Source: Pseudomonas graminis (GTDB lineage Bacteria; Pseudomonadota; Gammaproteobacteria; Pseudomonadales; Pseudomonadaceae). Taken from it: a DNA stretch of 64,000 nt. The notes beneath the pieces are model-generated. The model had not been told where the DNA came from. It worked only from the letters and a program-made list of their open reading frames with translations, and did not search any database. How positions within the stretch are numbered: the first letter of the stretch is position 1; each line of letters starts with the position of its first letter. This document shows, in pieces, positions 1-64,000 of the stretch. The stretch lies in the NCBI RefSeq assembly GCF_013201545.1, contig NZ_CP053746.1, forward strand, positions 5,036,501 to 5,100,500. The letters run 5' to 3'. The translations under genes were made by a program, and so were the position numbers.

Positions 1-599
1 TCGTTGTCGCTGTCGGAGCACACTTCAGCTACTGGAGCCGGTGCTGCTTCAACTTTCTTCGAACCGCCGCCGAAGTTCACACCGATACCGACGCTTGGCG
101 CCCACTCGGTGTCGCCCTGGTCGATGTTGTACTGAGCTTCAACGCCAGCACGGGCATAGAAGTTGTCAGTGAAGTACAGCTTGGCACCGCCGCCGATGTT
201 GGCGAAGGTGGAGCGGTTACGACCGTTGCTGCCGTTCTGATCGATGCTCTGATCGGAGAAACCAGCCGAAACGTACGGACGCAGCATGTCGCCTGGGTTG
301 TTGAAGTGGTACAGAGCGTCCAGAGCGGTGTTCGCGCCCTTGATGTTCTGGCCATTGTCGCTACGGACGTTGTGCACTTCGTCATAGCCCAGACGCAATT
401 CAACGTCGTCGGTCAGGAAGTAGCCAACAGAACCGCCGAACAGGTTGCCGTCGTTTTTGAAGTTACGAGCGCTGTCGAACTGTTCTTTCTTGGCGAAGCC
501 TTCGATTTCGACTGCGCCTTGGCCTTGAGCCAGAGCGCCGAACGAAGTTGCGGCAACAATAGTACCAATGGCCAAGCCCAAGGTGTTTTTCAGTTTCAT
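1..599 (-). CDS. oprF: OprF outer-membrane porin, N-terminal part (runs off window)
   Basis: Major outer-membrane protein linking outer membrane and peptidoglycan. Reading from the ATG at 599, the protein starts MKLKNTLGLAIGTIVAATSF with signal cleavage after ALA, then an eight-strand beta-barrel domain (FGGSVGYFLTDDVELRLGY, YARAGVEAQYNI). It reaches the Pro/Ala linker and the first cysteine region (PAPVAEVCSDSDN) at the window edge. The C-terminal OmpA-like peptidoglycan domain lies outside. A GGGGA ribosome site stands 7 bases before the ATG. It is the last gene of the sigX block on the same strand and in P. aeruginosa is a SigX target. The identity is recognised from close similarity to known OprF. 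Confidence 0.95.
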   Translation of the reverse strand, partial: MKLKNTLGLAIGTIVAATSFGALAQGQGAVEIEGFAKKEQFDSARNFKNDGNLFGGSVGYFLTDDVELRLGYDEVHNVRSDNGQNIKGANTALDALYHFNNPGDMLRPYVSAGFSDQSIDQNGSNGRNRSTFANIGGGAKLYFTDNFYARAGVEAQYNIDQGDTEWAPSVGIGVNFGGGSKKVEAAPAPVAEVCSDSDN

Positions 600-706
600 C
601 CGTTAAATCCCCATCTGGTGATTGTAAAGCAGTCCCCCTTAGCGAGAGACAACTCGTCGGCAAGTCTATCAGAACTTGCCTGCTCGTTAGAGATATTTGC
701 ACCGAG

Positions 707-1297
707 TTAAGTTTCGGTAACGCCTGCAAATTTCTCACGTAATTTATCAAGTGCCCGCTTGTAACGCATTTTCGTGGCACTCAGGCCCATGTGCATGATG
801 TCTGCGATCTCCTGAAATTCCAGCTCTGCGACAAATCGTAGCACCAGAATTTCCCTGTCAATCGGATTCACATGCACAAGCCAACGATCAAGCCCGCCCT
901 TTTCTTCTGGTTTTGGCGTCTTTTCTTCCGACGCTTCCTCGAGGGGGTCAAGACTCAAAGCGTCCAGCAACCGACGCTTTCGCCGCTCCTTCCTGTACTG
1001 CGTGATGCATTCGTTGTACGTGATGCTGTAGAGCCAGGTTTTGAACTTCGATTTACCCTCGAAGTTCTTCAAGCCATACAACACCTTAAGCATCACTTCC
1101 TGACAGACATCATCAGCATCGCGATCGTTCCCCAGATACCGTGCGCAGACGTTAAAAAGTGTCCGCTGGTAACGACGCATCAGCTCCTCATAGGCACGCG
1201 TCACATGAAACAGCTCGGCGTGCGAACGCGCAACCAGCTCCTCATCGGAGAGCTCGCGTGGGTCGTAGCGCAGAGAGGGCGATTGAGCGTTATTCAA
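707..1297 (-). CDS. sigX: ECF sigma factor SigX
   Basis: Extracytoplasmic-function sigma factor of cell-envelope homeostasis; in P. aeruginosa it drives oprF and fatty-acid genes. Region 2 (ELFHVTRAYEELMRRYQRTL, then DADDVCQEVMLKVL) is followed by an acidic linker (SLDPLEEASEEKTPKPEEKG) and region 4 (IDREILVLRFVAELEFQEIA). The reading frame extends to 1366, but I choose the TTG at 1297 (MNNAQSPSLRYDPRELSDEE). This gives 196 residues, the P. aeruginosa SigX length, and matches its MNKAQ start. No anti-sigma gene is adjacent, as is usual for SigX. oprF follows about 107 bases downstream, with a GCAAGT/ACTTGC inverted repeat at 660-679 in the gap. Confidence 0.95.
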   Translation of the reverse strand: MNNAQSPSLRYDPRELSDEELVARSHAELFHVTRAYEELMRRYQRTLFNVCARYLGNDRDADDVCQEVMLKVLYGLKNFEGKSKFKTWLYSITYNECITQYRKERRKRRLLDALSLDPLEEASEEKTPKPEEKGGLDRWLVHVNPIDREILVLRFVAELEFQEIADIMHMGLSATKMRYKRALDKLREKFAGVTET

Positions 1298-1386
1298 AAC
1301 AAGTCGTGCCGACAGTCGGATAGATGTCCGCCGCACCCGGGAATCGCCCGGGTTTTGCGGCGGCATACATTAGCAGATTCGCCGGC

Positions 1387-2211
1387 TCAACGGCTGCTCA
1401 CTCGCTGGTCGAGGAGGATCCGGTTGGACAAAGACACCAGCTCCCCTTCCTCGGTCAGCAGGGTGGTCTTCACCGTGCCAATTTCTTCGATCTGCCCTTC
1501 GACCTCACCCACACGCACTTGTTGCCCTACCTGGTACAACTCACGTACATAAATTCCTGCGAGGATCTGGCTCGCGATTTCGCGGCTGCCGAGCCCCATG
1601 GCCAGCGCAACGGCCAGACCAACGGTAATCAACGCAATAACAATCACATGGTTCAGCAGGTCGGTTTTGACCTCGAGCTGACTGATCGCTACCGAAATAC
1701 TGATGATGATCACCAGCCACTGGGCGATTCGCCCCAGGCCGGCCGAGTAATCCAGCCCCACCCCTTCGGCGGCGCCCCGCACAATACCGTTGACCAGTTG
1801 CGCCAGCAATACACCCACTAGGAGCACCAGCGCGGCGCCGAAAACTTTCGGCAGGTACAGCGCCAGCATGTCCAGCGTTGCCGACACCCGCTCCAACCCG
1901 AGCGATTCTGCCGCCGACACCAGAAAAATCAAGAGCACGAACCAATACACAATCTTGCCGATCAGCGTCGAAATCGGGACTTGAACCCCCGCGCGGCTGA
2001 TCAGCTTGGTCAACCCGGTGCCACCCATCAGGCGATCCAGACCGAGTTTGGCCAACAACTTGGACAGCAGGGTGTCGAGCAGCTTTGCCACCACGAAACC
2101 CAAAAGCACTACCACCAGCGCGCCGAACAGATTCGGGATGAAGTTCGCGACTTTGGTCCACAACGCAGTCATTGCAGTAACCAGGCTCTGCGTCCAGAGA
2201 TCCAATTCCAT
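1387..2211 (-). CDS. cmpX: CmpX, small-conductance mechanosensitive-channel family membrane protein
   Basis: Inner-membrane protein of 274 residues with about four N-terminal hydrophobic helices (LFGALVVVLLGFVVAKLL, IVYWFVLLIFLVSAA, VFGAALVLLVGVLLAQLV, WLVIIISISVAI). A MscS-like beta domain follows (GLGSREIASQILAGIYVREL, then EEIGTVKTTLLTEEGE). In Pseudomonas CmpX affects envelope stress and SigX activity. A TTG at 2217 lies in frame, but the ATG at 2211 gives the usual family length. The crfX stop codon (2214-2216) lies just upstream, so the two genes are probably translationally linked. sigX follows downstream on the same strand. Confidence 0.93.
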   Translation of the reverse strand: MELDLWTQSLVTAMTALWTKVANFIPNLFGALVVVLLGFVVAKLLDTLLSKLLAKLGLDRLMGGTGLTKLISRAGVQVPISTLIGKIVYWFVLLIFLVSAAESLGLERVSATLDMLALYLPKVFGAALVLLVGVLLAQLVNGIVRGAAEGVGLDYSAGLGRIAQWLVIIISISVAISQLEVKTDLLNHVIVIALITVGLAVALAMGLGSREIASQILAGIYVRELYQVGQQVRVGEVEGQIEEIGTVKTTLLTEEGELVSLSNRILLDQRVSSR

Positions 2212-2213
2212 AT

Positions 2214-2483
2214 TCAATCAGCCTTGTCTTGTGCACCGGTACCGGTAAACGTAGTACCGGCACGGGTCGCCTTGCGGCGGGAAACAGGTGAAACGTGAGC
2301 GGAGCCATTGTTCAGGGCGATCATCAAAGCCTGCGTGCAACGACCCAGAAGACTGAACAGATCACCGGCGCCCACCTGACGGTTGGCAGTCTTCAACACT
2401 CGGCCCAGAACGGCATCATCGTCCCGGCTGCTGGACGAAGCATTGAGCATGTCTCGCAGTGATTCTTCAAACGGGTCGTGCAT
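2214..2483 (-). CDS. crfX: CrfX, small conserved Pseudomonas protein
   Basis: Protein of 89 residues with no known enzymatic motif, recognised by position between cmaX and cmpX and by its start MHDPFEESLRDMLNASSSSR. The frame opens upstream at 2516, but the ATG at 2483 has a GAGGTG ribosome site at proper spacing and matches the family N-terminus. The middle (LGRVLKTANRQVGAGDLFSL) looks helical; the C-terminal tail is basic and rich in Thr and Gly (SRRKATRAGTTFTGTGAQDK). The function is unknown. Co-transcription with cmpX is likely because the stop nearly abuts the cmpX start. Confidence 0.85.
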   Translation of the reverse strand: MHDPFEESLRDMLNASSSSRDDDAVLGRVLKTANRQVGAGDLFSLLGRCTQALMIALNNGSAHVSPVSRRKATRAGTTFTGTGAQDKAD

Positions 2484-2569
2484 AGGCACCTCACGCAATG
2501 TCACTGAAAGACGCATCCCATTCTGCCGGAGTCACACGACACACACGAACGCCTCCCGATTTTTTACGC

Positions 2570-3565
2570 TCACACCCACCGCAACCGCTTGAACAACCAC
2601 GTCTGGCCGACGGCCACGATGAGCATCAAGCCGCAGGCGTACAGAAATCCATAGGGATTTTCCGACCCGGGGATACCCCCCACGTTGATGCCCAGCAAAC
2701 CTGTCAGGAAGGTCATCGGCAGGAAGATGCCGGTGATGACCCCAAACCGATACATGGTCCTGTTCATCCGCTCGTTGAGGCGCCTGTCTTCAGCCTCAAG
2801 CACCAGCCCCACTCGCTCTCGGGTCAATTCCAGCTCTTCAAGGTAACGCGTCAGGCTGTTGTTCAATTCGTTCCAGTAATCCGCATCGTCCTCCACGAAC
2901 CACGGCATCTTGCTGCGCGTCAGCTGGGCGTAGAGTTCGCGCTGAGGCGCCAGAAACCGACGCAGTCCCGCCGCTCGTCTGCGGATATGCACCATATTGC
3001 CGTGCTCGGGCAGATACCGCTCGTCGGCATCTATGCGTTCCTCCATGTCATCGACCAGTTCGGTCAGCTCGCTGACCACGGCCTGAACCTTGTCAGTCAG
3101 AAACTGGGCCAGATACAGCAGCAGCTCCGACGCCGTTTTCGGTCCCTTTCCTTCATTCAATGACGAGATCAGCTCATCGGTTGCCCGCAGCGAGCGCAGG
3201 CGCAATGAGATAACGCGCTGGGCGGCGGCAAAAATGCGCACCGAAACCATGTCTTCCGGCTCGGCACCCGGGTTCAGGTTGATCCCGCGCAGGAACAGCA
3301 GCAATTCGTTGTCCGGCAAAGCCAGCAGCCGCGGCCGGGTGTTCTCTTCCAGCATCAGGTCGCAGACGAACTCGCTCAGACCGCTGGTCTTGCGCAACCA
3401 CGTCTGGGTCTGCGGATGGCTGCGGTCCCAGTGGAGCCACACGCTTTCGTGGGGCTCCAGCTGCAGGCCATCCAGTGCAGTTCGGGGGATTGAACGCGCC
3501 CCGCCCTTCCCGTCCAACACGAGGGCATGAACCAGCCCCCACTGCGCGTTTGTTTCGTCGAACAT
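2570..3565 (-). CDS. cmaX: CmaX, CorA/ZntB-type metal ion transporter
   Basis: Protein of 331 residues with the CorA superfamily plan. A long cytoplasmic N-terminal domain rich in acidic helices (ELTELVDDMEERIDADERYL, then LEELELTRERVGLVLEAEDR) is followed by two C-terminal membrane helices (VITGIFLPMTFLTGLLG and GFLYACGLMLIVAVGQTWLF). The loop motif GINVGGIPG replaces the GMN of CorA and is the ZntB-type variant, so Zn2+ or a similar divalent ion is more likely than Mg2+. This is the gene named cmaX in P. aeruginosa, first of the cmaX-crfX-cmpX-sigX-oprF set. The transported ion is inferred. Confidence 0.9.
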   Translation of the reverse strand: MFDETNAQWGLVHALVLDGKGGARSIPRTALDGLQLEPHESVWLHWDRSHPQTQTWLRKTSGLSEFVCDLMLEENTRPRLLALPDNELLLFLRGINLNPGAEPEDMVSVRIFAAAQRVISLRLRSLRATDELISSLNEGKGPKTASELLLYLAQFLTDKVQAVVSELTELVDDMEERIDADERYLPEHGNMVHIRRRAAGLRRFLAPQRELYAQLTRSKMPWFVEDDADYWNELNNSLTRYLEELELTRERVGLVLEAEDRRLNERMNRTMYRFGVITGIFLPMTFLTGLLGINVGGIPGSENPYGFLYACGLMLIVAVGQTWLFKRLRWV

Positions 3566-3616
3566 TCGTGTCCTTGCTGAGTGAATGGCTACCAGCGTGA
3601 AGAGGGATAAAACCGA

Positions 3617-4105
3617 TCAGTCCGGCATCTTCAGTGCGCTGGGCGAAACGATGATTCCGTTGTTGTCGGCATAGATGAATTCGCCCGGCTTGAACGTCAC
3701 ACCGCCGAAGGTCACCACCTTGTTCAGGTCACCGAGGCCACGCTTTTCGGTCTTGAGCGGGTGACTGGCCAATGCCTGCACACCCAAGTCGGTCTGTGCC
3801 AATACATCGACGTCGCGGACGCAGCCGAAGATCACCATGCCCTCCCAACCGTTCTTCGCTGCTTTTTCGGCAATCATGTCGCCCAGCAATGCGCAACGCA
3901 GCGAGCCTCCGCCGTCCACGACCAATACTTTTCCGTGACCAGGCTGTTCGGCCTGCTCGCGCACCAGCGAATTGTCTTCGAAGCACTTGAGCGTGACGAT
4001 CTCGCCGCCAAATGAATCACGGCCACCAAAGTTGCTGAACATCGGCTCCACCACCTGAACCCGCTCAGGGTAGGCGTCGCACAAGTCCGGGGTGATGTAA
4101 TGCAT
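3617..4105 (-). CDS. rraA: RraA, regulator of ribonuclease E activity / RraA-like aldolase fold
   Basis: Protein of 162 residues of the RraA family, which in E. coli binds RNase E and inhibits it; some members are 4-hydroxy-4-methyl-2-oxoglutarate aldolases. Visible family signatures are the start ([20 protein letters not shown]), the central [20 protein letters not shown] and [10 protein letters not shown], and the end [13 protein letters not shown]. Length is standard. The gene is monocistronic in appearance, 51 bases downstream of the cmaX start on the same strand. Regulator rather than aldolase function is assumed from family usage in Pseudomonas. Confidence 0.9.
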
Positions 4106-4325
4106 GGGTAACTCCTGTCAGGAAAGCTCTGTGATGGGGGAAAACAACTACAAGGATAGACGGCCTGCGTCAACGGCCGACGCTTCAACGGGCTGCATCC
4201 TTATATAGCACCTCACACAGAACACACATCTGACCAACGAGTCGCCACCTGCCGTTCGGCCCCGGTGATGAGAATGTGTGCAGCTTAGCGACAAGTCGGC
4301 GCCCAAGGAATGGCTGAAACCGTGA

Positions 4326-5321
4326 CTATGACGGAGTTGCCATCATGTTCAGCGTTGATTCAGCCTCTTCTACAGCCACATGACGGTTCAGCCAGTCCGC
4401 TACGCGCGGCCACACCTGGGTTTGCGCGGCTTTGCTGACCAGCATCGGCACGTGGCCGAAGTCTTCGCTGAAGCCCTGTTCGCGGCCCAGGACGAGAAAC
4501 GTCTTGTCTTCGCTGCCGAACCGCTCGAAGAGCTCGCGGCACGCCCATTCCGGATCCTGATGGTCGCCAGCGCCAGCCACGCACAGCAGCGGGACCGTCA
4601 CCTGTTGCAGCCCGGCCCACCAGTCCTCCTTCTTGTGCCCGAAGCCGCCGAACAGGCCATGCCAGCGCATGCTTTCCAGCAGGACGCCCATGGGCTCGTC
4701 TTCCGGGCCGCGCTTGAAGCGGGGGCCTGACACGTGCTCGAAGCGTTTGAGCAGCAGCCGTGCAGCCCATTGCAGCGGCGGCACTTTCAGCGGCCAGTGG
4801 CTGCGGGTGACCTGACTGCCGAACAGCGCCACCGAGGCCGCATCGTCCGCCGTCAGGTACTGCCCGCCGAATGCTGCGGCCAGGGTCGTGCCGCCCAGGG
4901 AGTGGCCGATCCAGTGGGGCGCCTCGCCGGTCTGCTCGCGCACGAACGCCGCGATGGCCGGCAGATCAAAGCGTGCGTAATCGGCCACGCAATTGGTTTT
5001 GTACGCACTGTTGCGCGCCGACAGGCCGTGACCGCGCATTTCCGGGATCCACACATCGAACCCGGCGCGGGCCAGATACGCGCCCAGGCCGATGCCCTTG
5101 GGCGAGTACCAGAAGCGCCGATTGGAAAAGCTGCCGTGCAGCAGAACCACCGGCACGCCTCGGGCATCCGGCGCAGCCACAAGACCCAGCCGGGTGACGG
5201 CGATTTCGACAGTGAAATCCGGGCTGTTGCCGGGCTTCAAACGATAGACGTCCTCGGTCAGGTCGCCACGACGCTCGGCACTGATCAGGGCCACGGGAAA
5301 GAGATGACTGCTGCTTTGCAT
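4326..5321 (-). CDS. Alpha/beta hydrolase
   Basis: Alpha/beta-hydrolase fold enzyme of about 331 residues. The oxyanion-hole motif VVLLHGSFSNRRFW is followed by a nucleophile elbow GHSLGG (APHWIGHSLGGTTLAAAF), an acid region (VAGAGDHQDPEW) and a likely catalytic His in EDFGHVPML. The frame opens at 5414, but the ATG at 5321 (MQSSSHLFPVALISAERRGD) avoids an unlikely Cys/Pro-rich extension; the true start is not certain. The substrate is unknown. It sits between ppsA and rraA on the same strand, separated from ppsA by a terminator, the same order as in P. aeruginosa. Confidence 0.85.
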   Translation of the reverse strand: MQSSSHLFPVALISAERRGDLTEDVYRLKPGNSPDFTVEIAVTRLGLVAAPDARGVPVVLLHGSFSNRRFWYSPKGIGLGAYLARAGFDVWIPEMRGHGLSARNSAYKTNCVADYARFDLPAIAAFVREQTGEAPHWIGHSLGGTTLAAAFGGQYLTADDAASVALFGSQVTRSHWPLKVPPLQWAARLLLKRFEHVSGPRFKRGPEDEPMGVLLESMRWHGLFGGFGHKKEDWWAGLQQVTVPLLCVAGAGDHQDPEWACRELFERFGSEDKTFLVLGREQGFSEDFGHVPMLVSKAAQTQVWPRVADWLNRHVAVEEAESTLNMMATPS

Positions 5322-5412
5322 GGTGCTTTTGCTGGACGCTCTTGGTGGATGGGTAAATGGCGGTTGGGCGGGACAGCAGGTTGACGCTGCCAGCGCGCTG
5401 AAAATCACCCAC

Positions 5413-5443
5413 AAAAAAGGGCGGATTCGTTAAAAACCGCCCT
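5413..5443 (-). terminator. Rho-independent terminator of ppsA
   Basis: On the minus strand a 7-bp stem (AGGGCGG/CCGCCCT) is followed by six T residues. It lies about 50 bases after the ppsA stop codon and before the hydrolase gene, so it should separate the two transcripts. Confidence 0.8.
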
Positions 5444-5492
5444 GTCGGGAAACCGGCCCATGGAAACGGGCCGGCATCTTACTCGATATGGA

Positions 5493-7868
5493 TCAGGTCG
5501 GAGCGTCCTCTTCGGACAGGAAGAACCAGGTTTCCAGTACCGAATCAGGATTGAGGGACACGCTCTCGATGCCCTGCTCCATCAACCAGCGCGCCAGATC
5601 CGGGTGATCGGACGGGCCCTGGCCACAGATGCCGATGTACTTGCCGGCCTTGTTACAGGCCTGAATGGCGTAGGACAGCAGCTTCTTCACCGCAGGATTT
5701 CGCTCGTCGAACAGGTGAGCGATGATCCCGGAGTCGCGGTCCAGCCCCAGGGTCAGCTGGGTCAGGTCGTTGGAACCAATGGAGAAGCCGTCGAAGAATT
5801 CGAGGAATTCATCGGCCATCAGCGCGTTGGACGGTAGCTCGCACATCATGATCACGCGCAGACCGTTCTCGCCACGGGCCAGACCGTTTTCAGCGAGCAA
5901 ATCGATGACCTGACTTGCTTCGCCCAGGGTGCGGACGAACGGCACCATGATCTCGACGTTGGTCAGGCCCATCTCGTTGCGCACGCGCTTGAGGGCGCGG
6001 CATTCCAGCTCGAAGCAGTCGCGGAAATTTTCGCTGATGTACCGCGACGCGCCACGGAAGCCCAGCATCGGGTTTTCTTCTTCCGGCTCGTAGAGCTTGC
6101 CGCCGATGAGGTTGGCGTATTCGTTGGACTTGAAGTCCGACAGACGCACGATGACCTTCTTCGGCGAGAACGCCGCCGCCAGGGTGCTGATGCCTTCCAC
6201 CAGTTTCTCGACGTAGAAACCAACCGGATCGTCGTAACCGGCGATGCGCTTGTCGACGCTTTCCTTGATGTCCTGGGGCAGATTGGCGTAGTTCAGCAGC
6301 GCCTTGGGGTGCACGCCGATCATGCGGTTGATGATGAATTCCAGGCGCGCCAGGCCGATACCGGCGTTGGGCAACTGGGCGAAATCAAAGGCGCGATCCG
6401 GGTTGCCGACGTTCATCATGATTTTGAACGGCAGATCAGGCATGGCGTCGACAGAATTCTGCTTGATGTCGAATCCCAGTTCGCCCTCGAAGATGTAACC
6501 GGTGTCGCCCTCGGCGCAGGACACGGTGACGCCCTGACCTTCCTGCAACAGCTCGGTGGCGTTGCCGCAACCCACTACCGCCGGGATACCCAACTCGCGA
6601 GCGATGATCGCCGCGTGGCAAGTGCGTCCGCCACGGTTGGTGACGATGGCGCTGGCGCGTTTCATGACCGGTTCCCAGTCCGGGTCGGTCATGTCGGAGA
6701 CCAGCACGTCACCCGGCTGAACCTTGTCCATCTCGGACACGTCCTTGATGATCCGCACCTTGCCGGCGCCGATGCGCTGGCCGATGGCGCGGCCTTCCAC
6801 CAGAACGGTGCCCTTCTCTTTCAGCAGGTAGCGTTCCATGACATTGGACGAGGTGCGGCTTTTTACGGTTTCCGGCCGCGCCTGCACGATGTAGAGCTTG
6901 CCGTCATCGCCGTCTTTGGCCCACTCGATATCCATCGGGCACTGATAGTGCTTTTCGATGATCATCGCCTGGCGGGCCAGGTTGCTGACTTCCTCGTCGC
7001 TGAGGCAGAAACGCGCGCGGTCCGCCAGGTCGACGTCGATGGTCTTGACCGATTTACCGGCCTTGGCTTCTTCGCCGTAGATCATCTTGATCGCCTTGCT
7101 GCCCAGGTTGCGGCGCAGGATCGCCGGGCGACCGGCTTCAAGGGTGTTTTTGTGAACGTAGAATTCGTCCGGGTTGACCGCGCCCTGGACGACGGTCTCG
7201 CCCAGGCCATAGGCACCAGTGATGAAGACGACATCGCGGAAACCGGATTCGGTGTCCAGGGTGAACATGACGCCTGCGGTGCCGGTTTCAGAACGCACCA
7301 TGCGCTGCACGCCAGCGGACAGCGCCACCAGCTTGTGGTCGAACCCTTGGTGCACGCGGTAGGAAATGGCGCGGTCGTTGAACAGCGACGCAAACACCTC
7401 TTTCGCCGCGCGGATGACGTTTTCGACGCCACGAATGTTCAGGAAGGTTTCCTGCTGGCCGGCGAAGGAAGCGTCCGGCAAATCTTCTGCGGTGGCGGAA
7501 GAGCGCACGGCCACGGCGATGTCCGGGTTGCCCGCCGAGAGCTCGGCGAAGGCGGTGCGGATCTCGGCGTTGAGCTTTTCGGGGAATTCAGCCTCCATGA
7601 TCCACTGACGAATCTTGGCGCCGGTTCTGGCCAGCTCGTTGACGTCGTCGACATCCAGCGCGTCGAGGGCCTGATGGATCTGATCGTTCAGGCCACTCTG
7701 CTCGAGGAAATCACGGTAGGCCTGAGCGGTAGTGGCAAAGCCACCGGGGACGGACACGCCTGCACCCGCCAGGTTGCTGATCATCTCGCCGAGGGATGCG
7801 TTCTTGCCCCCCACGTGCTCAACATCATGTTTGCCGAGCTTATCGAGGGAAACTACGTACTCTACCAA
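5493..7868 (-). CDS. ppsA: Phosphoenolpyruvate synthase
   Basis: Converts pyruvate and ATP to PEP, AMP and phosphate in gluconeogenesis. The protein has 791 residues. An N-terminal ATP-grasp domain ([20 protein letters not shown], then [20 protein letters not shown]) is followed by the phosphohistidine domain with the [18 protein letters not shown] motif carrying the swivelling His. A C-terminal PEP/pyruvate barrel follows (GFRGASRYI, then [25 protein letters not shown]). The start is a TTG at 7868 with GGAGAG six bases upstream and gives the standard family N-terminus. It is divergent from ppsR, which controls its activity. A terminator at 5413-5443 ends the transcript. Confidence 0.97.
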
Positions 7869-8018
7869 GGTGATCTCTCCACTAACCGGTTATTGTTGGA
7901 AACGCTTTTGGTGCGGGAATCGCGGCGATTGAAAACAGGTAGAATGCGGCCAGTCATGGCCCGCAAGCCGGCCTATCATATCCACAAATTGTCTTCAGCT
8001 TAAGGCCCCGGGGCGCAA

Positions 8019-8837
8019 ATGAAACGATCCGCTTTTTTCATCTCCGATGGCACCGGCATCACCGCCGAAACCCTTGGCCAGAGTCTGCTAGCGCAATTTG
8101 AAAACATTACTTTCAACAAGTTCACGCGGCCCTATATCGACAGCGTCGAGAAGGCCCGGGCCATGGTTCAGCAAATCAACAAGGCCGCCGAGAAGGACGA
8201 AGCCCGTCCGATCATTTTCGACACCATCGTCAATCAGGACATCCGCGAGATTCTCGCGACCTCCGACGGCTTCATGATCGATATTTTCTCGACCTTCCTC
8301 GCCCCGTTGGAGCTGGAGCTTAGTTCACACTCTTCCTACTCGGTGGGAAAATCCCACTCCATCGGGCACAACTCCAATTACATGGAGCGGATCGAGGCGG
8401 TGAACTTCGCGCTGGACAACGACGACGGCGCCAGAACCCATTATTACGACAAGGCCGACATCATCCTGGTGGGCGTGTCGCGCTGCGGCAAGACCCCGAC
8501 CTGCCTGTACATGGCCATGCAGTTCGGCATCCGCGCCGCCAATTACCCGCTGACCGAAGACGACATGGAGCGTCTGCAGCTGCCCGCCGCGCTGAAACTG
8601 CACCGGGACAAGCTGTTCGGCCTGACCATCGATCCCGACCGTCTGACTGCGATCCGCCACGAACGCAAACCCAACAGCCGCTACGCCAGTTACGCCCAGT
8701 GCGAGTTCGAAGTGCGCGAAGTCGAAGGCCTGTTCCGCCGCGAGAACATCCCGCACATCAACTCCACGCATTTCTCGGTCGAGGAAATCTCGGCGAAAGT
8801 GCTGGTGGAGAAAGGGGTCGAGCGGCGGTTTAAGTAG
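8019..8837 (+). CDS. ppsR: PEP synthase regulatory protein (bifunctional Thr kinase/pyrophosphorylase)
   Basis: DUF299-family protein of 272 residues. Members inactivate PEP synthase by ADP-dependent threonine phosphorylation and reactivate it by Pi-dependent phosphorolysis. The start ([20 protein letters not shown]) and the P-loop-like [19 protein letters not shown] near residue 155 are family signatures. The end carries [15 protein letters not shown]. It is divergent from ppsA across a 150-base promoter gap, so enzyme and regulator are coupled by position. It ends convergent with prpF. Confidence 0.96.
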
Positions 8838-8900
8838 CTGCGCAGCGGCAAGTTTGAAACTGCAAGCTGCAAGTTGGCCGGAGCAGGCCATGCGCTCCGG

Positions 8901-10091
8901 TCAGAAGCTGTTGCCCGGCACGCGCACCCATCCTTCCATCAACACCCGCGCGCTGCGGCTCATGATGGCTTTTTTGACCTGCCATTCGCCGTCGACCAAT
9001 ACCGCTTCAGCGCCGACACGCAGAGTTCCGGAGGGGTGGCCGAAGCGCACGGCACTGCGCTCGCCGCCGCCCGCTGCCAGGTTGACCAGCGTGCCCGGTA
9101 TCGCCGCCGCTGTGCCGATGGCCACTGCCGCCGTGCCCATCATCGCGTGATGCAGCTTGCCCATGGACATGGCGCGCACCAACAGATCGGTGTCTGCGGT
9201 GGTGACCCGTTTGCCGCTGGAAGACAGGTATTCAGCGGGCGCGGCCACGAACGCTACTTTGGGCGTGTGCTGACGCGTCGCTGCCTCCTCGACCGTGCCG
9301 ATCAGCCCCATGCGCACCGCGCCATAGGCCCGGATTGTTTCAAACATGCTCAAGGCCTTCGGGTCACTGTTGATTGCGTCCTGCAATTCGCTGCCGGTAT
9401 AGCCGATGTCCCGGGCGTTGACGAAGATCGTCGGGATGCCGGCATTGATCATCGTCGCCGTGAACGTGCCCACGCCCGGCACGTCGAGCTCGTCCACCAG
9501 ATTGCCCGTGGGGAACATCGAGCCGCCAGCGCCCTCCTCGTCCGCCGCAGGGTCCATGAACTCCAGCTGCACTTCCGCCGCCGGGAAGGTCACGCCGTCG
9601 AGCTCGAAGTCGCCGGTTTCCTGCACTGCGCCGTCAGTCATCGGCACATGGGCGATGATGGTTTTGCCGATGTTGGCCTGCCAGATGCGCACCACTGCGA
9701 CGCCGTTCCGGGGGATGCGCGCCGGGTCGACCAGACCGTTGCTGATGGCGAACGGGCCGACCGCCGCTGACAGGTTGCCGCAATTGCCGCTCCAGTCGAC
9801 GAAGGGCTTGTCGATGGCGACCTGGCCGAACAGGTAATCGACGTCGTGATCGGCTTTCTCGCTCTTTGACAGGATCACCGTTTTGCTGGTGCTCGACGTC
9901 GCGCCGCCCATGCCATCGATCTGCTTGGCGTAGGGGTCGGGGCTGCCGATCACCCGCAGTAACAAGGTGTCACGGGCAGCGCCGGGGGTTTGCGCGGCTT
10001 CGGGCAGATCGTCCCGGAGGAAAAACACGCCCTTGCTGGTGCCACCGCGCATGTAGGTCGCGGGAATTTTGATCTGTGCTGTGGAAGCCAT
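8901..10091 (-). CDS. prpF: PrpF, 2-methylaconitate cis-trans isomerase
   Basis: Isomerises the AcnD product 2-methylaconitate in the methylcitrate cycle. It is a 396-residue protein of the PrpF/diaminopimelate-epimerase-like fold. Signatures are YMRGGTSKGVFFLRDDLP, GMGGATSSTSKTVILSKS and NCGNLSAAVGPFAI. The ATG at 10091 has AAGGA eight bases upstream. It is the last gene of prpR-prpB-prpC-acnD-prpF. The prpD gene that follows prpF in some pseudomonads is absent here; the next gene is the convergent ppsR. Confidence 0.95.
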   Translation of the reverse strand: MASTAQIKIPATYMRGGTSKGVFFLRDDLPEAAQTPGAARDTLLLRVIGSPDPYAKQIDGMGGATSSTSKTVILSKSEKADHDVDYLFGQVAIDKPFVDWSGNCGNLSAAVGPFAISNGLVDPARIPRNGVAVVRIWQANIGKTIIAHVPMTDGAVQETGDFELDGVTFPAAEVQLEFMDPAADEEGAGGSMFPTGNLVDELDVPGVGTFTATMINAGIPTIFVNARDIGYTGSELQDAINSDPKALSMFETIRAYGAVRMGLIGTVEEAATRQHTPKVAFVAAPAEYLSSSGKRVTTADTDLLVRAMSMGKLHHAMMGTAAVAIGTAAAIPGTLVNLAAGGGERSAVRFGHPSGTLRVGAEAVLVDGEWQVKKAIMSRSARVLMEGWVRVPGNSF

Positions 10092-10143
10092 GGAGCTGTT
10101 CCTTCTGATTCTTTCGTATATAGAGAGCAGCGCAGGCGTCGGC

Positions 10144-12738
10144 TCAGGCGACGGCCGAGGATTCGAGGAAGTCCTGGGCGAAGCGTTGCAGCACGCCGCC
10201 GGCTTCGTAGATCAACACCTCTTCCCCCGTGTCGAGGCGGCAGGTCACCGGCACCTCCACGCGCTCGCCATTCTTGCGCTGGATGATCAGCGTCAGCGTG
10301 GCCCCCGGGGTGCGCGTGCCGATCACGTCATAGGTTTCACTGCCATCGATGCCCAGGGTCAGGCGATTGGTGCCCGGCTTGAATTCCAGCGGCAGCACGC
10401 CCATGCCCACCAAATTGGTGCGGTGGATGCGCTCGAAGCCTTCGGCGACGATGACTTCGACACCCGCCAGGCGCACGCCCTTGGCCGCCCAGTCCCGGGA
10501 CGAACCCTGGCCGTAATCGGCGCCGGCAATGATGATCAGTGGCTGCTTGCGGGCCATGTAGGTTTCGATGGCTTCCCACATCCGCGTGACCTGACCTTCT
10601 GGCTCGATCCGCGCGTAGGAACCCTGCTTGACCTTGCCGTTCTCCACGACCATTTCATTGAACAGCTTGGGGTTGGCGAACGTGGCGCGCTGGGCCGTCA
10701 GGTGATCGCCGCGATGGGTGGCGTAAGAGTTGAAGTCCTCTTCCGGCAGGCCCATTTTGTCCAGGTATTCGCCGGCCGCACTGTCGAGCATGATCGCGTT
10801 GGACGGCGACAGGTGATCGGTGGTGATGTTGTCCGGCAGCACTGCCAGCGGCCGCATGCCCCGCAGGGTTCGTTCACCGGCAAGCGCGCCTTCCCAGTAC
10901 GGCGGTCGACGAATGTAGGTGCTCATCGGGCGCCAGTCGTACAACGGCGCGACTTTCGGGCCGGTGTCTTCGTGGATGGCAAACATCGGGATGTACACCT
11001 GACGGAACTGCTCCGGCTTGACCGAGGCTTTTACCACCTGATCGATCTCGGCGTCGCTAGGCCAGAGATCCTTCAGGTGGATCTCTTCGCCATTCGGGCC
11101 AAGGCCCAGCACGTCTTTCTCGATATCGAAGCGGATCGTTCCGGCGATGGCGTAGGCCACCACCAGCGGTGGCGAAGCGAGAAATGCCTGCTTGGCGTAG
11201 GGGTGAATGCGCCCGTCGAAGTTGCGGTTGCCTGACAACACCGCCGTGGCGTACAGGTCGCGGTCGATGATTTCCTGCTGGATCAGCGGATCCAGCGCGC
11301 CGGACATGCCATTGCAGGTGGTGCAGGCAAACGCGACGATGCCGAAACCCAGTTGCTCCAGCTCGTCGGTCAGCCCTGCTTCGTCCAGGTACAGGGCGAC
11401 GGTTTTCGAGCCCGGCGCCAGGGACGACTTGACCCAGGGTTTGCGCGTCAGGCCCAGGCGATTGGCATTGCGCGCCAGCAAACCTGCGGCGATGACGTTG
11501 CGCGGGTTGCTGGTGTTGGTGCAGCTGGTGATGGCGGCGATGATCACCGCGCCGTCCGGCATTTCGCCCGGGGTTTCCTCCCACGGCGCCGCGATGCCTT
11601 TGGCGGCCAGATCAGCGGTCGCCACACGTGCGTGGGGGTTGGACGGTCCGGCCATGTTGCGCACCACGCTGGACAGGTCGAAACGCAGCACCCGCTCGTA
11701 TTCGGCGGTGACCAGGCTGTCGGCCCAGAGCCCGGTGTGGCGGGCGAACGTCTCGACCAGTTGCACTTGCTGGTCTTCGCGACCGGTCAGCCGGAGGTAA
11801 TCGATGGTCTGTTGATCGATGCTGAACATGGCGGCGGTCGCGCCGTATTCTGGAGCCATGTTCGAGATGGTCGCGCGGTCGCCAAGGGTCAGCGCGCGGG
11901 CGCCCTCGCCGTAAAACTCCAGGTACGCGCCGACAACCTTCTGCTGACGCAGGTATTCGGTGAGCGCCAGCACCACGTCGGTGGCGGTAATGCCCGGCTG
12001 CGGACGGCCCGACAGTTCAACGCCGATGATGTCCGGCAGGCGCATCCACGAGGCACGACCGAGCATGACGTTCTCGGCTTCAAGACCGCCGACGCCAATG
12101 GCGACGACGCCCAGCGCATCCACGTGAGGCGTATGGCTGTCAGTGCCGACCAGGGTGTCCGGGAAGGCGACGCCGTTCAGCGTCTGGATCACCGGTGACA
12201 TCCGCTCCAGATTGATCTGATGCATGATGCCGTTGCCCGGCGGGATCACTTCGACGTTCTTGAAGGCCTGCTTGGTCCAGTTGATGAAGTGGAAGCGGTC
12301 TTCGTTGCGGCGGTCTTCAATCGCCCGGTTCTTGCTGAACGCGTCCGGGTCGTAACCCCCGCATTCGACGGCCAGCGAGTGATCGACGATTAACTGCACC
12401 GGCACCACCGGGTTGACCTGCGCGGGGTCGCCGCCCATGTCGGCAATGGCATCGCGCAAGCCGGCCAGGTCCACCAGCGCGGTCTGGCCGAGAATGTCGT
12501 GGCAGACCACCCGCGCCGGAAACCACGGAAAATCCAGGTCGCGCTTGCGTTCGATCAGTTGCGTTAGCGAGGCGGTCAGCGTGGTCGGATGGCAACGGCG
12601 CACCAGGTTTTCGGCGAGCACGCGGGAAGTGTACGGCAGCGTGGCATAGGCGCCGGGCTTGATCGCATCGACCGCCGCGCGGGCATCGAAGTAATCCAGC
12701 GCAGTGCCGGGCAGGGCTTTGCGGTATTCAGTGTTCAT
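10144..12738 (-). CDS. acnD: AcnD, Fe/S-dependent 2-methylcitrate dehydratase
   Basis: Aconitase-family enzyme of 864 residues that dehydrates 2-methylcitrate and works with PrpF in place of PrpD. The three cluster cysteines appear as one in IAAITSCTNTSNP and two in FACTTCNGMSG. The swivel domain holds GADYGQGSSRDWAAKG and RIHRTNLVGMGVLPLEF. It lies between prpC and prpF with short gaps (62 and 52 bases), so the genes form one operon. AcnD is separated from housekeeping aconitases by its linkage to prpF. Confidence 0.95.
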   Translation of the reverse strand: MNTEYRKALPGTALDYFDARAAVDAIKPGAYATLPYTSRVLAENLVRRCHPTTLTASLTQLIERKRDLDFPWFPARVVCHDILGQTALVDLAGLRDAIADMGGDPAQVNPVVPVQLIVDHSLAVECGGYDPDAFSKNRAIEDRRNEDRFHFINWTKQAFKNVEVIPPGNGIMHQINLERMSPVIQTLNGVAFPDTLVGTDSHTPHVDALGVVAIGVGGLEAENVMLGRASWMRLPDIIGVELSGRPQPGITATDVVLALTEYLRQQKVVGAYLEFYGEGARALTLGDRATISNMAPEYGATAAMFSIDQQTIDYLRLTGREDQQVQLVETFARHTGLWADSLVTAEYERVLRFDLSSVVRNMAGPSNPHARVATADLAAKGIAAPWEETPGEMPDGAVIIAAITSCTNTSNPRNVIAAGLLARNANRLGLTRKPWVKSSLAPGSKTVALYLDEAGLTDELEQLGFGIVAFACTTCNGMSGALDPLIQQEIIDRDLYATAVLSGNRNFDGRIHPYAKQAFLASPPLVVAYAIAGTIRFDIEKDVLGLGPNGEEIHLKDLWPSDAEIDQVVKASVKPEQFRQVYIPMFAIHEDTGPKVAPLYDWRPMSTYIRRPPYWEGALAGERTLRGMRPLAVLPDNITTDHLSPSNAIMLDSAAGEYLDKMGLPEEDFNSYATHRGDHLTAQRATFANPKLFNEMVVENGKVKQGSYARIEPEGQVTRMWEAIETYMARKQPLIIIAGADYGQGSSRDWAAKGVRLAGVEVIVAEGFERIHRTNLVGMGVLPLEFKPGTNRLTLGIDGSETYDVIGTRTPGATLTLIIQRKNGERVEVPVTCRLDTGEEVLIYEAGGVLQRFAQDFLESSAVA

Positions 12739-12800
12739 CGTCAGGACTCGATCACGGAAAAGTTACGGGTGGAGAGCCCCGTGGAACTCCCCTTTCCCCA

Positions 12801-13928
12801 TCAGCGCTGTTCGATGGGCACGAATTTGCGCTGTTCGACGCCGATGTATTCGGCGCTCGGTCGGATGATGCGGTTGTTGGCGCGCTGTTCAAACACGTGG
12901 GAAGCCCAACCGGTCAGGCGCGAGCAGACGAAGATCGGGGTGAACAGCTGGGTAGGGATGCCCATGAAGTGATACGCCGAGGCGTGGTAGAAATCGGCGT
13001 TGGGAAAGAGCTTCTTTTGCTCCCACATGGTCTTGTCGATGGCTTCGGACACCGGGAACAGCACGGTGTCGCCCACCTCCTCCGCGAGCTTTTTCGACCA
13101 GCCCTTGATCACCTCGTTACGCGGGTCGTTGTCCTTATAGATCGCGTGGCCGAAACCCATGATCTTGTCCTTGCGCTCCAGCATCGCCAACGTGCCCTTC
13201 GTCGCTTCTTCGGCGGAGGAAAACTTCTGGATCATCTCCATCGCCGCTTCATTGGCGCCGCCGTGCAACGGACCGCGCAAGGTGCCGATGGCGGCCGTGA
13301 TGCAGGAAAACAGGTCGGACAGGGTCGATGCGCAAACCCTGGCGGTGAAGGTCGAGGCGTTGAATTCGTGCTCGGCGTAAAGAATCAGCGAGACGTCCAT
13401 GACCTTGCGGTGCAGTTCGCTTGGCGCCTTGTCCAGCAGCAGTTTCAGGAAGTGCCCGGCGATGGACACTTCGTCGGTGACGCAGTCGATGCGCTTGCCT
13501 TCGTGGCTGAAGCGGTACCAATAGCACATGATCGCAGGGAACGCGGCGAGCAGCCGGTCGGTGGAATCGAGCTGCTGGGCGAAGCTGGCTTCGGGCTCGA
13601 GATTGCCGAGCATCGAGCAGCCGGTGCGCATCACGTCCATCGGGTGGGTGTCGGCGGGAATGCGTTCCAGCACTTCTTTTAGCGCTTGGGGCAGGTCACG
13701 CAGGCCCTGGAGTTTCTTCAGGTAGCCGTCGAGTTGCGCCTGGGTCGGCAGATCGCCGTACAGCAGCAGGTACGCGACTTCTTCAAAACGGGCGTCGGCG
13801 GCGAGTTCACGCACGTCATAGCCGCGGTAGGTCAATCCGGCGCCGGCCTGGCCGACGGTGGACAACGCGGTCTGCCCGGCCACCTGGCCTCGCAGGCCTG
13901 CGCCGCTCAATACTTTTGCTTCAGCCAT
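12801..13928 (-). CDS. prpC: PrpC, 2-methylcitrate synthase
   Basis: Condenses propionyl-CoA with oxaloacetate to 2-methylcitrate. It is a citrate-synthase-fold protein of 375 residues, the short length typical of PrpC. It starts with SGAGLRGQVAGQTALSTVG and YRGYDVRELA and carries the active-site motifs EHEFNASTFTARVCASTLSD, GPLHGGANEAA and GFGHAIYKDNDPR. It is in operon with prpB upstream and acnD downstream. The 186-base gap to prpB contains a REP pair. Confidence 0.96.
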   Translation of the reverse strand: MAEAKVLSGAGLRGQVAGQTALSTVGQAGAGLTYRGYDVRELAADARFEEVAYLLLYGDLPTQAQLDGYLKKLQGLRDLPQALKEVLERIPADTHPMDVMRTGCSMLGNLEPEASFAQQLDSTDRLLAAFPAIMCYWYRFSHEGKRIDCVTDEVSIAGHFLKLLLDKAPSELHRKVMDVSLILYAEHEFNASTFTARVCASTLSDLFSCITAAIGTLRGPLHGGANEAAMEMIQKFSSAEEATKGTLAMLERKDKIMGFGHAIYKDNDPRNEVIKGWSKKLAEEVGDTVLFPVSEAIDKTMWEQKKLFPNADFYHASAYHFMGIPTQLFTPIFVCSRLTGWASHVFEQRANNRIIRPSAEYIGVEQRKFVPIEQR

Positions 13929-14011
13929 TGCTGTCTCCAGTCTTGTAGTTGTGTGGGAATCGGCAATTCTTTTCTGTGTTTTACGCAGCCTTCACGCCAA
14001 CAAATAGGCCC

Positions 14012-14103
14012 GTGGGAGCGAGCTTGCTCGCGAAGGCAATGGTGCAATTAATAGAAGTGGTTCGAATGTACCGCCCTCTTCATGAGCAAGCTCACTCCCA
14101 CAG
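14012..14103. repeat. REP pair, GCGAGCAAGCTTGCTC class
   Basis: Two inverted copies: GTGGGAGCGAGCTTGCTCGC at 14013-14032 and the opposite-facing GAGCAAGCTCACTCCCACAG at 14084-14103. They lie between prpB and prpC, inside the operon, where such elements can stabilise or tune the upstream mRNA. The same class recurs at 26057 and 27028. Confidence 0.85.
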
Positions 14104-14114
14104 TGACTTCATTT

Positions 14115-15005
14115 CTAAGATTTCTTCTGCGCAAACAGCGCATCGAGCTTCTGCTCGAACGCGTGATAGTCAATGCGCTCGTACAACTCCATGCGCGTCT
14201 GCATGGTGTCGATGACATTCTTCTGGGTGCCGTCGCGACGAATCGCCGTGTAGACGTTTTCCGCGGCTTTGTTCATCGCCCGGAATGCCGACAGCGGGTA
14301 GAGCACCAGCGCCACTTCGGCGGACTTCAGCTCGTCGGTGGTGAACAGCGGCGTCGAGCCGAACTCGGTGATGTTGGCGAGGATCGGCGCCTTCACCCGC
14401 GAGGCAAACAGCTTGTACATCTCAAGCTCGGTGATCGCTTCCGGGAAGACCATGTCCGCGCCCGCTTCGATGCACGCAGCGGCTCGGTCCAGTGCTGATT
14501 CCAGCCCTTCCACCGCCAGCGCATCGGTGCGCGCCATGATCACGAAACTGTCGTCGGTTCGCGCGTCCACCGCCGCTTTGATGCGATCAACCATTTCCTG
14601 TTGCGAGACGATCTCCTTGCCGGGCCGGTGACCGCAGCGCTTGGCGCCGACCTGGTCTTCGATGTGCATTGCCGCCGCGCCGAACTTGATCATCGACTTC
14701 ACCGTACGCGCCACATTGAACGCCGAGGCACCGAAGCCGGTGTCGACGTCCACCAGCAGCGGCAGGTCGCAGACGTCGGTGATGCGGCGCACGTCAGTGA
14801 GCACGTCATCCAGGCCGGTGATGCCGAGGTCCGGCACACCCAGCGAACCCGCCGCGACACCGCCGCCGGACAGATAAATGGCCTTGAAGCCGGCCCGTTG
14901 CGCCAGCAGCGCGTGGTTGGCGTTAATCGTGCCGACCACCTGCAGCGGATGCTCGCTGGCGACAGCGTCACGGAAGCGTTGGCCGGGAGTGGTTCTTGTG
15001 GTCAT
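14115..15005 (-). CDS. prpB: PrpB, 2-methylisocitrate lyase
   Basis: Cleaves 2-methylisocitrate to pyruvate and succinate. It is a 296-residue member of the isocitrate lyase/PEP mutase family. Visible are the substrate-pocket [18 protein letters not shown], the metal-site [10 protein letters not shown] and the catalytic [10 protein letters not shown] (family K[KR]CGH). [18 protein letters not shown] is also standard. Its ATG overlaps the prpR stop codon by four bases (ATGA), so regulator and enzyme are co-translated. Confidence 0.97.
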
Positions 15006-15709
15006 TGTTCACCTCGGGCAGTTGCAGCGTGAAAGTGCTGCTCAATGTTGCGTTTGGACGCGGCAATGTGGCGGCGCATCAACAGCTCGGCCAGCTCGCC
15101 GTCACGTTCGGCGATGGCATCGAGAATACGGTGGTGCTCGGCGAACGCCTGGCGCGGGCGGTTGGGCGTCGTCGAGAACTGGATGCGGTACATGCGCACC
15201 AGTTGGTACAGGTCATCGCAGAGCATCTGGGTCAGCGTGCTGTTACGCGCGCCCTGGATGATCCGGTAATGAAAGTCGAAGTCGCCTTCCTGCTGGTAAT
15301 AGCCGACGCCGGCCTGAAAGGCGCTGTCGCATTCATGGGTTTCCAGCACGCGGCGCAGCTCGTTGACTTCTTCGACGGTCATGCGCTCGGCGGCCAGGCG
15401 ACAGGCCATGCCTTCGAGGGATTCGCGAATTTCGTACAGCTCGACCAGTTCGGCATGGCTCAGGGAAACCACGCGAGCGCCGACGTGGGGCACGCGCACC
15501 AACAGGCGCTGACCTTCAAGCCGGTGGATGGCTTCGCGCAAAGGCCCCCGGCTGATGCCGTAAGTGCGCGCCAGCTCAGGCTCGGAGATCTTGCTGCCGG
15601 GGGCGATGTCGCCCTTGACGATGGCCGCCTGAATACGACGAAAGACGTTCTCGGACAACGTCTCGGCGTCCAACGACGTAGCAGGCAGAGTTTCTGCGGC
15701 ATCCAACAT
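15002..15709 (-). CDS. prpR: PrpR, GntR/FCD-family regulator of the prp operon
   Basis: GntR-family repressor of 235 residues. An N-terminal winged helix ([20 protein letters not shown], then [20 protein letters not shown]) precedes an all-helical FCD effector domain ([54 protein letters not shown]). The ATG at 15709 has AAGGTG seven bases upstream and is preferred to the farther start at 15739. It is first in the operon. The palindrome at 15781-15792 upstream is the likely operator. Enteric PrpR is a different, sigma54-dependent protein. Confidence 0.92.
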
Positions 15710-15780
15710 TGTTGACACCTTATGATCGAATGCCAGCAAATCTAGCGAATGAAGGCCGTTCCGTCAAAGCTAAATGGCTG

Positions 15781-15792
15781 ATTGTCGACAAT
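15781..15792. promoter_or_regulatory. Candidate PrpR operator, palindrome ATTGTCGACAAT
   Basis: Perfect 12-bp palindrome about 72 bases before the prpR ATG. GntR/FCD regulators commonly bind short palindromes of the TTGTNNACAA type, so this fits autoregulation and control of the whole prp operon. I saw no second copy elsewhere in the window. Assignment to PrpR is inference. Confidence 0.6.
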
Positions 15793-16006
15793 CGTCTAAT
15801 GGCGACACCCTTTGATGAAGCGTCTGACCGTACCTGTCCGCTACGCCCTTCGCTGGCGTCATAAAGGCTTCATGCTAAGATGCGGCCCGTTGAAGATCAC
15901 CCATGCAGGCAACAGACGGCTTGCCCAGGCGCGGCACCTTGGTTCAAACCAAAACCGTATTTCGACGTCAAAGCAGCTCTTTCACCTTTTCATCGCACCT
16001 GGACTT

Positions 16007-16585
16007 ATGAGCCGTCACCCCCCTCTCGTTCTCTTATCCCTGTACCTGCCAGGCTTCTTTCTGCCCGGACTTTTTCTTTCCGGGCTTTTTCTGCCCGGCC
16101 TGAGCCTGGCCGCTGAAAAGACGGTGTATGGCTTGAACGAGTACGCAGAACTGGCCGACATCGACCTGCAAGTCGCCGCCAAGCTGGACACCGGCGCGAA
16201 AACCGCCTCCCTGAGTGCCCGCGACATCAAGCGTTTCAAGCGCAATGGCGAATCCTGGGTGCGTTTTTACCTGGCCATCGACGATGCCCACGAACACCCC
16301 ATCGAACGCCCCCTGGCCCGGGTCAGCAGGATCAAGCGGCGTGCGGGGGATATCGACGCCGATGACGACAGGAAATACACCGCCCGCCCAGTCATCAGCC
16401 TGGATGTGTGCATGGGCAGCGCGCTGCGCACCATAGAAGTGAACTTGACCGACCGCAGCGCATTCCAATACCCGCTTCTGATTGGCTCCGAAGCCCTCAA
16501 GCACTTCGATGCGCTGGTCGACCCAAGCCTGAAATACGCAGCAGGCAAGCCTGCCTGCGTCACCGATGCTCAAACCGCAGAGTAA
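16007..16585 (+). CDS. Secreted RimB-like ATP-dependent zinc protease family protein (retropepsin-like)
   Basis: Family labelled ATP-dependent zinc protease (PF05618) but with a retropepsin-type core: VAAKLDTGAKTASLSARDI carries the DTGA catalytic-Asp motif, and PLLIGSEALKHFDALVDPS follows. The ATG at 16007 gives 192 residues with a long hydrophobic signal (about residues 5-35). Part of that signal is built from four 15-bp tandem repeats, so mature protein should be periplasmic. Longer upstream frames lack family similarity. The next gene starts four bases after the stop, and an ATP-grasp ligase follows that, so protease and ligase activities are coupled. Catalysis has not been shown from sequence. 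Confidence 0.85.
   Translation: MSRHPPLVLLSLYLPGFFLPGLFLSGLFLPGLSLAAEKTVYGLNEYAELADIDLQVAAKLDTGAKTASLSARDIKRFKRNGESWVRFYLAIDDAHEHPIERPLARVSRIKRRAGDIDADDDRKYTARPVISLDVCMGSALRTIEVNLTDRSAFQYPLLIGSEALKHFDALVDPSLKYAAGKPACVTDAQTAE
16049..16108 (+). repeat. Four 15-bp tandem repeats inside a signal peptide
   Basis: Units of 15 bases encode PGFFL, PGLFL, SGLFL and PGLSL in frame, lengthening the hydrophobic core of the secreted protease's signal sequence. Unit length is a multiple of three, so copy-number change keeps the frame. Confidence 0.85.
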
Positions 16586-16589
16586 CAAC

Positions 16590-18140
16590 ATGCGCTCTCT
16601 TAACCTCCATCTGAAAATCCTGATCGCGACCCTCGTCACGCTGGGCATCGCGATCACGGCTTATCAGATATTGGCACTCGGCATTCCGGTGACCGAAGAC
16701 GAAACCGACGACCTGTGGAACATCGACGCCAAGGTCGAGTTCATCGCCAACCCGAAGGACACGGTCAAGGTACAAATGTACGTGCCGCCCCTTTCGCGGG
16801 ATTACATCAGCCTCAACGAAAGCTTCATCTCCAACAACTATGGCGTGAACGTCAATCGCGCCGATGGCAATCGCAAGGTGACCTGGTCCGCACGCCGGGC
16901 CAACGGCAACCAGACGCTCTACTACCGGCTGGTATTGACCAAGCGCTACAGCGGCGAGAAAGCCAAGATCAAAGGCCCGATCTTCCGCGACAGCATCGTT
17001 GTGGAAGGCCCGGAAAAAATCGCCGCCGACGCACTGCTCGCGCCGATCCGGCAGCACTCGGCCGACGTCGAAACTTTCGTCAGCGAGGCCATCAAGCGCG
17101 TCAACAACCTGAGCGATGACAACGTCAAGCTGCTGCTGGCCGGTGATACGTCGGTGCAGAACAAGGCGCGGATCACCGAAACGCTGCTGTCCATAGCGCA
17201 CGTGCCGGTGGAGAAAGTCCACACGATCCGTCTGGTTGCCGATCAGCCGCAGTCACCCGAACTGTGGCTGCGCAGCTTCAATGGCAAGGACTGGCTGTAT
17301 TTCAATCCGGAAACCGGCGAGGCGGGCCTGCCCCAGGACCGACTGCTGTGGTGGACCGGCAACGACAACCTGATCTCCGTGGAGGGCGGCAAGAAGGCCA
17401 CTGTGAGCTTCAGCCTGAACAACAGCGAGATGAACGCCATTCGCCTGGCCAAACTGACCGACGAAAGCACCGACGCCGACTTCCTCGAATACTCGCTGTA
17501 CAGCTTGCCGCTGCAAACCCAGCAGACCTTCATGATCATGGTGATGATCCCGATCGGCGTGCTGGTGATCCTGATCCTGCGCAACCTCGTAGGCCTGCAG
17601 ACCCTCGGGACCTTCACCCCGGTCCTGATCGCGCTGGCGTTCCGCGAGACACAGCTGGGCTTCGGCATCGTGTTGTTCACCATCATCACCGCGCTGGGCC
17701 TGTCCCTGCGCTCGTACCTCGAACACCTCAAGCTGCAGATGCTGCCGAGGCTGTCGGTGGTGCTGACCTTCGTGGTGGTGCTGATTGCCGCCATCAGCCT
17801 GTTCAGCCACAAGCTGGGGCTTGAGCGCGGGCTGTCGGTGGCGCTGTTCCCGATGGTGATTCTGACCATGACCATCGAACGCCTGTCGATCACCTGGGAG
17901 GAGCGCGGCGGCGGCCATGCCATGAAAGTCGCCATCGGCACGCTGTTCGCGGCGTCCCTGGCGCACATCATCATGAGCATTCCGGAGTTCATCTACTTCG
18001 TGTTTACCTTCCCGGCCATCTTGCTGATTCTGGTGGGCTTCATGCTGGCGATGGGGCGTTATCGCGGGTATCGGCTGACCGAGCTGATTCGCTTCAAGGC
18101 CTTCCTCAAGGAAGACGCCGAGCGGGAAACCCCCAAATGA
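16590..18140 (+). CDS. Inactive transglutaminase-like protein with 7TM-type membrane domain
   Basis: Integral membrane protein of about 516 residues. It has an N-terminal anchor (LKILIATLVTLGIAITAYQI), a periplasmic region of about 300 residues resembling transglutaminase-associated domains, then about seven helices (FMIMVMIPIGVLVILILRNL through FPAILLILVGFMLAMG). I see no cysteine in the whole protein, so the thiol chemistry of a transglutaminase is impossible and a binding role is likely. The ATG at 16590 is preferred to one at 16566 because it avoids overlap and starts before the anchor. It is co-transcribed with the DTGA protease and with the ATP-grasp gene, with which it overlaps by four bases. 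Confidence 0.85.
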   Translation: MRSLNLHLKILIATLVTLGIAITAYQILALGIPVTEDETDDLWNIDAKVEFIANPKDTVKVQMYVPPLSRDYISLNESFISNNYGVNVNRADGNRKVTWSARRANGNQTLYYRLVLTKRYSGEKAKIKGPIFRDSIVVEGPEKIAADALLAPIRQHSADVETFVSEAIKRVNNLSDDNVKLLLAGDTSVQNKARITETLLSIAHVPVEKVHTIRLVADQPQSPELWLRSFNGKDWLYFNPETGEAGLPQDRLLWWTGNDNLISVEGGKKATVSFSLNNSEMNAIRLAKLTDESTDADFLEYSLYSLPLQTQQTFMIMVMIPIGVLVILILRNLVGLQTLGTFTPVLIALAFRETQLGFGIVLFTIITALGLSLRSYLEHLKLQMLPRLSVVLTFVVVLIAAISLFSHKLGLERGLSVALFPMVILTMTIERLSITWEERGGGHAMKVAIGTLFAASLAHIIMSIPEFIYFVFTFPAILLILVGFMLAMGRYRGYRLTELIRFKAFLKEDAERETPK

Positions 18141-19108
18141 TCGGCTGGTGGAAAACCTGGAAGGCGCTGGAAGCCAAAGGGATCATGGGCATCAACCGGC
18201 GTAACGCCGACTACGTGCTCAAGTACAACAAGCGCAGCCTCTACCCCATTGTGGATGACAAGATCATCACCAAGGAGCGGGCCATCGCCGCCGGCATTCA
18301 TGTGCCCGAGCTGTACGGGATCATTTCCACCGAAAAGGAAATCGACAAGCTCGACACGATCATTGGCGGGCGCAGTGATTTCGTCGTCAAGCCGGCCAAG
18401 GGCGCAGGCGGCGACGGCATCCTGGTGGTTGCCGACCGGTTCGAAGAGCGCTTCCGCACGGTCTCCGGGCGCATCATCAGCCACGACGAAATCGAGCATC
18501 AGATTTCCAGCATCCTCACCGGGCTGTATTCCCTGGGCGGCCACCGCGACCGGGCGCTGATCGAATACCGGGTCACGCCGGATCAGATTTTCAAGAGCAT
18601 CAGCTACGAGGGCGTCCCGGACATCCGCGTGATCGTGCTGATGGGTTATCCGGTGATGGCCATGCTGCGCCTGCCCACCCGGCAGTCTGGCGGAAAGGCC
18701 AACCTGCACCAGGGCGCCATCGGTGTCGGCGTCGATCTGGCCACTGGCCTGACGCTGCGCGGCACCTGGTTGAACAACATCATCAGCAAGCACCCCGACA
18801 CCACCAATGCGGTGGATGGCGTGCAACTGCCGAACTGGGACGGTTTCATGAAGCTTGCGGCAGAGTGCTACGAGCTGTGTGGCCTGGGTTATATCGGCGT
18901 GGACATGGTGCTGGATCAGGATCGCGGGCCGCTGATTCTGGAGCTCAACGCCCGGCCGGGGCTCAACATCCAGATCGCCAACGACTGCGGGCTGACTCAC
19001 CGCACGGTTGCCGTGGAGAAGCGGCTGGAAGAGCTGGCGGCGGAAGGTGTACACGAAAACCCGGAAGAGCGGGTCAAGTTTGCTCAGGGGTTGTTCGGGC
19101 ACGTTTGA
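18137..19108 (+). CDS. ATP-grasp alpha-L-glutamate ligase-like protein
   Basis: Cytoplasmic ATP-grasp enzyme of 323 residues, related to RimK-type amidoligases that attach glutamate or another amino acid to a peptide or metabolite amine. Nucleotide-binding VVKPAKGAGGDGILVV lies near residue 90 and the Mg-binding LILELNARPGLNIQIAN near residue 270; TPDQIFKSISYEGVPDIRV lies between. It overlaps the membrane gene upstream by ATGA. With the DTGA protease and the transglutaminase homologue it forms a three-gene set. The substrate is unknown. Confidence 0.88.
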   Translation: MIGWWKTWKALEAKGIMGINRRNADYVLKYNKRSLYPIVDDKIITKERAIAAGIHVPELYGIISTEKEIDKLDTIIGGRSDFVVKPAKGAGGDGILVVADRFEERFRTVSGRIISHDEIEHQISSILTGLYSLGGHRDRALIEYRVTPDQIFKSISYEGVPDIRVIVLMGYPVMAMLRLPTRQSGGKANLHQGAIGVGVDLATGLTLRGTWLNNIISKHPDTTNAVDGVQLPNWDGFMKLAAECYELCGLGYIGVDMVLDQDRGPLILELNARPGLNIQIANDCGLTHRTVAVEKRLEELAAEGVHENPEERVKFAQGLFGHV

Positions 19109-19167
19109 GTTTTTGTCTATTGATCTTGCGGATCGGTGATCCCCTAACAGATTGATGGCGAACATGC

Positions 19168-19358
19168 CGGCCTCTTCCCGGCTGAAGCCAGTCCTACAGG
19201 CACCGCGCGCATTTCGTAGGGCCGGCTGTAGCCGGGAAGGCATCATCCGTCACACCGCAAAATGGATGGCGCTCACACCGGCCCCTTCCCGGCTGAAGCC
19301 GGTCCCACTAGACCACCGCTCACATTCGTAGGACTGGCTTTAGCCGGGAAGACGTCAG
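19168..19358. repeat. Two REP pairs in the gap after the ATP-grasp gene
   Basis: The 391-base gap 19109-19499 holds four REP units in two inverted pairs: CTTCCCGGCTGAAGCC-type at about 19173 and 19284, and opposite-facing GGCTGTAGCCGGGAAG/GGCTTTAGCCGGGAAG at about 19222 and 19335. The rest of the gap is leader of the uptake operon. A TATAGT at 19465-19470 could be a -10 element but has no convincing -35. Confidence 0.85.
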
Positions 19359-19499
19359 TCGTCATTCCGCGAAACCCGAGCCGAACATCACCGCCGCTCC
19401 CCCCGATAAATGAAGATTCACCCCATGCGGCATTCCGTCCCTAGAGAAGCCTCGCCCATCGCTGTATAGTTTTTTACATACCGAAACAATGAGCAACAG

Positions 19500-20519
19500 A
19501 TGTCCTCTCCCAGGCTGCACCCCACTCTGTTACTCAGCCTCCTGGCCTTGATCGCAACGGCCATCTGCGCGCTGTTGCTGGGTCGCTATCAAATCTCAAT
19601 CCACGAATTCCTGATGTTCATCGCAACGATGCTGGGCATCAGCGACATGCCCGCCCACCGCTACGACCTGCTCCACAGCCTGATCATCGAGGCGCGCCTG
19701 CCTCGGGTCATTGCCGCGGTACTGGTGGGCGCCGGGCTATCGGTCTCGGGCGCGGCGTATCAGGGCGTGTTCCGCAATCCGCTGGTGTCGCCGGGCTAGC
19801 TGGGGGTGTTGAGCGGCTGCGCGTTCGGCGCTGCGCTGGGGATCATCTGGCACCTGCCGCCCCTGGCCATTGCGCTGGTGGCGTGCGTGACTGGGCTCAT
19901 CGCCGTGGCGGTCGGTCTTGGCATCGCCCACATGTTCCAGACCCGCTCCATCCTGCTGCTGGTGCTCGGCGGTATCGTAGCGAACGCCCTCTTCACCTCG
20001 CTGCTGTCCATCGCCCAATACGTGGCCGATCCGGTCGATCAGTTGCCAAGCATCGTCTACTGGCTGCTCGGCAGCCTCAGCGCCGTCGACGTGCAGGCGT
20101 TGTGGATCATCGGGCCGATTCTGGCCGTGGCCATCGTGCTGTTGTGCCTGACCGGCCGCGCCATCGATGCGCTGTCCTTGAGTGATGACGAGGCGCTGAG
20201 CCTGGGCGTGCCGGTCGAGCAGATCCGTGGCGGCCTAATCGTGCTGACCACGCTGATCTGCGCACTCACTGTGAGTCTGGCGGGCATGGTCGGCTGGATC
20301 GGTCTGTTGATTCCGCACCTGGCGCGGCTGCTGGTCGGCCCCGGCAATTCACGCTTGCTGCCCCTCAGCGCCTGCCTGGGCGGGATCTTCCTGCTGGCGG
20401 CTGACGGCGTCGCTCGCAGCGTGTCGGCGGGCGAAATTCCCCTCGGCATCATCACCGAACTGTTCGGCGCGATCGCCTTTGTGCTGGTGCTGCATCGCGT
20501 GCGCAAGGGCTGGCTATGA
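19500..20519 (+). pseudogene. FecCD-type ABC permease interrupted by an in-frame TAG
   Basis: Inner-membrane permease of the BtuC/FecCD family (iron-siderophore, haem or B12 uptake). Residues before and after position 100 read as one continuous family member of about 339 residues: SGAAYQGVFRNPLVSPG, then TAG at 19797-19799, then LGVLSGCAFGAALGII. The homologous motif is normally NPLxxPGxLGVSSGA, with a hydrophobic residue where the TAG stands. No frameshift is present. A single base change from TTG would explain it. The downstream part retains about seven membrane helices and the coupling region SLGVPVEQIRGG. It is non-functional unless the codon is suppressed or is a sequencing error. The stop overlaps the ATPase start by ATGA. 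Confidence 0.9.
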
Positions 20520-21280
20520 AGCGCTTGCAGGCCCGCCAACTCAGCTATCGAGTCGGCGACCGCGTGATTCTCGACAACATCTGCCTGGACATAAAAGCCG
20601 GTGACAACATCGCGCTGCTGGGGGCCAACGGCGCCGGAAAAAGCACGTTGATGAAACTGCTGCTGGGGTTGCTGGCGCCCCACACCGGCGAGGTGCTGAT
20701 CAACGGTCAACCGATGCGCGCGATGAAGCGCCGCGCCGTGGCCCGGCAGATTGCCTACGTGCCGCAGAGCCATGTCCCGAGCTTCCCGTTCCGCGTCGCC
20801 CACATCGTCGGCCAGGGCCGATTGCCCACGGTCGGACTGGGCCATGGGCCGAGCCGCGACGACAAGGCCTCTGTGCAGCAGGCCCTGACCGACTTGGGCA
20901 TCCTGCAAATGAGTGAACGGCCGTACACCGAGCTGTCCGGTGGCGAGCGTCAGTTGGTGCTGATCGCCCGGGCCATGGTCCAGCGCGCCAATATCATCGT
21001 GCTCGACGAGCCGGTCACCGGGCTCGACTACGGCCACCAGTTGCGCCTGCTGGCCTTGCTCAAGCGCCTCGCCGCCCAAGGCATCAGCATTCTGTCCAGC
21101 ACCCATCGCCCTGAACACGCCCTTGCCTCGGCCAATCGCGTGCTGGTCCTGCACGAAGGCCGACTCATCGCCGACGGCGCGCCCCACGACGTCATCGACA
21201 GCGCCCTCATGGCGCGCCTTTACCAGGTCGCCGTCGAGCAGATCGACACCGGCGGCCACCGCTTTTTTATTCCTTGCTGA
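20516..21280 (+). CDS. ABC transporter ATP-binding protein (FecE/BtuD type)
   Basis: Cytoplasmic ATPase of 254 residues pairing with the upstream permease. Walker A is GANGAGKSTLMKLLLGLL near residue 37, the signature is LSGGERQLVLIARAMVQ, Walker B is IIVLDEPVTGLDYG, and the H-loop is STHRPEHALA. All catalytic motifs are intact, so only the permease is damaged. It overlaps the permease stop by four bases, and the TonB receptor follows within ten bases. The metal or cofactor carried is not determined. Confidence 0.93.
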   Translation: MKRLQARQLSYRVGDRVILDNICLDIKAGDNIALLGANGAGKSTLMKLLLGLLAPHTGEVLINGQPMRAMKRRAVARQIAYVPQSHVPSFPFRVAHIVGQGRLPTVGLGHGPSRDDKASVQQALTDLGILQMSERPYTELSGGERQLVLIARAMVQRANIIVLDEPVTGLDYGHQLRLLALLKRLAAQGISILSSTHRPEHALASANRVLVLHEGRLIADGAPHDVIDSALMARLYQVAVEQIDTGGHRFFIPC

Positions 21281-21288
21281 GTGTTTAC

Positions 21289-23400
21289 ATGACCCGATTC
21301 TTCCCATCGCGCCTGGCCTTCGCGCCGCTGTTGTTTGGCGGCTTCGCCCAGGTCAGCCTGGCGCAAGAAATGACCCTCGCGCCGATGGACATCACCGCCG
21401 ACCAGTCGATTGCTGATCGGGCGCGGGAGAAGTCGGCGACCCTCGGCCCCATGGGTGAGCGCAGGCTGCTGGACACGCCCTATTCCATCAGCGTGCTGTC
21501 ATCGGAGCTGATCGACAGCCAGCAGCTGAAAAGCTTCAAGGACATCATCCGCTACATGCCCTCGGTGCAGGCCGACGGCGCCCGGCCGCAGACCCGGGGG
21601 TTGCAGGGCAGCGTGGTGCAGAACAGCCGGCTGGACGGCCTCAATGTGGTCTCGACCACCGACTACCCGGCCGAGCAACTGGGCGGCGTCGAAGTGCTGA
21701 GCGGGCTGTCGGGGTCGCTGTATGGCCCGGCGAATCCGGCCGGCACCTTCAACCTGCTGTCGAAACGACCGACGGCTTTCACCCGTAATCGGGTGACGGT
21801 CGGCGTAGGCACCGGGCTGACCTGGCTCAAGGCCGCCGACCTGAGCGGCCCGTTCGATCCGGACGGCAAGATCAAATACCGCCTCAACGTGGCCGACGAA
21901 CAGGGCCACAGTTATGCCCCTGGCAGCACGTTGCGCCGGCAGCTGGTGAGCCTCGCCACGGACTTCCAGATCAGTGACGACAGCGTCATCGAAACCAACG
22001 TCAGCCACTACAACTACCTGTCCAAGGGCCTGCCGGGCAAGTTTGCCGTCGCCTCGGGCGTGACGCTGCCCCACGCGCCGGACCCGACCCGCAGCAACCT
22101 CGGGCAGAATTATTCCGGCGACAACAACACCACGGACACCGCCAGCGCGCACTTCAAGCACGACTTCGACGGCAACTGGAAACTCGACGTCGGCGCACTG
22201 CGGCAGATCGCCGACCGTGAATCCACTGCGGTGACCAACACGCTGATCAATAACGCCGGCACCTACCGCAGCTCGGTGGCAAGCGCGACCGCCAGCCGCT
22301 TCACCATCAACAGCTATCTCGCCAACCTCAACGGCAGCGTCTACACCGCCGGCATTCGCCATGATTTGACCGTCGGTGTCACCGGTTTCGACTGGGACAA
22401 CTACAACCCCGTGGCCGGCGGCACGAAAACCCTGGGCACTGCGTCGTTGAGAAACCCGGCCGGTTTCGACGAGCCGGATTTCCCCGACTTCACCGACCGA
22501 TACCACTCGGCCAACGCCCGCCAGCGTTCCTTCGTGCTGGGCGACACCCTGACGCTCACACCGAAATGGAGCCTGATGGTCAGCGGCAGCCAGAGCCGTC
22601 TGACCGCCGACAACTATTCTCAAGCGGGCGTCCACACGTCATCCCGGGACTCGGGCATCAGCACGGCAAGCAGCGTCATGTACAAGCCGATGGACGACCT
22701 GACGCTGTACCTGACCTACGCCGACAGCCTGCAACAGGGCGACAGCGCCGCGGCCGGCAGCAGCAACGCCGGGGAGATCCTGTCGCCTTATCGCAGCCGG
22801 ATGTGGGAGCTGGGCGGCAAATGGGTCGCGCGCGGGGTCAACCTGTCGCTGGCGGCGTTTCAGATCAAACGCCCCTTCGCCTACACACAGCCGGATAACG
22901 TCTATGCCGTGGCGGGGGATCAGCGCAATCGCGGGGTGGAATTCCTCGCCGACGGTGACCTGACTCAAAATCTCAAGATGTTCGGCGGCATCACCTGGCT
23001 GGACCCGAAACTGCTGTCCACTGGCAACGAAAGCACGGAAGACACGCGCATTGTCGGGTTGTCGCGAGTTACCGCCAGCCTGTTGACCGAATACCGCATC
23101 GATCAGGTGCCGGGCCTCGCGGTCAACCTGAATGCCCGTTACGCCAGCGCCCGCCCCACCGACGACAGCAACGATCACTGGGTGGGCAGCTATAAGACCT
23201 TCGATGCCGGCGCCAGCTACAGCACCCGGTTGATGAAGCGCGACACGGTCTACCGGCTCGAAGTCACCAACCTGGCCAACGAACGCTACTGGACCAACAT
23301 CGTCCCCGGCGGGCTGAACGGCTACACCGGTGCCGGGCAAGCCAGCGCGACACCGGCCGCGCCGCGTATGGTGCAGGCGTCGATTCAGGTGGACCTGTGA
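21289..23400 (+). CDS. TonB-dependent siderophore-type outer-membrane receptor
   Basis: Outer-membrane receptor of about 703 residues. The signal peptide (MTRFFPSRLAFAPLLFGGFA, cleaved near SLA) is followed by a plug domain (GERRLLDTPYSISVLSSELI, then DIIRYMPSVQADGARPQTRG). The motif YGPANPAGTFNLLSKRPT is typical of ferric-siderophore receptors. A 22-strand-type barrel ends APRMVQASIQVDL, with Leu rather than the usual terminal aromatic residue. There is no N-terminal signalling domain. The ATG at 21289 lies nine bases after the ATPase stop. It overlaps the binding-protein gene by GTGA. Ligand unknown; a siderophore is favoured. Confidence 0.9.
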   Translation: MTRFFPSRLAFAPLLFGGFAQVSLAQEMTLAPMDITADQSIADRAREKSATLGPMGERRLLDTPYSISVLSSELIDSQQLKSFKDIIRYMPSVQADGARPQTRGLQGSVVQNSRLDGLNVVSTTDYPAEQLGGVEVLSGLSGSLYGPANPAGTFNLLSKRPTAFTRNRVTVGVGTGLTWLKAADLSGPFDPDGKIKYRLNVADEQGHSYAPGSTLRRQLVSLATDFQISDDSVIETNVSHYNYLSKGLPGKFAVASGVTLPHAPDPTRSNLGQNYSGDNNTTDTASAHFKHDFDGNWKLDVGALRQIADRESTAVTNTLINNAGTYRSSVASATASRFTINSYLANLNGSVYTAGIRHDLTVGVTGFDWDNYNPVAGGTKTLGTASLRNPAGFDEPDFPDFTDRYHSANARQRSFVLGDTLTLTPKWSLMVSGSQSRLTADNYSQAGVHTSSRDSGISTASSVMYKPMDDLTLYLTYADSLQQGDSAAAGSSNAGEILSPYRSRMWELGGKWVARGVNLSLAAFQIKRPFAYTQPDNVYAVAGDQRNRGVEFLADGDLTQNLKMFGGITWLDPKLLSTGNESTEDTRIVGLSRVTASLLTEYRIDQVPGLAVNLNARYASARPTDDSNDHWVGSYKTFDAGASYSTRLMKRDTVYRLEVTNLANERYWTNIVPGGLNGYTGAGQASATPAAPRMVQASIQVDL

Positions 23401-24479
23401 AGATACGGCAGCTCGGCATGCGCCGTTTGCTGAGCGGTGTGCTGCTTGTCAGCCTGAGTGCGAGCGTCGTGGCAGGCGATGGCGGCAACAACGCGCCGGC
23501 CAGCGCGCGTGAATCCAGACAGGTGCAGGACGACAGCGGTCAACCGGCGAACGTGTCGGCCGAACCCGCGCGCATCGCCGACGCCTGGTACGCCCATCAT
23601 GTGCTGCTGATGACCCTGGGCGCCGGTTCGCGCATTGTCGCGACGGTCAACCATCCCGAAAGCCAGCCGTGGATGTTCAAGGTCCTTCCGGCGCTCAACC
23701 AGGCCACGGCCATCGAGGGCACCGCGTTCAATGCCGAGACCTTGCTGGCCGAGCACGTCGATCTGGTGTTCACCGCCCTCGGCGATCGGCAGGCCGTCGC
23801 CTACCGCCAGCTCGGCCTGCCGGTCATGCAGATGGGCTACACCGACCTGGCCGGGCTGAAACGCTCGATGCTCAACACGGCCGAGGCCCTTGGCGGTGCT
23901 GAACCACGCACGCGGGCCCTCGCCTACAACGGGTTTCTGGATCAGCAACTGGCATCGGTCAATGACGCAGTGGCCGGCATCCCGGCGGAGCAACGACCGA
24001 AAGTGCTGCACATCGCGTCGGTCAATCCGCTGAAAGTGGACGGCGCCAACACGCTGATCGACGACTGGATCAAGCTCGCCGGAGGCCGAAATGCCGCGAC
24101 GGGGCTCAAGGGCAATCTGCAGATCGTGTCGGCTGAGCAGTTGCTGGCCTGGCAGCCGGATGTCGTCCTCCTCGCGGCCAGCGCAGGCCGGCTGGACCAG
24201 GCAGCGCAACCGCATCTGCTGAACCAGCTTGCGGCCGTGCGCAACGGGCGCGTGCTGCGCAACCCTGCCGGGGTTTTCCCGTGGGATCGGTACGGCACCG
24301 AAGTGGCGCTTCAGGTTGCCTGGGCCGCGCAGCAGTTACATCCCGCGTTGTTTCCGGACGTGGACATGGCGGCACAGACAATGGACTTTTACCGGCGCTT
24401 TTTCGATTTCCCCCTCACGCCTGACGATGCCCGCAGAATTCTGCAAGGCGAGCCGCCGGTGACTGCGCCTTCCCCCTAG
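23397..24479 (+). CDS. Periplasmic metal/siderophore-binding protein of the ABC system
   Basis: Class III (BtuF/FepB-like) solute-binding protein of 360 residues. The GTG start overlaps the receptor stop. A signal sequence (LLSGVLLVSLSASVVAG) is followed by the first lobe (RIADAWYAHHVLLMTLGAGS, DLVFTALGDRQAVAYRQLGL). A helical backbone linker follows, then the second lobe (KVLHIASVNPLKVDGANTLI; EQLLAWQPDVVLLAASAG). It is last in the permease-ATPase-receptor-binding protein operon, an order in which the receptor sits inside the ABC genes. The ligand cannot be read from sequence. Confidence 0.88.
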   Translation: MKIRQLGMRRLLSGVLLVSLSASVVAGDGGNNAPASARESRQVQDDSGQPANVSAEPARIADAWYAHHVLLMTLGAGSRIVATVNHPESQPWMFKVLPALNQATAIEGTAFNAETLLAEHVDLVFTALGDRQAVAYRQLGLPVMQMGYTDLAGLKRSMLNTAEALGGAEPRTRALAYNGFLDQQLASVNDAVAGIPAEQRPKVLHIASVNPLKVDGANTLIDDWIKLAGGRNAATGLKGNLQIVSAEQLLAWQPDVVLLAASAGRLDQAAQPHLLNQLAAVRNGRVLRNPAGVFPWDRYGTEVALQVAWAAQQLHPALFPDVDMAAQTMDFYRRFFDFPLTPDDARRILQGEPPVTAPSP

Positions 24480-24540
24480 GACTCGACCTTGGGGAAGACT
24501 ACAATCGCCATCCTCGCGCACTGACTGATCCACGCCTCGC

Positions 24541-25884
24541 ATGCCAACTTGCTCCGTACATCCACTGCCCTATCACGCCGACCCCAGCGGTTACTTCGCC
24601 CGCGTGCGCGTTGCCCCGGGCGCCGTGCTGCTGGACAGCGGTCGTCCAACTGCGGATCGTGGCCGCTTCGATCTGCTCAGCGCCTGGCCGCTGGACACCC
24701 TGCAGCCGGTGGCGGAAGAATCCGGTTCGGCCTTTCTTCAGCGCCTGCGTGAATCACTGGCGCGCCTCGGTGAAGCCGAGCTACCCGAGCACTGCGCGCT
24801 GCCGTTCGCCGGCGGATTGCTCGGTTATCTGGGGTATGACTTCGGCCGTCTGTTCGAACCTCTCCCCGATCAGGCCATCGACGACTTGCACCTGCCCTCG
24901 GCCCGGCTGGGGCTCTACGCCTGGGCACTGATCAGCGATCACCACGAGCACACCAGCCAGTTGGTGTTTCATCCTGCCCTTGATCAGGCCGAACGCCAGC
25001 GCCTGATCGCGCTGTTCGAGCAACCGGTGGCGCAACCGGACTCATCGTTCACGCTGACAACGCCCTTTGCACCGGACATCGATGCCGAGCAGTACCGGCA
25101 GGCCATCGAGCGGATTCACGCCTACATTCAGGCCGGCGACTGCTATCAGGTCAATTTCGCCCAGCGCTTTCGCGGTCAGTACATCGGTGATCCGTGGGCG
25201 GCGTATCAAGCGCTGCGAGTGGCTTGCCCCACGCCGTTCGCCGGGTTTTTAACGTTGCCAGGAGGCGACGCAGTGTTGAGCCTATCACCGGAGCGATTCG
25301 TCAAAGTCAGTCAGCGTCAGGTCGAGACCCGGCCGATCAAGGGTACACGGCCGCGCGGGCGGGATGCCGATGAGGACGCCGCATTTGCTCAGGAGTTGCT
25401 TTCGAGTTCGAAAGACCGCGCCGAGAACCTGATGATCGTCGACCTGCTGCGCAACGACCTGGGCCGGACCTGCCGCATCGGTTCGGTAAAAGTGCCGGAG
25501 CTGTTCAGCCTGGAGAGCTATCCCAACGTGCATCATCTGGTCAGCGCGGTGACGGGCGAACTGGCCGAGGGCAAGGACGCGCTGGACCTGATTGGCGGCA
25601 GTTTTCCCGGCGGCTCCATCACCGGTGCACCGAAGATACGCGCCATGCAGATCATCGACGAACTGGAGCGCAATCGTCGGGCGCTGTATTGCGGTTCGTT
25701 GATGTACCTCGACGTGCGCGGCAGCATGGACAGTTCCATCGCCATCCGCAGCCTGCTGGCCAAAGACGGCCAGATGGCCTGCTGGGGCGGCGGCGGCATT
25801 GTCGCTGATTCGCAGTGGGAGGCGGAATATCAGGAGACCTTCACCAAAGTGCGGGTGTTGATGGAGACGCTTGAGGGGTTGTGA
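24541..25884 (+). CDS. pabB: Aminodeoxychorismate synthase component I
   Basis: Aminates chorismate to 4-amino-4-deoxychorismate for p-aminobenzoate and folate. It is a 447-residue chorismate-binding enzyme. Visible are YIQAGDCYQVNFAQRFRG, the PIKGTRPRGRD segment with the conserved Lys that distinguishes the PabB group, and SFPGGSITGAPKIRAMQIID. The end is WGGGGIVADSQWEAEYQETF. The glutaminase partner PabA is not in this window. It is separated from the uptake operon by a 61-base gap. Confidence 0.94.
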   Translation: MPTCSVHPLPYHADPSGYFARVRVAPGAVLLDSGRPTADRGRFDLLSAWPLDTLQPVAEESGSAFLQRLRESLARLGEAELPEHCALPFAGGLLGYLGYDFGRLFEPLPDQAIDDLHLPSARLGLYAWALISDHHEHTSQLVFHPALDQAERQRLIALFEQPVAQPDSSFTLTTPFAPDIDAEQYRQAIERIHAYIQAGDCYQVNFAQRFRGQYIGDPWAAYQALRVACPTPFAGFLTLPGGDAVLSLSPERFVKVSQRQVETRPIKGTRPRGRDADEDAAFAQELLSSSKDRAENLMIVDLLRNDLGRTCRIGSVKVPELFSLESYPNVHHLVSAVTGELAEGKDALDLIGGSFPGGSITGAPKIRAMQIIDELERNRRALYCGSLMYLDVRGSMDSSIAIRSLLAKDGQMACWGGGGIVADSQWEAEYQETFTKVRVLMETLEGL

Positions 25885-26275
25885 GAGGCGTGGCGGGTGT
25901 GATGACCCGAGGTGATGGTAGGACTCCCGGTCGAGCAGACACTGCGGTGCTGGGTGGCAAACACCGTACATGTGAGAGTGACCGGGGTGGCGCTCCACCT
26001 TGCTCACGAAGACGCCAGGACAGCCAGCCACTTTCTCTGGGAAATGACAGTAAGCATTCGCGAGCAAGCTTGCTCCCACAGGATCGTGGGTCGCCTCAGA
26101 AACTCGGCCGGTTCGTTGGACTTGCGGTCGCCGCACCATGAGCGTTCTTTCCGCGCTTGCTCCTTGCTTCTCGCCCCGCCCAATCCCCGCTTTCAACCAA
26201 ACGGCCCGACGTTTTTGTTACCATCTGCGCCATTACGAGCGCCTAAGCGCCAGCCCTGATCAGGAAGCCGCCCAG
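25885..26275. other. 391-base intergenic region between pabB and cysH
   Basis: No credible gene. It contains one REP unit (26057-26081) and the cysH leader. A short GCGCCTAAGCGC inverted repeat lies at about 26239-26250, shortly before the cysH start. No promoter is convincing by eye. Confidence 0.6.
26057..26081. repeat. Single REP unit, GCGAGCAAGCTTGCTC class
   Basis: Copy of the same palindrome family as at 14012 and 27028, here without an inverted partner nearby (GCGAGCAAGCTTGCTCCCAC core). Confidence 0.75.
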
Positions 26276-27010
26276 ATGAACCACCCTTTCGACGTCGACG
26301 ACATCGCCGCCACCTACGCGAACAAATCCCCTTCCGACATTCTCAAATTCGCCTTCCAGCACTTCGGCGACGACCTGTGGATTTCCTTCAGCGGCGCGGA
26401 AGACGTGGTGCTGGTGGACATGGCCTGGAAAATCAACAAGAACGTCAAGGTGTTCAGCCTGGATACCGGCCGGCTGCACCCGGAGACCTATCGCTTCATC
26501 GATCAGGTTCGCGAGCAGTACAAGATCGACATCGACATCGTCAGCCCGGACCGCGAGAAGCTGGAGCCTATGGTCAAGGAAAAGGGCTTGTTCAGCTTCT
26601 ACCGCGACGGCCATGGCGAGTGCTGCGGGATCCGCAAGATCGAGCCGTTGCGCCGCAAGCTGTCCGGCGTGAGCGCCTGGGCGACCGGCCAGCGTCGTGA
26701 TCAGAGCCCGAGCACGCGTAACAACGTCGCCGTGGTCGAAATCGACAGCGCGTTCTCAACCCCGGAGCGCACGCTGTACAAATTCAACCCGCTGGCCCAG
26801 ATGAGCAGTGCCGACGTGTGGAACTACATCCGCATGCTCGAACTGCCCTTCAACACCCTCCACGAGCGCGGCTTCATCAGCATCGGCTGCGAACCCTGCA
26901 CACGCCCTGTCCTGCCGAATCAGCACGAACGCGAAGGCCGCTGGTGGTGGGAAGAAGCGACGCAGAAGGAATGCGGGTTGCACGCCGGGAATATGATCGC
27001 GAAGTCCTGA
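26276..27010 (+). CDS. cysH: Adenylylsulfate (APS) reductase
   Basis: Reduces APS to sulfite in cysteine synthesis. It is a 244-residue PAPS/APS-reductase. The PP-loop is [18 protein letters not shown]. Two cysteine pairs ([15 protein letters not shown] and [20 protein letters not shown]) bind a 4Fe-4S cluster, which marks the APS-using type rather than the enteric PAPS type. The catalytic Cys is in KECGLHAGN. The ATG at 26276 matches the family start [14 protein letters not shown]. It is convergent with cysB, its expected activator, across a REP pair. Confidence 0.95.
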
Positions 27011-27027
27011 GAGCAAATCGCAACGTT

Positions 27028-27114
27028 GTAGGAGTGAGCTTGCTCGCGATGACGGTCTAGCACGCGGCATTCAGCGTCTGAACCGACGCATCGCGAGCAA
27101 GCTCACTCCTACAG
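27028..27114. repeat. REP pair between convergent cysH and cysB
   Basis: Inverted copies GTAGGAGTGAGCTTGCTCGC (27028) and GCGAGCAAGCTCACTCCTAC (27093). The pair can fold into one long stem in either transcript and lies exactly between two convergent genes, so it may act as transcript end or mRNA stabiliser. Confidence 0.85.
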
Positions 27115-27133
27115 GTTTTGCGTGCGCAGCCTA

Positions 27134-28117
<984 letters not shown>

Positions 28118-28259
28118 TCAAAGCCGGAAGACGCCACAGGCATCAGCGACGGTATATAACTGGATTATTGGTCAGGAAGGCAAAGCTAGAACTTTTTATC
28201 ACTTTTATCCGGTAATGGCACGCAGCTTTTAACGCCCTTGGCACATTCCCGGAACGCGA

Positions 28260-28754
28260 TCACGTTTGTGTACGACTTTGCAGCATCGGCACCATGTACA
28301 CCGGCACGTCGGACAGTTGCAGGACCCGCGCGGCCGTTCGGCCAATCGGCGTATCCCCCTCTCCGCCGTGGCTGCGACTGCCCACCACCAACAGGTCGAC
28401 ACCCAGCAGGCGCGCCTGATCGAGTATCACATTGGATGGATCGCCCTGGACCACGCGAACGCTGCAGATCAGCGACAGGTCCTCATGCCCCTCGCCCAGC
28501 TCCTCGCGAAAACTGGCCATCACCCGCGCCTCGATGCCGTCGATGACCGTGTTGATGCCTTCGCTGTGAAGCGCTTTGAGCACGTCTGCGGCGAGGTAAC
28601 TCTGCAGCACGGACTCGGCGAACACGCCCATCGGCTCTACCACATGCACGACGTGCAGTTCGGCATCGAAGGTACGCGCCAGGATCAGCGCATGCTGCAG
28701 CGTGTAGGGCGCATAAGCACCAAGGTCCGTGGCGTAGAGCATCGAGCGGATCAT
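28260..28754 (-). CDS. Universal stress protein (UspA family)
   Basis: Single Usp domain of about 164 residues. It starts MIRSMLYATDLGAYAPYTLQ and has the nucleotide-binding tail VDLLVVGSRSHGGEGDTPIG followed by RTAARVLQLSDVPVYMV. The ATG at 28754 is chosen because it opens directly on the first Usp strand; the frame extends to 28790. Usp proteins bind ATP and respond to starvation or respiration stress. No ANR-type site was found upstream by eye. The exact role is unknown. Confidence 0.85.
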   Translation of the reverse strand: MIRSMLYATDLGAYAPYTLQHALILARTFDAELHVVHVVEPMGVFAESVLQSYLAADVLKALHSEGINTVIDGIEARVMASFREELGEGHEDLSLICSVRVVQGDPSNVILDQARLLGVDLLVVGSRSHGGEGDTPIGRTAARVLQLSDVPVYMVPMLQSRTQT

Positions 28755-28848
28755 GGGACCCCCGGTCTGCCATTGAAGTGAAGACTTCATCAGCGTAGCA
28801 GCGCGTCGCGCATTCCGACGGCCGACTGCTGCTTTTCGGTCTAACGCC

Positions 28849-29769
28849 TCAGGGTTTTAGCTCGTTGCTGATGCCATGGGGCACGTGCCCGGTCGCCACG
28901 ACGTCGCGCGCGCGCTCACAGTGGCCCGGTTGATCGTCAAAGAACACGTCCGCCGCGAAGGCTTCCAGAAACGCCGATTTGTCCAGGCCACCGAGAAACA
29001 GCGACTCATCCAGACGAATGTCCCACTCGCGCAACGTACGGATCACTCGCTCGTGAGCCGGAGCCGAGCGCGCGGTCACAAGTGCCGTACGGATCGGGCA
29101 GGACTCTTCGGGGAATTCACGCTGCAGGGCGTTCAGTGCCGCGAGGAAGGGTTTGAAAGGACCGCCGGGCAATGGCCGTCGCGCCGCCTCGCGCTCGTTG
29201 GCCTGAAACGCCTCGAGCCCACCGGACTGATACACACGCTCGGACTCATCGGAAAACAGCACGGCGTCGCCGTCGAAAGCGATGCGCAGCTCGGCACTGG
29301 CCGCGCGACGGGCGCCACCGGAGAGGATGGTTGCCGCGGCGAACCCCGCGTCCAGCGCACTGCGCACGTCGTCGGCGTGGGTCGAAAGGAACAGATGACT
29401 GCCGAAAGCGGCCAGATACGGAAACGGACTACGGCCGCCGACGAACGCCGCGCGGGAAATGTCGAGGCCGTAGTGCTGAATCGAATTGAACACGCGCAAG
29501 CCGGTGTCGGCGCTGTTGCGGGAGACCAGCACCACTTCCACCCGGGACTGGTTCAGGCTGGCATTCAGGCTCAGTAGTTTTTCCACCAGGCGGAACGCTT
29601 CGCCGGGCTCGAGGATTTCATCCTCGTGGTCGATCTGATACTGACGATAGGCCGCGACGCCGCTGGCCATGTAAACGTCATGGCTTTCGCGCAAATCAAA
29701 CAGCGCCCGCGAGGAAATCGCCAGCACCAGCTTGCTCCCCGGGGTTTTAACGTTCAGCTCAGTGCTCAT
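28849..29769 (-). CDS. 5'-nucleotidase (PF06189 family)
   Basis: Protein of 306 residues of the bacterial 5'-nucleotidase family related to cytosolic cN-I, which dephosphorylates nucleoside monophosphates. Family features are LVLAISSRALFDLRESHDVY near the N-terminus (a Ser in place of a nucleophilic Asp at this point is normal for the family), AFDGDAVLFSDESERVYQSG and AADVFFDDQPGHCERA. It lies 46 bases downstream of the PanE-like gene on the same strand, so a three-gene operon with that gene and the small thioredoxin is likely. Confidence 0.85.
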   Translation of the reverse strand: MSTELNVKTPGSKLVLAISSRALFDLRESHDVYMASGVAAYRQYQIDHEDEILEPGEAFRLVEKLLSLNASLNQSRVEVVLVSRNSADTGLRVFNSIQHYGLDISRAAFVGGRSPFPYLAAFGSHLFLSTHADDVRSALDAGFAAATILSGGARRAASAELRIAFDGDAVLFSDESERVYQSGGLEAFQANEREAARRPLPGGPFKPFLAALNALQREFPEESCPIRTALVTARSAPAHERVIRTLREWDIRLDESLFLGGLDKSAFLEAFAADVFFDDQPGHCERARDVVATGHVPHGISNELKP

Positions 29770-29815
29770 CAGTCTTCCTTAAAGCGGGAGGTGGGCAAGC
29801 GCACGGCAATCGCCG

Positions 29816-30784
29816 TCAGCGATTGCCGCGATCAATAAACGCCAGCGCGTGATACAGGGCGCGCACCTTGGGCATGTCGCAGCCGGCGGCGAGCGCAGCC
29901 GCGAGGGGCCGGGCGTAGATGGCATCGAGTTCCAGCGGGCGTTTTTCAGTCAAGTCGTGGTACATGCTCGGCCGGTAATCCGGCATATGGCCGGTGACCT
30001 TGAGCAGTTGCTCGGCATAGCCCTCCGGCAGCACGTGGCCGCATGCTTCGGCGCCCTGCACCACCTCCGCCATCAGGCCCTGGACCAGCGCGCGGCTGTC
30101 GGCATCGGCCATCAACGGCGTGGTACTGGCGTTGAGCAGCACGGAAAGCCCGTTGTAGGGTACGTTCCACACCAGTTTCTGCCAGCGCGCCTTGTCGAGA
30201 TTGTCCATCGCCACAGAGTCGATGCCGGCCTGATGAAACAGTGACGCCCCCTCCTCGACCCATTTCCCGCGTGTAGCCGTATCGGCCGGCCCACTGTGGT
30301 AGCCGATATTCACGGCGCCAAAGGCCTGGTGGGTGATCCGGCCTGGCCCTGTTCGATGCACGCAAACAAAACACAGGCCGCCCATTAGATGAAGGGAATC
30401 CGGTAGCTCGGCCCGCAGCTCTTCCTCGACACCCAACCCGTTTTGCAGCAGCAGAACCCTGGCGTCCGGCGCCGCAGCCTGAACGATGACAGACGCGACG
30501 CCGCCGTTGCCGGTGGTCTTGGCCCCGATCAGCAGCCAGTCGCAGCGCGGCATGTCGGCGGCGGAGGCGTAGGCCTGGACATTTTCCAGCACTAACGGGC
30601 CGTGCACCTGACTGTCCACGCGCAGGCCGTTGCGGGCGACGGCGTCGAACTCGCTGCGCAACAGAAAATGCACATCAAAGCCGGCCCGGGCCAGCATCAC
30701 GCCGTAGAAGCCGCCGATCGCGCCGGTGCCGATGATGCCGATCCGAGGTATGGTTGCGCTGTCGCTCGCTGCGCTTTCGCTCAT
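29816..30784 (-). CDS. 2-dehydropantoate 2-reductase family protein (PanE/ApbA-like)
   Basis: NADPH-dependent ketopantoate reductase fold, 322 residues. The Rossmann motif is GIIGTGAIGGFYGVMLARAG and the active-site Lys region is DNLDKARWQKLVWNVPYNG. The C-terminal helical domain ends DMPKVRALYHALAFID. It would make pantoate for coenzyme A, but pseudomonads carry several paralogues and this one may act on another 2-oxo acid. It starts 12 bases after the thioredoxin-like gene. Confidence 0.85.
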   Translation of the reverse strand: MSESAASDSATIPRIGIIGTGAIGGFYGVMLARAGFDVHFLLRSEFDAVARNGLRVDSQVHGPLVLENVQAYASAADMPRCDWLLIGAKTTGNGGVASVIVQAAAPDARVLLLQNGLGVEEELRAELPDSLHLMGGLCFVCVHRTGPGRITHQAFGAVNIGYHSGPADTATRGKWVEEGASLFHQAGIDSVAMDNLDKARWQKLVWNVPYNGLSVLLNASTTPLMADADSRALVQGLMAEVVQGAEACGHVLPEGYAEQLLKVTGHMPDYRPSMYHDLTEKRPLELDAIYARPLAAALAAGCDMPKVRALYHALAFIDRGNR

Positions 30785-30796
30785 GGAAACTCCGCT

Positions 30797-31132
30797 TCAG
30801 GGTAATTCGTCTGGCGGCGTCGCCAGCGCGTGTCCAAGACCCGTGACAATGGCGTCGGCGGACATCTGCGTGCGCAGGGGCCCAAAGAAGGCGCCGTCGC
30901 GCACCACAAACATCGCCGGCAGGTGAAACACGCCATAACGCTGCACCGCGCCGCCGTTTTCCTCGGCATCGATCCAGCACAACCGGTCGAGCGGCAGGGA
31001 TTGCTCGGGCAAATGCTGTCGGGCCCAGCGGCAACTGGAGCAGCCAAGGCTGGTGAAAATCAGCAGTGAGACGCCGGGGAGGTCAAGAAGTTGCTGATCG
31101 AGGTCGAAGTCCGTCAGTTGCAATTGATCCAC
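30797..31132 (-). CDS. Thioredoxin-family protein
   Basis: Small cytoplasmic thioredoxin-fold protein of 111 residues. The redox motif is CSSC in LLIFTSLGCSSCRWARQHLP, and a cis-Pro follows in YGVFHLPAMFVVRDG. The GTG at 31132 has a strong GAGGAG ribosome site and starts just before the domain; the frame is open to 31240 but the extension shows no homology. It is first of a likely operon with the PanE-like and 5'-nucleotidase genes and is divergent from DAHP synthase. The partner protein is unknown. Confidence 0.82.
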   Translation of the reverse strand: MDQLQLTDFDLDQQLLDLPGVSLLIFTSLGCSSCRWARQHLPEQSLPLDRLCWIDAEENGGAVQRYGVFHLPAMFVVRDGAFFGPLRTQMSADAIVTGLGHALATPPDELP

Positions 31133-31344
31133 GCGCTTCTCCTCTGAATGATGTTCGGGTGATGCCTGTCGCAACCCCAGACAGGTCAGACAATGCCGCA
31201 ACCGTTGGACGAAAGCCACGTTTACCCATTGTCGAACCACCGGCTAACGCGCTAAGGTTCGGCTCCCCCGTTGCGCTCAATCATGCTCGGCTCCGCCGCA
31301 CGGGGACGCTGGCGGCCAGCATCCGTGACCTGATGAGTAACACG

Positions 31345-32421
31345 ATGGCTGATTTACCGATTGACGACCTCAACGTTGCGTCCAACGAGACACTGATCAC
31401 CCCGGATCAGCTGAAACGCGAAATCCCGCTGACCGCCGCCGCCCAGGCCACTGTCAGCCAGGGCCGCGAAGTCATCCGCAACATCCTCGATGGCAAGGAT
31501 CACCGCCTGTTCATCGTGATCGGACCCTGCTCGATCCACGACCTCAAGGCCGCCCACGAATACGCCGATCGCCTGAAAGCGCTGGCGGCCGAGGTGTCCG
31601 ACACCTTGTATCTGGTCATGCGCGTCTATTTCGAGAAGCCACGCACCACTGTCGGCTGGAAAGGCCTGATCAACGATCCGTACCTGGACGACTCCTTCAA
31701 GATTCAGGATGGCCTGCACATCGGCCGTCAACTGCTGCGCGACCTGGCCGAAAAAGGCCTGCCGACCGCGACCGAAGCGCTCGACCCGATTTCACCTCAG
31801 TACCTGCAAGACCTGATCAGCTGGTCGGCCATCGGCGCGCGCACCACTGAGTCCCAGACTCACCGGGAGATGGCCTCCGGCCTGTCCTCGGCAGTCGGTT
31901 TCAAGAATGGCACGGACGGCGGCCTGACCGTCGCGATCAACGCCCTGCAATCGGTGTCCAGCCCTCATCGCTTTCTGGGTATCAATCAGGAAGGCGGCGT
32001 GTCCATCGTCACCACCAAAGGCAACGCCTACGGTCACGTGGTCTTGCGCGGCGGCAACGGCAAGCCCAACTATGACTCGGTCAGCGTTGCCCTGTGTGAA
32101 CAGGCGCTGAACAAGGCAAAGATCAAGCCGAACATTATGGTTGATTGCAGCCACGCCAACTCCAACAAGGACCCGGCGCTGCAGCCGCTGGTGATGGAGA
32201 ACGTTGCCAACCAGATTCTCGAAGGCAACCAGTCGATCATCGGTCTGATGGTCGAGAGTCACCTGAACTGGGGCTGCCAGGCCATTCCCAAAGACCTCGC
32301 CGACTTGCAGTACGGCGTGTCCATCACCGATGCCTGCATCGACTGGGAAAGCACTGAAAAAACCCTGCGTAGCATGCACGCCAAGCTCAAGGACGTACTG
32401 CCCAAGCGCACACGCAATTGA
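31345..32421 (+). CDS. 3-deoxy-7-phosphoheptulonate (DAHP) synthase, class I
   Basis: First step of the shikimate pathway: PEP plus erythrose 4-phosphate to DAHP. It has 358 residues from the ATG at 31345 (MADLPIDDLNVASNETLITP); an ATG at 31333 is possible. Catalytic segments are VIGPCSIHDLKAAHEYADRL, FEKPRTTVGWKGLINDP, NGTDGGLTVAINALQS and IMVDCSHANSNKDP. The aromatic amino acid that inhibits it cannot be read safely. A strong terminator follows at 32441. Confidence 0.95.
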   Translation: MADLPIDDLNVASNETLITPDQLKREIPLTAAAQATVSQGREVIRNILDGKDHRLFIVIGPCSIHDLKAAHEYADRLKALAAEVSDTLYLVMRVYFEKPRTTVGWKGLINDPYLDDSFKIQDGLHIGRQLLRDLAEKGLPTATEALDPISPQYLQDLISWSAIGARTTESQTHREMASGLSSAVGFKNGTDGGLTVAINALQSVSSPHRFLGINQEGGVSIVTTKGNAYGHVVLRGGNGKPNYDSVSVALCEQALNKAKIKPNIMVDCSHANSNKDPALQPLVMENVANQILEGNQSIIGLMVESHLNWGCQAIPKDLADLQYGVSITDACIDWESTEKTLRSMHAKLKDVLPKRTRN

Positions 32422-32440
32422 CCTGACCGCAGAAACGACA

Positions 32441-32466
32441 ACGCCGAGCCCATGCTCGGCGTTTTA
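32441..32466 (+). terminator. Rho-independent terminator after DAHP synthase
   Basis: Perfect 9-bp stem ACGCCGAGC/GCTCGGCGT with a four-base loop, then TTTTA. It lies between two convergent genes. Confidence 0.85.
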
Positions 32467-32486
32467 CTGTATGGACCGCGGTGGGT

Positions 32487-32771
32487 TCAGATCTTCGCCG
32501 CCTGCCGCTGGTTGCGCTCCATATAGCGCTCCACATAGGAGCACGAAGGAATCACGGTGTAGCCGATCCGGTCGGCATAATCCAGGGCCACTTTGGTCAA
32601 TGCTGCCGCTATGCCCTTTCCGCGTAACTCGTTGGGTACAAACGTACGGTAGATATCCAGGGTCTGTTTACCCAGGTCCATGTACGTCAGATAGGCACGG
32701 TAGCCGTCGATGCTGACTTCGAACTGGTGACCGGTCTCGTCATGGTGAATGGACAACGCCTCGCTCATCAC
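32487..32771 (-). CDS. Small GNAT-like N-acetyltransferase
   Basis: Short GCN5-related protein of 94 residues of the type with Pfam PF14542. Acetyl-CoA-binding motif RTFVPNELRGKGIAAALTKV lies near residue 42, then VIPSCSYVERYMERN. Such one-domain proteins lack the full GNAT fold and their substrates are not known. It starts MMSEALSIHHDETG and is convergent with DAHP synthase. Confidence 0.85.
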   Translation of the reverse strand: MMSEALSIHHDETGHQFEVSIDGYRAYLTYMDLGKQTLDIYRTFVPNELRGKGIAAALTKVALDYADRIGYTVIPSCSYVERYMERNQRQAAKI

Positions 32772-33129
32772 TACTCCTCGCGGGTCTTGGAATTGGACCC
32801 TTACCTTATCGACATTTTCCCGGCGAAGGAACCTTTACAGGCAGGAAGAGAACTATTGCTGCTGCAATAGAGCCGACTGCGCCACCCTGTGCCGTTTGGA
32901 CACTGCGAAGAGCATCGCTGTTCTCAAACAATTTGAGCACAGGCAAATAGTAGGCGCCCTGGGCGAGTGCGCTCAAGTGAATCAACTGTTAATTGCGCTG
33001 CCGCACATCTGCTGCGTAACCCATGGAACCTGTTGTCGCCGATGAATGTCCACTGAGACGCAACGCCCGGACACCCGTCACTTGAAGGTCATTTAAACGG
33101 CCCTCAAAGATGCGCCTGTCACGATAATC

Positions 33130-33211
33130 GGCTATACAAAAAAGGTCGCCCGTACCGCGGAGTCGCCTTGACCGGAGTCACCTGACAGACGCCTCTGCCG
33201 GGGGCTTTTTC
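33130..33211 (+). ncRNA. Candidate small RNA or attenuated leader upstream of oprI
   Basis: A TATACA at about 33133 could be a -10 element. The stretch that follows has a direct repeat with 15-base period and ends in a terminator-like hairpin GCCTC/GGGGC followed by TTTTT. The start is a guess. It matches no RNA I can name. Confidence 0.3.
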
Positions 33212-33290
33212 TGGACGAAGAAAAAGCGTGAGGAGTTGCACGGAACTCGTTCAAACCCAAGAATTTTCTGCAGATCTTGCGCGCGCTCCG

Positions 33291-33318
33291 TTTACTTACT
33301 ACAAACAATGAGTAAGAT
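33291..33318 (+). promoter_or_regulatory. Candidate sigma70 promoter of oprI
   Basis: TTTACT (33291-33296) and TAAGAT (33313-33318) with a 16-base spacer, each matching four of six consensus bases, about 68 bases before the oprI ATG. By-eye prediction. Confidence 0.4.
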
Positions 33319-33385
33319 GTACGCCGGTCATTTTCTCACTTTCGAGAGATGACTAATTTGATAGAAGTCCTTTAAGGGGAACACG

Positions 33386-33637
33386 ATGAACAACGTTCTG
33401 AAATTCTCTGCTCTGGCCCTGGCCGCAGTTCTGGCTACCGGTTGCAGCAGCGCATCCAAAGAAACAGAAGCTCGTCTGACCGCAACTGAAGACGCAGCCG
33501 CTCGTTCGCAAGCCCGTGCCGATGAAGCCTATCGCAAGGCTGACGAAGCGCTGGCTGCAGCTCAAAAAGCTCAGCAAACTGCTGACGAAGCCAACGAACG
33601 CGCTCTGCGTATGTTGGACAAGGCTAGCCGCAAGTAA
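33386..33637 (+). CDS. oprI: OprI, Braun-type outer-membrane lipoprotein
   Basis: Very abundant murein lipoprotein of 83 residues. The lipoprotein signal [20 protein letters not shown] ends in the lipobox ATGC; the mature part is an uninterrupted heptad-repeat helix rich in Ala ([20 protein letters not shown]) forming a trimeric coiled coil. The end is ASRK with a C-terminal Lys for peptidoglycan attachment. AAGGGG stands before the ATG. Two hairpins follow the stop. An L,D-transpeptidase gene lies convergent, the enzyme class that makes the Lys cross-link. Confidence 0.97.
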
Positions 33638-33688
33638 TAATCCCTCGGGATTATTGATAAGCCGATCCGTTAACGGGTCGGCTTTTTT
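33636..33688 (+). terminator. Double hairpin terminator after oprI
   Basis: First hairpin AATAATCCC/GGGATTATT (33636-33655) overlaps the stop codon. The second, GCCGATCCG/CGGGTCGGC (33661-33682), is followed by six T. This is strong termination as expected for a highly expressed mRNA. Confidence 0.88.
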
Positions 33689-33726
33689 ATTGCCTGACCT
33701 TTTTTGCCAAGCGCCGCAGCGTCGTC

Positions 33727-34695
33727 TTATTGCAGTGTCATCGGCGCGCCGCCCACCACAGGCGCCGGCGTGGTCGGCACGGCGATCTCGACCGGCATGC
33801 CGTCTTCGGCAGCCACCACGTCTCGCACCTCATCCCAGTTGATGCGCAAGCTGTTGGCCAAGTCTTCACGTTTGAGCAGAGCGTTGATCACGGCGGTGTG
33901 CTTGTCGACCACCGAGGGCTTGCCGCTTTCGTCCAGCGGCGTATGCGCCTCGAGGTAGACCTTGCCGCCGCTGACGCCGAACTTGTAGGGCTCGCTCATG
34001 ATGCGCACGGTGGTGCCCACCGGGACCATGTCCGCCATTTCCAGCACGTTGTTGTTGTACATGCGGAAGCAGCCGTGGCTGGTGCGCATGCCGATGCCGA
34101 ACTTTTTGTTCGAGCCATGGATCAGGTAGCCCGGCAGGCCGAGGCCGAATTTGAACGGGCCCAGCGGGTTGTCCGGCCCGGCCGGCACCACGTTGGGCAG
34201 GATGTCGCCGTCGGCGGCGTGCTCGGCCTTGACTGAAGCCGGCGGCGTCCAGGTCGGGTTGGGCGTTTTGGCAGTCACCTTGGTGGTGGAAACCGGCGAA
34301 CCCCAGCCCTCGCGACCAATGCCCAGCGGAAAGGTGTACACCACGTTCCGGCCTTTCGGGTAGTAATACAAGCGGTACTCGGCGAGGTTGATGACGATGC
34401 CTTCGCGCGGACCCGGCGGCAGGATGAAACGCGTCGGCAACACTATTTGAGTGCCTGCGCCCGGCAGCCAGGCATCGACACCGGGGTTGGCGGCAATCAT
34501 TTCCAGATAGCCCAGGTCGTAGCGGGTGGCCAGGTCGGCGAAGGTGTCTTCGTACCTGGCAGTGACAGTCTGCACCTGGCCGATGATGTCCTCGCCCGGC
34601 GGCGGCAACGGAAACTCCAGGGCGGAGACGGGGCCGGCCGCGCACAGCGCAGCGAGCGACAGACAGCGGGCGAAAGCTGGAATGCGCGACAACAT
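33727..34695 (-). CDS. L,D-transpeptidase (YkuD/ErfK-YbiS type)
   Basis: Periplasmic enzyme of 322 residues. Signal peptide (RCLSLAALCAAGPVSALE) is followed by a LysM-like segment (ARYEDTFADLATRYDLGYLE) and the YkuD domain with catalytic HGSNKKFGIG and TSHGCFRMYN (the SHGCxR Cys nucleophile). The C-terminal tail is Pro/Thr/Val-rich. In E. coli this family attaches Braun lipoprotein to meso-diaminopimelate. Its place beside oprI makes the same job likely here, though 3-3 cross-linking is the alternative. Confidence 0.92.
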   Translation of the reverse strand: MLSRIPAFARCLSLAALCAAGPVSALEFPLPPPGEDIIGQVQTVTARYEDTFADLATRYDLGYLEMIAANPGVDAWLPGAGTQIVLPTRFILPPGPREGIVINLAEYRLYYYPKGRNVVYTFPLGIGREGWGSPVSTTKVTAKTPNPTWTPPASVKAEHAADGDILPNVVPAGPDNPLGPFKFGLGLPGYLIHGSNKKFGIGMRTSHGCFRMYNNNVLEMADMVPVGTTVRIMSEPYKFGVSGGKVYLEAHTPLDESGKPSVVDKHTAVINALLKREDLANSLRINWDEVRDVVAAEDGMPVEIAVPTTPAPVVGGAPMTLQ

Positions 34696-34778
34696 CCGGA
34701 GAATCCTTGGTAAACGGAAGGCTTGATTGTGCGCGATTGTACACGCACCCCTGCGCGTCCGGGAGTGTTCGCGCGGCC

Positions 34779-35075
34779 TTAAACACCGGCCTCCAGTTCA
34801 GGCCAGATCGGGTGCCAGCCGCGCCGTTGCGCGTCGATGATCGCCCGGCACAGCGGGCACAGCCGCTCATCCTGATAAACCGTCTGCTGGACTTCCGACC
34901 AGCGTGGTTGGGCGGGCAGCAAGGTGCCGCACAAGGTGCGATCAGCGGAGCCTGCCAGTTCGAGCTGACGAGCGACCAGATGCACAAGGATTTCCTGGCA
35001 CGCGAACAGGTCGAGCTGTTCGTCAGGCTCGATCAGTTGATAGGCATAAAGGGACCAGGCAGGACGGCGCGGCAT
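34779..35075 (-). CDS. Conserved hypothetical protein with CxxC
   Basis: Protein of 98 residues that I do not recognise. It starts MPRRPAWSLYAYQLIEPDEQ, has one Cys in DLFACQEILVHLVARQLEL, one in DRTLCGTLL and a CPLC pair in DERLCPLCRAIIDAQRRGWH, so it may bind zinc or be redox-active. A GGAG ribosome site stands before the ATG. It lies between the L,D-transpeptidase and the DCC protein on the same strand. Confidence 0.65.
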   Translation of the reverse strand: MPRRPAWSLYAYQLIEPDEQLDLFACQEILVHLVARQLELAGSADRTLCGTLLPAQPRWSEVQQTVYQDERLCPLCRAIIDAQRRGWHPIWPELEAGV

Positions 35076-35146
35076 CGGGGGCTCCAGAGCGGGGGCGCCA
35101 CATTAGCCGAAAGCCCCCGTCCGGAAAAGGCCTGCAGGCCTTTAAA

Positions 35147-35605
35147 TCAGCGGTTTTCGTCTGAGGGTCTGGAAATCGCGCAACGGTCGTCGCGGCATCG
35201 ACGACTGCCGTCCGGATGAGGCAACCATGCCAGATGGGGACGCCAGCGGCAGAACAAGCGGTAACCGAGGTTCAGCAAGGGCCTCAGTGGCCGCCATGAC
35301 AGCGGCGCAGCCCACGCGCCGAGGCCGGCTGCCCGCCAGCTCCAGAGCGTTGCATCCAGGCCCGTCACCCAGGTGCCATCGCCGAACCGGGCGTGCAACA
35401 CAGACTGCATCTGCTCGTAAGTGAATCCGAGCGCCGGGGCATCAAACCCCTCTTCGCTCATGTCGACGAGCTGAAGCCGCGCCTGTGTGGCGTCAGTCGT
35501 CGAGTGGGCCGACGCGTGGGAACGCAGGAGTTTGATCTCCCGCGCACACAGCGGACAGTCACCGTCGAAGTACAGCGTGAGTGGCCACTGCTCTTTCTTG
35601 TACAT
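35147..35605 (-). CDS. DCC-family thiol-disulfide oxidoreductase-like protein (DUF393)
   Basis: Protein of 152 residues with the family opening LTLYFDGDCPLCAREIKLLR (the DCC motif, a CxxC in thioredoxin-like context). It continues LVDMSEEGFDAPALGFTYEQ and GTWVTGLDATLWSWRAAG. The ATG at 35605 starts next to the domain; the frame extends farther to 35722 without homology. The redox partner is unknown. It follows the flavodoxin-like gene by 76 bases on the same strand. Confidence 0.85.
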   Translation of the reverse strand: MYKKEQWPLTLYFDGDCPLCAREIKLLRSHASAHSTTDATQARLQLVDMSEEGFDAPALGFTYEQMQSVLHARFGDGTWVTGLDATLWSWRAAGLGAWAAPLSWRPLRPLLNLGYRLFCRWRPHLAWLPHPDGSRRCRDDRCAISRPSDENR

Positions 35606-35681
35606 CTTTTTGGTCCTGTATAGGTTTGGTCCACCATAGGCGCAAACCCGGCCGCTGACAACGGATGCTCGCACCAGAGCG

Positions 35682-36278
35682 TCAAACCGTTTGAAGCTTT
35701 CCTGCGCGCAACTGCCCGGCAATCAATGCCACGCGTGCGCCGTATAGTTGCGCCGTCTGCAGATCCCCCGCCGACATTTCATCCGGCGTCGCATCGGCCG
35801 GCGTCTGGGCCATCGGCGCGATGTAGGATCCCATGCGGTTCAGGTCATCGCGCTTTGATGCCTTGACGTTCGCGGGTTTGATATCAAGGCCGACCCAGAT
35901 GCCAGCGTGCTGCCCGCAGAGCAGGACGAAATACTCGAGCGTATTGAGCTTGTCGCCGTTGACGCTGGCACTGTTGGTGAAGCCGCCGAAGACCTTGTTC
36001 TGCCACTGACCCTCGAACCAGGGCCTGGAAGACGCGTCGGCGAACTTCTTGAACTGCCAGCTGGGGCCGCCCATGTAAGTGGGCGAGCCCAGCACGATGG
36101 CGTCTGCGTCTTCAAGGCTCTGCCATGCGGCGTCCGGAATGTTTCCCTCGGCGTCGATGGCGATCAGTTCGGCACCCATACCCGCCCCTTCAGCAACCGC
36201 GCTGGCCATCCGCGCGGTATGACCATAGCCAGAGTGATAAATGATGACGGTTTTGACGGGTGTGGCGTGGAAGTCCAT
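35682..36278 (-). CDS. Flavodoxin family / WrbA-like NAD(P)H:quinone oxidoreductase
   Basis: FMN-binding flavodoxin-fold protein of 198 residues. Phosphate-binding loop is VKTVIIYHSGYGHTARMASA; the second FMN loop is IVLGSPTYMGGPSWQFKKFA; the third is KVFGGFTNSASVNGDKL. It lacks the full WrbA signature, so a general FMN-dependent NAD(P)H oxidoreductase is the safer call. It is divergent from a LysR regulator with a 114-base gap, an arrangement that suggests control by that regulator. Confidence 0.85.
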   Translation of the reverse strand: MDFHATPVKTVIIYHSGYGHTARMASAVAEGAGMGAELIAIDAEGNIPDAAWQSLEDADAIVLGSPTYMGGPSWQFKKFADASSRPWFEGQWQNKVFGGFTNSASVNGDKLNTLEYFVLLCGQHAGIWVGLDIKPANVKASKRDDLNRMGSYIAPMAQTPADATPDEMSAGDLQTAQLYGARVALIAGQLRAGKLQTV

Positions 36279-36392
36279 GGGGGGCGCCCTGTGTGAAATG
36301 TGCGGATGGATGACAGGGGAACCACTCTACTGATTGAGAAATGCGCTATAAATCACGGCAAACCGAACGCACTGTTACACCCTGAGAGAACA

Positions 36393-37310
36393 ATGCCCGA
36401 CCTCTTCGTCCTGTTTATTTTTGTGCGTGTCGCCGAATTAATGAGCTTCACCCGCGCGGCGGAAACCCTCGGCATCCAGAAAGGCCGCGTGTCCACGGCA
36501 ATTCGTCAGCTGGAACGAGAGGTGGGCGCCACCCTCCTGCATCGCACCACCCGAACCGTGCGACTGACCGAGGACGGCCGCGCGTTTTATGCCCGCACGC
36601 TGGACCTGCTCGCCGAAGTCCAGGACCTGCAGTCGATGTTCGCAAGCAACGGCGCGCCGCTCCGTGGGAAGTTGCGCGTGGACATGCCCACCGAGCTGGC
36701 GCAAACGGTCATCATCCCCGCCCTGCCGCAACTGCTCGCGGTCCACCCGCAGCTGGAAATCGAACTGTCCAGCACAGACCGCCGCGTCGATCTGGTTCAG
36801 GAGGGTTTCGATTGCGTAATCCGGCTGGGGGCTGTGTTGGACGAAACGCTGATCGCACGCCCGCTGGGCAAACTGCGCATGATCAACGCCGCGAGCCCTG
36901 ATTACCTGGCGCGTCACGGCACGCCGCACTCGTTGGCGGATTTGCGCATTCAGGGTCACCGAATGGTGCATTACGCGCCGACGCTCGGCGCTCGCCTGGC
37001 GGGTTGGGAATACCCGGAAGGAGACGGTTACGGGACGCTTGACCTGCCCGGCGCGATGCAGGTCAATAATGTGCAAACCTATCACGCGGCGGGGCTTGCC
37101 GGGATTGGCTTGATTCAGGGTGGCCACTCGGCCCTCGCGCCGCACATCGCCAATGGCGCGCTGGTGGAAGTCATGCCGCACCTGAGGCCGGAACCCTTGA
37201 ACGCATACCTCGTGGTGGCCCATCGGCGCAACTTGTCGCCGCGCGTCCGGGCGTTCATGACGTGGCTCGAAGGGGTTCTAGAGCCGTACCTTGATCACCC
37301 GATTCCGTGA
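36393..37310 (+). CDS. LysR-family transcriptional regulator
   Basis: Regulator of about 305 residues. The helix-turn-helix MSFTRAAETLGIQKGRVSTA starts at residue 16, followed by the linker LLHRTTRTVRLTEDGRAFYA. A periplasmic-binding-like effector domain follows (VDMPTELAQTVIIPALPQLL; FDCVIRLGAVLDETLIARPL). The ATG at 36393 has GAGAG upstream and gives the normal LysR start; the longer frame from 36300 is unlikely. Divergent from the flavodoxin-like gene, its probable target. Confidence 0.88.
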   Translation: MPDLFVLFIFVRVAELMSFTRAAETLGIQKGRVSTAIRQLEREVGATLLHRTTRTVRLTEDGRAFYARTLDLLAEVQDLQSMFASNGAPLRGKLRVDMPTELAQTVIIPALPQLLAVHPQLEIELSSTDRRVDLVQEGFDCVIRLGAVLDETLIARPLGKLRMINAASPDYLARHGTPHSLADLRIQGHRMVHYAPTLGARLAGWEYPEGDGYGTLDLPGAMQVNNVQTYHAAGLAGIGLIQGGHSALAPHIANGALVEVMPHLRPEPLNAYLVVAHRRNLSPRVRAFMTWLEGVLEPYLDHPIP

Positions 37311-37316
37311 GAGCGG

Positions 37317-37922
37317 CTAGAGCAATGGCTTGAGCACCGGCCAGACATTATCCAGCAGGTAAGGCTGAGCCTGGACGTTGGGGTGAATGCCATCCTGCTG
37401 CGTCATGTCAGGCCTGCCGCCCACACCCTCCAGCATGAACGGCACCAGCGCGGCATCGGTGGCTTCGGCGACTTTCGGGTACACCGCCGCAAAGGCCGTG
37501 GTGTAACGCTCACCATAGTTGGGCGGAATTTTCATGCCCAGCAACAGCACCTTGGCGCCGGCCGCTTTGGACTGCTCAACCATGTCAGTAAGGTTTTGTT
37601 GCAATTGCGCCGGCGGCTGCCCGCGCAGGCCGTCATTACCGCCCAGTTCGAGGATCACCAGATCCGGTTTGTGCTCGGCAAGCAGCGACGGCAGCCGCGC
37701 CTGGCCCCCGGCACTGGTGTCGCCGCTGACCGACGCATTGACCACTTTATCCTTGAAGCCTTCCTTCGCCAGGCGCTGTTCCAGCAGACTGACCCAACCG
37801 ACGCGGGTATCCAGGCCGAAAGCCGCGCTGATACTATCGCCAACGATCAATACCGTGCCTGCCATCGCGCCTTGTGACAACAGCAGCAAACCCAGGCCAG
37901 CACTTAAAAACCACGCACGCAT
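37317..37922 (-). CDS. tesA: TesA, periplasmic GDSL arylesterase/thioesterase I
   Basis: SGNH hydrolase of 201 residues. Signal peptide (FLSAGLGLLLLSQGAMA) is followed by block I GDSISAAFGLDTRVGW, block III GGNDGLRG and block V DGIHPNVQAQPYLL with catalytic Asp and His. The ATG at 37922 gives the known TesA length. It is divergent from the YbbA-type ATPase, with only 10 bases between start codons. This is the same gene set as E. coli tesA-ybbA-ybbP. Confidence 0.95.
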   Translation of the reverse strand: MRAWFLSAGLGLLLLSQGAMAGTVLIVGDSISAAFGLDTRVGWVSLLEQRLAKEGFKDKVVNASVSGDTSAGGQARLPSLLAEHKPDLVILELGGNDGLRGQPPAQLQQNLTDMVEQSKAAGAKVLLLGMKIPPNYGERYTTAFAAVYPKVAEATDAALVPFMLEGVGGRPDMTQQDGIHPNVQAQPYLLDNVWPVLKPLL

Positions 37923-37932
37923 CGGATTCTCC

Positions 37933-38616
37933 ATGAGCGAAAGTATTCTCAGTGCTCGGAACCTCAGCAAAGTGGTCCCAAGCACCGAAGGTGACTTGAC
38001 CATCCTGCACGAACTCTCCCTGGAACTAAACAAGGGCGACACGCTGGCCATCGTCGGCGCGTCGGGCTCAGGCAAATCCACCCTTCTCGGTCTGCTGGCC
38101 GGCCTCGACCTGCCCAGCGCCGGCTCCGTCGTCCTGTCCGGGCGCAACCTCAGCGAGCTGGATGAAGATCAACGCGCCCGGGTTCGCGCCGAACATGTGG
38201 GCTTTGTGTTTCAGTCCTTCCAGTTGCTCGACAGCCTGAACGCGCTGGAAAACGTCATGCTGCCGATGGAGCTGGAAGGCCGCAAAGACGCCCGCGATCA
38301 GGCCCGGCATCTGCTGGAGCGCGTCGGCCTGGGTCAGCGCCTGACCCACACGCCACGCCAGTTGTCGGGCGGCGAGCAGCAACGGGTGGCCATCGCCCGG
38401 GCGTTTGCTGCCGACCCGGACGTGCTGTTTGCCGATGAGCCCACCGGCAACCTGGACAGCCACACCGGCGAGCGCATCAGTGACCTGCTGTTCGAGCTGA
38501 ACCAGGAACGCAACACCACCCTGGTGCTGGTCACCCACGATGAGCGTCTGGCCCACCGTTGCCGGCGCCTGATCCGTCTCGAGGGTGGCCGACTGGTCGC
38601 CCCCATGGAGCCTTGA
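37933..38616 (+). CDS. ABC transporter ATPase, YbbA/LolD type
   Basis: MacB-family ATPase of 227 residues. Walker A is GASGSGKSTLLGLLAGLDLP, signature LSGGEQQRVAIARAFAADPD, Walker B VLFADEPTGNLDSHTGERIS. Together with the large permease encoded directly after it (TGATG overlap), it forms a mechanotransmission-type complex linked to TesA. The role, inferred from the E. coli YbbAP homologues, is to move hydrophobic substrates from the inner membrane to the periplasmic esterase. Confidence 0.92.
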   Translation: MSESILSARNLSKVVPSTEGDLTILHELSLELNKGDTLAIVGASGSGKSTLLGLLAGLDLPSAGSVVLSGRNLSELDEDQRARVRAEHVGFVFQSFQLLDSLNALENVMLPMELEGRKDARDQARHLLERVGLGQRLTHTPRQLSGGEQQRVAIARAFAADPDVLFADEPTGNLDSHTGERISDLLFELNQERNTTLVLVTHDERLAHRCRRLIRLEGGRLVAPMEP

Positions 38617-41129
38617 TGGCACGCCTGCCTTTTTCCCGTCTGCTTAGCCTTGCGGCGCGTCAGCTCATGCGCGATGCCCGCGCCGGCGAGCTGCGCGTGC
38701 TGTTCTTCGCCTTGGTGGTGGCAGTTGCCGCCAGCACGGCCATCGGCTATTTCGGCGCGCGCCTCAACAGCGCCATGCTGCTGCGAGCCACCGAGTTTCT
38801 CGGCGCCGACCTGATCCTCGGCGGTTCCACGCCAGCCACCCCTGCGCAGATCGACGCCGGCAAGGCGCTGAAGCTGGATCATTCGCAGATCGTGATTTTC
38901 TCCAGCGTTGTGGCCACCGACAACGGCATTCAGCTGGCTAGCGTCAAGGCCGTCGATGGGGCGTATCCATTGCGCGGCGAGCTGAAAAGCGCCCCTGCCC
39001 CCTATGAAGCCGAAACCGTTGGCGGTGAGCCCCAAGCCGGCGAGGCCTGGGCGGAAGCGCGAATTCTGGTGGCGCTGAACCTGAAAGTCGGCGACAGCAT
39101 TGACGTCGGTTCCAAGACATTGAAGCTGACCCGCGTGCTGACCTACGAGCCCGACCGCGCCGGCAACTTCTACAGCCTGACGCCCCGGGTGATGATCAAT
39201 ATGGCCGACCTTGAAGCCACCAAGGTCGTGCAGCCCGGTAGCCGTGTCAGTTATCGGGACCTATGGCGCGGCACGCCGCAGGACCTCGCCGCTTATCGCA
39301 AAGCGATCGAACCCGGGCTGGCGCCTAACCAGAAAATCGACGACGCCCGGGATGGCAATCAACAGATCGGCGGCGCACTGGGCAAGGCCGAGCGTTATCT
39401 GAACATGGCCAGTCTGGTCGCCGTGCTGCTGGCAGGCGTGGCCGTGGCCTTGTCGGCGGCGCGATTCGCGGTGCGCCGCTTTGACGCCAGCGCGCTATTG
39501 CGTTGCCTGGGCCTGTCGCGCAACGAAGCGCTGGTGCTGTTCGGTTTGCAGCTGGCCATGTTGGGCGTAGTCGCCAGCGCGGCCGGCGCGTTGCTCGGCT
39601 GGTTCGCCCAACTCGGGCTGTTTCATTTGCTGGAAAACCTGCTGCCTGCTGCGGTGCCGCCCGGGGGCTGGCTGCCGGCAGTCGCCGGTATCGGCACCGG
39701 GCTGGTCGCCCTCGCCGGCTTCGCACTGCCGCCGCTGGCTGCGCTGGGTCGCGTGCCGCCGCTGCGGGTATTGCGTCGGGACATGCTGCCCATCCCGGCC
39801 AGCACCTGGTTGGTCTACGGCGCGGCGCTGCTCGCACTGGGCCTGATCATGTGGCGCCTGAGTCTGGACCTGGTGCTGACCTTCGCCCTGCTCGGTGGCG
39901 GTCTGATCGCGGCGCTAATACTCGGCGGCGTGTTGCTGCTGGCCCTGAAAAGCCTGCGCCGTTTGCTCGCCGGGGCCTCGCTGCCGTGGCGTCTGGGCCT
40001 GGGTCAACTGCTGCGCCACCCCATGGCCGCCGCCGGCCAGTCCTTGGCGTTCGGTCTGATTCTGCTGTCCATGGGGCTGATTGCGCTGCTGCGCGGCGAG
40101 TTGCTCGACACTTGGCAGAACCAGCTGCCCAAGGATGCGCCGAACTACTTCGCGCTGAACATCCTGCCCAACGACAAGGATCATTTCGCCGAACGGATGG
40201 GCCGCCTGTCGACCCACAGCGCGCCGCTGTACCCGATGATTCCAGGGCGTTTGATGACGATCAACGGCGAGCCGGTGAGCAAGTTTGTCACCAAAGACTC
40301 CCGTGGCGAAAACGCCACTCAGCGTGACCTCAACCTGACGTGGGCAGCAACGTTGCCGGAAGGCAACAGCATCACCGCCGGTCAGTGGTGGACCAGCAAT
40401 CAGCCGCCCGCCGACGGCGTGGTACCCGGCGTGTCGGTGGAAACCAAGCTGGCCAACAGCCTGAACATGAAGCTGGGCGACACCCTGGGTTTCGTAATCG
40501 GAGGTCTGACCCGGGAGGTCAAGGTCACCAGCCTTCGCGACATCAACTGGGACACCTTTCAGCCCAACTTCTTCATGATCTTCCAGCCGGGCACCCTGAA
40601 GGACGTGCCGGCCACATACCTGACGAGCTTCTATCTGGCGCCGGGCAATGATCAGCAGATCGTCGAACTGTCCCGGGCCTACCCGGCCGTGACGATCCTG
40701 CAGGTGGAGGCCTTGCTGGCGCAGCTGCGCAGCATCCTCGATCAGGTGACGATGGCGGTGCAGTACGTGCTGCTGTTCGTCCTGGCCGCCGGGATGGCAG
40801 TGTTGTTCTCCGGCTTGCAGGCAACCCTGGACGAGCGAATTCGACAGGGTGCGCTGCTGCGGGCGCTGGGCGCCAACCGCGCGTTGTTAATCAAGGCTCG
40901 ACGCATCGAGTTCGGTTTGCTCGGGGCGGTCAGCGGTGTGCTGGCGGCGATTGGCTGCGAACTGGTGAGCTTTGCGCTCTACCGCTACGCCTTCAACCTT
41001 GAGTGGCACCCCCATGCCTGGCTGCTGGTGCTGCCCCTGATCGGCGCCTTGCTGGTGGGCGGCGCGGGTGTGTTCGGCACACGCCGGGCGTTGAACGCTA
41101 GTCCGCTGCAAGTGCTGCGAGAGGGTTAG
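38616..41129 (+). CDS. ABC permease, YbbP type (two FtsX domains)
   Basis: Large inner-membrane protein of 837 residues. An N-terminal helix (VLFFALVVAVAASTAIGYFG) and a periplasmic domain are followed by FtsX-like helix clusters (MASLVAVLLAGVAVALSAAR; LALGLIMWRLSLDLVLTFAL) and a second periplasmic domain. C-terminal helices follow (MAVQYVLLFVLAAGMAVLFS), with the end FGTRRALNASPLQVLREG. Size and layout match YbbP. It overlaps the ATPase stop codon. Confidence 0.9.
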   Translation: MARLPFSRLLSLAARQLMRDARAGELRVLFFALVVAVAASTAIGYFGARLNSAMLLRATEFLGADLILGGSTPATPAQIDAGKALKLDHSQIVIFSSVVATDNGIQLASVKAVDGAYPLRGELKSAPAPYEAETVGGEPQAGEAWAEARILVALNLKVGDSIDVGSKTLKLTRVLTYEPDRAGNFYSLTPRVMINMADLEATKVVQPGSRVSYRDLWRGTPQDLAAYRKAIEPGLAPNQKIDDARDGNQQIGGALGKAERYLNMASLVAVLLAGVAVALSAARFAVRRFDASALLRCLGLSRNEALVLFGLQLAMLGVVASAAGALLGWFAQLGLFHLLENLLPAAVPPGGWLPAVAGIGTGLVALAGFALPPLAALGRVPPLRVLRRDMLPIPASTWLVYGAALLALGLIMWRLSLDLVLTFALLGGGLIAALILGGVLLLALKSLRRLLAGASLPWRLGLGQLLRHPMAAAGQSLAFGLILLSMGLIALLRGELLDTWQNQLPKDAPNYFALNILPNDKDHFAERMGRLSTHSAPLYPMIPGRLMTINGEPVSKFVTKDSRGENATQRDLNLTWAATLPEGNSITAGQWWTSNQPPADGVVPGVSVETKLANSLNMKLGDTLGFVIGGLTREVKVTSLRDINWDTFQPNFFMIFQPGTLKDVPATYLTSFYLAPGNDQQIVELSRAYPAVTILQVEALLAQLRSILDQVTMAVQYVLLFVLAAGMAVLFSGLQATLDERIRQGALLRALGANRALLIKARRIEFGLLGAVSGVLAAIGCELVSFALYRYAFNLEWHPHAWLLVLPLIGALLVGGAGVFGTRRALNASPLQVLREG

Positions 41130-41140
41130 CGGTGGGGCAT

Positions 41141-41171
41141 GACGGTGGGCGGCACTGCGCCGCTCACCGTC
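41141..41171. terminator. Hairpin between convergent permease and greB
   Basis: 13-bp stem GACGGTGGGCGGC/GCCGCTCACCGTC with one G-T mismatch and a five-base loop. There is no T run on either side, so it may be a weak or factor-assisted terminator for both genes. Confidence 0.45.
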
Positions 41172-41190
41172 AACCAGCGCAAAACTCCAG

Positions 41191-41673
41191 CTATTTCAGG
41201 TACTCGATTTTCGTGATCCACCATTGCTTGCTGCCGGAGGGAACCGGCACCGAGACTTCGTCGCCAACCTCTTTCTTGAGCAGCGCCCGTGCCATGGGTG
41301 AATCGATGGAGATGTAGTCCATGCGTCCGTATATCTCGTCGTAGCCGACGACGCGGAAACGCTTGCTTTCGCCCTCCTCGTCCTCGACTTCGACCCATGC
41401 GCCAAAGAACACCCGACCTTCCTGCTCCGGCGAATAGGCGACCACGCGCATGTCTTCGAGACGCTTGCGCAGGTAGCGCACACGCCGGTCGATCTCGCGC
41501 AGCAGTTTCTTGTTGTACTGATAGTCGGCGTTCTCGCTGCGATCCCCCAGGGAAGCCGCCCATGCCACTTTTTGCGTGATGTCCGGGCGGTGCTCGCGCC
41601 AAAGGTAATCGAGCTCCTTCTTCAGGGCGGCATGGCCCTCGACGGTGATTATTTTGGTGCTGATCTCACTCAT
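41191..41673 (-). CDS. greB: GreB transcription elongation factor
   Basis: Rescues backtracked RNA polymerase by stimulating transcript cleavage. It has 160 residues. The N-terminal coiled coil bears the acidic tip LGDRSENADYQYNKKLLREI, followed by RRVRYLRKRLEDMRVVAY. The C-terminal FKBP-like domain has YDEIYGRMDYISIDSPMARA and GDEVSVPVPSG. The longer coil tip and RYLRKRLE stretch favour GreB over GreA. It is monocistronic. Confidence 0.93.
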   Translation of the reverse strand: MSEISTKIITVEGHAALKKELDYLWREHRPDITQKVAWAASLGDRSENADYQYNKKLLREIDRRVRYLRKRLEDMRVVAYSPEQEGRVFFGAWVEVEDEEGESKRFRVVGYDEIYGRMDYISIDSPMARALLKKEVGDEVSVPVPSGSKQWWITKIEYLK

Positions 41674-41765
41674 TCACGCTGTCTCTGCCCCGGGCTGGGT
41701 ACGTTGGTCTGGTATGGGCGAAGCCTACAGGGTTGGGCTGGCCGAGGGACAAATCAAGGCCGCGC

Positions 41766-42779
41766 TCATTTGACCAGACGCTTTTCTTTCGAGGGCCGAT
41801 AGCCGAAGTACGCGCTGTAGCATTTGCTGAAATGGCTCGGCGAGACGAACCCGCAGGCCACCAGCACTTCCACCTGGGTCAGCTCAGTGTGCTGCAGCAG
41901 GCGGCGGGCCTCGGTGATGCGCAGTTCCAGGTAGTAGCGCTGCGGGGTGGTGCCCAGTTGTTCCTGGAACAGCCGCTCGATCTGTCGCCGTGAACGTCCG
42001 GCGTACACCGCCAGTTGCTCCAGTTCCAGTGGTTCCTCAAGGTTGGCGTCCATCAGCTTGACCACTTCCTTGAGCGGCGCGCTGACCGTCATGTGCCGGC
42101 TCGGCTTGATCCGCCGATAGCGCGACTCCTCGAAAGACAGAATGTCCTCGATGCCTTCGATCAGCGCCTTGTCGTGCAGCGTCTTGATCCATTCCAGCGC
42201 CATGTGGAAGGCCCCGGCGGGACTTGCGGCAGTGAGACGATCGCGGTCGATGACAAACGCTTCGCTGGTGACTTCGCTGACTTTGCAGATCTCCGCCAGG
42301 GCGGCGCGGTGCTCAGGGTGAATGGCGCACCGGTAGCGGTCGAGCAAACCCGCTGCGCCGAGGAACCAGGCGCCATTCCACAGCCCCGCGAGGGTGATGC
42401 CCTGTTCGGCGGCGGTGGTCAGCAGGTGCACCAGCTGCTCGTCGGCCTTGAGTTCGGTGCGATAACCGCCACAAATCACCAGCAGATCCAGCGCCTTCAG
42501 CGCCGACGCGTCAAGCCGCGCGTCAGGCCGGATCACCAGCCCCAGATCGCTGGTCACTTCGCCCTCGTGCATGCCGAACGTCTGCGACGTGAACAAATCG
42601 GGGCGCAGCAGGTTGGCGGTGACGAATGTGTCCAGCGTCTGGGTGAAGGCCGGCAACGAGAAGTGCTCGAGCAGCACGAAGCCGGTACGGGTGCGGGCCG
42701 AGGGGCTTCGCCTGTTTTCATCCACGTAGCGAAGGTTCTTGCCCTTCATGCCTCCGCTGAATGCTCGCCGCTCGATCAC
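41766..42779 (-). CDS. GlxA-type AraC regulator with DJ-1/PfpI domain
   Basis: Regulator of 337 residues. An N-terminal DJ-1/PfpI-like ligand domain (GFVLLEHFSLPAFTQTLDTF; LLVICGGYRTEL; GLWNGAWFLGAAGLLD, in which the nucleophile Cys is replaced by Asn) precedes a C-terminal AraC double helix-turn-helix (LEQLAVYAGRSRRQIERLFQ; VEVLVACGFVSPSHFSKCYS). The GTG at 42779 has GAGG seven bases upstream; an ATG at 42749 is the alternative. The ligand is unknown; relatives sense choline or carnitine products and other quaternary amines. Confidence 0.85.
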   Translation of the reverse strand: MIERRAFSGGMKGKNLRYVDENRRSPSARTRTGFVLLEHFSLPAFTQTLDTFVTANLLRPDLFTSQTFGMHEGEVTSDLGLVIRPDARLDASALKALDLLVICGGYRTELKADEQLVHLLTTAAEQGITLAGLWNGAWFLGAAGLLDRYRCAIHPEHRAALAEICKVSEVTSEAFVIDRDRLTAASPAGAFHMALEWIKTLHDKALIEGIEDILSFEESRYRRIKPSRHMTVSAPLKEVVKLMDANLEEPLELEQLAVYAGRSRRQIERLFQEQLGTTPQRYYLELRITEARRLLQHTELTQVEVLVACGFVSPSHFSKCYSAYFGYRPSKEKRLVK

Positions 42780-43015
42780 TGCCGCCTCGCTTTTGCGTCC
42801 CGCCCGGGATGCTGATGGGTTGCTGCGGTTCGCCGCCGTTTGCTGACTCGGAAGATGTTGATCAAACGGGGGCTGGACCGGGTCCGCGCCATTCTAGCGG
42901 AACGGCGCCGGGGTTAAAGTTTTGTCGGAGTGGCCGATACAAAACCGCCCGCGAAAAAAAGCCTGCACGCGCTGACACTCGCCCGACCCACCGCCCCTTA
43001 CCCATCAGGCTGCTT

Positions 43016-44194
43016 ATGGCGCTCGACCCGATCACCCTGCTGACGATGACCATCGCCCTCGCTGCAGCCGCCGCGCTGTATCTGGCCGTGGAGTGGCGGA
43101 CGGTGAGAGGGCCTTCGCTGCTGTTCTGGAGCACGGGCTTCGCCATCATTTCGGTGGGCTCGACCCTGGCGTTGCTGCGCAGCAGCGGCATTCTGCTGAT
43201 TGGTATCTGGTTCGCGAACGGGTTGTTGGTGACCGCCCACTGGCTGTTCCTGTTGGGGGTTGCGCGGTTTACCGAAACTCGGCTGTCGCGCGCCTGGTAC
43301 CTGGTCTTCGTCCTGTGGATCGGGCTGTTGTTGCTGCCGGACCAGCCGTGGTGGTCGAAAGTGATGCTGGCAGCCAACTCGCTGTTGATCTCTCTGCTGA
43401 TGGTCAAGGCCAGCGGGTTGCTGCGCCCCCATGGCAAGTCCCTGAGCGTCGGCGCGGTGCAGTTGCGCTATGTGCTGCTGGCCCACGGCGTATTCTATTT
43501 TTCCAAGGCGGTCACGGCAGTGATGCCTGGTACGTTGATTGATCTGGCGGCCTTTCGTGGCGCAATCATTCAAATCTCACTGGTCGAAGGGACGATGGCG
43601 GTGATGCTGATCGCCCTGTCGATGACCGGCTCGGAGCGTCATCGCCGGGAAAAGCGCATTGCCCGGCTGGCGGCGCGTGATCCACTGACGGCGCTGTACA
43701 ACCGTCGTGCGCTGGAAATGCGCGGTCAGCGTCTGCTGGACAGTGTCTCGGCCGCTCGGCCGGGGGCGCTGCTCCTGATGGACGTCGACAATTTCAAGCT
43801 GGTCAACGACCTCTACGGCCACAGCGCTGGCGACCGGCTGCTGGTCGCGCTCAGTGAAATTATCCGTTCGGCCTTGCCCAAGGGCGCTCTGGTCGCGCGC
43901 CTGGGCGGGGATGAATTCGTGATGCTGCTCAGCGACACGTCCAGCGAGCAGATTCTGGCGCTGGGCCGCACGCTGCGTGAGGCCTTCCACTCGATCGCCT
44001 CGGAAAGCTTTTCCACGCCCCAGCCAGTGACGCTGAGCATTGGTGCCAATCTGTTCAGCCAACCGCCGCCCAGCCTGGCGGCGTTACTCGAGCGCAGCGA
44101 TGCAGCCCTGTATGAATCCAAACGGGGTGGACGCAACCGCATTCAACTGGTAGATCAGAGCCTCGAAGGCGTCAATGCGCTGCACCTGCCGTGA
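43016..44194 (+). CDS. Membrane diguanylate cyclase (GGDEF)
   Basis: Makes cyclic di-GMP from two GTP. It has 392 residues. About six N-terminal helices (DPITLLTMTIALAAAAALYL through IIQISLVEGTMAVMLIALSM) form the sensor. The GGDEF domain opens AARDPLTALYNRRALEMRGQ, has LLLMDVDNFKLVNDLYGHSA, and keeps an intact active site ARLGGDEFVMLL. The inhibitory RxxD site is missing: PKGA stands where RxxD is expected, so product inhibition at that site is unlikely. There is no EAL domain. Confidence 0.9.
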   Translation: MALDPITLLTMTIALAAAAALYLAVEWRTVRGPSLLFWSTGFAIISVGSTLALLRSSGILLIGIWFANGLLVTAHWLFLLGVARFTETRLSRAWYLVFVLWIGLLLLPDQPWWSKVMLAANSLLISLLMVKASGLLRPHGKSLSVGAVQLRYVLLAHGVFYFSKAVTAVMPGTLIDLAAFRGAIIQISLVEGTMAVMLIALSMTGSERHRREKRIARLAARDPLTALYNRRALEMRGQRLLDSVSAARPGALLLMDVDNFKLVNDLYGHSAGDRLLVALSEIIRSALPKGALVARLGGDEFVMLLSDTSSEQILALGRTLREAFHSIASESFSTPQPVTLSIGANLFSQPPPSLAALLERSDAALYESKRGGRNRIQLVDQSLEGVNALHLP

Positions 44195-44218
44195 AGGCTC
44201 ACCGAAGGATCCCTCGCC

Positions 44219-44743
44219 ATGCCCATGAGCAGCGCTCACCTGATCTACCGTGCCCCGGCAGTTGAAGACCTCGACCGCCTGTTCGCCATCTACAGCGACC
44301 CGCAGACCCAGTTGTTCAACCCTTCCGGGCCGATGACCGACAAGGCCCAGGCCGCAGCCCTGCTTGAGGGCTGGATCGAGCACTGGCAGACCCATGGCTA
44401 TGGATGGTGGGCCATCGCGCGCAAGGAGTTGCCCGAACATATCATCGGATTCGGCGGCATCGGGTTGCATGACTTTTTGGGCGTGCAAAGGGTCAATCTG
44501 GGCTATCGGTTCGCCGTTGAGGCGTGGGGACAGGGGTTTGCCACGGAGATGGGCAAAGCGGCGCTGGACTTCGGGTTTTCAAGCTTGAAGCTGGAAGATG
44601 TCTACGGTTACGTCCGGCCGACCCACGCGGCGTCGATTCGGGTGCTGGAGAAAATCGGCATGCACCGTTGCGGCGAGCTCGATGACGTACCCGGTCAGGT
44701 CCCGAGCCTGATGTTCAGCGCCGTGGCCGAGCCATCGCAGTAA
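44219..44743 (+). CDS. GNAT acetyltransferase, RimJ/RimL-like
   Basis: Protein of 174 residues. The acetyl-CoA motif is NLGYRFAVEAWGQGFATEMG followed by KAALDFGFSSLKLEDVYGYV and SIRVLEKIGMHRCGEL, the standard RimJ/RimL layout. The ATG at 44219 has AAGGA eight bases upstream. It lies 24 bases after the cyclase gene and may be co-transcribed. The acetylated substrate is unknown. Confidence 0.87.
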   Translation: MPMSSAHLIYRAPAVEDLDRLFAIYSDPQTQLFNPSGPMTDKAQAAALLEGWIEHWQTHGYGWWAIARKELPEHIIGFGGIGLHDFLGVQRVNLGYRFAVEAWGQGFATEMGKAALDFGFSSLKLEDVYGYVRPTHAASIRVLEKIGMHRCGELDDVPGQVPSLMFSAVAEPSQ

Positions 44744-44765
44744 GCGATCGGCGACAGGGTCCGAT

Positions 44766-44972
44766 TCAATGGGAGGTCTGCAGCATTCCGCAGCTCGCGT
44801 CGAGCTCATCCCAGGGATGGGCGGCCTCTCGGGCATAGCCGCAGGTGGGCAGATGCACGAAGGTCGCTTCTCGTTCGGCTTCGCTTTGCCTGGCTTTGCA
44901 GGTCCTGCACAACACTGTGTGGTCGGTTAACCGCCAGTGGCTGTTCCACCGGACTAGATCGTCGGTCACCAT
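44766..44972 (-). CDS. Small cysteine-rich hypothetical protein
   Basis: Protein of 68 residues not recognised. It has a CxxC (TVLCRTCKARQSEAER), then HLPTCGYAREAAHPWDELDA and a final SCGML, so a zinc-binding fold is plausible. A GGGGAAG ribosome site stands just before the ATG. It is convergent with the acetyltransferase gene. Confidence 0.6.
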   Translation of the reverse strand: MVTDDLVRWNSHWRLTDHTVLCRTCKARQSEAEREATFVHLPTCGYAREAAHPWDELDASCGMLQTSH

Positions 44973-45038
44973 ATACTTCCCCTAACCTCACCTATGTAAC
45001 CAGTTGATTCAACTTGTTGCTCGAGGTTTCCCGAGCCT

Positions 45039-45060
45039 GACCGCCGGCTGATCGGCGGTC
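45039..45060. terminator. Hairpin downstream of the histidine kinase
   Basis: Perfect 8-bp inverted repeat GACCGCCG/CGGCGGTC with a six-base loop, about 50 bases after the kinase stop. There is no T run; it may be a weak terminator or an operator for the small Cys-rich gene. Confidence 0.4.
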
Positions 45061-45109
45061 GTTGCCCTGTGTATCGATTGCAGCATTTGTGCCCCGAGAT
45101 CTGCGCGTT

Positions 45110-46249
45110 TCAGTCGCCTGCGTCACCGATCAACGGCAAGGACACGGTGAAGGTGGTGCCGCGGTCGGCTGCGGAGTCGACCTTGATGCTGCCGTTATGG
45201 GCGTCGACGATCGCCGCTGCGATATACAGCCCCAGGCCAAGACCTGCGGCCGCGCCGTATTCCACTTTTCCGTCCTGAAAATTGCGCACCATCGGGTTGA
45301 AGAGTGTTGCTTTCACGCTGTCCTCGATGGGCGGGCCCTCGTTGTGCACCGAGAGGGACACCGTTTTGGCACCCGCCATCAGCGTGACGGTGACCGGAGT
45401 CAGGGGGTTGCCATGCTTGATCGCGTTGCCTATCAGGTTGGACATGACCTGTTCCATCCGTGACCGATCAAATTGCGCGACGACTCGGGTGTCGCCGCGC
45501 ATGTCGATCTCACGATCCGGATGGTAGGCCCTGGCCTCTTCCACCATGGCTTCGCAGGCCTGGAAAAAATCATCCCGCGCCACTCGGACCGGAATTCCCG
45601 AGCCCAGTTGAGTCCGGGTAAAGTCCAGCAGATCACCAACTATTTTGGTCGAACGCTTGACGCTGGTGTAGATGCGCGACACGTTTTTGGTTGCCTTGGG
45701 CGGCAGGTCGCCTGCACGCAGAAGCACTTCGGCGCTGAGGGAAATCGCCCCCAGCGGGCTGCGCAAATCGTGACCGAGGATGCCGAGGAAGACGTTGCGC
45801 GCAGCATCGACATTATCGGTGTAGGTCATGACGGACTCGGCCAAGGCCTGATCGATGGCTTCGTTGAAGCGCAGAATGTCGGCAATCTCGTCTGCCCGGT
45901 TCACTTCCTTGGGCGGCATCCACAGCATCAGCACACTGGTGCGCAAGGCCCGGTACTCGGCGATCATCTGACCGATGGTGAAGCCGGACGAATGACGGAC
46001 CTCAGCATGGGTCTCGGCCGACGTGACGTTATCGGAATCGGGCGCTTCGCCTTTCGACTTGGATACCCGCGCCTCATCGGTCTGTGAGGTCTGGAGGTCA
46101 GCGGCGATCGTGCGGAGCATCTGTTCGGCGTGGTCGCGAAGTTCGGCGGAGTCCATGCCATTGGCGGCGGGCGTCATGGTCCTGGCGAAGGCTTCCCACT
46201 TTTGCAGGATGGGTTCGATGTTCTGCAGGATGAAGTCGGCCAGGCGCAT
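45110..46249 (-). CDS. Orphan soluble sensor histidine kinase
   Basis: Kinase of 379 residues without membrane helices. The N-terminal helical domain (MRLADFILQNIEPILQKWEA; FTIGQMIAEYRALRTSVLML) resembles RsbRD-type sensor domains. H-box: FLGILGHDLRSPLGAISLSA with the phospho-His. N-box: EQVMSNLIGNAIKHGNP. G-boxes: GLGLGLYIAAAIVDAHNGSI and GTTFTVSLP. The ATG at 46249 is the natural start; the frame is open to 46453. No response regulator is adjacent, so the partner is unknown. Confidence 0.9.
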   Translation of the reverse strand: MRLADFILQNIEPILQKWEAFARTMTPAANGMDSAELRDHAEQMLRTIAADLQTSQTDEARVSKSKGEAPDSDNVTSAETHAEVRHSSGFTIGQMIAEYRALRTSVLMLWMPPKEVNRADEIADILRFNEAIDQALAESVMTYTDNVDAARNVFLGILGHDLRSPLGAISLSAEVLLRAGDLPPKATKNVSRIYTSVKRSTKIVGDLLDFTRTQLGSGIPVRVARDDFFQACEAMVEEARAYHPDREIDMRGDTRVVAQFDRSRMEQVMSNLIGNAIKHGNPLTPVTVTLMAGAKTVSLSVHNEGPPIEDSVKATLFNPMVRNFQDGKVEYGAAAGLGLGLYIAAAIVDAHNGSIKVDSAADRGTTFTVSLPLIGDAGD

Positions 46250-46539
46250 GGGCTGTTTTCCAGTGGCAACGATGTCAAAAAGAGGTGCCTGAGGTGGCAG
46301 GGGAAAGCGTGACACGAGGAGGACAAGGCCGTCGCAATCCATTGGACTGCACAAGTGACCTCTCGGATGGCCGAACATCACATCGTCGCAGGCGGTTAAC
46401 CGATCGCCGGTCGTGCACTGCTGCGCCGATTGAGCACATCCGGGTTTACCCAACCTTTACCGATCCTAGACGTGGGTTTACACGGATCCGGTGTTTCATA
46501 CGTCCATGGCGAACCCACTCTTTCGCCAAAGGAGACACC

Positions 46540-46893
46540 ATGATTTCCAAGATGACCCAAGCCCTGATCCTGTCCGGTCTGCTCGTTGGCGCCGGCACGG
46601 CGTCCGCCAGCGAACGCAACGTGATTGTGCCTGTCATCGCCGGAGCCGCCGTCGGTGCCGTACTGGCCGCGGTGATCAGTCAGTCGAACAACGACCGTCA
46701 CGATCGCTATCAGGATTACCGCCCGCAACCACGCTACGCGCCGCGTTATCAGCCGCGGTACCAGCAGGTTGTCTATGTGCCGGTGCGTGAGCGGGTCGAG
46801 TATCGCCGCTTCGCACCACCGCCGCCCCATGGCTATTACGACGGTGGCTACCGCCGAGGTTTCGACCACGGTCGGGGCAATGACCGCTGGTAA
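46540..46893 (+). CDS. Secreted Arg/Tyr-rich small protein
   Basis: Protein of 117 residues. Signal peptide (ALILSGLLVGAGTASAS) is followed by a small-residue hydrophobic segment (VIAGAAVGAVLAAVISQ) and a low-complexity tail of Arg, Tyr, Gln, Pro and Gly (RYAPRYQPRYQQVVYVPVRE; HGYYDGGYRRGFDHGRGNDR). AAAGGAG precedes the ATG at 46540. The glycine-zipper-like segment suggests envelope association. Function unknown; it is divergent from the histidine kinase. Confidence 0.8.
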   Translation: MISKMTQALILSGLLVGAGTASASERNVIVPVIAGAAVGAVLAAVISQSNNDRHDRYQDYRPQPRYAPRYQPRYQQVVYVPVRERVEYRRFAPPPPHGYYDGGYRRGFDHGRGNDRW

Positions 46894-46913
46894 GTGCTTG
46901 AGCGACCTTTAAT

Positions 46914-47006
46914 GCAGGACCGGCTTTAGCCGGGAAGGCGTCGGGTGTCACACCGCAAATCTCGCGGTGTTCATGCAGGCCTCTTCCCGGCTGAAGCCGG
47001 TCCCAC
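46914..47006. repeat. REP pair, GGCTTTAGCCGGGAAG class
   Basis: GACCGGCTTTAGCCGGGAAG at 46918-46937 faces the inverted CTTCCCGGCTGAAGCCGGTC at 46983-47002, with the same spacer type (GTCACACCGCAAA) as at 19168. Confidence 0.85.
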
Positions 47007-47109
47007 CCATGCAACGCATACATTCAACTCACGCGCTTTCCCTGGCAAAACTGCTAACGTGTCCGGCCATCACTCGCCCATCGACCACTGAAAGCACGCA
47101 GGAACGGAC

Positions 47110-47592
47110 ATGTTCGAATTCATCTACCTGGCAATTCTCATCGGCATCGGCGGCACCGCGCTGCTGGATCTCTGGGCGCTGTTGCTCAAGGCGCTGCTGG
47201 GTTTGCCGACCCCGCCCTGGCACCTCGTCGGTCGCTGGTTCGCCGGGATGCCCAAGGGGCAGTTCGTGCACCGCAAGGGCATTGGCAGTTCCCCTCCCGT
47301 ACCCAATGAGCTGGCGATTGGCTGGTTCATGCATTACACCGTCGGCGTGCTGTTCGCCGCGGCGCTGTTGTTCATCTGGGGCGTGCAATGGGCGCACGCG
47401 CCGACCTTTCTGCCGGCACTGATCGTCGGACTGGTGACCATCGGTGCCGGCTGGTTCATCCTGCAGCCCGGCATGGGTGTCGGCATGGCGTGCAACAAGG
47501 CGCCGAAACCGAACGTGGCGCGGTTGCAGAATGTGGTCGGCCATGTGGTCTTCGCCACTGGCATGTATGGCGCGGCGCTACTGGTCGGGTAA
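47110..47592 (+). CDS. DUF2938 integral membrane protein
   Basis: Protein of 160 residues with about four hydrophobic helices: FIYLAILIGIGGTALLDLWA, WFMHYTVGVLFAAALLFIWG, FLPALIVGLVTIGAGWFILQ and VVGHVVFATGMYGAALLVG. The conserved His in GWFMHYTVG and GMGVGMACNKAPKPN fit the DUF2938 family. No function is known. It stands alone between a REP pair and the PRISE-type reductase. Confidence 0.8.
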   Translation: MFEFIYLAILIGIGGTALLDLWALLLKALLGLPTPPWHLVGRWFAGMPKGQFVHRKGIGSSPPVPNELAIGWFMHYTVGVLFAAALLFIWGVQWAHAPTFLPALIVGLVTIGAGWFILQPGMGVGMACNKAPKPNVARLQNVVGHVVFATGMYGAALLVG

Positions 47593-47729
47593 GTCAACGG
47601 GCGGCTGCCGGCGTGGTCTGTGGTCGCACCCGGCCAATCGAGCTGAACCTATGAGCATCGGTGCCGTTCTGAAACCTGAGAGCTGCATTTTTATGAAGCC
47701 CATTCATCTCGATCAAACAGGAGACCCCC

Positions 47730-48791
47730 ATGACCCAAACGGCCTTGGTCGTCGGCGCCAGCGGCATCGTCGGCAGCGCAACCACTCAACTGTTGCTCGA
47801 TAACGGTTGGCAGGTGGCCGCCCTCTCCCGCCGTCCCTCCCAGACGCCCGGTGTGATCCCCGTCGCGGCAGACCTGCAAGACCCGGCCTCGGTCAGGCAG
47901 GCCCTGGCGGATCTCAAACCGACCCATGTCTTCCTCACCACCTGGTCGCGTCAAGCGACGGAAGCTGAAAACATCCGCGTCAACGCCGCCATGGTGCGTA
48001 ACGTGCTGGACGCGTTGAGCCCGGCGAAGAGCGTCAAGCACGTCGCGCTGGTCACCGGCCTGAAGCATTACCTCGGCCCGTTCGAAGCCTACGGCAAAGG
48101 CACCCTGCCGCAGACGCCGTTCCGCGAGTCCCAGGGTCGGCTGGACATCGAGAATTTCTATTACGCCCAGGAAGATGAAGTGTTTGCCGCCGCCAAGCGT
48201 GACGGCTTCACCTGGAGCGTGCACCGTCCGCACACCGTTACCGGCGTCGCAGTGGGCAACGCGATGAACATGGCGACTACCCTCGCGGTGTATGCGTCGA
48301 TCTGCAAAGCCACCGGACGCCCGTTCGTGTTCCCCGGCTCCCGCGTGCAGTGGGACAGCCTCACCGACATGACCGATGCGCGGCAATTGGCCAAACAGCA
48401 ACTGTGGGCAGCGACGACGCCTGCGGCGGCGGATCAGGCGTTCAACATCACCAACGGCGACGTGTTTCGCTGGAAGTGGATGTGGGGCCAGATCGCCGAG
48501 TACTTCGGTGTGCACCCTGCTGCATTCCCGGAGAAGGTGTCCCCGCTGGAAGAGCAGATGGCCAACGATCAAGGGGCATGGGACGAGCTCGTGCGCGCCC
48601 ACGGTTTGAAAGAAGCCGACATCAGCCGCCTGATTTCGCCGTGGCACACCGATGCTGACCTCGGTCGCCCCATCGAAGTGGTGACCGACATGTCAAAAAG
48701 CCGGACCCTGGGCTTCAAGGAATTTCAGGCCAGCGACCAGGCCTTTTTCGACGTATTCGACACGTTGCGGGCCCAGCGCCTGATTCCTTGA
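47730..48791 (+). CDS. PRISE-type SDR (progesterone 5-beta-reductase/iridoid synthase-like)
   Basis: NAD(P)H-dependent reductase of 353 residues with an extended SDR fold: TALVVGASGIVGSATTQLLL binds the cofactor. It lacks the usual YxxxK and instead shows the PRISE motifs VTGLKHYLGPFEAYG (catalytic Lys) and DIENFYYAQEDEVFAA (catalytic Tyr), used by plant 1,4-enone reductases. NITNGDVFRWKWMWGQIAEY is also typical. The bacterial substrate is unknown, probably an activated enone. A bidirectional terminator follows. Confidence 0.88.
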   Translation: MTQTALVVGASGIVGSATTQLLLDNGWQVAALSRRPSQTPGVIPVAADLQDPASVRQALADLKPTHVFLTTWSRQATEAENIRVNAAMVRNVLDALSPAKSVKHVALVTGLKHYLGPFEAYGKGTLPQTPFRESQGRLDIENFYYAQEDEVFAAAKRDGFTWSVHRPHTVTGVAVGNAMNMATTLAVYASICKATGRPFVFPGSRVQWDSLTDMTDARQLAKQQLWAATTPAAADQAFNITNGDVFRWKWMWGQIAEYFGVHPAAFPEKVSPLEEQMANDQGAWDELVRAHGLKEADISRLISPWHTDADLGRPIEVVTDMSKSRTLGFKEFQASDQAFFDVFDTLRAQRLIP

Positions 48792-48813
48792 TCGGCTGAA
48801 CCGGCCACAAAAA

Positions 48814-48845
48814 AACGCAGCGATGATTTCGGTCATCGCTGCGTT
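48814..48845. terminator. Bidirectional terminator
   Basis: Perfect 13-bp stem AACGCAGCGATGA/TCATCGCTGCGTT with a six-base loop, A-run before and T-run after. It serves the PRISE-type gene on the plus strand and the DUF2945 gene on the minus strand. Confidence 0.9.
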
Positions 48846-48882
48846 TTCGTATCCGGGCCATCTGGTATCAAAGACGCACGAC

Positions 48883-49092
48883 TCAAGCCTTTTCCAAGGC
48901 GTCCTCTTTATGCATCGCGAGGTGACCGGTTTTGTCGCTCTTGACCTCGTACTGTGGCGCGTCCGGCGAGGCGTGACGATGCCGGCCCATGAACTCGACT
49001 TCCTTGGTGTGCACCTTCGTCACTTTGCCGACGATGTGCCCGGCCTCGGAGTTCCAGCGTACGTGATCACCGACCTTGAATGCATGAGCCAT
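48883..49092 (-). CDS. DUF2945 (HVA1/Tudor-like) small protein
   Basis: Protein of 69 residues of the hypervirulence-associated TUDOR family: FKVGDHVRWNSEAGHIVGKV, then PQYEVKSDKTGHLAMHKEDA. It is often found near stress and trehalose genes in pseudomonads. AAGGAG precedes the ATG. It follows the GH15 gene by 15 bases, so it shares that transcript. The molecular role is unknown. Confidence 0.85.
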   Translation of the reverse strand: MAHAFKVGDHVRWNSEAGHIVGKVTKVHTKEVEFMGRHRHASPDAPQYEVKSDKTGHLAMHKEDALEKA

Positions 49093-49107
49093 CTTTTTCT
49101 CCTTGAA

Positions 49108-50958
49108 TCAGGGCTGCCAGAGGGTCTGGCTGCCTTCGAGCTTGCGATCCAGAAAACTCGCCGCACTGATCAGCGCCAGGTGGCTGAGGGCTTGCGGCGT
49201 GTTGCCCAAATGGTGGCCGTGGGCGTCGAATTCCTCGGCGTACAAGCCCAGCGGGTTCGCGTAGCGCAGTAACTGTTCAAACTCCAGATGCGCCTGCTCC
49301 ACTCGCCCGGCGCGGGCAAGGCATTCGACGTACCAGAACGAACAGGCAACAAACGCCCCCTCTTCACCGCCGAGACCATCGTGATAGTCATCATCGTTGC
49401 GATAACGGAACACCATACCGTCGCGCACCAGCGCGCGCTCAATGGCATCCAGCGTCTTCAGCCATTTGGGATCGCTGGCGCCAACGAAGCGCACCAGCGG
49501 CATGAGCAACATGGACGCGTCGAGGTTCTTGCTGCCTTTGTGCTGGACGAAGTGGCCCAGATCGGCGTCCCAGAAGTTTTCCCAGATGTCATCGTGGATG
49601 GCCTGACGCGCCTGGTCCCAGCGCTCGAATGGCGCCGGCAGCGAGCGTTTCAGCGACAGCCGCAGCGCCCGGTCCAGCGCGACCCAGCACATCAGCCGCG
49701 AATGGAGAAAATGCTGATCGTCGCCGCGCATTTCCCAGATCCCGACGTCCTTGCTGTTCCAGGTCTCGCACAGATCGTTGACCAGGCGGGTGACGTGCTT
49801 CCAGCCCTCATGGGAAATAGCCTCGCCGTACTTGTTGGCCAAGTACACCGCATCGAGCAGCTCGCCGTAAATGTCCAGCTGCGTCTGCTTGTAGGCTTCG
49901 TTGCCGATACGGACCGGGGATGCACCGCCGTAGCCGCTCAGGTGGTCCAGTTCTTCTTCGGGCAATTCTTCGCGGCCGTCCAGCGCATAGAGAATCCCAA
50001 GCTTGTTGGCGTCCTCGCAGCAATCGCCCATGCGCTCGCGGACCCAGTGCATGAAGGCGTTGGCTTCCTCGGTGTAGCCCAGGCGCATGAACGCATAGAC
50101 GGTGAACGACGCGTCGCGGATCCACGTGTAGCGGTAGTCCCAGTTGCGCTCGCCGCCCTCTTCCTCCGGCAGGCCAAAGGTCGCCGCCGCGACGATGCCG
50201 CCATGCTTGCGTGAGGTCAGCAGCTTGAGCGCCAGGGCCGAGCGATTGACCACTTCGCGCCAACGGCCCCGGTAGTTGGAATGCCGACTCCAGTGCTGCC
50301 AGAAGTTGACGGTGTTTTTCAGATCGCAGTCGCAATTCGTGGCTTTGACCAGCGGATCATCAGCGCCGCCAAGCATGAACTCCACCACATCGCCCTGCTT
50401 CATTTCGAACTCGGCCGCCGCGGCATGGCCTTCGAGGGTCAATTGAGTCGTTGCGGCCAGACGCATGGCGGGCTGGCCTTCGGCGTCAAAGCGGATGTCT
50501 TCGCCGTCCATCTGCGCGGTGGTGTCGGCGCGGCTGTAATCGTGGCGTACCCGGCAGCGCATGCGCACGGCGGTTTGGCCGTGACGCACATGAATGCGGC
50601 GGATCAGGCGCGGCAGGTTATCCACTTCGGACGCGATGGGCATCAGGTCGGTGACTTCTACCACGGCGTCCTTGGCAATCCAGCGCGTCATCAGCACGTT
50701 GGTTTCCGGCAGATACAGCTGCTGGCGACGGGCATCAGGGAGGATCGGCGCCAGCTGGAAAATCCCGGCGTCCGGAGTGTCCAGCAGCGCGGTAAAAATA
50801 CTGGGGCTGTCGAAATCGGGCCAGCAGCAGAAGTCGATGCTCCCGGTGTCGGCCACTAGCGCGGCGCTGCGCATGTCGCCAATGATCCCGTGGTTTTCGA
50901 TAGCGTTCTGCGGTTCTTGCTCGGTCGGGTCATCCGGGTGCGGGGTGTGTTCAGCCAT
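49108..50958 (-). CDS. Glycoside hydrolase family 15 protein (glucoamylase/trehalase-like)
   Basis: Cytoplasmic enzyme of 616 residues. The N-terminal beta domain opens ENHGIIGDMRSAALVADTGS and DFCCWPDFDSPSIFTALLD. The (alpha/alpha)6 barrel shows GERNWDYRYTWIRDASFTVY, the acid region EELPEEELDHLSGYGGASPV, and GGEEGAFVACSFWYVECLAR with the second conserved Glu. There is no signal peptide, so the substrate is internal, perhaps trehalose or malto-oligosaccharide. It overlaps the SDR gene upstream by eight bases. Confidence 0.9.
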   Translation of the reverse strand: MAEHTPHPDDPTEQEPQNAIENHGIIGDMRSAALVADTGSIDFCCWPDFDSPSIFTALLDTPDAGIFQLAPILPDARRQQLYLPETNVLMTRWIAKDAVVEVTDLMPIASEVDNLPRLIRRIHVRHGQTAVRMRCRVRHDYSRADTTAQMDGEDIRFDAEGQPAMRLAATTQLTLEGHAAAAEFEMKQGDVVEFMLGGADDPLVKATNCDCDLKNTVNFWQHWSRHSNYRGRWREVVNRSALALKLLTSRKHGGIVAAATFGLPEEEGGERNWDYRYTWIRDASFTVYAFMRLGYTEEANAFMHWVRERMGDCCEDANKLGILYALDGREELPEEELDHLSGYGGASPVRIGNEAYKQTQLDIYGELLDAVYLANKYGEAISHEGWKHVTRLVNDLCETWNSKDVGIWEMRGDDQHFLHSRLMCWVALDRALRLSLKRSLPAPFERWDQARQAIHDDIWENFWDADLGHFVQHKGSKNLDASMLLMPLVRFVGASDPKWLKTLDAIERALVRDGMVFRYRNDDDYHDGLGGEEGAFVACSFWYVECLARAGRVEQAHLEFEQLLRYANPLGLYAEEFDAHGHHLGNTPQALSHLALISAASFLDRKLEGSQTLWQP

Positions 50959-51751
50959 TGTTGCGGAACTCCGGGTAGAGGCTCATGCCGCCGTCGATGA
51001 ACAGCGTCGTGCCATGCACATAATCGGACGCATCCGAGGCCAGCCAGACGATGGCGTTGGCCACATCGTCGGCCTCGCCGACCCGACCGTACGGGATCAG
51101 CTCCAGCAGTTTCTTTTCGGCGTCGCCACTGGTGGCCTTGGTGTTAATGGCCGTGCGAATAGCGCCTGGCGCGATGCTGTTGACTCGGATGCGCTGTTCG
51201 CCAACCTCTTGGGCAATGCTGCGCATCAGCAAATCGACGCCGCCCTTCGAGGCGGCGTAATTGACGTGACCGGCCCAAGGGATCACCTGATGCACCGAGC
51301 TCATGTGGATGATCTTGCCCCGGGCGCGGGACACCTCAGAGCGGATGTCCTGTTTGGCGAACTGCCGCACGGCGGCGCGCGCGCAGAGGAACTGACCGGT
51401 GAGGTTGACGTTAATGACGGTGTTCCAGTCTTCGAGTGACATGTCGGCGAAGGCGGCATCCTTCTGCAGTCCGGAATTGGCGACCAGGATGTCCAGACGG
51501 CCGAATGCGTCGAGGGTCTCGGCGAACAGCTTTTCCACGTCCTGCTCGTTGGAGACGTCGGCGCCAATGGCGATGGCCTGGCCGCCGGCGTCGATGATTT
51601 CTTGCGCGAGCTTCTGCGCGGGTTCGGGTTGCGAGTGGTAGTTGATCACCACCGCCGCGCCTGACGCCGCCAGCCCTTTCGCTGCGCCGGCACCCAGTCC
51701 GGAGCTGGCGCCGGTGACGATGGCGACTTGGCCTTTCAACGAAATCTGCAT
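50951..51751 (-). CDS. SDR-family oxidoreductase (glucose 1-dehydrogenase-like)
   Basis: Classical short-chain dehydrogenase of 266 residues. Cofactor motif VTGASSGLGAGAAKGLAASG, then LVANSGLQKDAAFADMSLED; catalytic Ser in IIHMSSVHQVIPWAGHV and YxxxK in NYAASKGG. The end DYVHGTTLFIDGGMSLYPEF is that of glucose 1-dehydrogenase-like members. It is first in the operon with GH15 and DUF2945, which fits release of glucose by GH15 and its oxidation here, as inference. Confidence 0.88.
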   Translation of the reverse strand: MQISLKGQVAIVTGASSGLGAGAAKGLAASGAAVVINYHSQPEPAQKLAQEIIDAGGQAIAIGADVSNEQDVEKLFAETLDAFGRLDILVANSGLQKDAAFADMSLEDWNTVINVNLTGQFLCARAAVRQFAKQDIRSEVSRARGKIIHMSSVHQVIPWAGHVNYAASKGGVDLLMRSIAQEVGEQRIRVNSIAPGAIRTAINTKATSGDAEKKLLELIPYGRVGEADDVANAIVWLASDASDYVHGTTLFIDGGMSLYPEFRNNG

Positions 51752-51900
51752 GGAATGTAGAGCCTCATGGTGAGCGTTTTAATGCTGACTCACGGGGTTC
51801 TGCCGAAGTTCAGCGAGATGAGTACGCCCGTGGCGAAAAGCCCCCCCGGCTGGCATTGGCAGGCAGGGCCTTGGCGGTCCGCTGCAGAACTGAGGGTGCA

Positions 51901-52685
51901 CAGGCTGGCCTCTTCCCGGCTGAAGCCGGTCCCACTAACAGCATGCGCATACCCAGTGGGACTGGCTTTAGCCGGGAAGGCGTCGGTGGTCACGCCGCAA
52001 AATCGAGGGCGCACAGGCTGGCCCTTCCAGGCTGAAGCCGGTCCCACTAACTGCATGCGCATACCCGGTGGGACCGGCTTTAGCCGGGAAGACGTCAGCA
52101 GCCATGGCGCAAAATCGAGGGTGCACAGGCTGGCCCTTCCCGGCTAAAGCCGGTCCCACTAACTGCATGCGCATACCCGGTGGGACCGGCTTTAGCCGGG
52201 AAGACGTCAGTAGCCATGACGCAAAATCGAGGGTGCACAGGCTGGCCCTTCCCGGCTGAAGCCGGTCCCACTAACTGCATGCGCATACCCAGTGGGACTG
52301 GCTTTAGCCGGGAAGGCGTCAGTAGCCATGGCGCAAAATCGAGGATGCCCGGACTGGCCTATTCCCGGCTGAAGCCGGTCCCACTAACAGCATGCGCATA
52401 CCCAGTGGGACTGGCTTTAGCCGGGAAGGCGTCGGTGGTCACGCCGCAAAATCGAGGGTGCACAGGCTGGCCCTTCCAGGCTGAAGCCGGTCCCACTAAC
52501 AGCATGCGCATACCCGGTGGGACTGGCTTTAGCCGGGAGACGTCAGTAGCCATGGCGCAAAATCGACGGTGCACAGGCTGGCCTCTTCCCGGCTGAAGCC
52601 GGTCCTACAATTCGCGGCCCAGCCGGTCCTGCCAACAGCATGCGTATATCCAGTAGGACTGGCTTTAGCCGGGAACGCTGGACGC
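51901..52685. repeat. Tandem array of about seven 112-bp units built from REP pairs
   Basis: Units begin near 51901, 52014, 52126, 52238, 52350, 52463 and 52574 (periods 111-113). Each holds CTTCCCGGCTGAAGCCGGTC, a TAACNGCATGCGCATACCC linker, the opposite-facing GGCTTTAGCCGGGAAG and a CGCAAAATCGAGGGTGCA tail. The last unit is diverged. It fills most of the 1,021-base gap 51752-52772; the remainder shows no gene. Open frames inside it are artefacts. Confidence 0.95.
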
Positions 52686-52772
52686 CGAACAACCGCGCTC
52701 CATAAACTGGCGCCCATCATGTCGCAGGCCATCCACAGCAGGGTGACGAATGTCGGGTAACGGGGACGATCT

Positions 52773-53696
52773 ATGAATCGCAATGAGCTGCGCAAGGCCG
52801 ACATCAACCTGATGGTGGTGTTCGAGACCTTGATGCAAGAGCGTAACGTGACCCGCGCCGCCGAGAAGCTGTTCCTCGGCCAACCCACTATCAGCGCTGC
52901 CCTCAATCGCCTGCGTGCGCTGTTCAACGACCCGCTGTTCATTCGCGTCGGTCACCGCATGGAGCCTACAGCACGGGCCAACGAGATCATCAGTCACCTG
53001 TCGCCGGCGCTGGACGCCATGTCCGTGGCCCTGAGCCTTACGCGGGAATTCGACCCGGCCAGCAGCGACATGACCTTCCGCATCGGGCTGTCCGACGACG
53101 TCGAATACAGCCTGTTGCCGCCGATGCTGCGCGCGATTCGTGAAGAAGCACCGGGCATCGTGCTGGTGATCAAGCAGGTCAATTTCTGGAATGTTTCGGA
53201 GCTGCTCATGTCTGGCGACATCACCGTCGGCGTCTGCCTGACCCGTGAACTGCCGGCAAACGCCAAGCGGAAAATGCTCCGCACCGTGCAGCCAATGGTG
53301 GTGCGCGCCGATTCTTCGCCGGAGCCGATCACCCTGGATGAATACTGCACACGGCCCCACGTCGTGGTTTCCCACGTGGCGAACATTTCGAGCTTTGCGG
53401 ATGAGTGGCTGGCCGCGATCGGCCGCAAGCGCACTGCCGTATTGTCGGTGCCGCAATACAGCACGTTGCCGGCGTTGATGGAGGGGACGGACCTGCTGTG
53501 CAACTTGCCGGATCACCTGACCCGTGCCATGGCTCGAACCGGTCTGCGCGGTGAACCGCTGCCGTTCGTGACGCCGAACCTGGACCTGTCGATGGTCTGG
53601 CTCAGCGTCATGGACACTGACCCCGCCGAACGCTGGCTGCGCAAGCGGCTGGAGGCGTTCATGGGGGATTCGACGGCGACCAGCGCCCCGCAGTAG
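52773..53696 (+). CDS. LysR-family transcriptional regulator
   Basis: Regulator of 307 residues of the NodD/LeuO-like subgroup. DNA-binding start LRKADINLMVVFETLMQERN and VTRAAEKLFLGQPTISAALN, then LFNDPLFIRVGHRMEPTARA. The effector domain shows FRIGLSDDVEYSLLPPMLRA. It lies alone after the REP array and is convergent with pstB. The target genes and ligand are unknown. Confidence 0.88.
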   Translation: MNRNELRKADINLMVVFETLMQERNVTRAAEKLFLGQPTISAALNRLRALFNDPLFIRVGHRMEPTARANEIISHLSPALDAMSVALSLTREFDPASSDMTFRIGLSDDVEYSLLPPMLRAIREEAPGIVLVIKQVNFWNVSELLMSGDITVGVCLTRELPANAKRKMLRTVQPMVVRADSSPEPITLDEYCTRPHVVVSHVANISSFADEWLAAIGRKRTAVLSVPQYSTLPALMEGTDLLCNLPDHLTRAMARTGLRGEPLPFVTPNLDLSMVWLSVMDTDPAERWLRKRLEAFMGDSTATSAPQ

Positions 53697-53705
53697 CGCC
53701 CGACG

Positions 53706-53731
53706 CATTCCCGGCTAAAGCCGGTCCTACG
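53706..53731. repeat. Single REP unit between LysR gene and pstB
   Basis: ATTCCCGGCTAAAGCCGGTC-type unit between convergent genes; same class as the array at 51901. Confidence 0.75.
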
Positions 53732-53779
53732 AGGCGCGCGGTCCCACTACAACCTCCCGCAGCGCCGCGATAACCCCGA

Positions 53780-54559
53780 TCAGCCAAAACGACCGGTGAT
53801 GTAATCCTCGGTCTGGGTCTTGGACGGCTTGGTGAAGATGGTGTCGGTGTCGCCGTGTTCGATCAGTTCGCCCATGAACATGAACGCGGTGTAGTCCGAG
53901 CAGCGCGCGGCCTGTTGCATGTTGTGGGTCACGATGATCACCGTGAACTGCTCTTTGAGCTCGGTGATCAGCTGTTCGATGCGACCGGTGGAGATCGGGT
54001 CGAGGGCTGAAGTCGGTTCGTCCAGCAGCAGCACTTGCGGGCGCAGCGCGATGGTGCGGGCGATGCACAGACGCTGTTGCTGACCACCGGAAAGACTCTG
54101 GGCGCTCTGCTTGAGCTTGTCTTTCACTTCATCCCACAACGCCGCGCCACGCAGGGCCTGCTCGACGCGCTCTTCCATCTCGCGACGGGAGAGTTTTTCG
54201 TGGTGACGCACCGCGTAGGCGATGTTGTCGTAGATCGACATCGGGAACGGCACCGGCTTCTGGAACACCATGCCGACGTTGCTGCGCAGGCGGTTCATCG
54301 AGTAACCCGGGGCGAGAATATTCTCCCCGTTGAGCATCACTTCGCCTTTGGCTTCCTGCTTCGGGTACATCGAGTAAATGCGGTTGAACACGCGCAGCAG
54401 CGTGGACTTGCCGCAGCCGGACGGGCCGATGATCGCGGTGATGCGCTTCTCGGGGATGATCATGTCGACCGACTTCAGCGAGCGCTGAGTGCCGTAGTAG
54501 AAATCGAGACCGCGTACCTGGATTTTGGTTTTTTCGTCGGCGAGGGAAAGGTTGTTCAT
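53780..54559 (-). CDS. pstB: PstB, phosphate ABC transporter ATPase
   Basis: ATPase of 259 residues energising phosphate import. Walker A is [20 protein letters not shown], signature [20 protein letters not shown], Walker [21 protein letters not shown]. The end [12 protein letters not shown] is typical of PstB. It is last in pstS-pstC-pstA-pstB; no phoU follows. The ATG abuts the pstA stop. Confidence 0.96.
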
Positions 54560-55437
54560 CAGGACGCCCTATTGCGCAAAAGGAGAAGACGGGAACTGAG
54601 GCTCAGTACCAGTACAAACATGGTCATAATCAAAGCGCCGGCCCAGGCCAGGGAATGCCAGTCATCGAACGGACTCATCGCGTACTGGAAAATCACCACA
54701 GGCACGCTTGCGATCGGTTTGAGCAGGTCACTGCTCCAGAACTGGTTACCGAAGGCGGTGAACAGCAGCGGCGCGGTTTCGCCGGTGATGCGCGCCAGCG
54801 CCAGCAGGATGCCGGTCACCACGCCGGCCTTGGCCGCACGCAGGACGATCTGCAATGTCAGCTTCCATTGCGGCACACCCAGGGCCAATGCGGCTTCGCG
54901 CATGGTCGACGGTTGCAGCTGGAGCATTTCATCGGTGGTTCGCACCACCACCGGGATCACCAGCAGGGCCAGGGCCAGGGCGCCGGCGATGGCGGAGAAA
55001 CCGACCTGGTGGTTGGTCACGGCGCTGAGGGGCAGAATCACCGCGGTGTACACGAACAGACCGAGCACGATCGACGGCGCCGACAGCAGAATGTCGTTGA
55101 TGAAGCGCACCGCATTGCCCAGCTTGGTGTTGCGGGCAAACTCTGCCAGCCATATACCGGCCATCAATCCGATCGGCGTGCCGATCAGCAGGCCGATGCC
55201 GGACATCAGGATGCTGCCGTAAAAGGCGTTGGCCAGTCCGCCCGATGAGCCCGGTGGCGGGGTCATTTCGGTGAACAGCCGCAGGTTCAGTGCTTCGAAC
55301 CCGTTGACGATCGTGGTCAGCAGAATCCACACCAGCCACAACAGGCCGAAGGCCGTCGCGGCGCAGCTCAGTACCATCGCGATTCTGTTCTTGATGGCGC
55401 GCGAGCGGTACAGGTTTTCGTTATCGGCCTTACTCAT
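54559..55437 (-). CDS. pstA: PstA, phosphate ABC transporter permease
   Basis: Inner-membrane permease of 292 residues with about six helices ([60 protein letters not shown]). The EAA-type coupling loop is [20 protein letters not shown]. It pairs with PstC to form the channel. Its ATG overlaps the pstC stop, and pstB follows directly. Confidence 0.95.
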
Positions 55438-56429
55438 AGACCCTCCTTGCGCGACAGACGAGAGAGCATCAGACGGGCGATCGCCAGCACGATGAAGGTA
55501 ACCACGAACAGCAGGAAGCCCAGGGCGATCAGCGCAGAACGGTGCAGGTCGGTGTAGGCCTCGCTGAACTCGTTGGCAATCACCGAAGCAATCGAGCTGC
55601 TTGGCATCATCAGCGATGCGGAGAACTGGTGGGCGTTGCCCAACACGAAGGTCACCGCCATGGTTTCGCCGAGCGCACGGCCCAGTCCCAGGAACACCCC
55701 GCCGACCACCGCAGAGCGGGTATAAGGCAGGACGATGTCCCAGACCACTTCCCAGGTTGTGCCGCCCAGTGCATACGCCGACTCTTTAAGGGCGATGGGC
55801 ACGCTGCGGAACACTTCGGTCATGACCGAGGTGATGAACGGGATAATCATGATCGCCAGCACGATGCCGGCGGTGAGCATGCCGATGCCCAGGGGTGGGC
55901 CCTGGAACACAGGGCCGATCAGCGGCAGCGCGCCAAGGTTGTCGTTGATCCACGGGGCCATGTATTGCGCCATGAACGGGCCGAACACGAACAGGCCCCA
56001 CATGCCGTAGATGATCGAAGGAATGCCGGCCAGCAACTCCACCGCCGAAGCGATGGGCATGCGCAACCAGGGCGGTGCGACTTCAGTCAGAAAAACCGCG
56101 ATGCCGAAGCTCACCGGAACGGCGATCAGCAGCGCGAGAAAGGAGGTGACCAGCGTGCCGTAGATCGGCACCAACGCGCCGAACTTGCCGTTGACCACAT
56201 CCCATTCGGTACTGGTAAGAAATTCGAAGCCAAAGGTCTTGAACGCCAGGGCACCGCCCCAGAGTGTCGAGCCGGCGATACTCGCCAGCAACAGCAGCAC
56301 CAACAGAGCCGCTCCCAGCATCGTGCGCCGAAACCAGGCGTCGTGTCGGTGATCGCGGGCCGCGCGTTTTTCGCTCTCGGATATTGCATCCGGAATCACA
56401 GCGGACATGTATTGGGTGTTATCAGTCAT
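55434..56429 (-). CDS. pstC: PstC, phosphate ABC transporter permease
   Basis: Permease of 331 residues. A cytoplasmic N-terminus is followed by helices (MLGAALLVLLLLASIAGSTL; VTSFLALLIAVPVSFGIAVF) and the coupling loop VPIALKESAYALGGTTWEVV. The family motif ELLAGIPSIIYGMWGLFVFG is present. It is second in the operon after pstS (70-base gap) and overlaps pstA by four bases. Confidence 0.95.
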   Translation of the reverse strand: MTDNTQYMSAVIPDAISESEKRAARDHRHDAWFRRTMLGAALLVLLLLASIAGSTLWGGALAFKTFGFEFLTSTEWDVVNGKFGALVPIYGTLVTSFLALLIAVPVSFGIAVFLTEVAPPWLRMPIASAVELLAGIPSIIYGMWGLFVFGPFMAQYMAPWINDNLGALPLIGPVFQGPPLGIGMLTAGIVLAIMIIPFITSVMTEVFRSVPIALKESAYALGGTTWEVVWDIVLPYTRSAVVGGVFLGLGRALGETMAVTFVLGNAHQFSASLMMPSSSIASVIANEFSEAYTDLHRSALIALGFLLFVVTFIVLAIARLMLSRLSRKEGL

Positions 56430-56499
56430 GGTAGGTCCACTCGCAAGGAAACCCTGTCACCGAGCGCTCGGTGACAGGGGTTAGCCGGATGACGTCGAG

Positions 56500-57519
56500 T
56501 TACTTGGTGAACTCGGTTTTCCAGTAGTCTTCGATCTTGCTGACCAGCGAGGCAGGCAGAGGTACGTATTCCAGTTTTTCAGCGGCGCTCTGACCTTTTT
56601 CCAGGGACCATTTGAAGAAGTCGAAAGCAGCAGCGCTTTTCTCGGCGTTCTTCGGCTGCTTATACATGATGATCCAGGTGGTCGCGGTGATCGGCCATGC
56701 TTTCTCGCCCGGGGCGTTGGTCATGATCAGGTTGAAGTCTTTGGCGTTGGCCCAGTCAGCGGTGTCAGCAGCAGCGGCGAAGGCTTTGGAGTCAGGCTTG
56801 ATATCCTTGCCGGCGGCATTCTTCAGCTGGGTGAAAGCGATATCGCTTTTGGTGGCGTAGGAGTATTCAACGTAACCGATCGAGCCCTTGATCTGTTTTA
56901 CGTAAGCCGCCACACCTTCGTTACCCTTGCCGCCCACGCCCACTGGCCATTGAACGGCGGAGCCGGTACCTGGACCGGATTTCCATGCGTCGCTGACTTT
57001 GGTCAGGTAGCTGGTGAAGTTGAACGAAGTGCCCGAGCCGTCCGAACGGTGAACGACGGTGATGTTGGTTTCAGGCAGCTTTACGCCCGAGTTCATTGCG
57101 ACGATTGCAGGGTCGTTCCACTTGGTGATTTTGCCCTGGAAAATGTCAGCGAGGACCTGGCCACTCAGTTTCAGGTCGTTGGCTTTTACACCTTCGATGT
57201 TGACGACCGGAACGATGCCGCCGATCACGCTTGGGAACTGACCCAGGCCGCCGGCCTTGAGGTCTTCAGCGGACATCGGGGCGTCGGACGCGCCGAAGTC
57301 TACGGTGGCAGCCTTGATCTGGGCGATACCGCCACCCGAACCGATCGACTGGTAATTGACGCGATTGTCAGCAGTTTTGCTGTAGTCCTGCGACCACTGG
57401 GAGATAACCGGGAATACGAAACTCGAACCAGCGCCCGTCACATCAACGGCGTGTGCCATACCCGACAGGCACATCGAAGCCATCAGAAGCGACAGGCGTT
57501 TTTTAGTCAGCAGAATCAC
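56500..57519 (-). CDS. pstS: PstS, periplasmic phosphate-binding protein
   Basis: Phosphate-binding protein of 339 residues. Signal peptide (RLSLLMASMCLSGMAHA) is followed by DVTGAGSSFVFPVISQWSQD and the ligand-contact segments SIGSGGGIAQIKAATVDFGA, ASDAPMS and VHRSDGSGTSFNFTSYL. The operon promoter lies upstream with a Pho-box-like site at 57594-57611. It is expected to be induced by PhoB at low phosphate. Confidence 0.96.
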   Translation of the reverse strand: MILLTKKRLSLLMASMCLSGMAHAVDVTGAGSSFVFPVISQWSQDYSKTADNRVNYQSIGSGGGIAQIKAATVDFGASDAPMSAEDLKAGGLGQFPSVIGGIVPVVNIEGVKANDLKLSGQVLADIFQGKITKWNDPAIVAMNSGVKLPETNITVVHRSDGSGTSFNFTSYLTKVSDAWKSGPGTGSAVQWPVGVGGKGNEGVAAYVKQIKGSIGYVEYSYATKSDIAFTQLKNAAGKDIKPDSKAFAAAADTADWANAKDFNLIMTNAPGEKAWPITATTWIIMYKQPKNAEKSAAAFDFFKWSLEKGQSAAEKLEYVPLPASLVSKIEDYWKTEFTK

Positions 57520-57922
57520 GGCAATACCTCAACAAGAGAATTTTGTGTGTGTGGTCACAGTTGAAGACCCGAGGCAGATTTAAAACTGGAAACATTTCTG
57601 TTTGATGACAGTCTTGAGACCGCGCGCAAAAACGGAGGCGTCTGTCAGCTTTTTCCTACAGCTTGTAAAACTGGAATGCCCGGTTTTGCTGGCTGCGGCT
57701 GAAGTTGTCTAGCGGAAGGGAATTTAATATCAATGCGCCACATGCCCGCGCAAAGGCGAGCATTTTGTCGCAATTGCCCAAGGCATGGGGCACCGCAGGA
57801 GCGGCGCAGCGCCGTCATGGGGCGTAGGCAGAGGCCCGCCGTCTGTGGCGAATGGCAGATTCATGGCGGCAATGTGTATCGAGATCTTACGACTCGCCGC
57901 GATACACCTCGACGCTCGCCCT
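57520..57922. other. 403-base gap between pstS and the beta-lactamase gene
   Basis: Carries the pst promoter region with the Pho box and, near 57802-57814, a short CGGCG/CGCCG hairpin that might end the beta-lactamase transcript. No gene seen. Confidence 0.55.
57594..57611 (-). promoter_or_regulatory. Pho-box-like PhoB site upstream of pstS
   Basis: On the minus strand CTGTCATCAAACAGAAAT: the first repeat is a perfect CTGTCAT, the second at the correct 11-base offset matches four of seven (CAGAAAT). It lies about 75 bases before the pstS ATG, the expected place for PhoB activation. Confidence 0.65.
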
Positions 57923-58813
57923 TTACACCGCAGCAGCCAGACGCCCGATGTCGGCCATCAGCACATTGATCTGATCACCGCTGGCCTTGGAGCCAGTGCA
58001 ATAAGCCGTGACAAGGATGGGCGACCGGTCGCCGGGCCAGATCACGGCGACGTCGTTACTGGCATTGTTGGCGCCGGAGCCGGTCTTATCGCCCACACGC
58101 CAGTGGGCAGGGACCCCGGCGCGCAACTTCTTGTCACCCGTCTGGTTGTTCACCAGCCACGCTGTCAGTTGATCGCGGGACGGCAGCGTTAGCTCACTGC
58201 CCAGAACGAGGGTGTTCAGGGTGTGCAGCATGGCGACGGGCGTAGTGGTGTCGCGCGGGTCACCCGGCCGGTTTTCATTCAGCTCTGGCTCACGTCGGTC
58301 GAGGCGGGTTTGTGTGTCACCGATCGATCGCAGCCAGGCGGTCAACGCATCAGGGCCGCCCAGGCTGTCGAGCAGCAAGTTGGCCGCCGTGTTGTCGCTC
58401 AGCGTCATCGCTGCCTCGCACAGTGAACCGACGCTCAGCCCCTGCCCGCCGACGTGCAGCTCGGTGGTGGGTGAATACGGCACCAGTTGCTCGGCGGAAT
58501 AAGCGATGCGCCGCGCGAGGTCCTCCCGCTTTTGATCGACCCGCGACAGCACGCAGGCGGCGGCGAGGCATTTAAAGGTGCTGCACAGGGCAAAGCGTTC
58601 ATCGCCGCCATGGCTGATCAGCCGCTGGCTGGCCGTATTCAAAATAGCGACACCCAGCCGGCCGCCATGACGATGTTCGAGGTCGGCCAGCTGTTGCTGG
58701 ATGATCCGGTCCGAGGACGGCTCGGGCCGTCGTTCGGCAGCGAACGAGGGAAGGCTCAGCAGCGAGGGCACGGCCAACAACGATGCGCCGATGAGGGTTC
58801 TGCGGGTGATCAA
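57923..58813 (-). CDS. Chromosomal class A beta-lactamase
   Basis: Serine beta-lactamase of about 296 residues with all class A motifs: STFK (in ALCSTFKCLAAACVL, Ser near residue 78), SDN (in MTLSDNTAANLLLD), ExxLN (EPELNENRPGDPRD) and KTG (VGDKTGSGANNAS). The start is read as TTG at 58813 with AAGGA upstream; no ATG fits. The signal begins MITRRTLIGASLLAV, a twin-arginine-like TRRTLI pattern as in L2-type enzymes. No AmpR-like regulator is adjacent. It resembles environmental chromosomal enzymes; spectrum cannot be inferred. Confidence 0.9.
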   Translation of the reverse strand: MITRRTLIGASLLAVPSLLSLPSFAAERRPEPSSDRIIQQQLADLEHRHGGRLGVAILNTASQRLISHGGDERFALCSTFKCLAAACVLSRVDQKREDLARRIAYSAEQLVPYSPTTELHVGGQGLSVGSLCEAAMTLSDNTAANLLLDSLGGPDALTAWLRSIGDTQTRLDRREPELNENRPGDPRDTTTPVAMLHTLNTLVLGSELTLPSRDQLTAWLVNNQTGDKKLRAGVPAHWRVGDKTGSGANNASNDVAVIWPGDRSPILVTAYCTGSKASGDQINVLMADIGRLAAAV

Positions 58814-59012
58814 GATGAACGTCCTTGTGAAGGGCAACGAGCGCCGCACGGCTGATGGCAGCCATCCCATGATAAGAGGAGCTGCCGGTGAGCGGCTGCG
58901 AACGGTAAGCAAACCGGCGCACATCATCCTTCCAGACGTTGGGACATTACAACCATAAGCCGCAAAACCGGCACAGTCACGGGACCGTGCCCATCGCCCA
59001 TCGCACGCGGCC

Positions 59013-59216
59013 TCAGGGTGATCGTTTGAAGGCCGACACCGAACGCACCCACATGAACAGCCGCAACGTCGCTGGCGTGTCGATGGGCTCGTGGCTCGCC
59101 GCAAGCTCGCCGGCCAGAGACGCCAGCGACTGCGGCAACAACCAGGAGATCTCCTGCTCGGTGGCCTGGTAAGGCATCGGGGTTTCATCTTTCTCGAACG
59201 CTGGCCATGGGTTCAT
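59013..59216 (-). CDS. Small hypothetical protein
   Basis: Protein of 67 residues, not recognised. It starts MNPWPAFEKDETPMPYQATE and is helical and acidic (QEISWLLPQSLASLAGELAA) with a C-terminal RLFMWVRSVSAFKRSP. A GGGAG ribosome site lies about nine bases before the ATG, and it follows the flavin-fusion gene by 29 bases on the same strand, which supports it as a real cistron of that operon. Confidence 0.5.
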   Translation of the reverse strand: MNPWPAFEKDETPMPYQATEQEISWLLPQSLASLAGELAASHEPIDTPATLRLFMWVRSVSAFKRSP

Positions 59217-59245
59217 CGCCGTCTCTCCCGCACACGCATGGATGG

Positions 59246-61303
59246 TTACAGATCGAGCACCAACGGCCCTGAAGCCGGGACTGCGCAGCAGATCAGCACG
59301 TGGTCCGGCGCCGGCCTTTCAGCGGGCAGGACCGGGTAATGCACCTGGCCACTGACGAGCCGGGTCTTGCAGGTGCCACAGGATCCGCCGCGACAGCTGA
59401 ACTCCGGGCTCAACCCGCGGCTTTCGGCCAGTTCGAGCAACGTGCCGCCGCCGGGTTGCCAGCGCGCCTCCTTGGCGGAGCGTTCGAAGACCACCGGCAC
59501 CGCTTCGGTGGCGGCGGGTGGTTGCTCAAAGGCGATCGCCTGGGAATCGCCGCTGCGCTTCAGGCTGGAAGGGCCGAACGTCTCGGCATGGATGCGCTCG
59601 TCGCGAATGTGCAGGCCGCGCAGGCCGTCGTAGATCGCTTGGGTAAACGCGGCCGGCCCGCACACATAGAAATCAAAATCGTCGAACGGCAGCAGCGCCT
59701 TAAGCAGGTCGAGGTCGATACGGCCGGTCAGCTGGAAATCTTCACCCACTCGCGCCGACGTTTCCGGCTGGCTCAGCACACGGATCGCTGTTAGCTGATC
59801 GCCAGCCTTTGCAATAAGTGTGTCCACTTCTTCCCGAAACGCCAGGTCGGTCAGACGACGTGCACTCTGAATGAACCAGGTCGGCCGCCCTCCTCGCACC
59901 CGTTTGCCCTCGTAGATGACTTCTCGCAGCATCGACAGCATGGGCGTGACGCCAATCCCCGCACCCAGCAGCACCAATGGCCGGCGTTCTTGCGGGTCCA
60001 CCACGAAACTGCCCTGGGGTGCCCGCGCCTGGAGCAGATCGCCGACGCTGACGTGGTCATGCAGGTACGCCGAAGCCAGGCCGTCGCGCTTGACGCTGAT
60101 GCGGAAAAATCCGTCGGACGGCGCGCTGGACAGGCTGTAGGTGCGAATCACCGGCGGCGTACGGCCTTCAGGCGCCAGGCGCAGCGGCAGGTGCTGCCCG
60201 GCCTTGAACGCGGGCAACCCGGCGCCGTCGGCAGGCTCGAGATAGAACGAACGAATGCCGTCGCTTTCGTCCTCGATCCGCGTCACCCCCATGGGCCGCC
60301 ATTGATCGCGCAGGGCATCGGCCTGCAAACGGGCGGCGGTCTGCTGCCAGTCGCCGGTCATCAGGCTGTTCGGCGACCACCCCTCGAAGTGCCAGCGCGA
60401 GCGCAACGCCGCCGGCCGACGCACCACCTGCTCCACCCGCACTTGCCAGAGCCGTTCGGCGCCTTGAAACGCCGCGATTTCCGGCCCGTCGAGGATTAAC
60501 GTGACAGTGCCTGCCACGTGCAACAGCTCGCCGGTCTGGAAATCAACAAACAGCAGACCCGCTCTGGGGTTGACCTGGAAATTGCCCAGGGTATTGAAAA
60601 AGAGGTTGCCGGCGAAATCCGGGATGGTCAGCACGTCGCCCTCCACACGCACGAACCCCGCCTGGCCGCCACGGTGGGAGACGTCCACCGAACGATGGGG
60701 CTTCGCGCCCTCAAGGTCGACATAACTGGCGACAAAGAAGGTGTCAGCGCCACGAATGGTCGCGATCGCGGCGTCATCCAGTGCGGTCAATCGCTGCACC
60801 GGGGGACGCTCCGCCACAGCTTTGAGCGGCACCTGCTTCAGCGCCCGCAGCTGAATGTACTGCGGGCAATTGCCGTACGAGTGCTCGACGCTCACCGAGA
60901 AACCGTTTTCCCAGACGTCGCTGATGTGGCCGTTGAGGCGGTTGCGGCGGCGGGTGTGCAAGTCGATGCCGAGCATGCCCAACGCGGCGCCCGGCGCAAA
61001 TCCGCCGCCGGCCGGGTCCTCGGCATCGGGACGTCGGGTGATGTCCAGCCGCCTGGCATCGGGTGAACGAATAAAACCTGACTGGGCGTCCAGCACGCTC
61101 GCCCACGGCCAGCCTTGAGCGTCCACGGCACCGATGATCAGGTACGGCAGGTGCTCGTAGAACTCCCGGTGCTGATCGGGCATGTAGTCGCGAATGACGC
61201 GCTTGCCCAAGTTTTCCATGCGCTCTGCAACGCCGACTTTGGCCTGCAGAGCGCGCTCGCCGGAATGCCATGGCGATGCCGTTTCAGTGCGAATCTCGTT
61301 CAT
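59246..61303 (-). CDS. PNPOx-like flavoprotein fused to ferredoxin reductase and 2Fe-2S ferredoxin
   Basis: Protein of 685 residues with three modules: an FMN-binding pyridoxamine-oxidase-like domain (MPDQHREFYEHLPYLIIGAV; DFAGNLFFNTLGNFQVNPRA), a ferredoxin-NADP-reductase-type FAD/NAD domain (IRTYSLSSAPSDGFFRISVK; LVLLGAGIGVTPMLSML; FDFYVCGPAAFTQAIYDG) and a C-terminal plant-type 2Fe-2S domain (FSCRGGSCGTCKTRLVSGQV with a distal CC). It should pass electrons from NAD(P)H via FAD to the cluster and FMN. The ATG at 61303 has GGGAG upstream. The GST gene ends 28 bases earlier. The substrate is unknown. Confidence 0.88.
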   Translation of the reverse strand: MNEIRTETASPWHSGERALQAKVGVAERMENLGKRVIRDYMPDQHREFYEHLPYLIIGAVDAQGWPWASVLDAQSGFIRSPDARRLDITRRPDAEDPAGGGFAPGAALGMLGIDLHTRRRNRLNGHISDVWENGFSVSVEHSYGNCPQYIQLRALKQVPLKAVAERPPVQRLTALDDAAIATIRGADTFFVASYVDLEGAKPHRSVDVSHRGGQAGFVRVEGDVLTIPDFAGNLFFNTLGNFQVNPRAGLLFVDFQTGELLHVAGTVTLILDGPEIAAFQGAERLWQVRVEQVVRRPAALRSRWHFEGWSPNSLMTGDWQQTAARLQADALRDQWRPMGVTRIEDESDGIRSFYLEPADGAGLPAFKAGQHLPLRLAPEGRTPPVIRTYSLSSAPSDGFFRISVKRDGLASAYLHDHVSVGDLLQARAPQGSFVVDPQERRPLVLLGAGIGVTPMLSMLREVIYEGKRVRGGRPTWFIQSARRLTDLAFREEVDTLIAKAGDQLTAIRVLSQPETSARVGEDFQLTGRIDLDLLKALLPFDDFDFYVCGPAAFTQAIYDGLRGLHIRDERIHAETFGPSSLKRSGDSQAIAFEQPPAATEAVPVVFERSAKEARWQPGGGTLLELAESRGLSPEFSCRGGSCGTCKTRLVSGQVHYPVLPAERPAPDHVLICCAVPASGPLVLDL

Positions 61304-61331
61304 GGCGCGAACTCCCTGGAATCCCGGATGA

Positions 61332-61955
61332 TTACTTGACAAGCCCTGCCGCCGTGCGCGGCATGGGCGTGAAGCCCGGCAGGTTCTCGATGCGCGCCAG
61401 CCATGCCTGCACATTGGCGTATTCGTCCAGCGACACATTGCCTTCCGGCGCGTGGGCGATGTAGCTGTAGGCGGCGACGTCGGCGATGGTGGCGTGATCG
61501 GTGGCGAGGAATTCGCGGCCGCTCAGGTGCTGATCGATCACGAGCAGGGCGTCATGGGCACGCTGGATCGTGTCTTTCGGATCGAAGCCCGCGCCGAACA
61601 CCGTGATCAGACGCGCCCGCGCCGGGCCCAGATAAATCGCGCCAGACGCGGCAGACAACCAGCGCTGCACCTGCGCCGCGCCCTCGGGATCATTCGGTAA
61701 CCAGCGGCCCGACGGGTCGTACTTCTTGGCCAGATACACAAGAATCGCGGTTGAATCGGCGACGATGACGCCGTTGTCATCAATCACTGGTACTTGGCCG
61801 AAGGCGTTGATGGCCAGGAATTCCGGCCTTTTCTGTTCGCCCTTGGCCAGATCAACAAACTGGATCTTCGGATCAAGGCCCAGCAGCGACAACATCAGCT
61901 CGGCGCGGTGGGAGTGGCCAGACAACGGGAAGTGATAGAGCGTGATGGCGGTCAT
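61332..61955 (-). CDS. Glutathione S-transferase
   Basis: Protein of 207 residues. The thioredoxin-like N-terminal domain (ITLYHFPLSGHSHRAELMLS; NAFGQVPVIDDNGVIVADST with the cis-Pro) precedes an all-helical domain ending TIADVAAYSYIAHAPEGNVS and VQAWLARIENLPGFTPM. The role is conjugation or reduction of electrophiles. It is first in a likely operon with the flavin fusion and divergent from the MFS gene. Confidence 0.9.
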   Translation of the reverse strand: MTAITLYHFPLSGHSHRAELMLSLLGLDPKIQFVDLAKGEQKRPEFLAINAFGQVPVIDDNGVIVADSTAILVYLAKKYDPSGRWLPNDPEGAAQVQRWLSAASGAIYLGPARARLITVFGAGFDPKDTIQRAHDALLVIDQHLSGREFLATDHATIADVAAYSYIAHAPEGNVSLDEYANVQAWLARIENLPGFTPMPRTAAGLVK

Positions 61956-62257
61956 GGAGTGGGCTCCTGGGCAAGTGAATCAACTCAGCGTGGGGCGGCG
62001 GTGCCGCAATGGTGAGCCGCGCTGGTGGAATGAATAGTGGGCCTGACCGCTGGATTGGAGAATCACCAGAAAAGGCAATCCACCGTTTCACCGGGTGAAA
62101 TGCTGACCGTGAAAACGTGCTCCCTGAGCCACTTGAAAGGCTGAACGCCCAGGTATCTGCAACATTCAGAAATATCCCCTTGACGGAAGCACGATGGCTG
62201 AGCGTTCATATTGAAGTACACCCATCATCCAACTACTCCGTTCTCTGGTGAATTTCC
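61956..62257. other. Divergent promoter region of GST and MFS genes
   Basis: 302 bases with no gene. It contains the palindrome TTTCACCGGGTGAAA at 62086-62100. No regulator gene is adjacent. Confidence 0.6.
62086..62100. promoter_or_regulatory. Candidate operator palindrome TTTCACCGGGTGAAA
   Basis: Perfect 7-bp arms TTTCACC/GGTGAAA around one central G, near the middle of the divergent GST/MFS gap. It could be bound by a dimeric repressor controlling both directions. Confidence 0.45.
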
Positions 62258-63553
62258 ATGGTTTCGTCCGTTCTGGCGGCTTCGCTGTCGCGCCGCCGCG
62301 TCCATTACAGCTGGGTGATTCTGGCCGTCACTTTCCTGACCATGCTGGTGATGGCCGGTGCAGTGGGCGCGCCGGGGGTGTTCATCCGGCCGCTGCAAGC
62401 GGAATTCGGCTGGGACACCGCCGAGATTTCTTCGGCGCTGGCGATACGCTTTGCCCTGTTCGGTTTGGTTGGCCCTTTTGCCGCCGCATTCATGAACCAC
62501 TTCGGCGTGCGCAAGGTGGTGCTGACGGCCCTGACACTGGTGGCCAGCGGCATGGTGTTATCGCTGTTCATGACGCAGTTCTGGCAATTGGTCGTGCTCT
62601 GGGGCGTGGTGGTCGGCTTCGGCACGGGGCTGACGGCGATGGTGCTCGGCGCCACCGTCGCGACGCGCTGGTTCTCCGCGCGTCGCGGGCTGGCGATGGG
62701 TTTACTGTCGGCGAGTTCTGCCACGGGCCAGTTGGTGTTCATGCCATTGCTGGCGAACATGACCGAGCATTTCGGCTGGCGCGCGGCGCTGACATGCATC
62801 TGCGCAGCCATCGTCATTGCCGGTGTCGCGGTGCTGGCACTGATGCGCAATCGCCCTGCCGATCTGCAACTGCCGCTCTATGGTGATAAGGACATTCAAC
62901 CCGTTGCCGAGAGCAGCCATACGTTCATTCAGCTGTTGATCACGCCGCTGCGAGTGCTGCGCGACGTGTCGAAAACCTGGACGTTCTGGGTGCTGTTCAT
63001 GACGTTCTTCATCTGCGGCGCCAGCACCAACGGCCTGATTCAGACCCATTTCATCAGCCTGTGCGGCGATTACGGCCTGGCCGCGACGACGGCAGCCGGA
63101 ATGCTGGCAGTGATGGGGATTTTTGATTTCTTCGGCACCATCGGCTCCGGCTGGCTGTCGGACCGCTTCGATAACCGCTGGCTGCTGTTCTGGTACTACG
63201 GCTTTCGCGGCGTGTCGCTGGTGCTGCTGCCCTTTCTGGATTTCACCGTGTTCGGGCTGTCCGTGTTTGCCCTGTTGTACGGGCTCGACTGGATTGCCAC
63301 GGTGCCGCCAACCGTAAAGCTGACCGCCCAGCGATTTGGCGCAGAACGCGCCAATATCGTGTTTGGCTGGGTGTTCGCCGGGCATCAGCTGGGTGCAGCG
63401 TTTGCCGCCTTCGGCGCCGGCTGGACGCGCACGCATTTCGCCACCTACCTGCCGACGTTTTTCATTTCCGGCCTGTTGTGCGCGATTGCCGCGTTGATCG
63501 CGCTGTCCATCGTGCCCGCGGTGAAGACGGCCAACGCTGCAGCTGCCTCATAA
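62258..63553 (+). CDS. MFS transporter (monocarboxylate/oxalate-formate antiporter-like)
   Basis: Inner-membrane transporter of 431 residues with twelve helices, for example YSWVILAVTFLTMLVMAGAV and FALFGLVGPFAAAFMNHFGV. The loop 2-3 motif is MNHFGVRKVVLTAL, and a long central loop follows LMRNRPADLQLPLYGDK. RRGLAMGLLSASSATGQLVF and DFFGTIGSGWLSDRFDNRWL are typical of the monocarboxylate-porter branch. The substrate is unknown. It is divergent from the GST/flavin-fusion operon and may feed it. Confidence 0.88.
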   Translation: MVSSVLAASLSRRRVHYSWVILAVTFLTMLVMAGAVGAPGVFIRPLQAEFGWDTAEISSALAIRFALFGLVGPFAAAFMNHFGVRKVVLTALTLVASGMVLSLFMTQFWQLVVLWGVVVGFGTGLTAMVLGATVATRWFSARRGLAMGLLSASSATGQLVFMPLLANMTEHFGWRAALTCICAAIVIAGVAVLALMRNRPADLQLPLYGDKDIQPVAESSHTFIQLLITPLRVLRDVSKTWTFWVLFMTFFICGASTNGLIQTHFISLCGDYGLAATTAAGMLAVMGIFDFFGTIGSGWLSDRFDNRWLLFWYYGFRGVSLVLLPFLDFTVFGLSVFALLYGLDWIATVPPTVKLTAQRFGAERANIVFGWVFAGHQLGAAFAAFGAGWTRTHFATYLPTFFISGLLCAIAALIALSIVPAVKTANAAAAS

Positions 63554-63558
63554 AGAGC

Positions 63559-63861
63559 CTAAAGCCACTGCCGCGCCGTCAGCCACATCCCAAAACCCAA
63601 GGCCATCAGCGCCCAGGCCAGCAGCGGGTGAAACACCACCCGCCAGGCCATCGCCCGCGGCTCGAAACCGACGCCGTGGACGAAGCCCCCGGCCACGCCC
63701 CACATGATCAGCATCAGCAGGCTGTGGGAATAATGGCCGTTGGCGTCGAGCATCGACGCCGGATGAATCAGCAACACCAGGCTGAGCGGCACGGCCATCA
63801 GCAGGGACAATGCCCGGCCGATGGCTTGCCTGAGGGGCGCGTTCAGCGCTTCAGCGGTCAC
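63559..63861 (-). CDS. ybgE: Cyd operon protein YbgE family
   Basis: Membrane protein of 100 residues with about three helices (ALSLLMAVPLSLVLLIHPAS; SLLMLIMWGVAGGFVHGVGF; LLAWALMALGFGMWLTA). The conserved ANGHYSHSLLMLIMWGVAGG and FVHGVGFEPR identify YbgE, the cytochrome bd operon accessory. It starts at a GTG that overlaps the end of cydX by 11 bases. Its function is not known. It is convergent with the MFS gene, five bases apart. Confidence 0.85.
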   Translation of the reverse strand: MTAEALNAPLRQAIGRALSLLMAVPLSLVLLIHPASMLDANGHYSHSLLMLIMWGVAGGFVHGVGFEPRAMAWRVVFHPLLAWALMALGFGMWLTARQWL

Positions 63862-63967
63862 GGCCGCTCTCCAGCGCTGCGGCGTCGGACGACTCCAGCC
63901 ACAGCGCGTTGATGATGCCGAAGCTGCAGGCCAGCAACACGCCGAGAATCCAGGCGAAATACCACAT
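63851..63967 (-). CDS. cydX: CydX, small subunit of cytochrome bd oxidase
   Basis: Peptide of 38 residues, one membrane helix: MWYFAWILGVLLACSFGIIN, then an acidic tail (ALWLESSDAAALESGRDR). MWYFxWILG is the CydX signature, required for stability of CydAB. AGGAG stands eight bases before the ATG at 63967. Upstream, TAC TGA (Tyr then stop, 63993-63998) fits a cydB ending at 63993, so the order should be cydA-cydB-cydX-ybgE with cydAB beyond the window. Confidence 0.93.
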   Translation of the reverse strand: MWYFAWILGVLLACSFGIINALWLESSDAAALESGRDR

Positions 63968-64000
63968 GTTTGTCTCTCCTTTAAAGCGCGGCTCAGTACA

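Follow-up and report, generated by a model that had tools for sequence, protein, structure and literature searches.

The rloABC operon of Pseudomonas graminis and the transglutaminase domain of the RloB family

Results

Organization of the locus

The window, meaning the whole stretch of DNA that was analysed (64,000 nucleotides of Pseudomonas graminis, NZ_CP053746.1, positions 5,036,501 to 5,100,500), contains three tightly packed genes on the forward strand. The first gene, rloA (16007..16585, ATG at 16007), encodes a predicted secreted retropepsin-like aspartic protease of 192 aa. It is separated by a gap of four bases (16586-16589) from rloB (16590..18140, ATG at 16590), whose product is a predicted inner-membrane protein of 516 aa with a periplasmic inactive transglutaminase domain (approximately residues 40-282) followed by a C-terminal 7TM domain (PF14402 match at residues 260-505). 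The third gene, rloC (18137..19108, ATG at 18137), overlaps with rloB in the sequence ATGA and codes for a predicted cytoplasmic ATP-grasp ligase of 323 aa. The window coordinates thus confirm the compact arrangement with a four-base gap and an ATGA overlap described in an earlier sequence-only reading of this DNA.

Profile searches assigned the first protein to PF05618 (155.7 bits), the second to PF14402 (326.9 bits) and PF14400 (157.1 bits) and the third to PF14397 (325.6 bits). At the level of the NCBIfam models, protein A exceeds the cut-off of RloA1 (NF052262, 335.6 versus 280 bits), protein B that of RloB (1057.8 versus 900 bits) and protein C that of TIGR02291, named "alpha-L-glutamate ligase-like protein" (568.4 versus 314.2 bits); none of the listed NCBIfam models carries the name RloC. 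Because proteins A and B pass the curated RloA and RloB cut-offs and protein C passes TIGR02291, the locus is already known and does not constitute a new system. Judged by sequence, it is the rloABC operon, whose families Lormand et al. (2025, PMC12239564) described in Pseudomonas aeruginosa, with the same gene order and the same three families as in strain PA14. The earlier description of an under-described system is therefore outdated.

RloA and its paralogues

RloA starts with a hydrophobic leader, which ends with SLAA as read directly from the sequence, and the motif KLDTGAKT, whose Asp is residue 61, is located downstream of it. Together with the PF05618 match these features bear out the proposal of a retropepsin-like protease with a leader. 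The cysteine pair conserved in secreted RloA proteins is present as Cys135 and Cys184. The closest PDB chain is 9g58_A (E 3.4e-85, covering residues 35-192), whose PDB entry names it a putative zinc protease-domain protein and which is presumably the RloA from P. fluorescens described in PMC12239564. The numbering of the window protein is shifted by 13 relative to PA14 RloA, so that D48, K46, R92, R114 and R137 correspond to D61, K59, R105, R127 and R150, and both the catalytic and the poly-Glu contact residues are conserved. An alignment of 88 family members revealed that D, G and A of the DTGA motif as well as R114 and R137 are invariant (88/88), and the T is retained in 85 of the 88.

A profile search of the window's genome, a single contig of 5.52 Mb, identified three PF05618 genes: rloA itself, rloA2 (297.6 bits, cut-off 250) and rimB, which encodes a cytoplasmic protein (296.2 bits, cut-off 200) and adjoins rimK (476.6 bits, cut-off 331). 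By eye, a gene reading as EAL-type also adjoins the rimB-rimK pair. A third secreted paralogue was not found by the PF05618 search, in contrast to PA14 with its three secreted and mutually redundant proteins RloA, RloA2 and RloA3 (PMC12239564).

Conservation of the three-gene unit

To describe the distribution of the operon, 299 genomes of the phylum were searched with PF14402, TIGR02291 and PF05618. PF14402 (RloB) is present in 48 of the 299 genomes. TIGR02291 matched in 79, among them 48 with at least 250 bits, which we defined as full-length RloC, and the next match reached 80.7 bits. The RloB set and the strong RloC set are identical, comprising the same 48 genomes. PF05618 was found in 98 of the 299 genomes and in 44 of the 48 with RloB; the hypergeometric chance of this co-occurrence is 1e-20, a value that overstates the significance since the genomes are related.

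With RloB as the query, named genomes yielded at least 587 stretches, at least 570 of them relatives, and the best 80 were taken; 34 of these loci are labelled as Pseudomonas or Stutzerimonas, and others as Nitrospirales, Desulfobacteraceae, Dadabacteria and Oligoflexia. Among these best 80 of at least 570 relatives, rloB adjoins rloC in every case and rloA directly precedes an adjacent rloB-rloC pair in 77. Among the 25 largest gene clusters listed for these and a further set of loci, no other gene family occurred in more than 6 of the non-Pseudomonas loci. The conserved co-occurrence of the three genes, whose absence would have spoken against the sequence-only reading, is clearly visible in these 77 of 80 loci and, for rloB and rloC, in the identical sets of 48 genomes.

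Intact and degenerate transglutaminase domains in RloB

The transglutaminase-like cysteine peptidases such as TgpA of P. aeruginosa possess a Cys-His-Asp triad, whereas the corresponding columns of the window RloB are V/E/N and the protein contains no cysteine at all. A dead transglutaminase domain on a multi-pass membrane protein with a 7TM domain had been suggested, and this holds. In an alignment of 125 RloB-family ORFs from both locus sets, leaving out one known duplicate, the triad is intact in only five proteins, all in one class, which we guess to be the Zetaproteobacteria. A scan of two of these proteins gave matches to PF01841, the profile of the active enzymes, in both cases (E 6.5e-15 and 1.6e-16). 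The remaining 120 ORFs have no intact triad, and this number includes the RloB proteins of loci L054 and L055, from which the transglutaminase domain is absent altogether and only the 7TM part remains.

The four PF14402 genomes of the 299-genome sample in which no PF05618 gene was found are four of the five genomes with an intact triad. The fifth, G096, has one PF05618 gene, which by eye lacks a leader and adjoins a rimK-like gene. A secreted retropepsin was therefore found in none of the five genomes, which are 88 to 98% complete, one of them with 9% contamination. A strict rule that RloB without an adjacent rloA has an intact domain had to be rejected, as the domain is dead at L025, L083, L129 and L082, all without adjacent rloA. 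Judging leaders by eye, the genomes of L025 and L083 encode a retropepsin with leader elsewhere, and that of L129 only a RimB-like one; no retropepsin was found in the genome of L082, an incomplete 2.4-Mb assembly whose contig begins within rloB.

In a tree of the 7TM domain the intact-triad proteins (five) and the domain-less proteins (two) each group on a branch of their own, both with full support. The two branches are very long (3.4 and 6.5 changes per column) and the tree is rooted at the midpoint, so that by itself it is compatible with either direction of change. As a complete triad would hardly arise a second time, we infer that it was lost and not gained in RloB.

Neighbouring genes in other operon types

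All five operons with an intact triad carry a TPR gene 3' of rloC (two were scanned with Pfam, the rest assigned by clustering). In four of them the next gene encodes an exported barrel-like protein, and in the fifth the contig ends within the TPR gene. A PepSY-like membrane gene lies 5' of rloB in four of the five operons; the one that was scanned gave a sub-threshold match. A barrel-like exported protein gene also precedes the 7TM gene in the domain-less loci L054 and L055. The term "barrel-like" refers to a leader, a C-terminal aromatic residue (five of the six proteins read) and sub-threshold Pfam hits (all five scanned). Polymer-export machines commonly have TPR proteins together with a barrel as their outer part, hence the interpretation of these neighbours as pointing to export.

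Locus L054 has rimK (the RimK was scanned) and a RimB-like gene directly upstream of the genes for the barrel-like protein, the 7TM protein and RloC. At the Magnetococcales-type loci L059, L060, L063 and L064 (identical to L065), a glutathione-synthetase-like ATP-grasp gene, scanned in the case of L064, precedes rloA, and at L059 and L060 this gene is itself preceded by one for a MATCAP-type carboxypeptidase (both scanned). Both kinds of neighbourhood point in the same direction, namely to probable making and trimming of peptide bonds. In the largely open-access literature no paper on RloB with an intact triad or on its TPR and barrel-like neighbours was found, but parts may be in print.

Comparison with known systems

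A structure comparison of the RloC model revealed that its fold is nearest to amino-acid ligases of the RimK/ArgX/cyanophycin-synthetase kind, and in combination with PF14397 and TIGR02291 this sustains the earlier assignment as a RimK-like ATP-grasp ligase. The system resembles RimA-RimB-RimK in having a protease related to RloA and an ATP-grasp ligase of the RloC fold. However, RimB has neither a leader nor a membrane partner, and the window protein A fails the RimB model (81.9 bits, cut-off 200). RloC reaches only 38.7 bits with the Pfam RimK profile and fails the model for RimK, the S6--L-glutamate ligase (21.4 bits, cut-off 331). The N-terminal domain of RimK is missing from RloC, since the pre-ATP-grasp domain PF18030 was absent at E values up to 1 and present in a RimK.

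A second likeness is that to PgsB-PgsC, which also combine a ligase with a small polytopic membrane protein, but PgsB is a Mur-type and not an ATP-grasp ligase. The 7TM domain of RloB gave no convincing structural match, and its homology to PgsC/CapC was supported neither by hmmscan nor by hhalign. PF14102 was found in none of 38 RloB 7TM segments at hmmscan E values up to 10. In hhalign comparisons, tandem units of CapC and a single PgsC-like protein encoded at a pgsBC-like locus scored 12-22 (best E 0.01), compared with 10-16 when one side was reversed and 21.1 for one unrelated family with membrane-like stretches, among only four backgrounds; CapC against CapC gave Prob 73 and 79, with one weaker pair at 5.8. 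A PF14102 gene was not found in the window's genome, and CapC relatives were detected neither in viral contigs nor by sequence in the PDB (one CapC query) nor in the 13 RloB-bearing genomes searched. The literature searched contained no paper joining "inactive transglutaminase" and PgsC. As a separate observation made by eye, the second membrane helix contains a short motif that resembles PgsC.

Discussion

PMC12239564, the one paper in the literature searched that covers RloA, RloB and RloC together, describes the genetics of rloABC in PA14. The triple protease mutant does not grow on LB without salt, and deletion of rloB or rloC in this background restores this growth fully and the other phenotypes partly. 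Therefore, RloBC seems to make or move what RloA removes or otherwise counters. As the rloB and rloC single mutants have defects of their own (ampicillin sensitivity, cell shape), RloBC is not merely the source of a poison. In vitro, RloA cleaves runs of 8 or 10 Glu, whereas runs of up to 6 are left uncut. Asp48 is required in vivo: the variant of the DTGA Asp that had been proposed as a check for our locus exists for P. aeruginosa RloA and does not complement. The arrangement of a ligase inside, a protease outside and a membrane partner in between, as well as the idea of a product made inside and trimmed outside, agree with the available text of this paper. The suggested salt stress does not, as the published stress is low osmolarity. 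The proposed single deletions would also be misleading for the protease: given RloA2, a single rloA deletion would not expose a phenotype if redundancy is as in PA14, and since only RloA and RloA2 are secreted here, a double deletion should suffice.

With moderate confidence we assume that RloC builds an acidic, likely glutamyl product, which RloB passes on and RloA cuts in the periplasm. In the cytoplasm, RloC would link amino acids, of which glutamate is the most likely, to form an acidic peptide or tag, the membrane domain of RloB would pass or present this product across the inner membrane, the dead transglutaminase domain would bind it in the periplasm and RloA, acting as a dimeric aspartic protease, would cut it there. 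Without secreted retropepsins the product would accumulate and disturb the envelope at low osmolarity, and without RloB or RloC nothing would be made and the defect would disappear. The missing RimK N-terminal domain of RloC, the 7TM domain with neither a convincing structural match nor supported PgsC homology, and the single-mutant defects in PA14 speak against this account. That the product is glutamyl, that RloB is an exporter and what the product is for are matters of interpretation; the glutamyl reading follows from the in vitro preference of RloA, its conserved basic cleft and the fold of RloC. Poly-alpha-L-glutamate made by RimK is known in Pseudomonas cells, and RimK overexpression has been linked to an antibiotic sensitivity that requires RimB but not the modification of ribosomes (available text of PMC11957791).

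It is possible, though rather doubtful, that RloC and RloB attach glutamate to an acceptor in the envelope (protein, lipid or peptidoglycan stem) and RloA removes it, like RimK and RimB on S6, so that there would be no free polymer and an over-tagged acceptor would cause the cell-wall phenotype. This is in line with the removal of Glu from RpsF by RimB (PMC11957791, in part), with the cell-shape and beta-lactam phenotypes of the triple protease mutant and with the finding that RloA cuts poly-Glu both internally and at the C-terminus of test proteins (both PMC12239564, in part). However, according to the accessible parts of the latter source no genome-encoded periplasmic or extracellular protein has at least eight consecutive Glu, no modified acceptor is known, and a periplasmic acceptor would probably be beyond the reach of a cytoplasmic ligase unless modified before export. 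In addition, the TPR and barrel-like neighbours in one class fit exported material better.

We regard it as unlikely that RloB is mainly a sensor, whose periplasmic domain detects a signal from the cell wall or a peptide and relays it to RloC, with RloA tuning the signal and a cytoplasmic target of RloC. A triad that is not intact in 120 of 125 ORFs, including the two without the domain, is expected of a binding domain, and the phenotypes are broad, including biofilm, shape and drug sensitivity (PMC12239564, in part). But with five homologues having an intact triad and two lacking the domain, a sensory role of this domain cannot be what all members share, and rescue by deletion of either rloB or rloC is explained most simply by a product pathway. 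Very improbable in our view is a product unrelated to glutamate, with poly-Glu cleavage by RloA as a side activity inherited from RimB-type ancestors. For the cleavage tests, designed substrates and an RpsF bearing eight Glu had indeed been used (PMC12239564, in part), and Pfam names the RloC family "sugar-transfer associated". Nevertheless, the R114A and R137A variants cleave more weakly and fail to rescue in vivo (PMC12239564, in part), both residues belong to the invariant ones, and the RloC model folds nearest to amino-acid ligases.

Returning to the product pathway, RloBC is the constant part of the system and the protease side alternates between an intact transglutaminase domain and RloA. 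We infer from this that RloBC forms the core that synthesizes and exports an acidic peptide, probably a glutamyl one, and that trimming passed from RloB's own domain to RloA. Only tentatively do we extend this to an alpha-glutamyl peptide core occurring in three builds, in which the RloB transglutaminase domain is a relic and trimming has been out-sourced to RloA. The first build would combine RloB with an intact triad, no secreted retropepsin and a downstream TPR and outer-membrane-barrel-like protein, the second would have a dead domain with trimming moved to the retropepsin RloA, and the third would place a 7TM-only RloB beside RloC and a barrel-like protein.

Screens concerned with biofilm or matrix, susceptibility to drugs and the production of vesicles have repeatedly yielded mutations in rloA, rloB or rloC. 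As far as the accessible parts of these sources report, suppressor insertions were found in PA1766-PA1768 (PMC7314104), the same genes acquired parallel mutations under antibiotic selection (PMC10127599), and mutants of the RloB type show hyper-vesiculation in Shewanella vesiculosa (PMC12096838). Should RloBC indeed produce and export a glutamyl peptide that is trimmed by RloA, the homologues with an intact triad would represent a second, independent enzyme, which is expected to share the substrate of RloA.

Genomic surroundings of rloABC

The region upstream of rloABC is occupied on the minus strand by open reading frames that resemble genes of the methylcitrate cycle (citrate-synthase type and PEP-mutase type) together with a GntR-type regulator (window 12801-15739), all of them named by eye, and similar neighbours were also found in Pseudomonas loci and in L129, a locus with a dead RloB transglutaminase domain and no rloA next door. 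In RloA itself the hydrophobic leader is repetitive (LPGFFLPGLFLSGLFLPGLSL), and the DNA that codes for it consists of three 14-nt repeats with a spacing of 15 nt (window 16058-16101).

The DNA between rloC and the permease gene (window 19151-19374) contains two pairs of repeats of about 50 nt, which also give inverted pairs of 24-25 nt. These repeats resemble elements of the REP type. The candidate FecCD-type permease gene that follows on the plus strand (window 19500-20519, named by eye) carries a single in-frame stop after 99 codons in a frame that is otherwise open, and it may represent a pseudogene or a sequence error. Its neighbours include one open reading frame resembling an ABC ATPase and another resembling a TonB-dependent receptor.

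Gene arrangements in other loci

Proteins of about 1,080 amino acids carry two CapC domains (PF14102) in tandem (L045:3487-6723, L046:748-3996 and L171). These proteins occur in 5 of 78 genomes of one class and in one genome of another group, their genes are adjoined by large proteins of unknown family, and in the one protein scanned the C-terminal part had no Pfam match above the cut-off.

A glutathione-synthetase-like ATP-grasp gene precedes rloABC in the Magnetococcales-type loci L059, L060, L063 and L064 (profile scan of L064), and a MATCAP-type carboxypeptidase gene is also located upstream in L059 and L060, the two loci scanned. In L054 the rim and rlo systems adjoin each other: a single gene run (L054:2674-6919) comprises a RimB-like gene and rimK together with genes for a barrel-like protein, for an RloB consisting of the 7TM domain alone, and for RloC.
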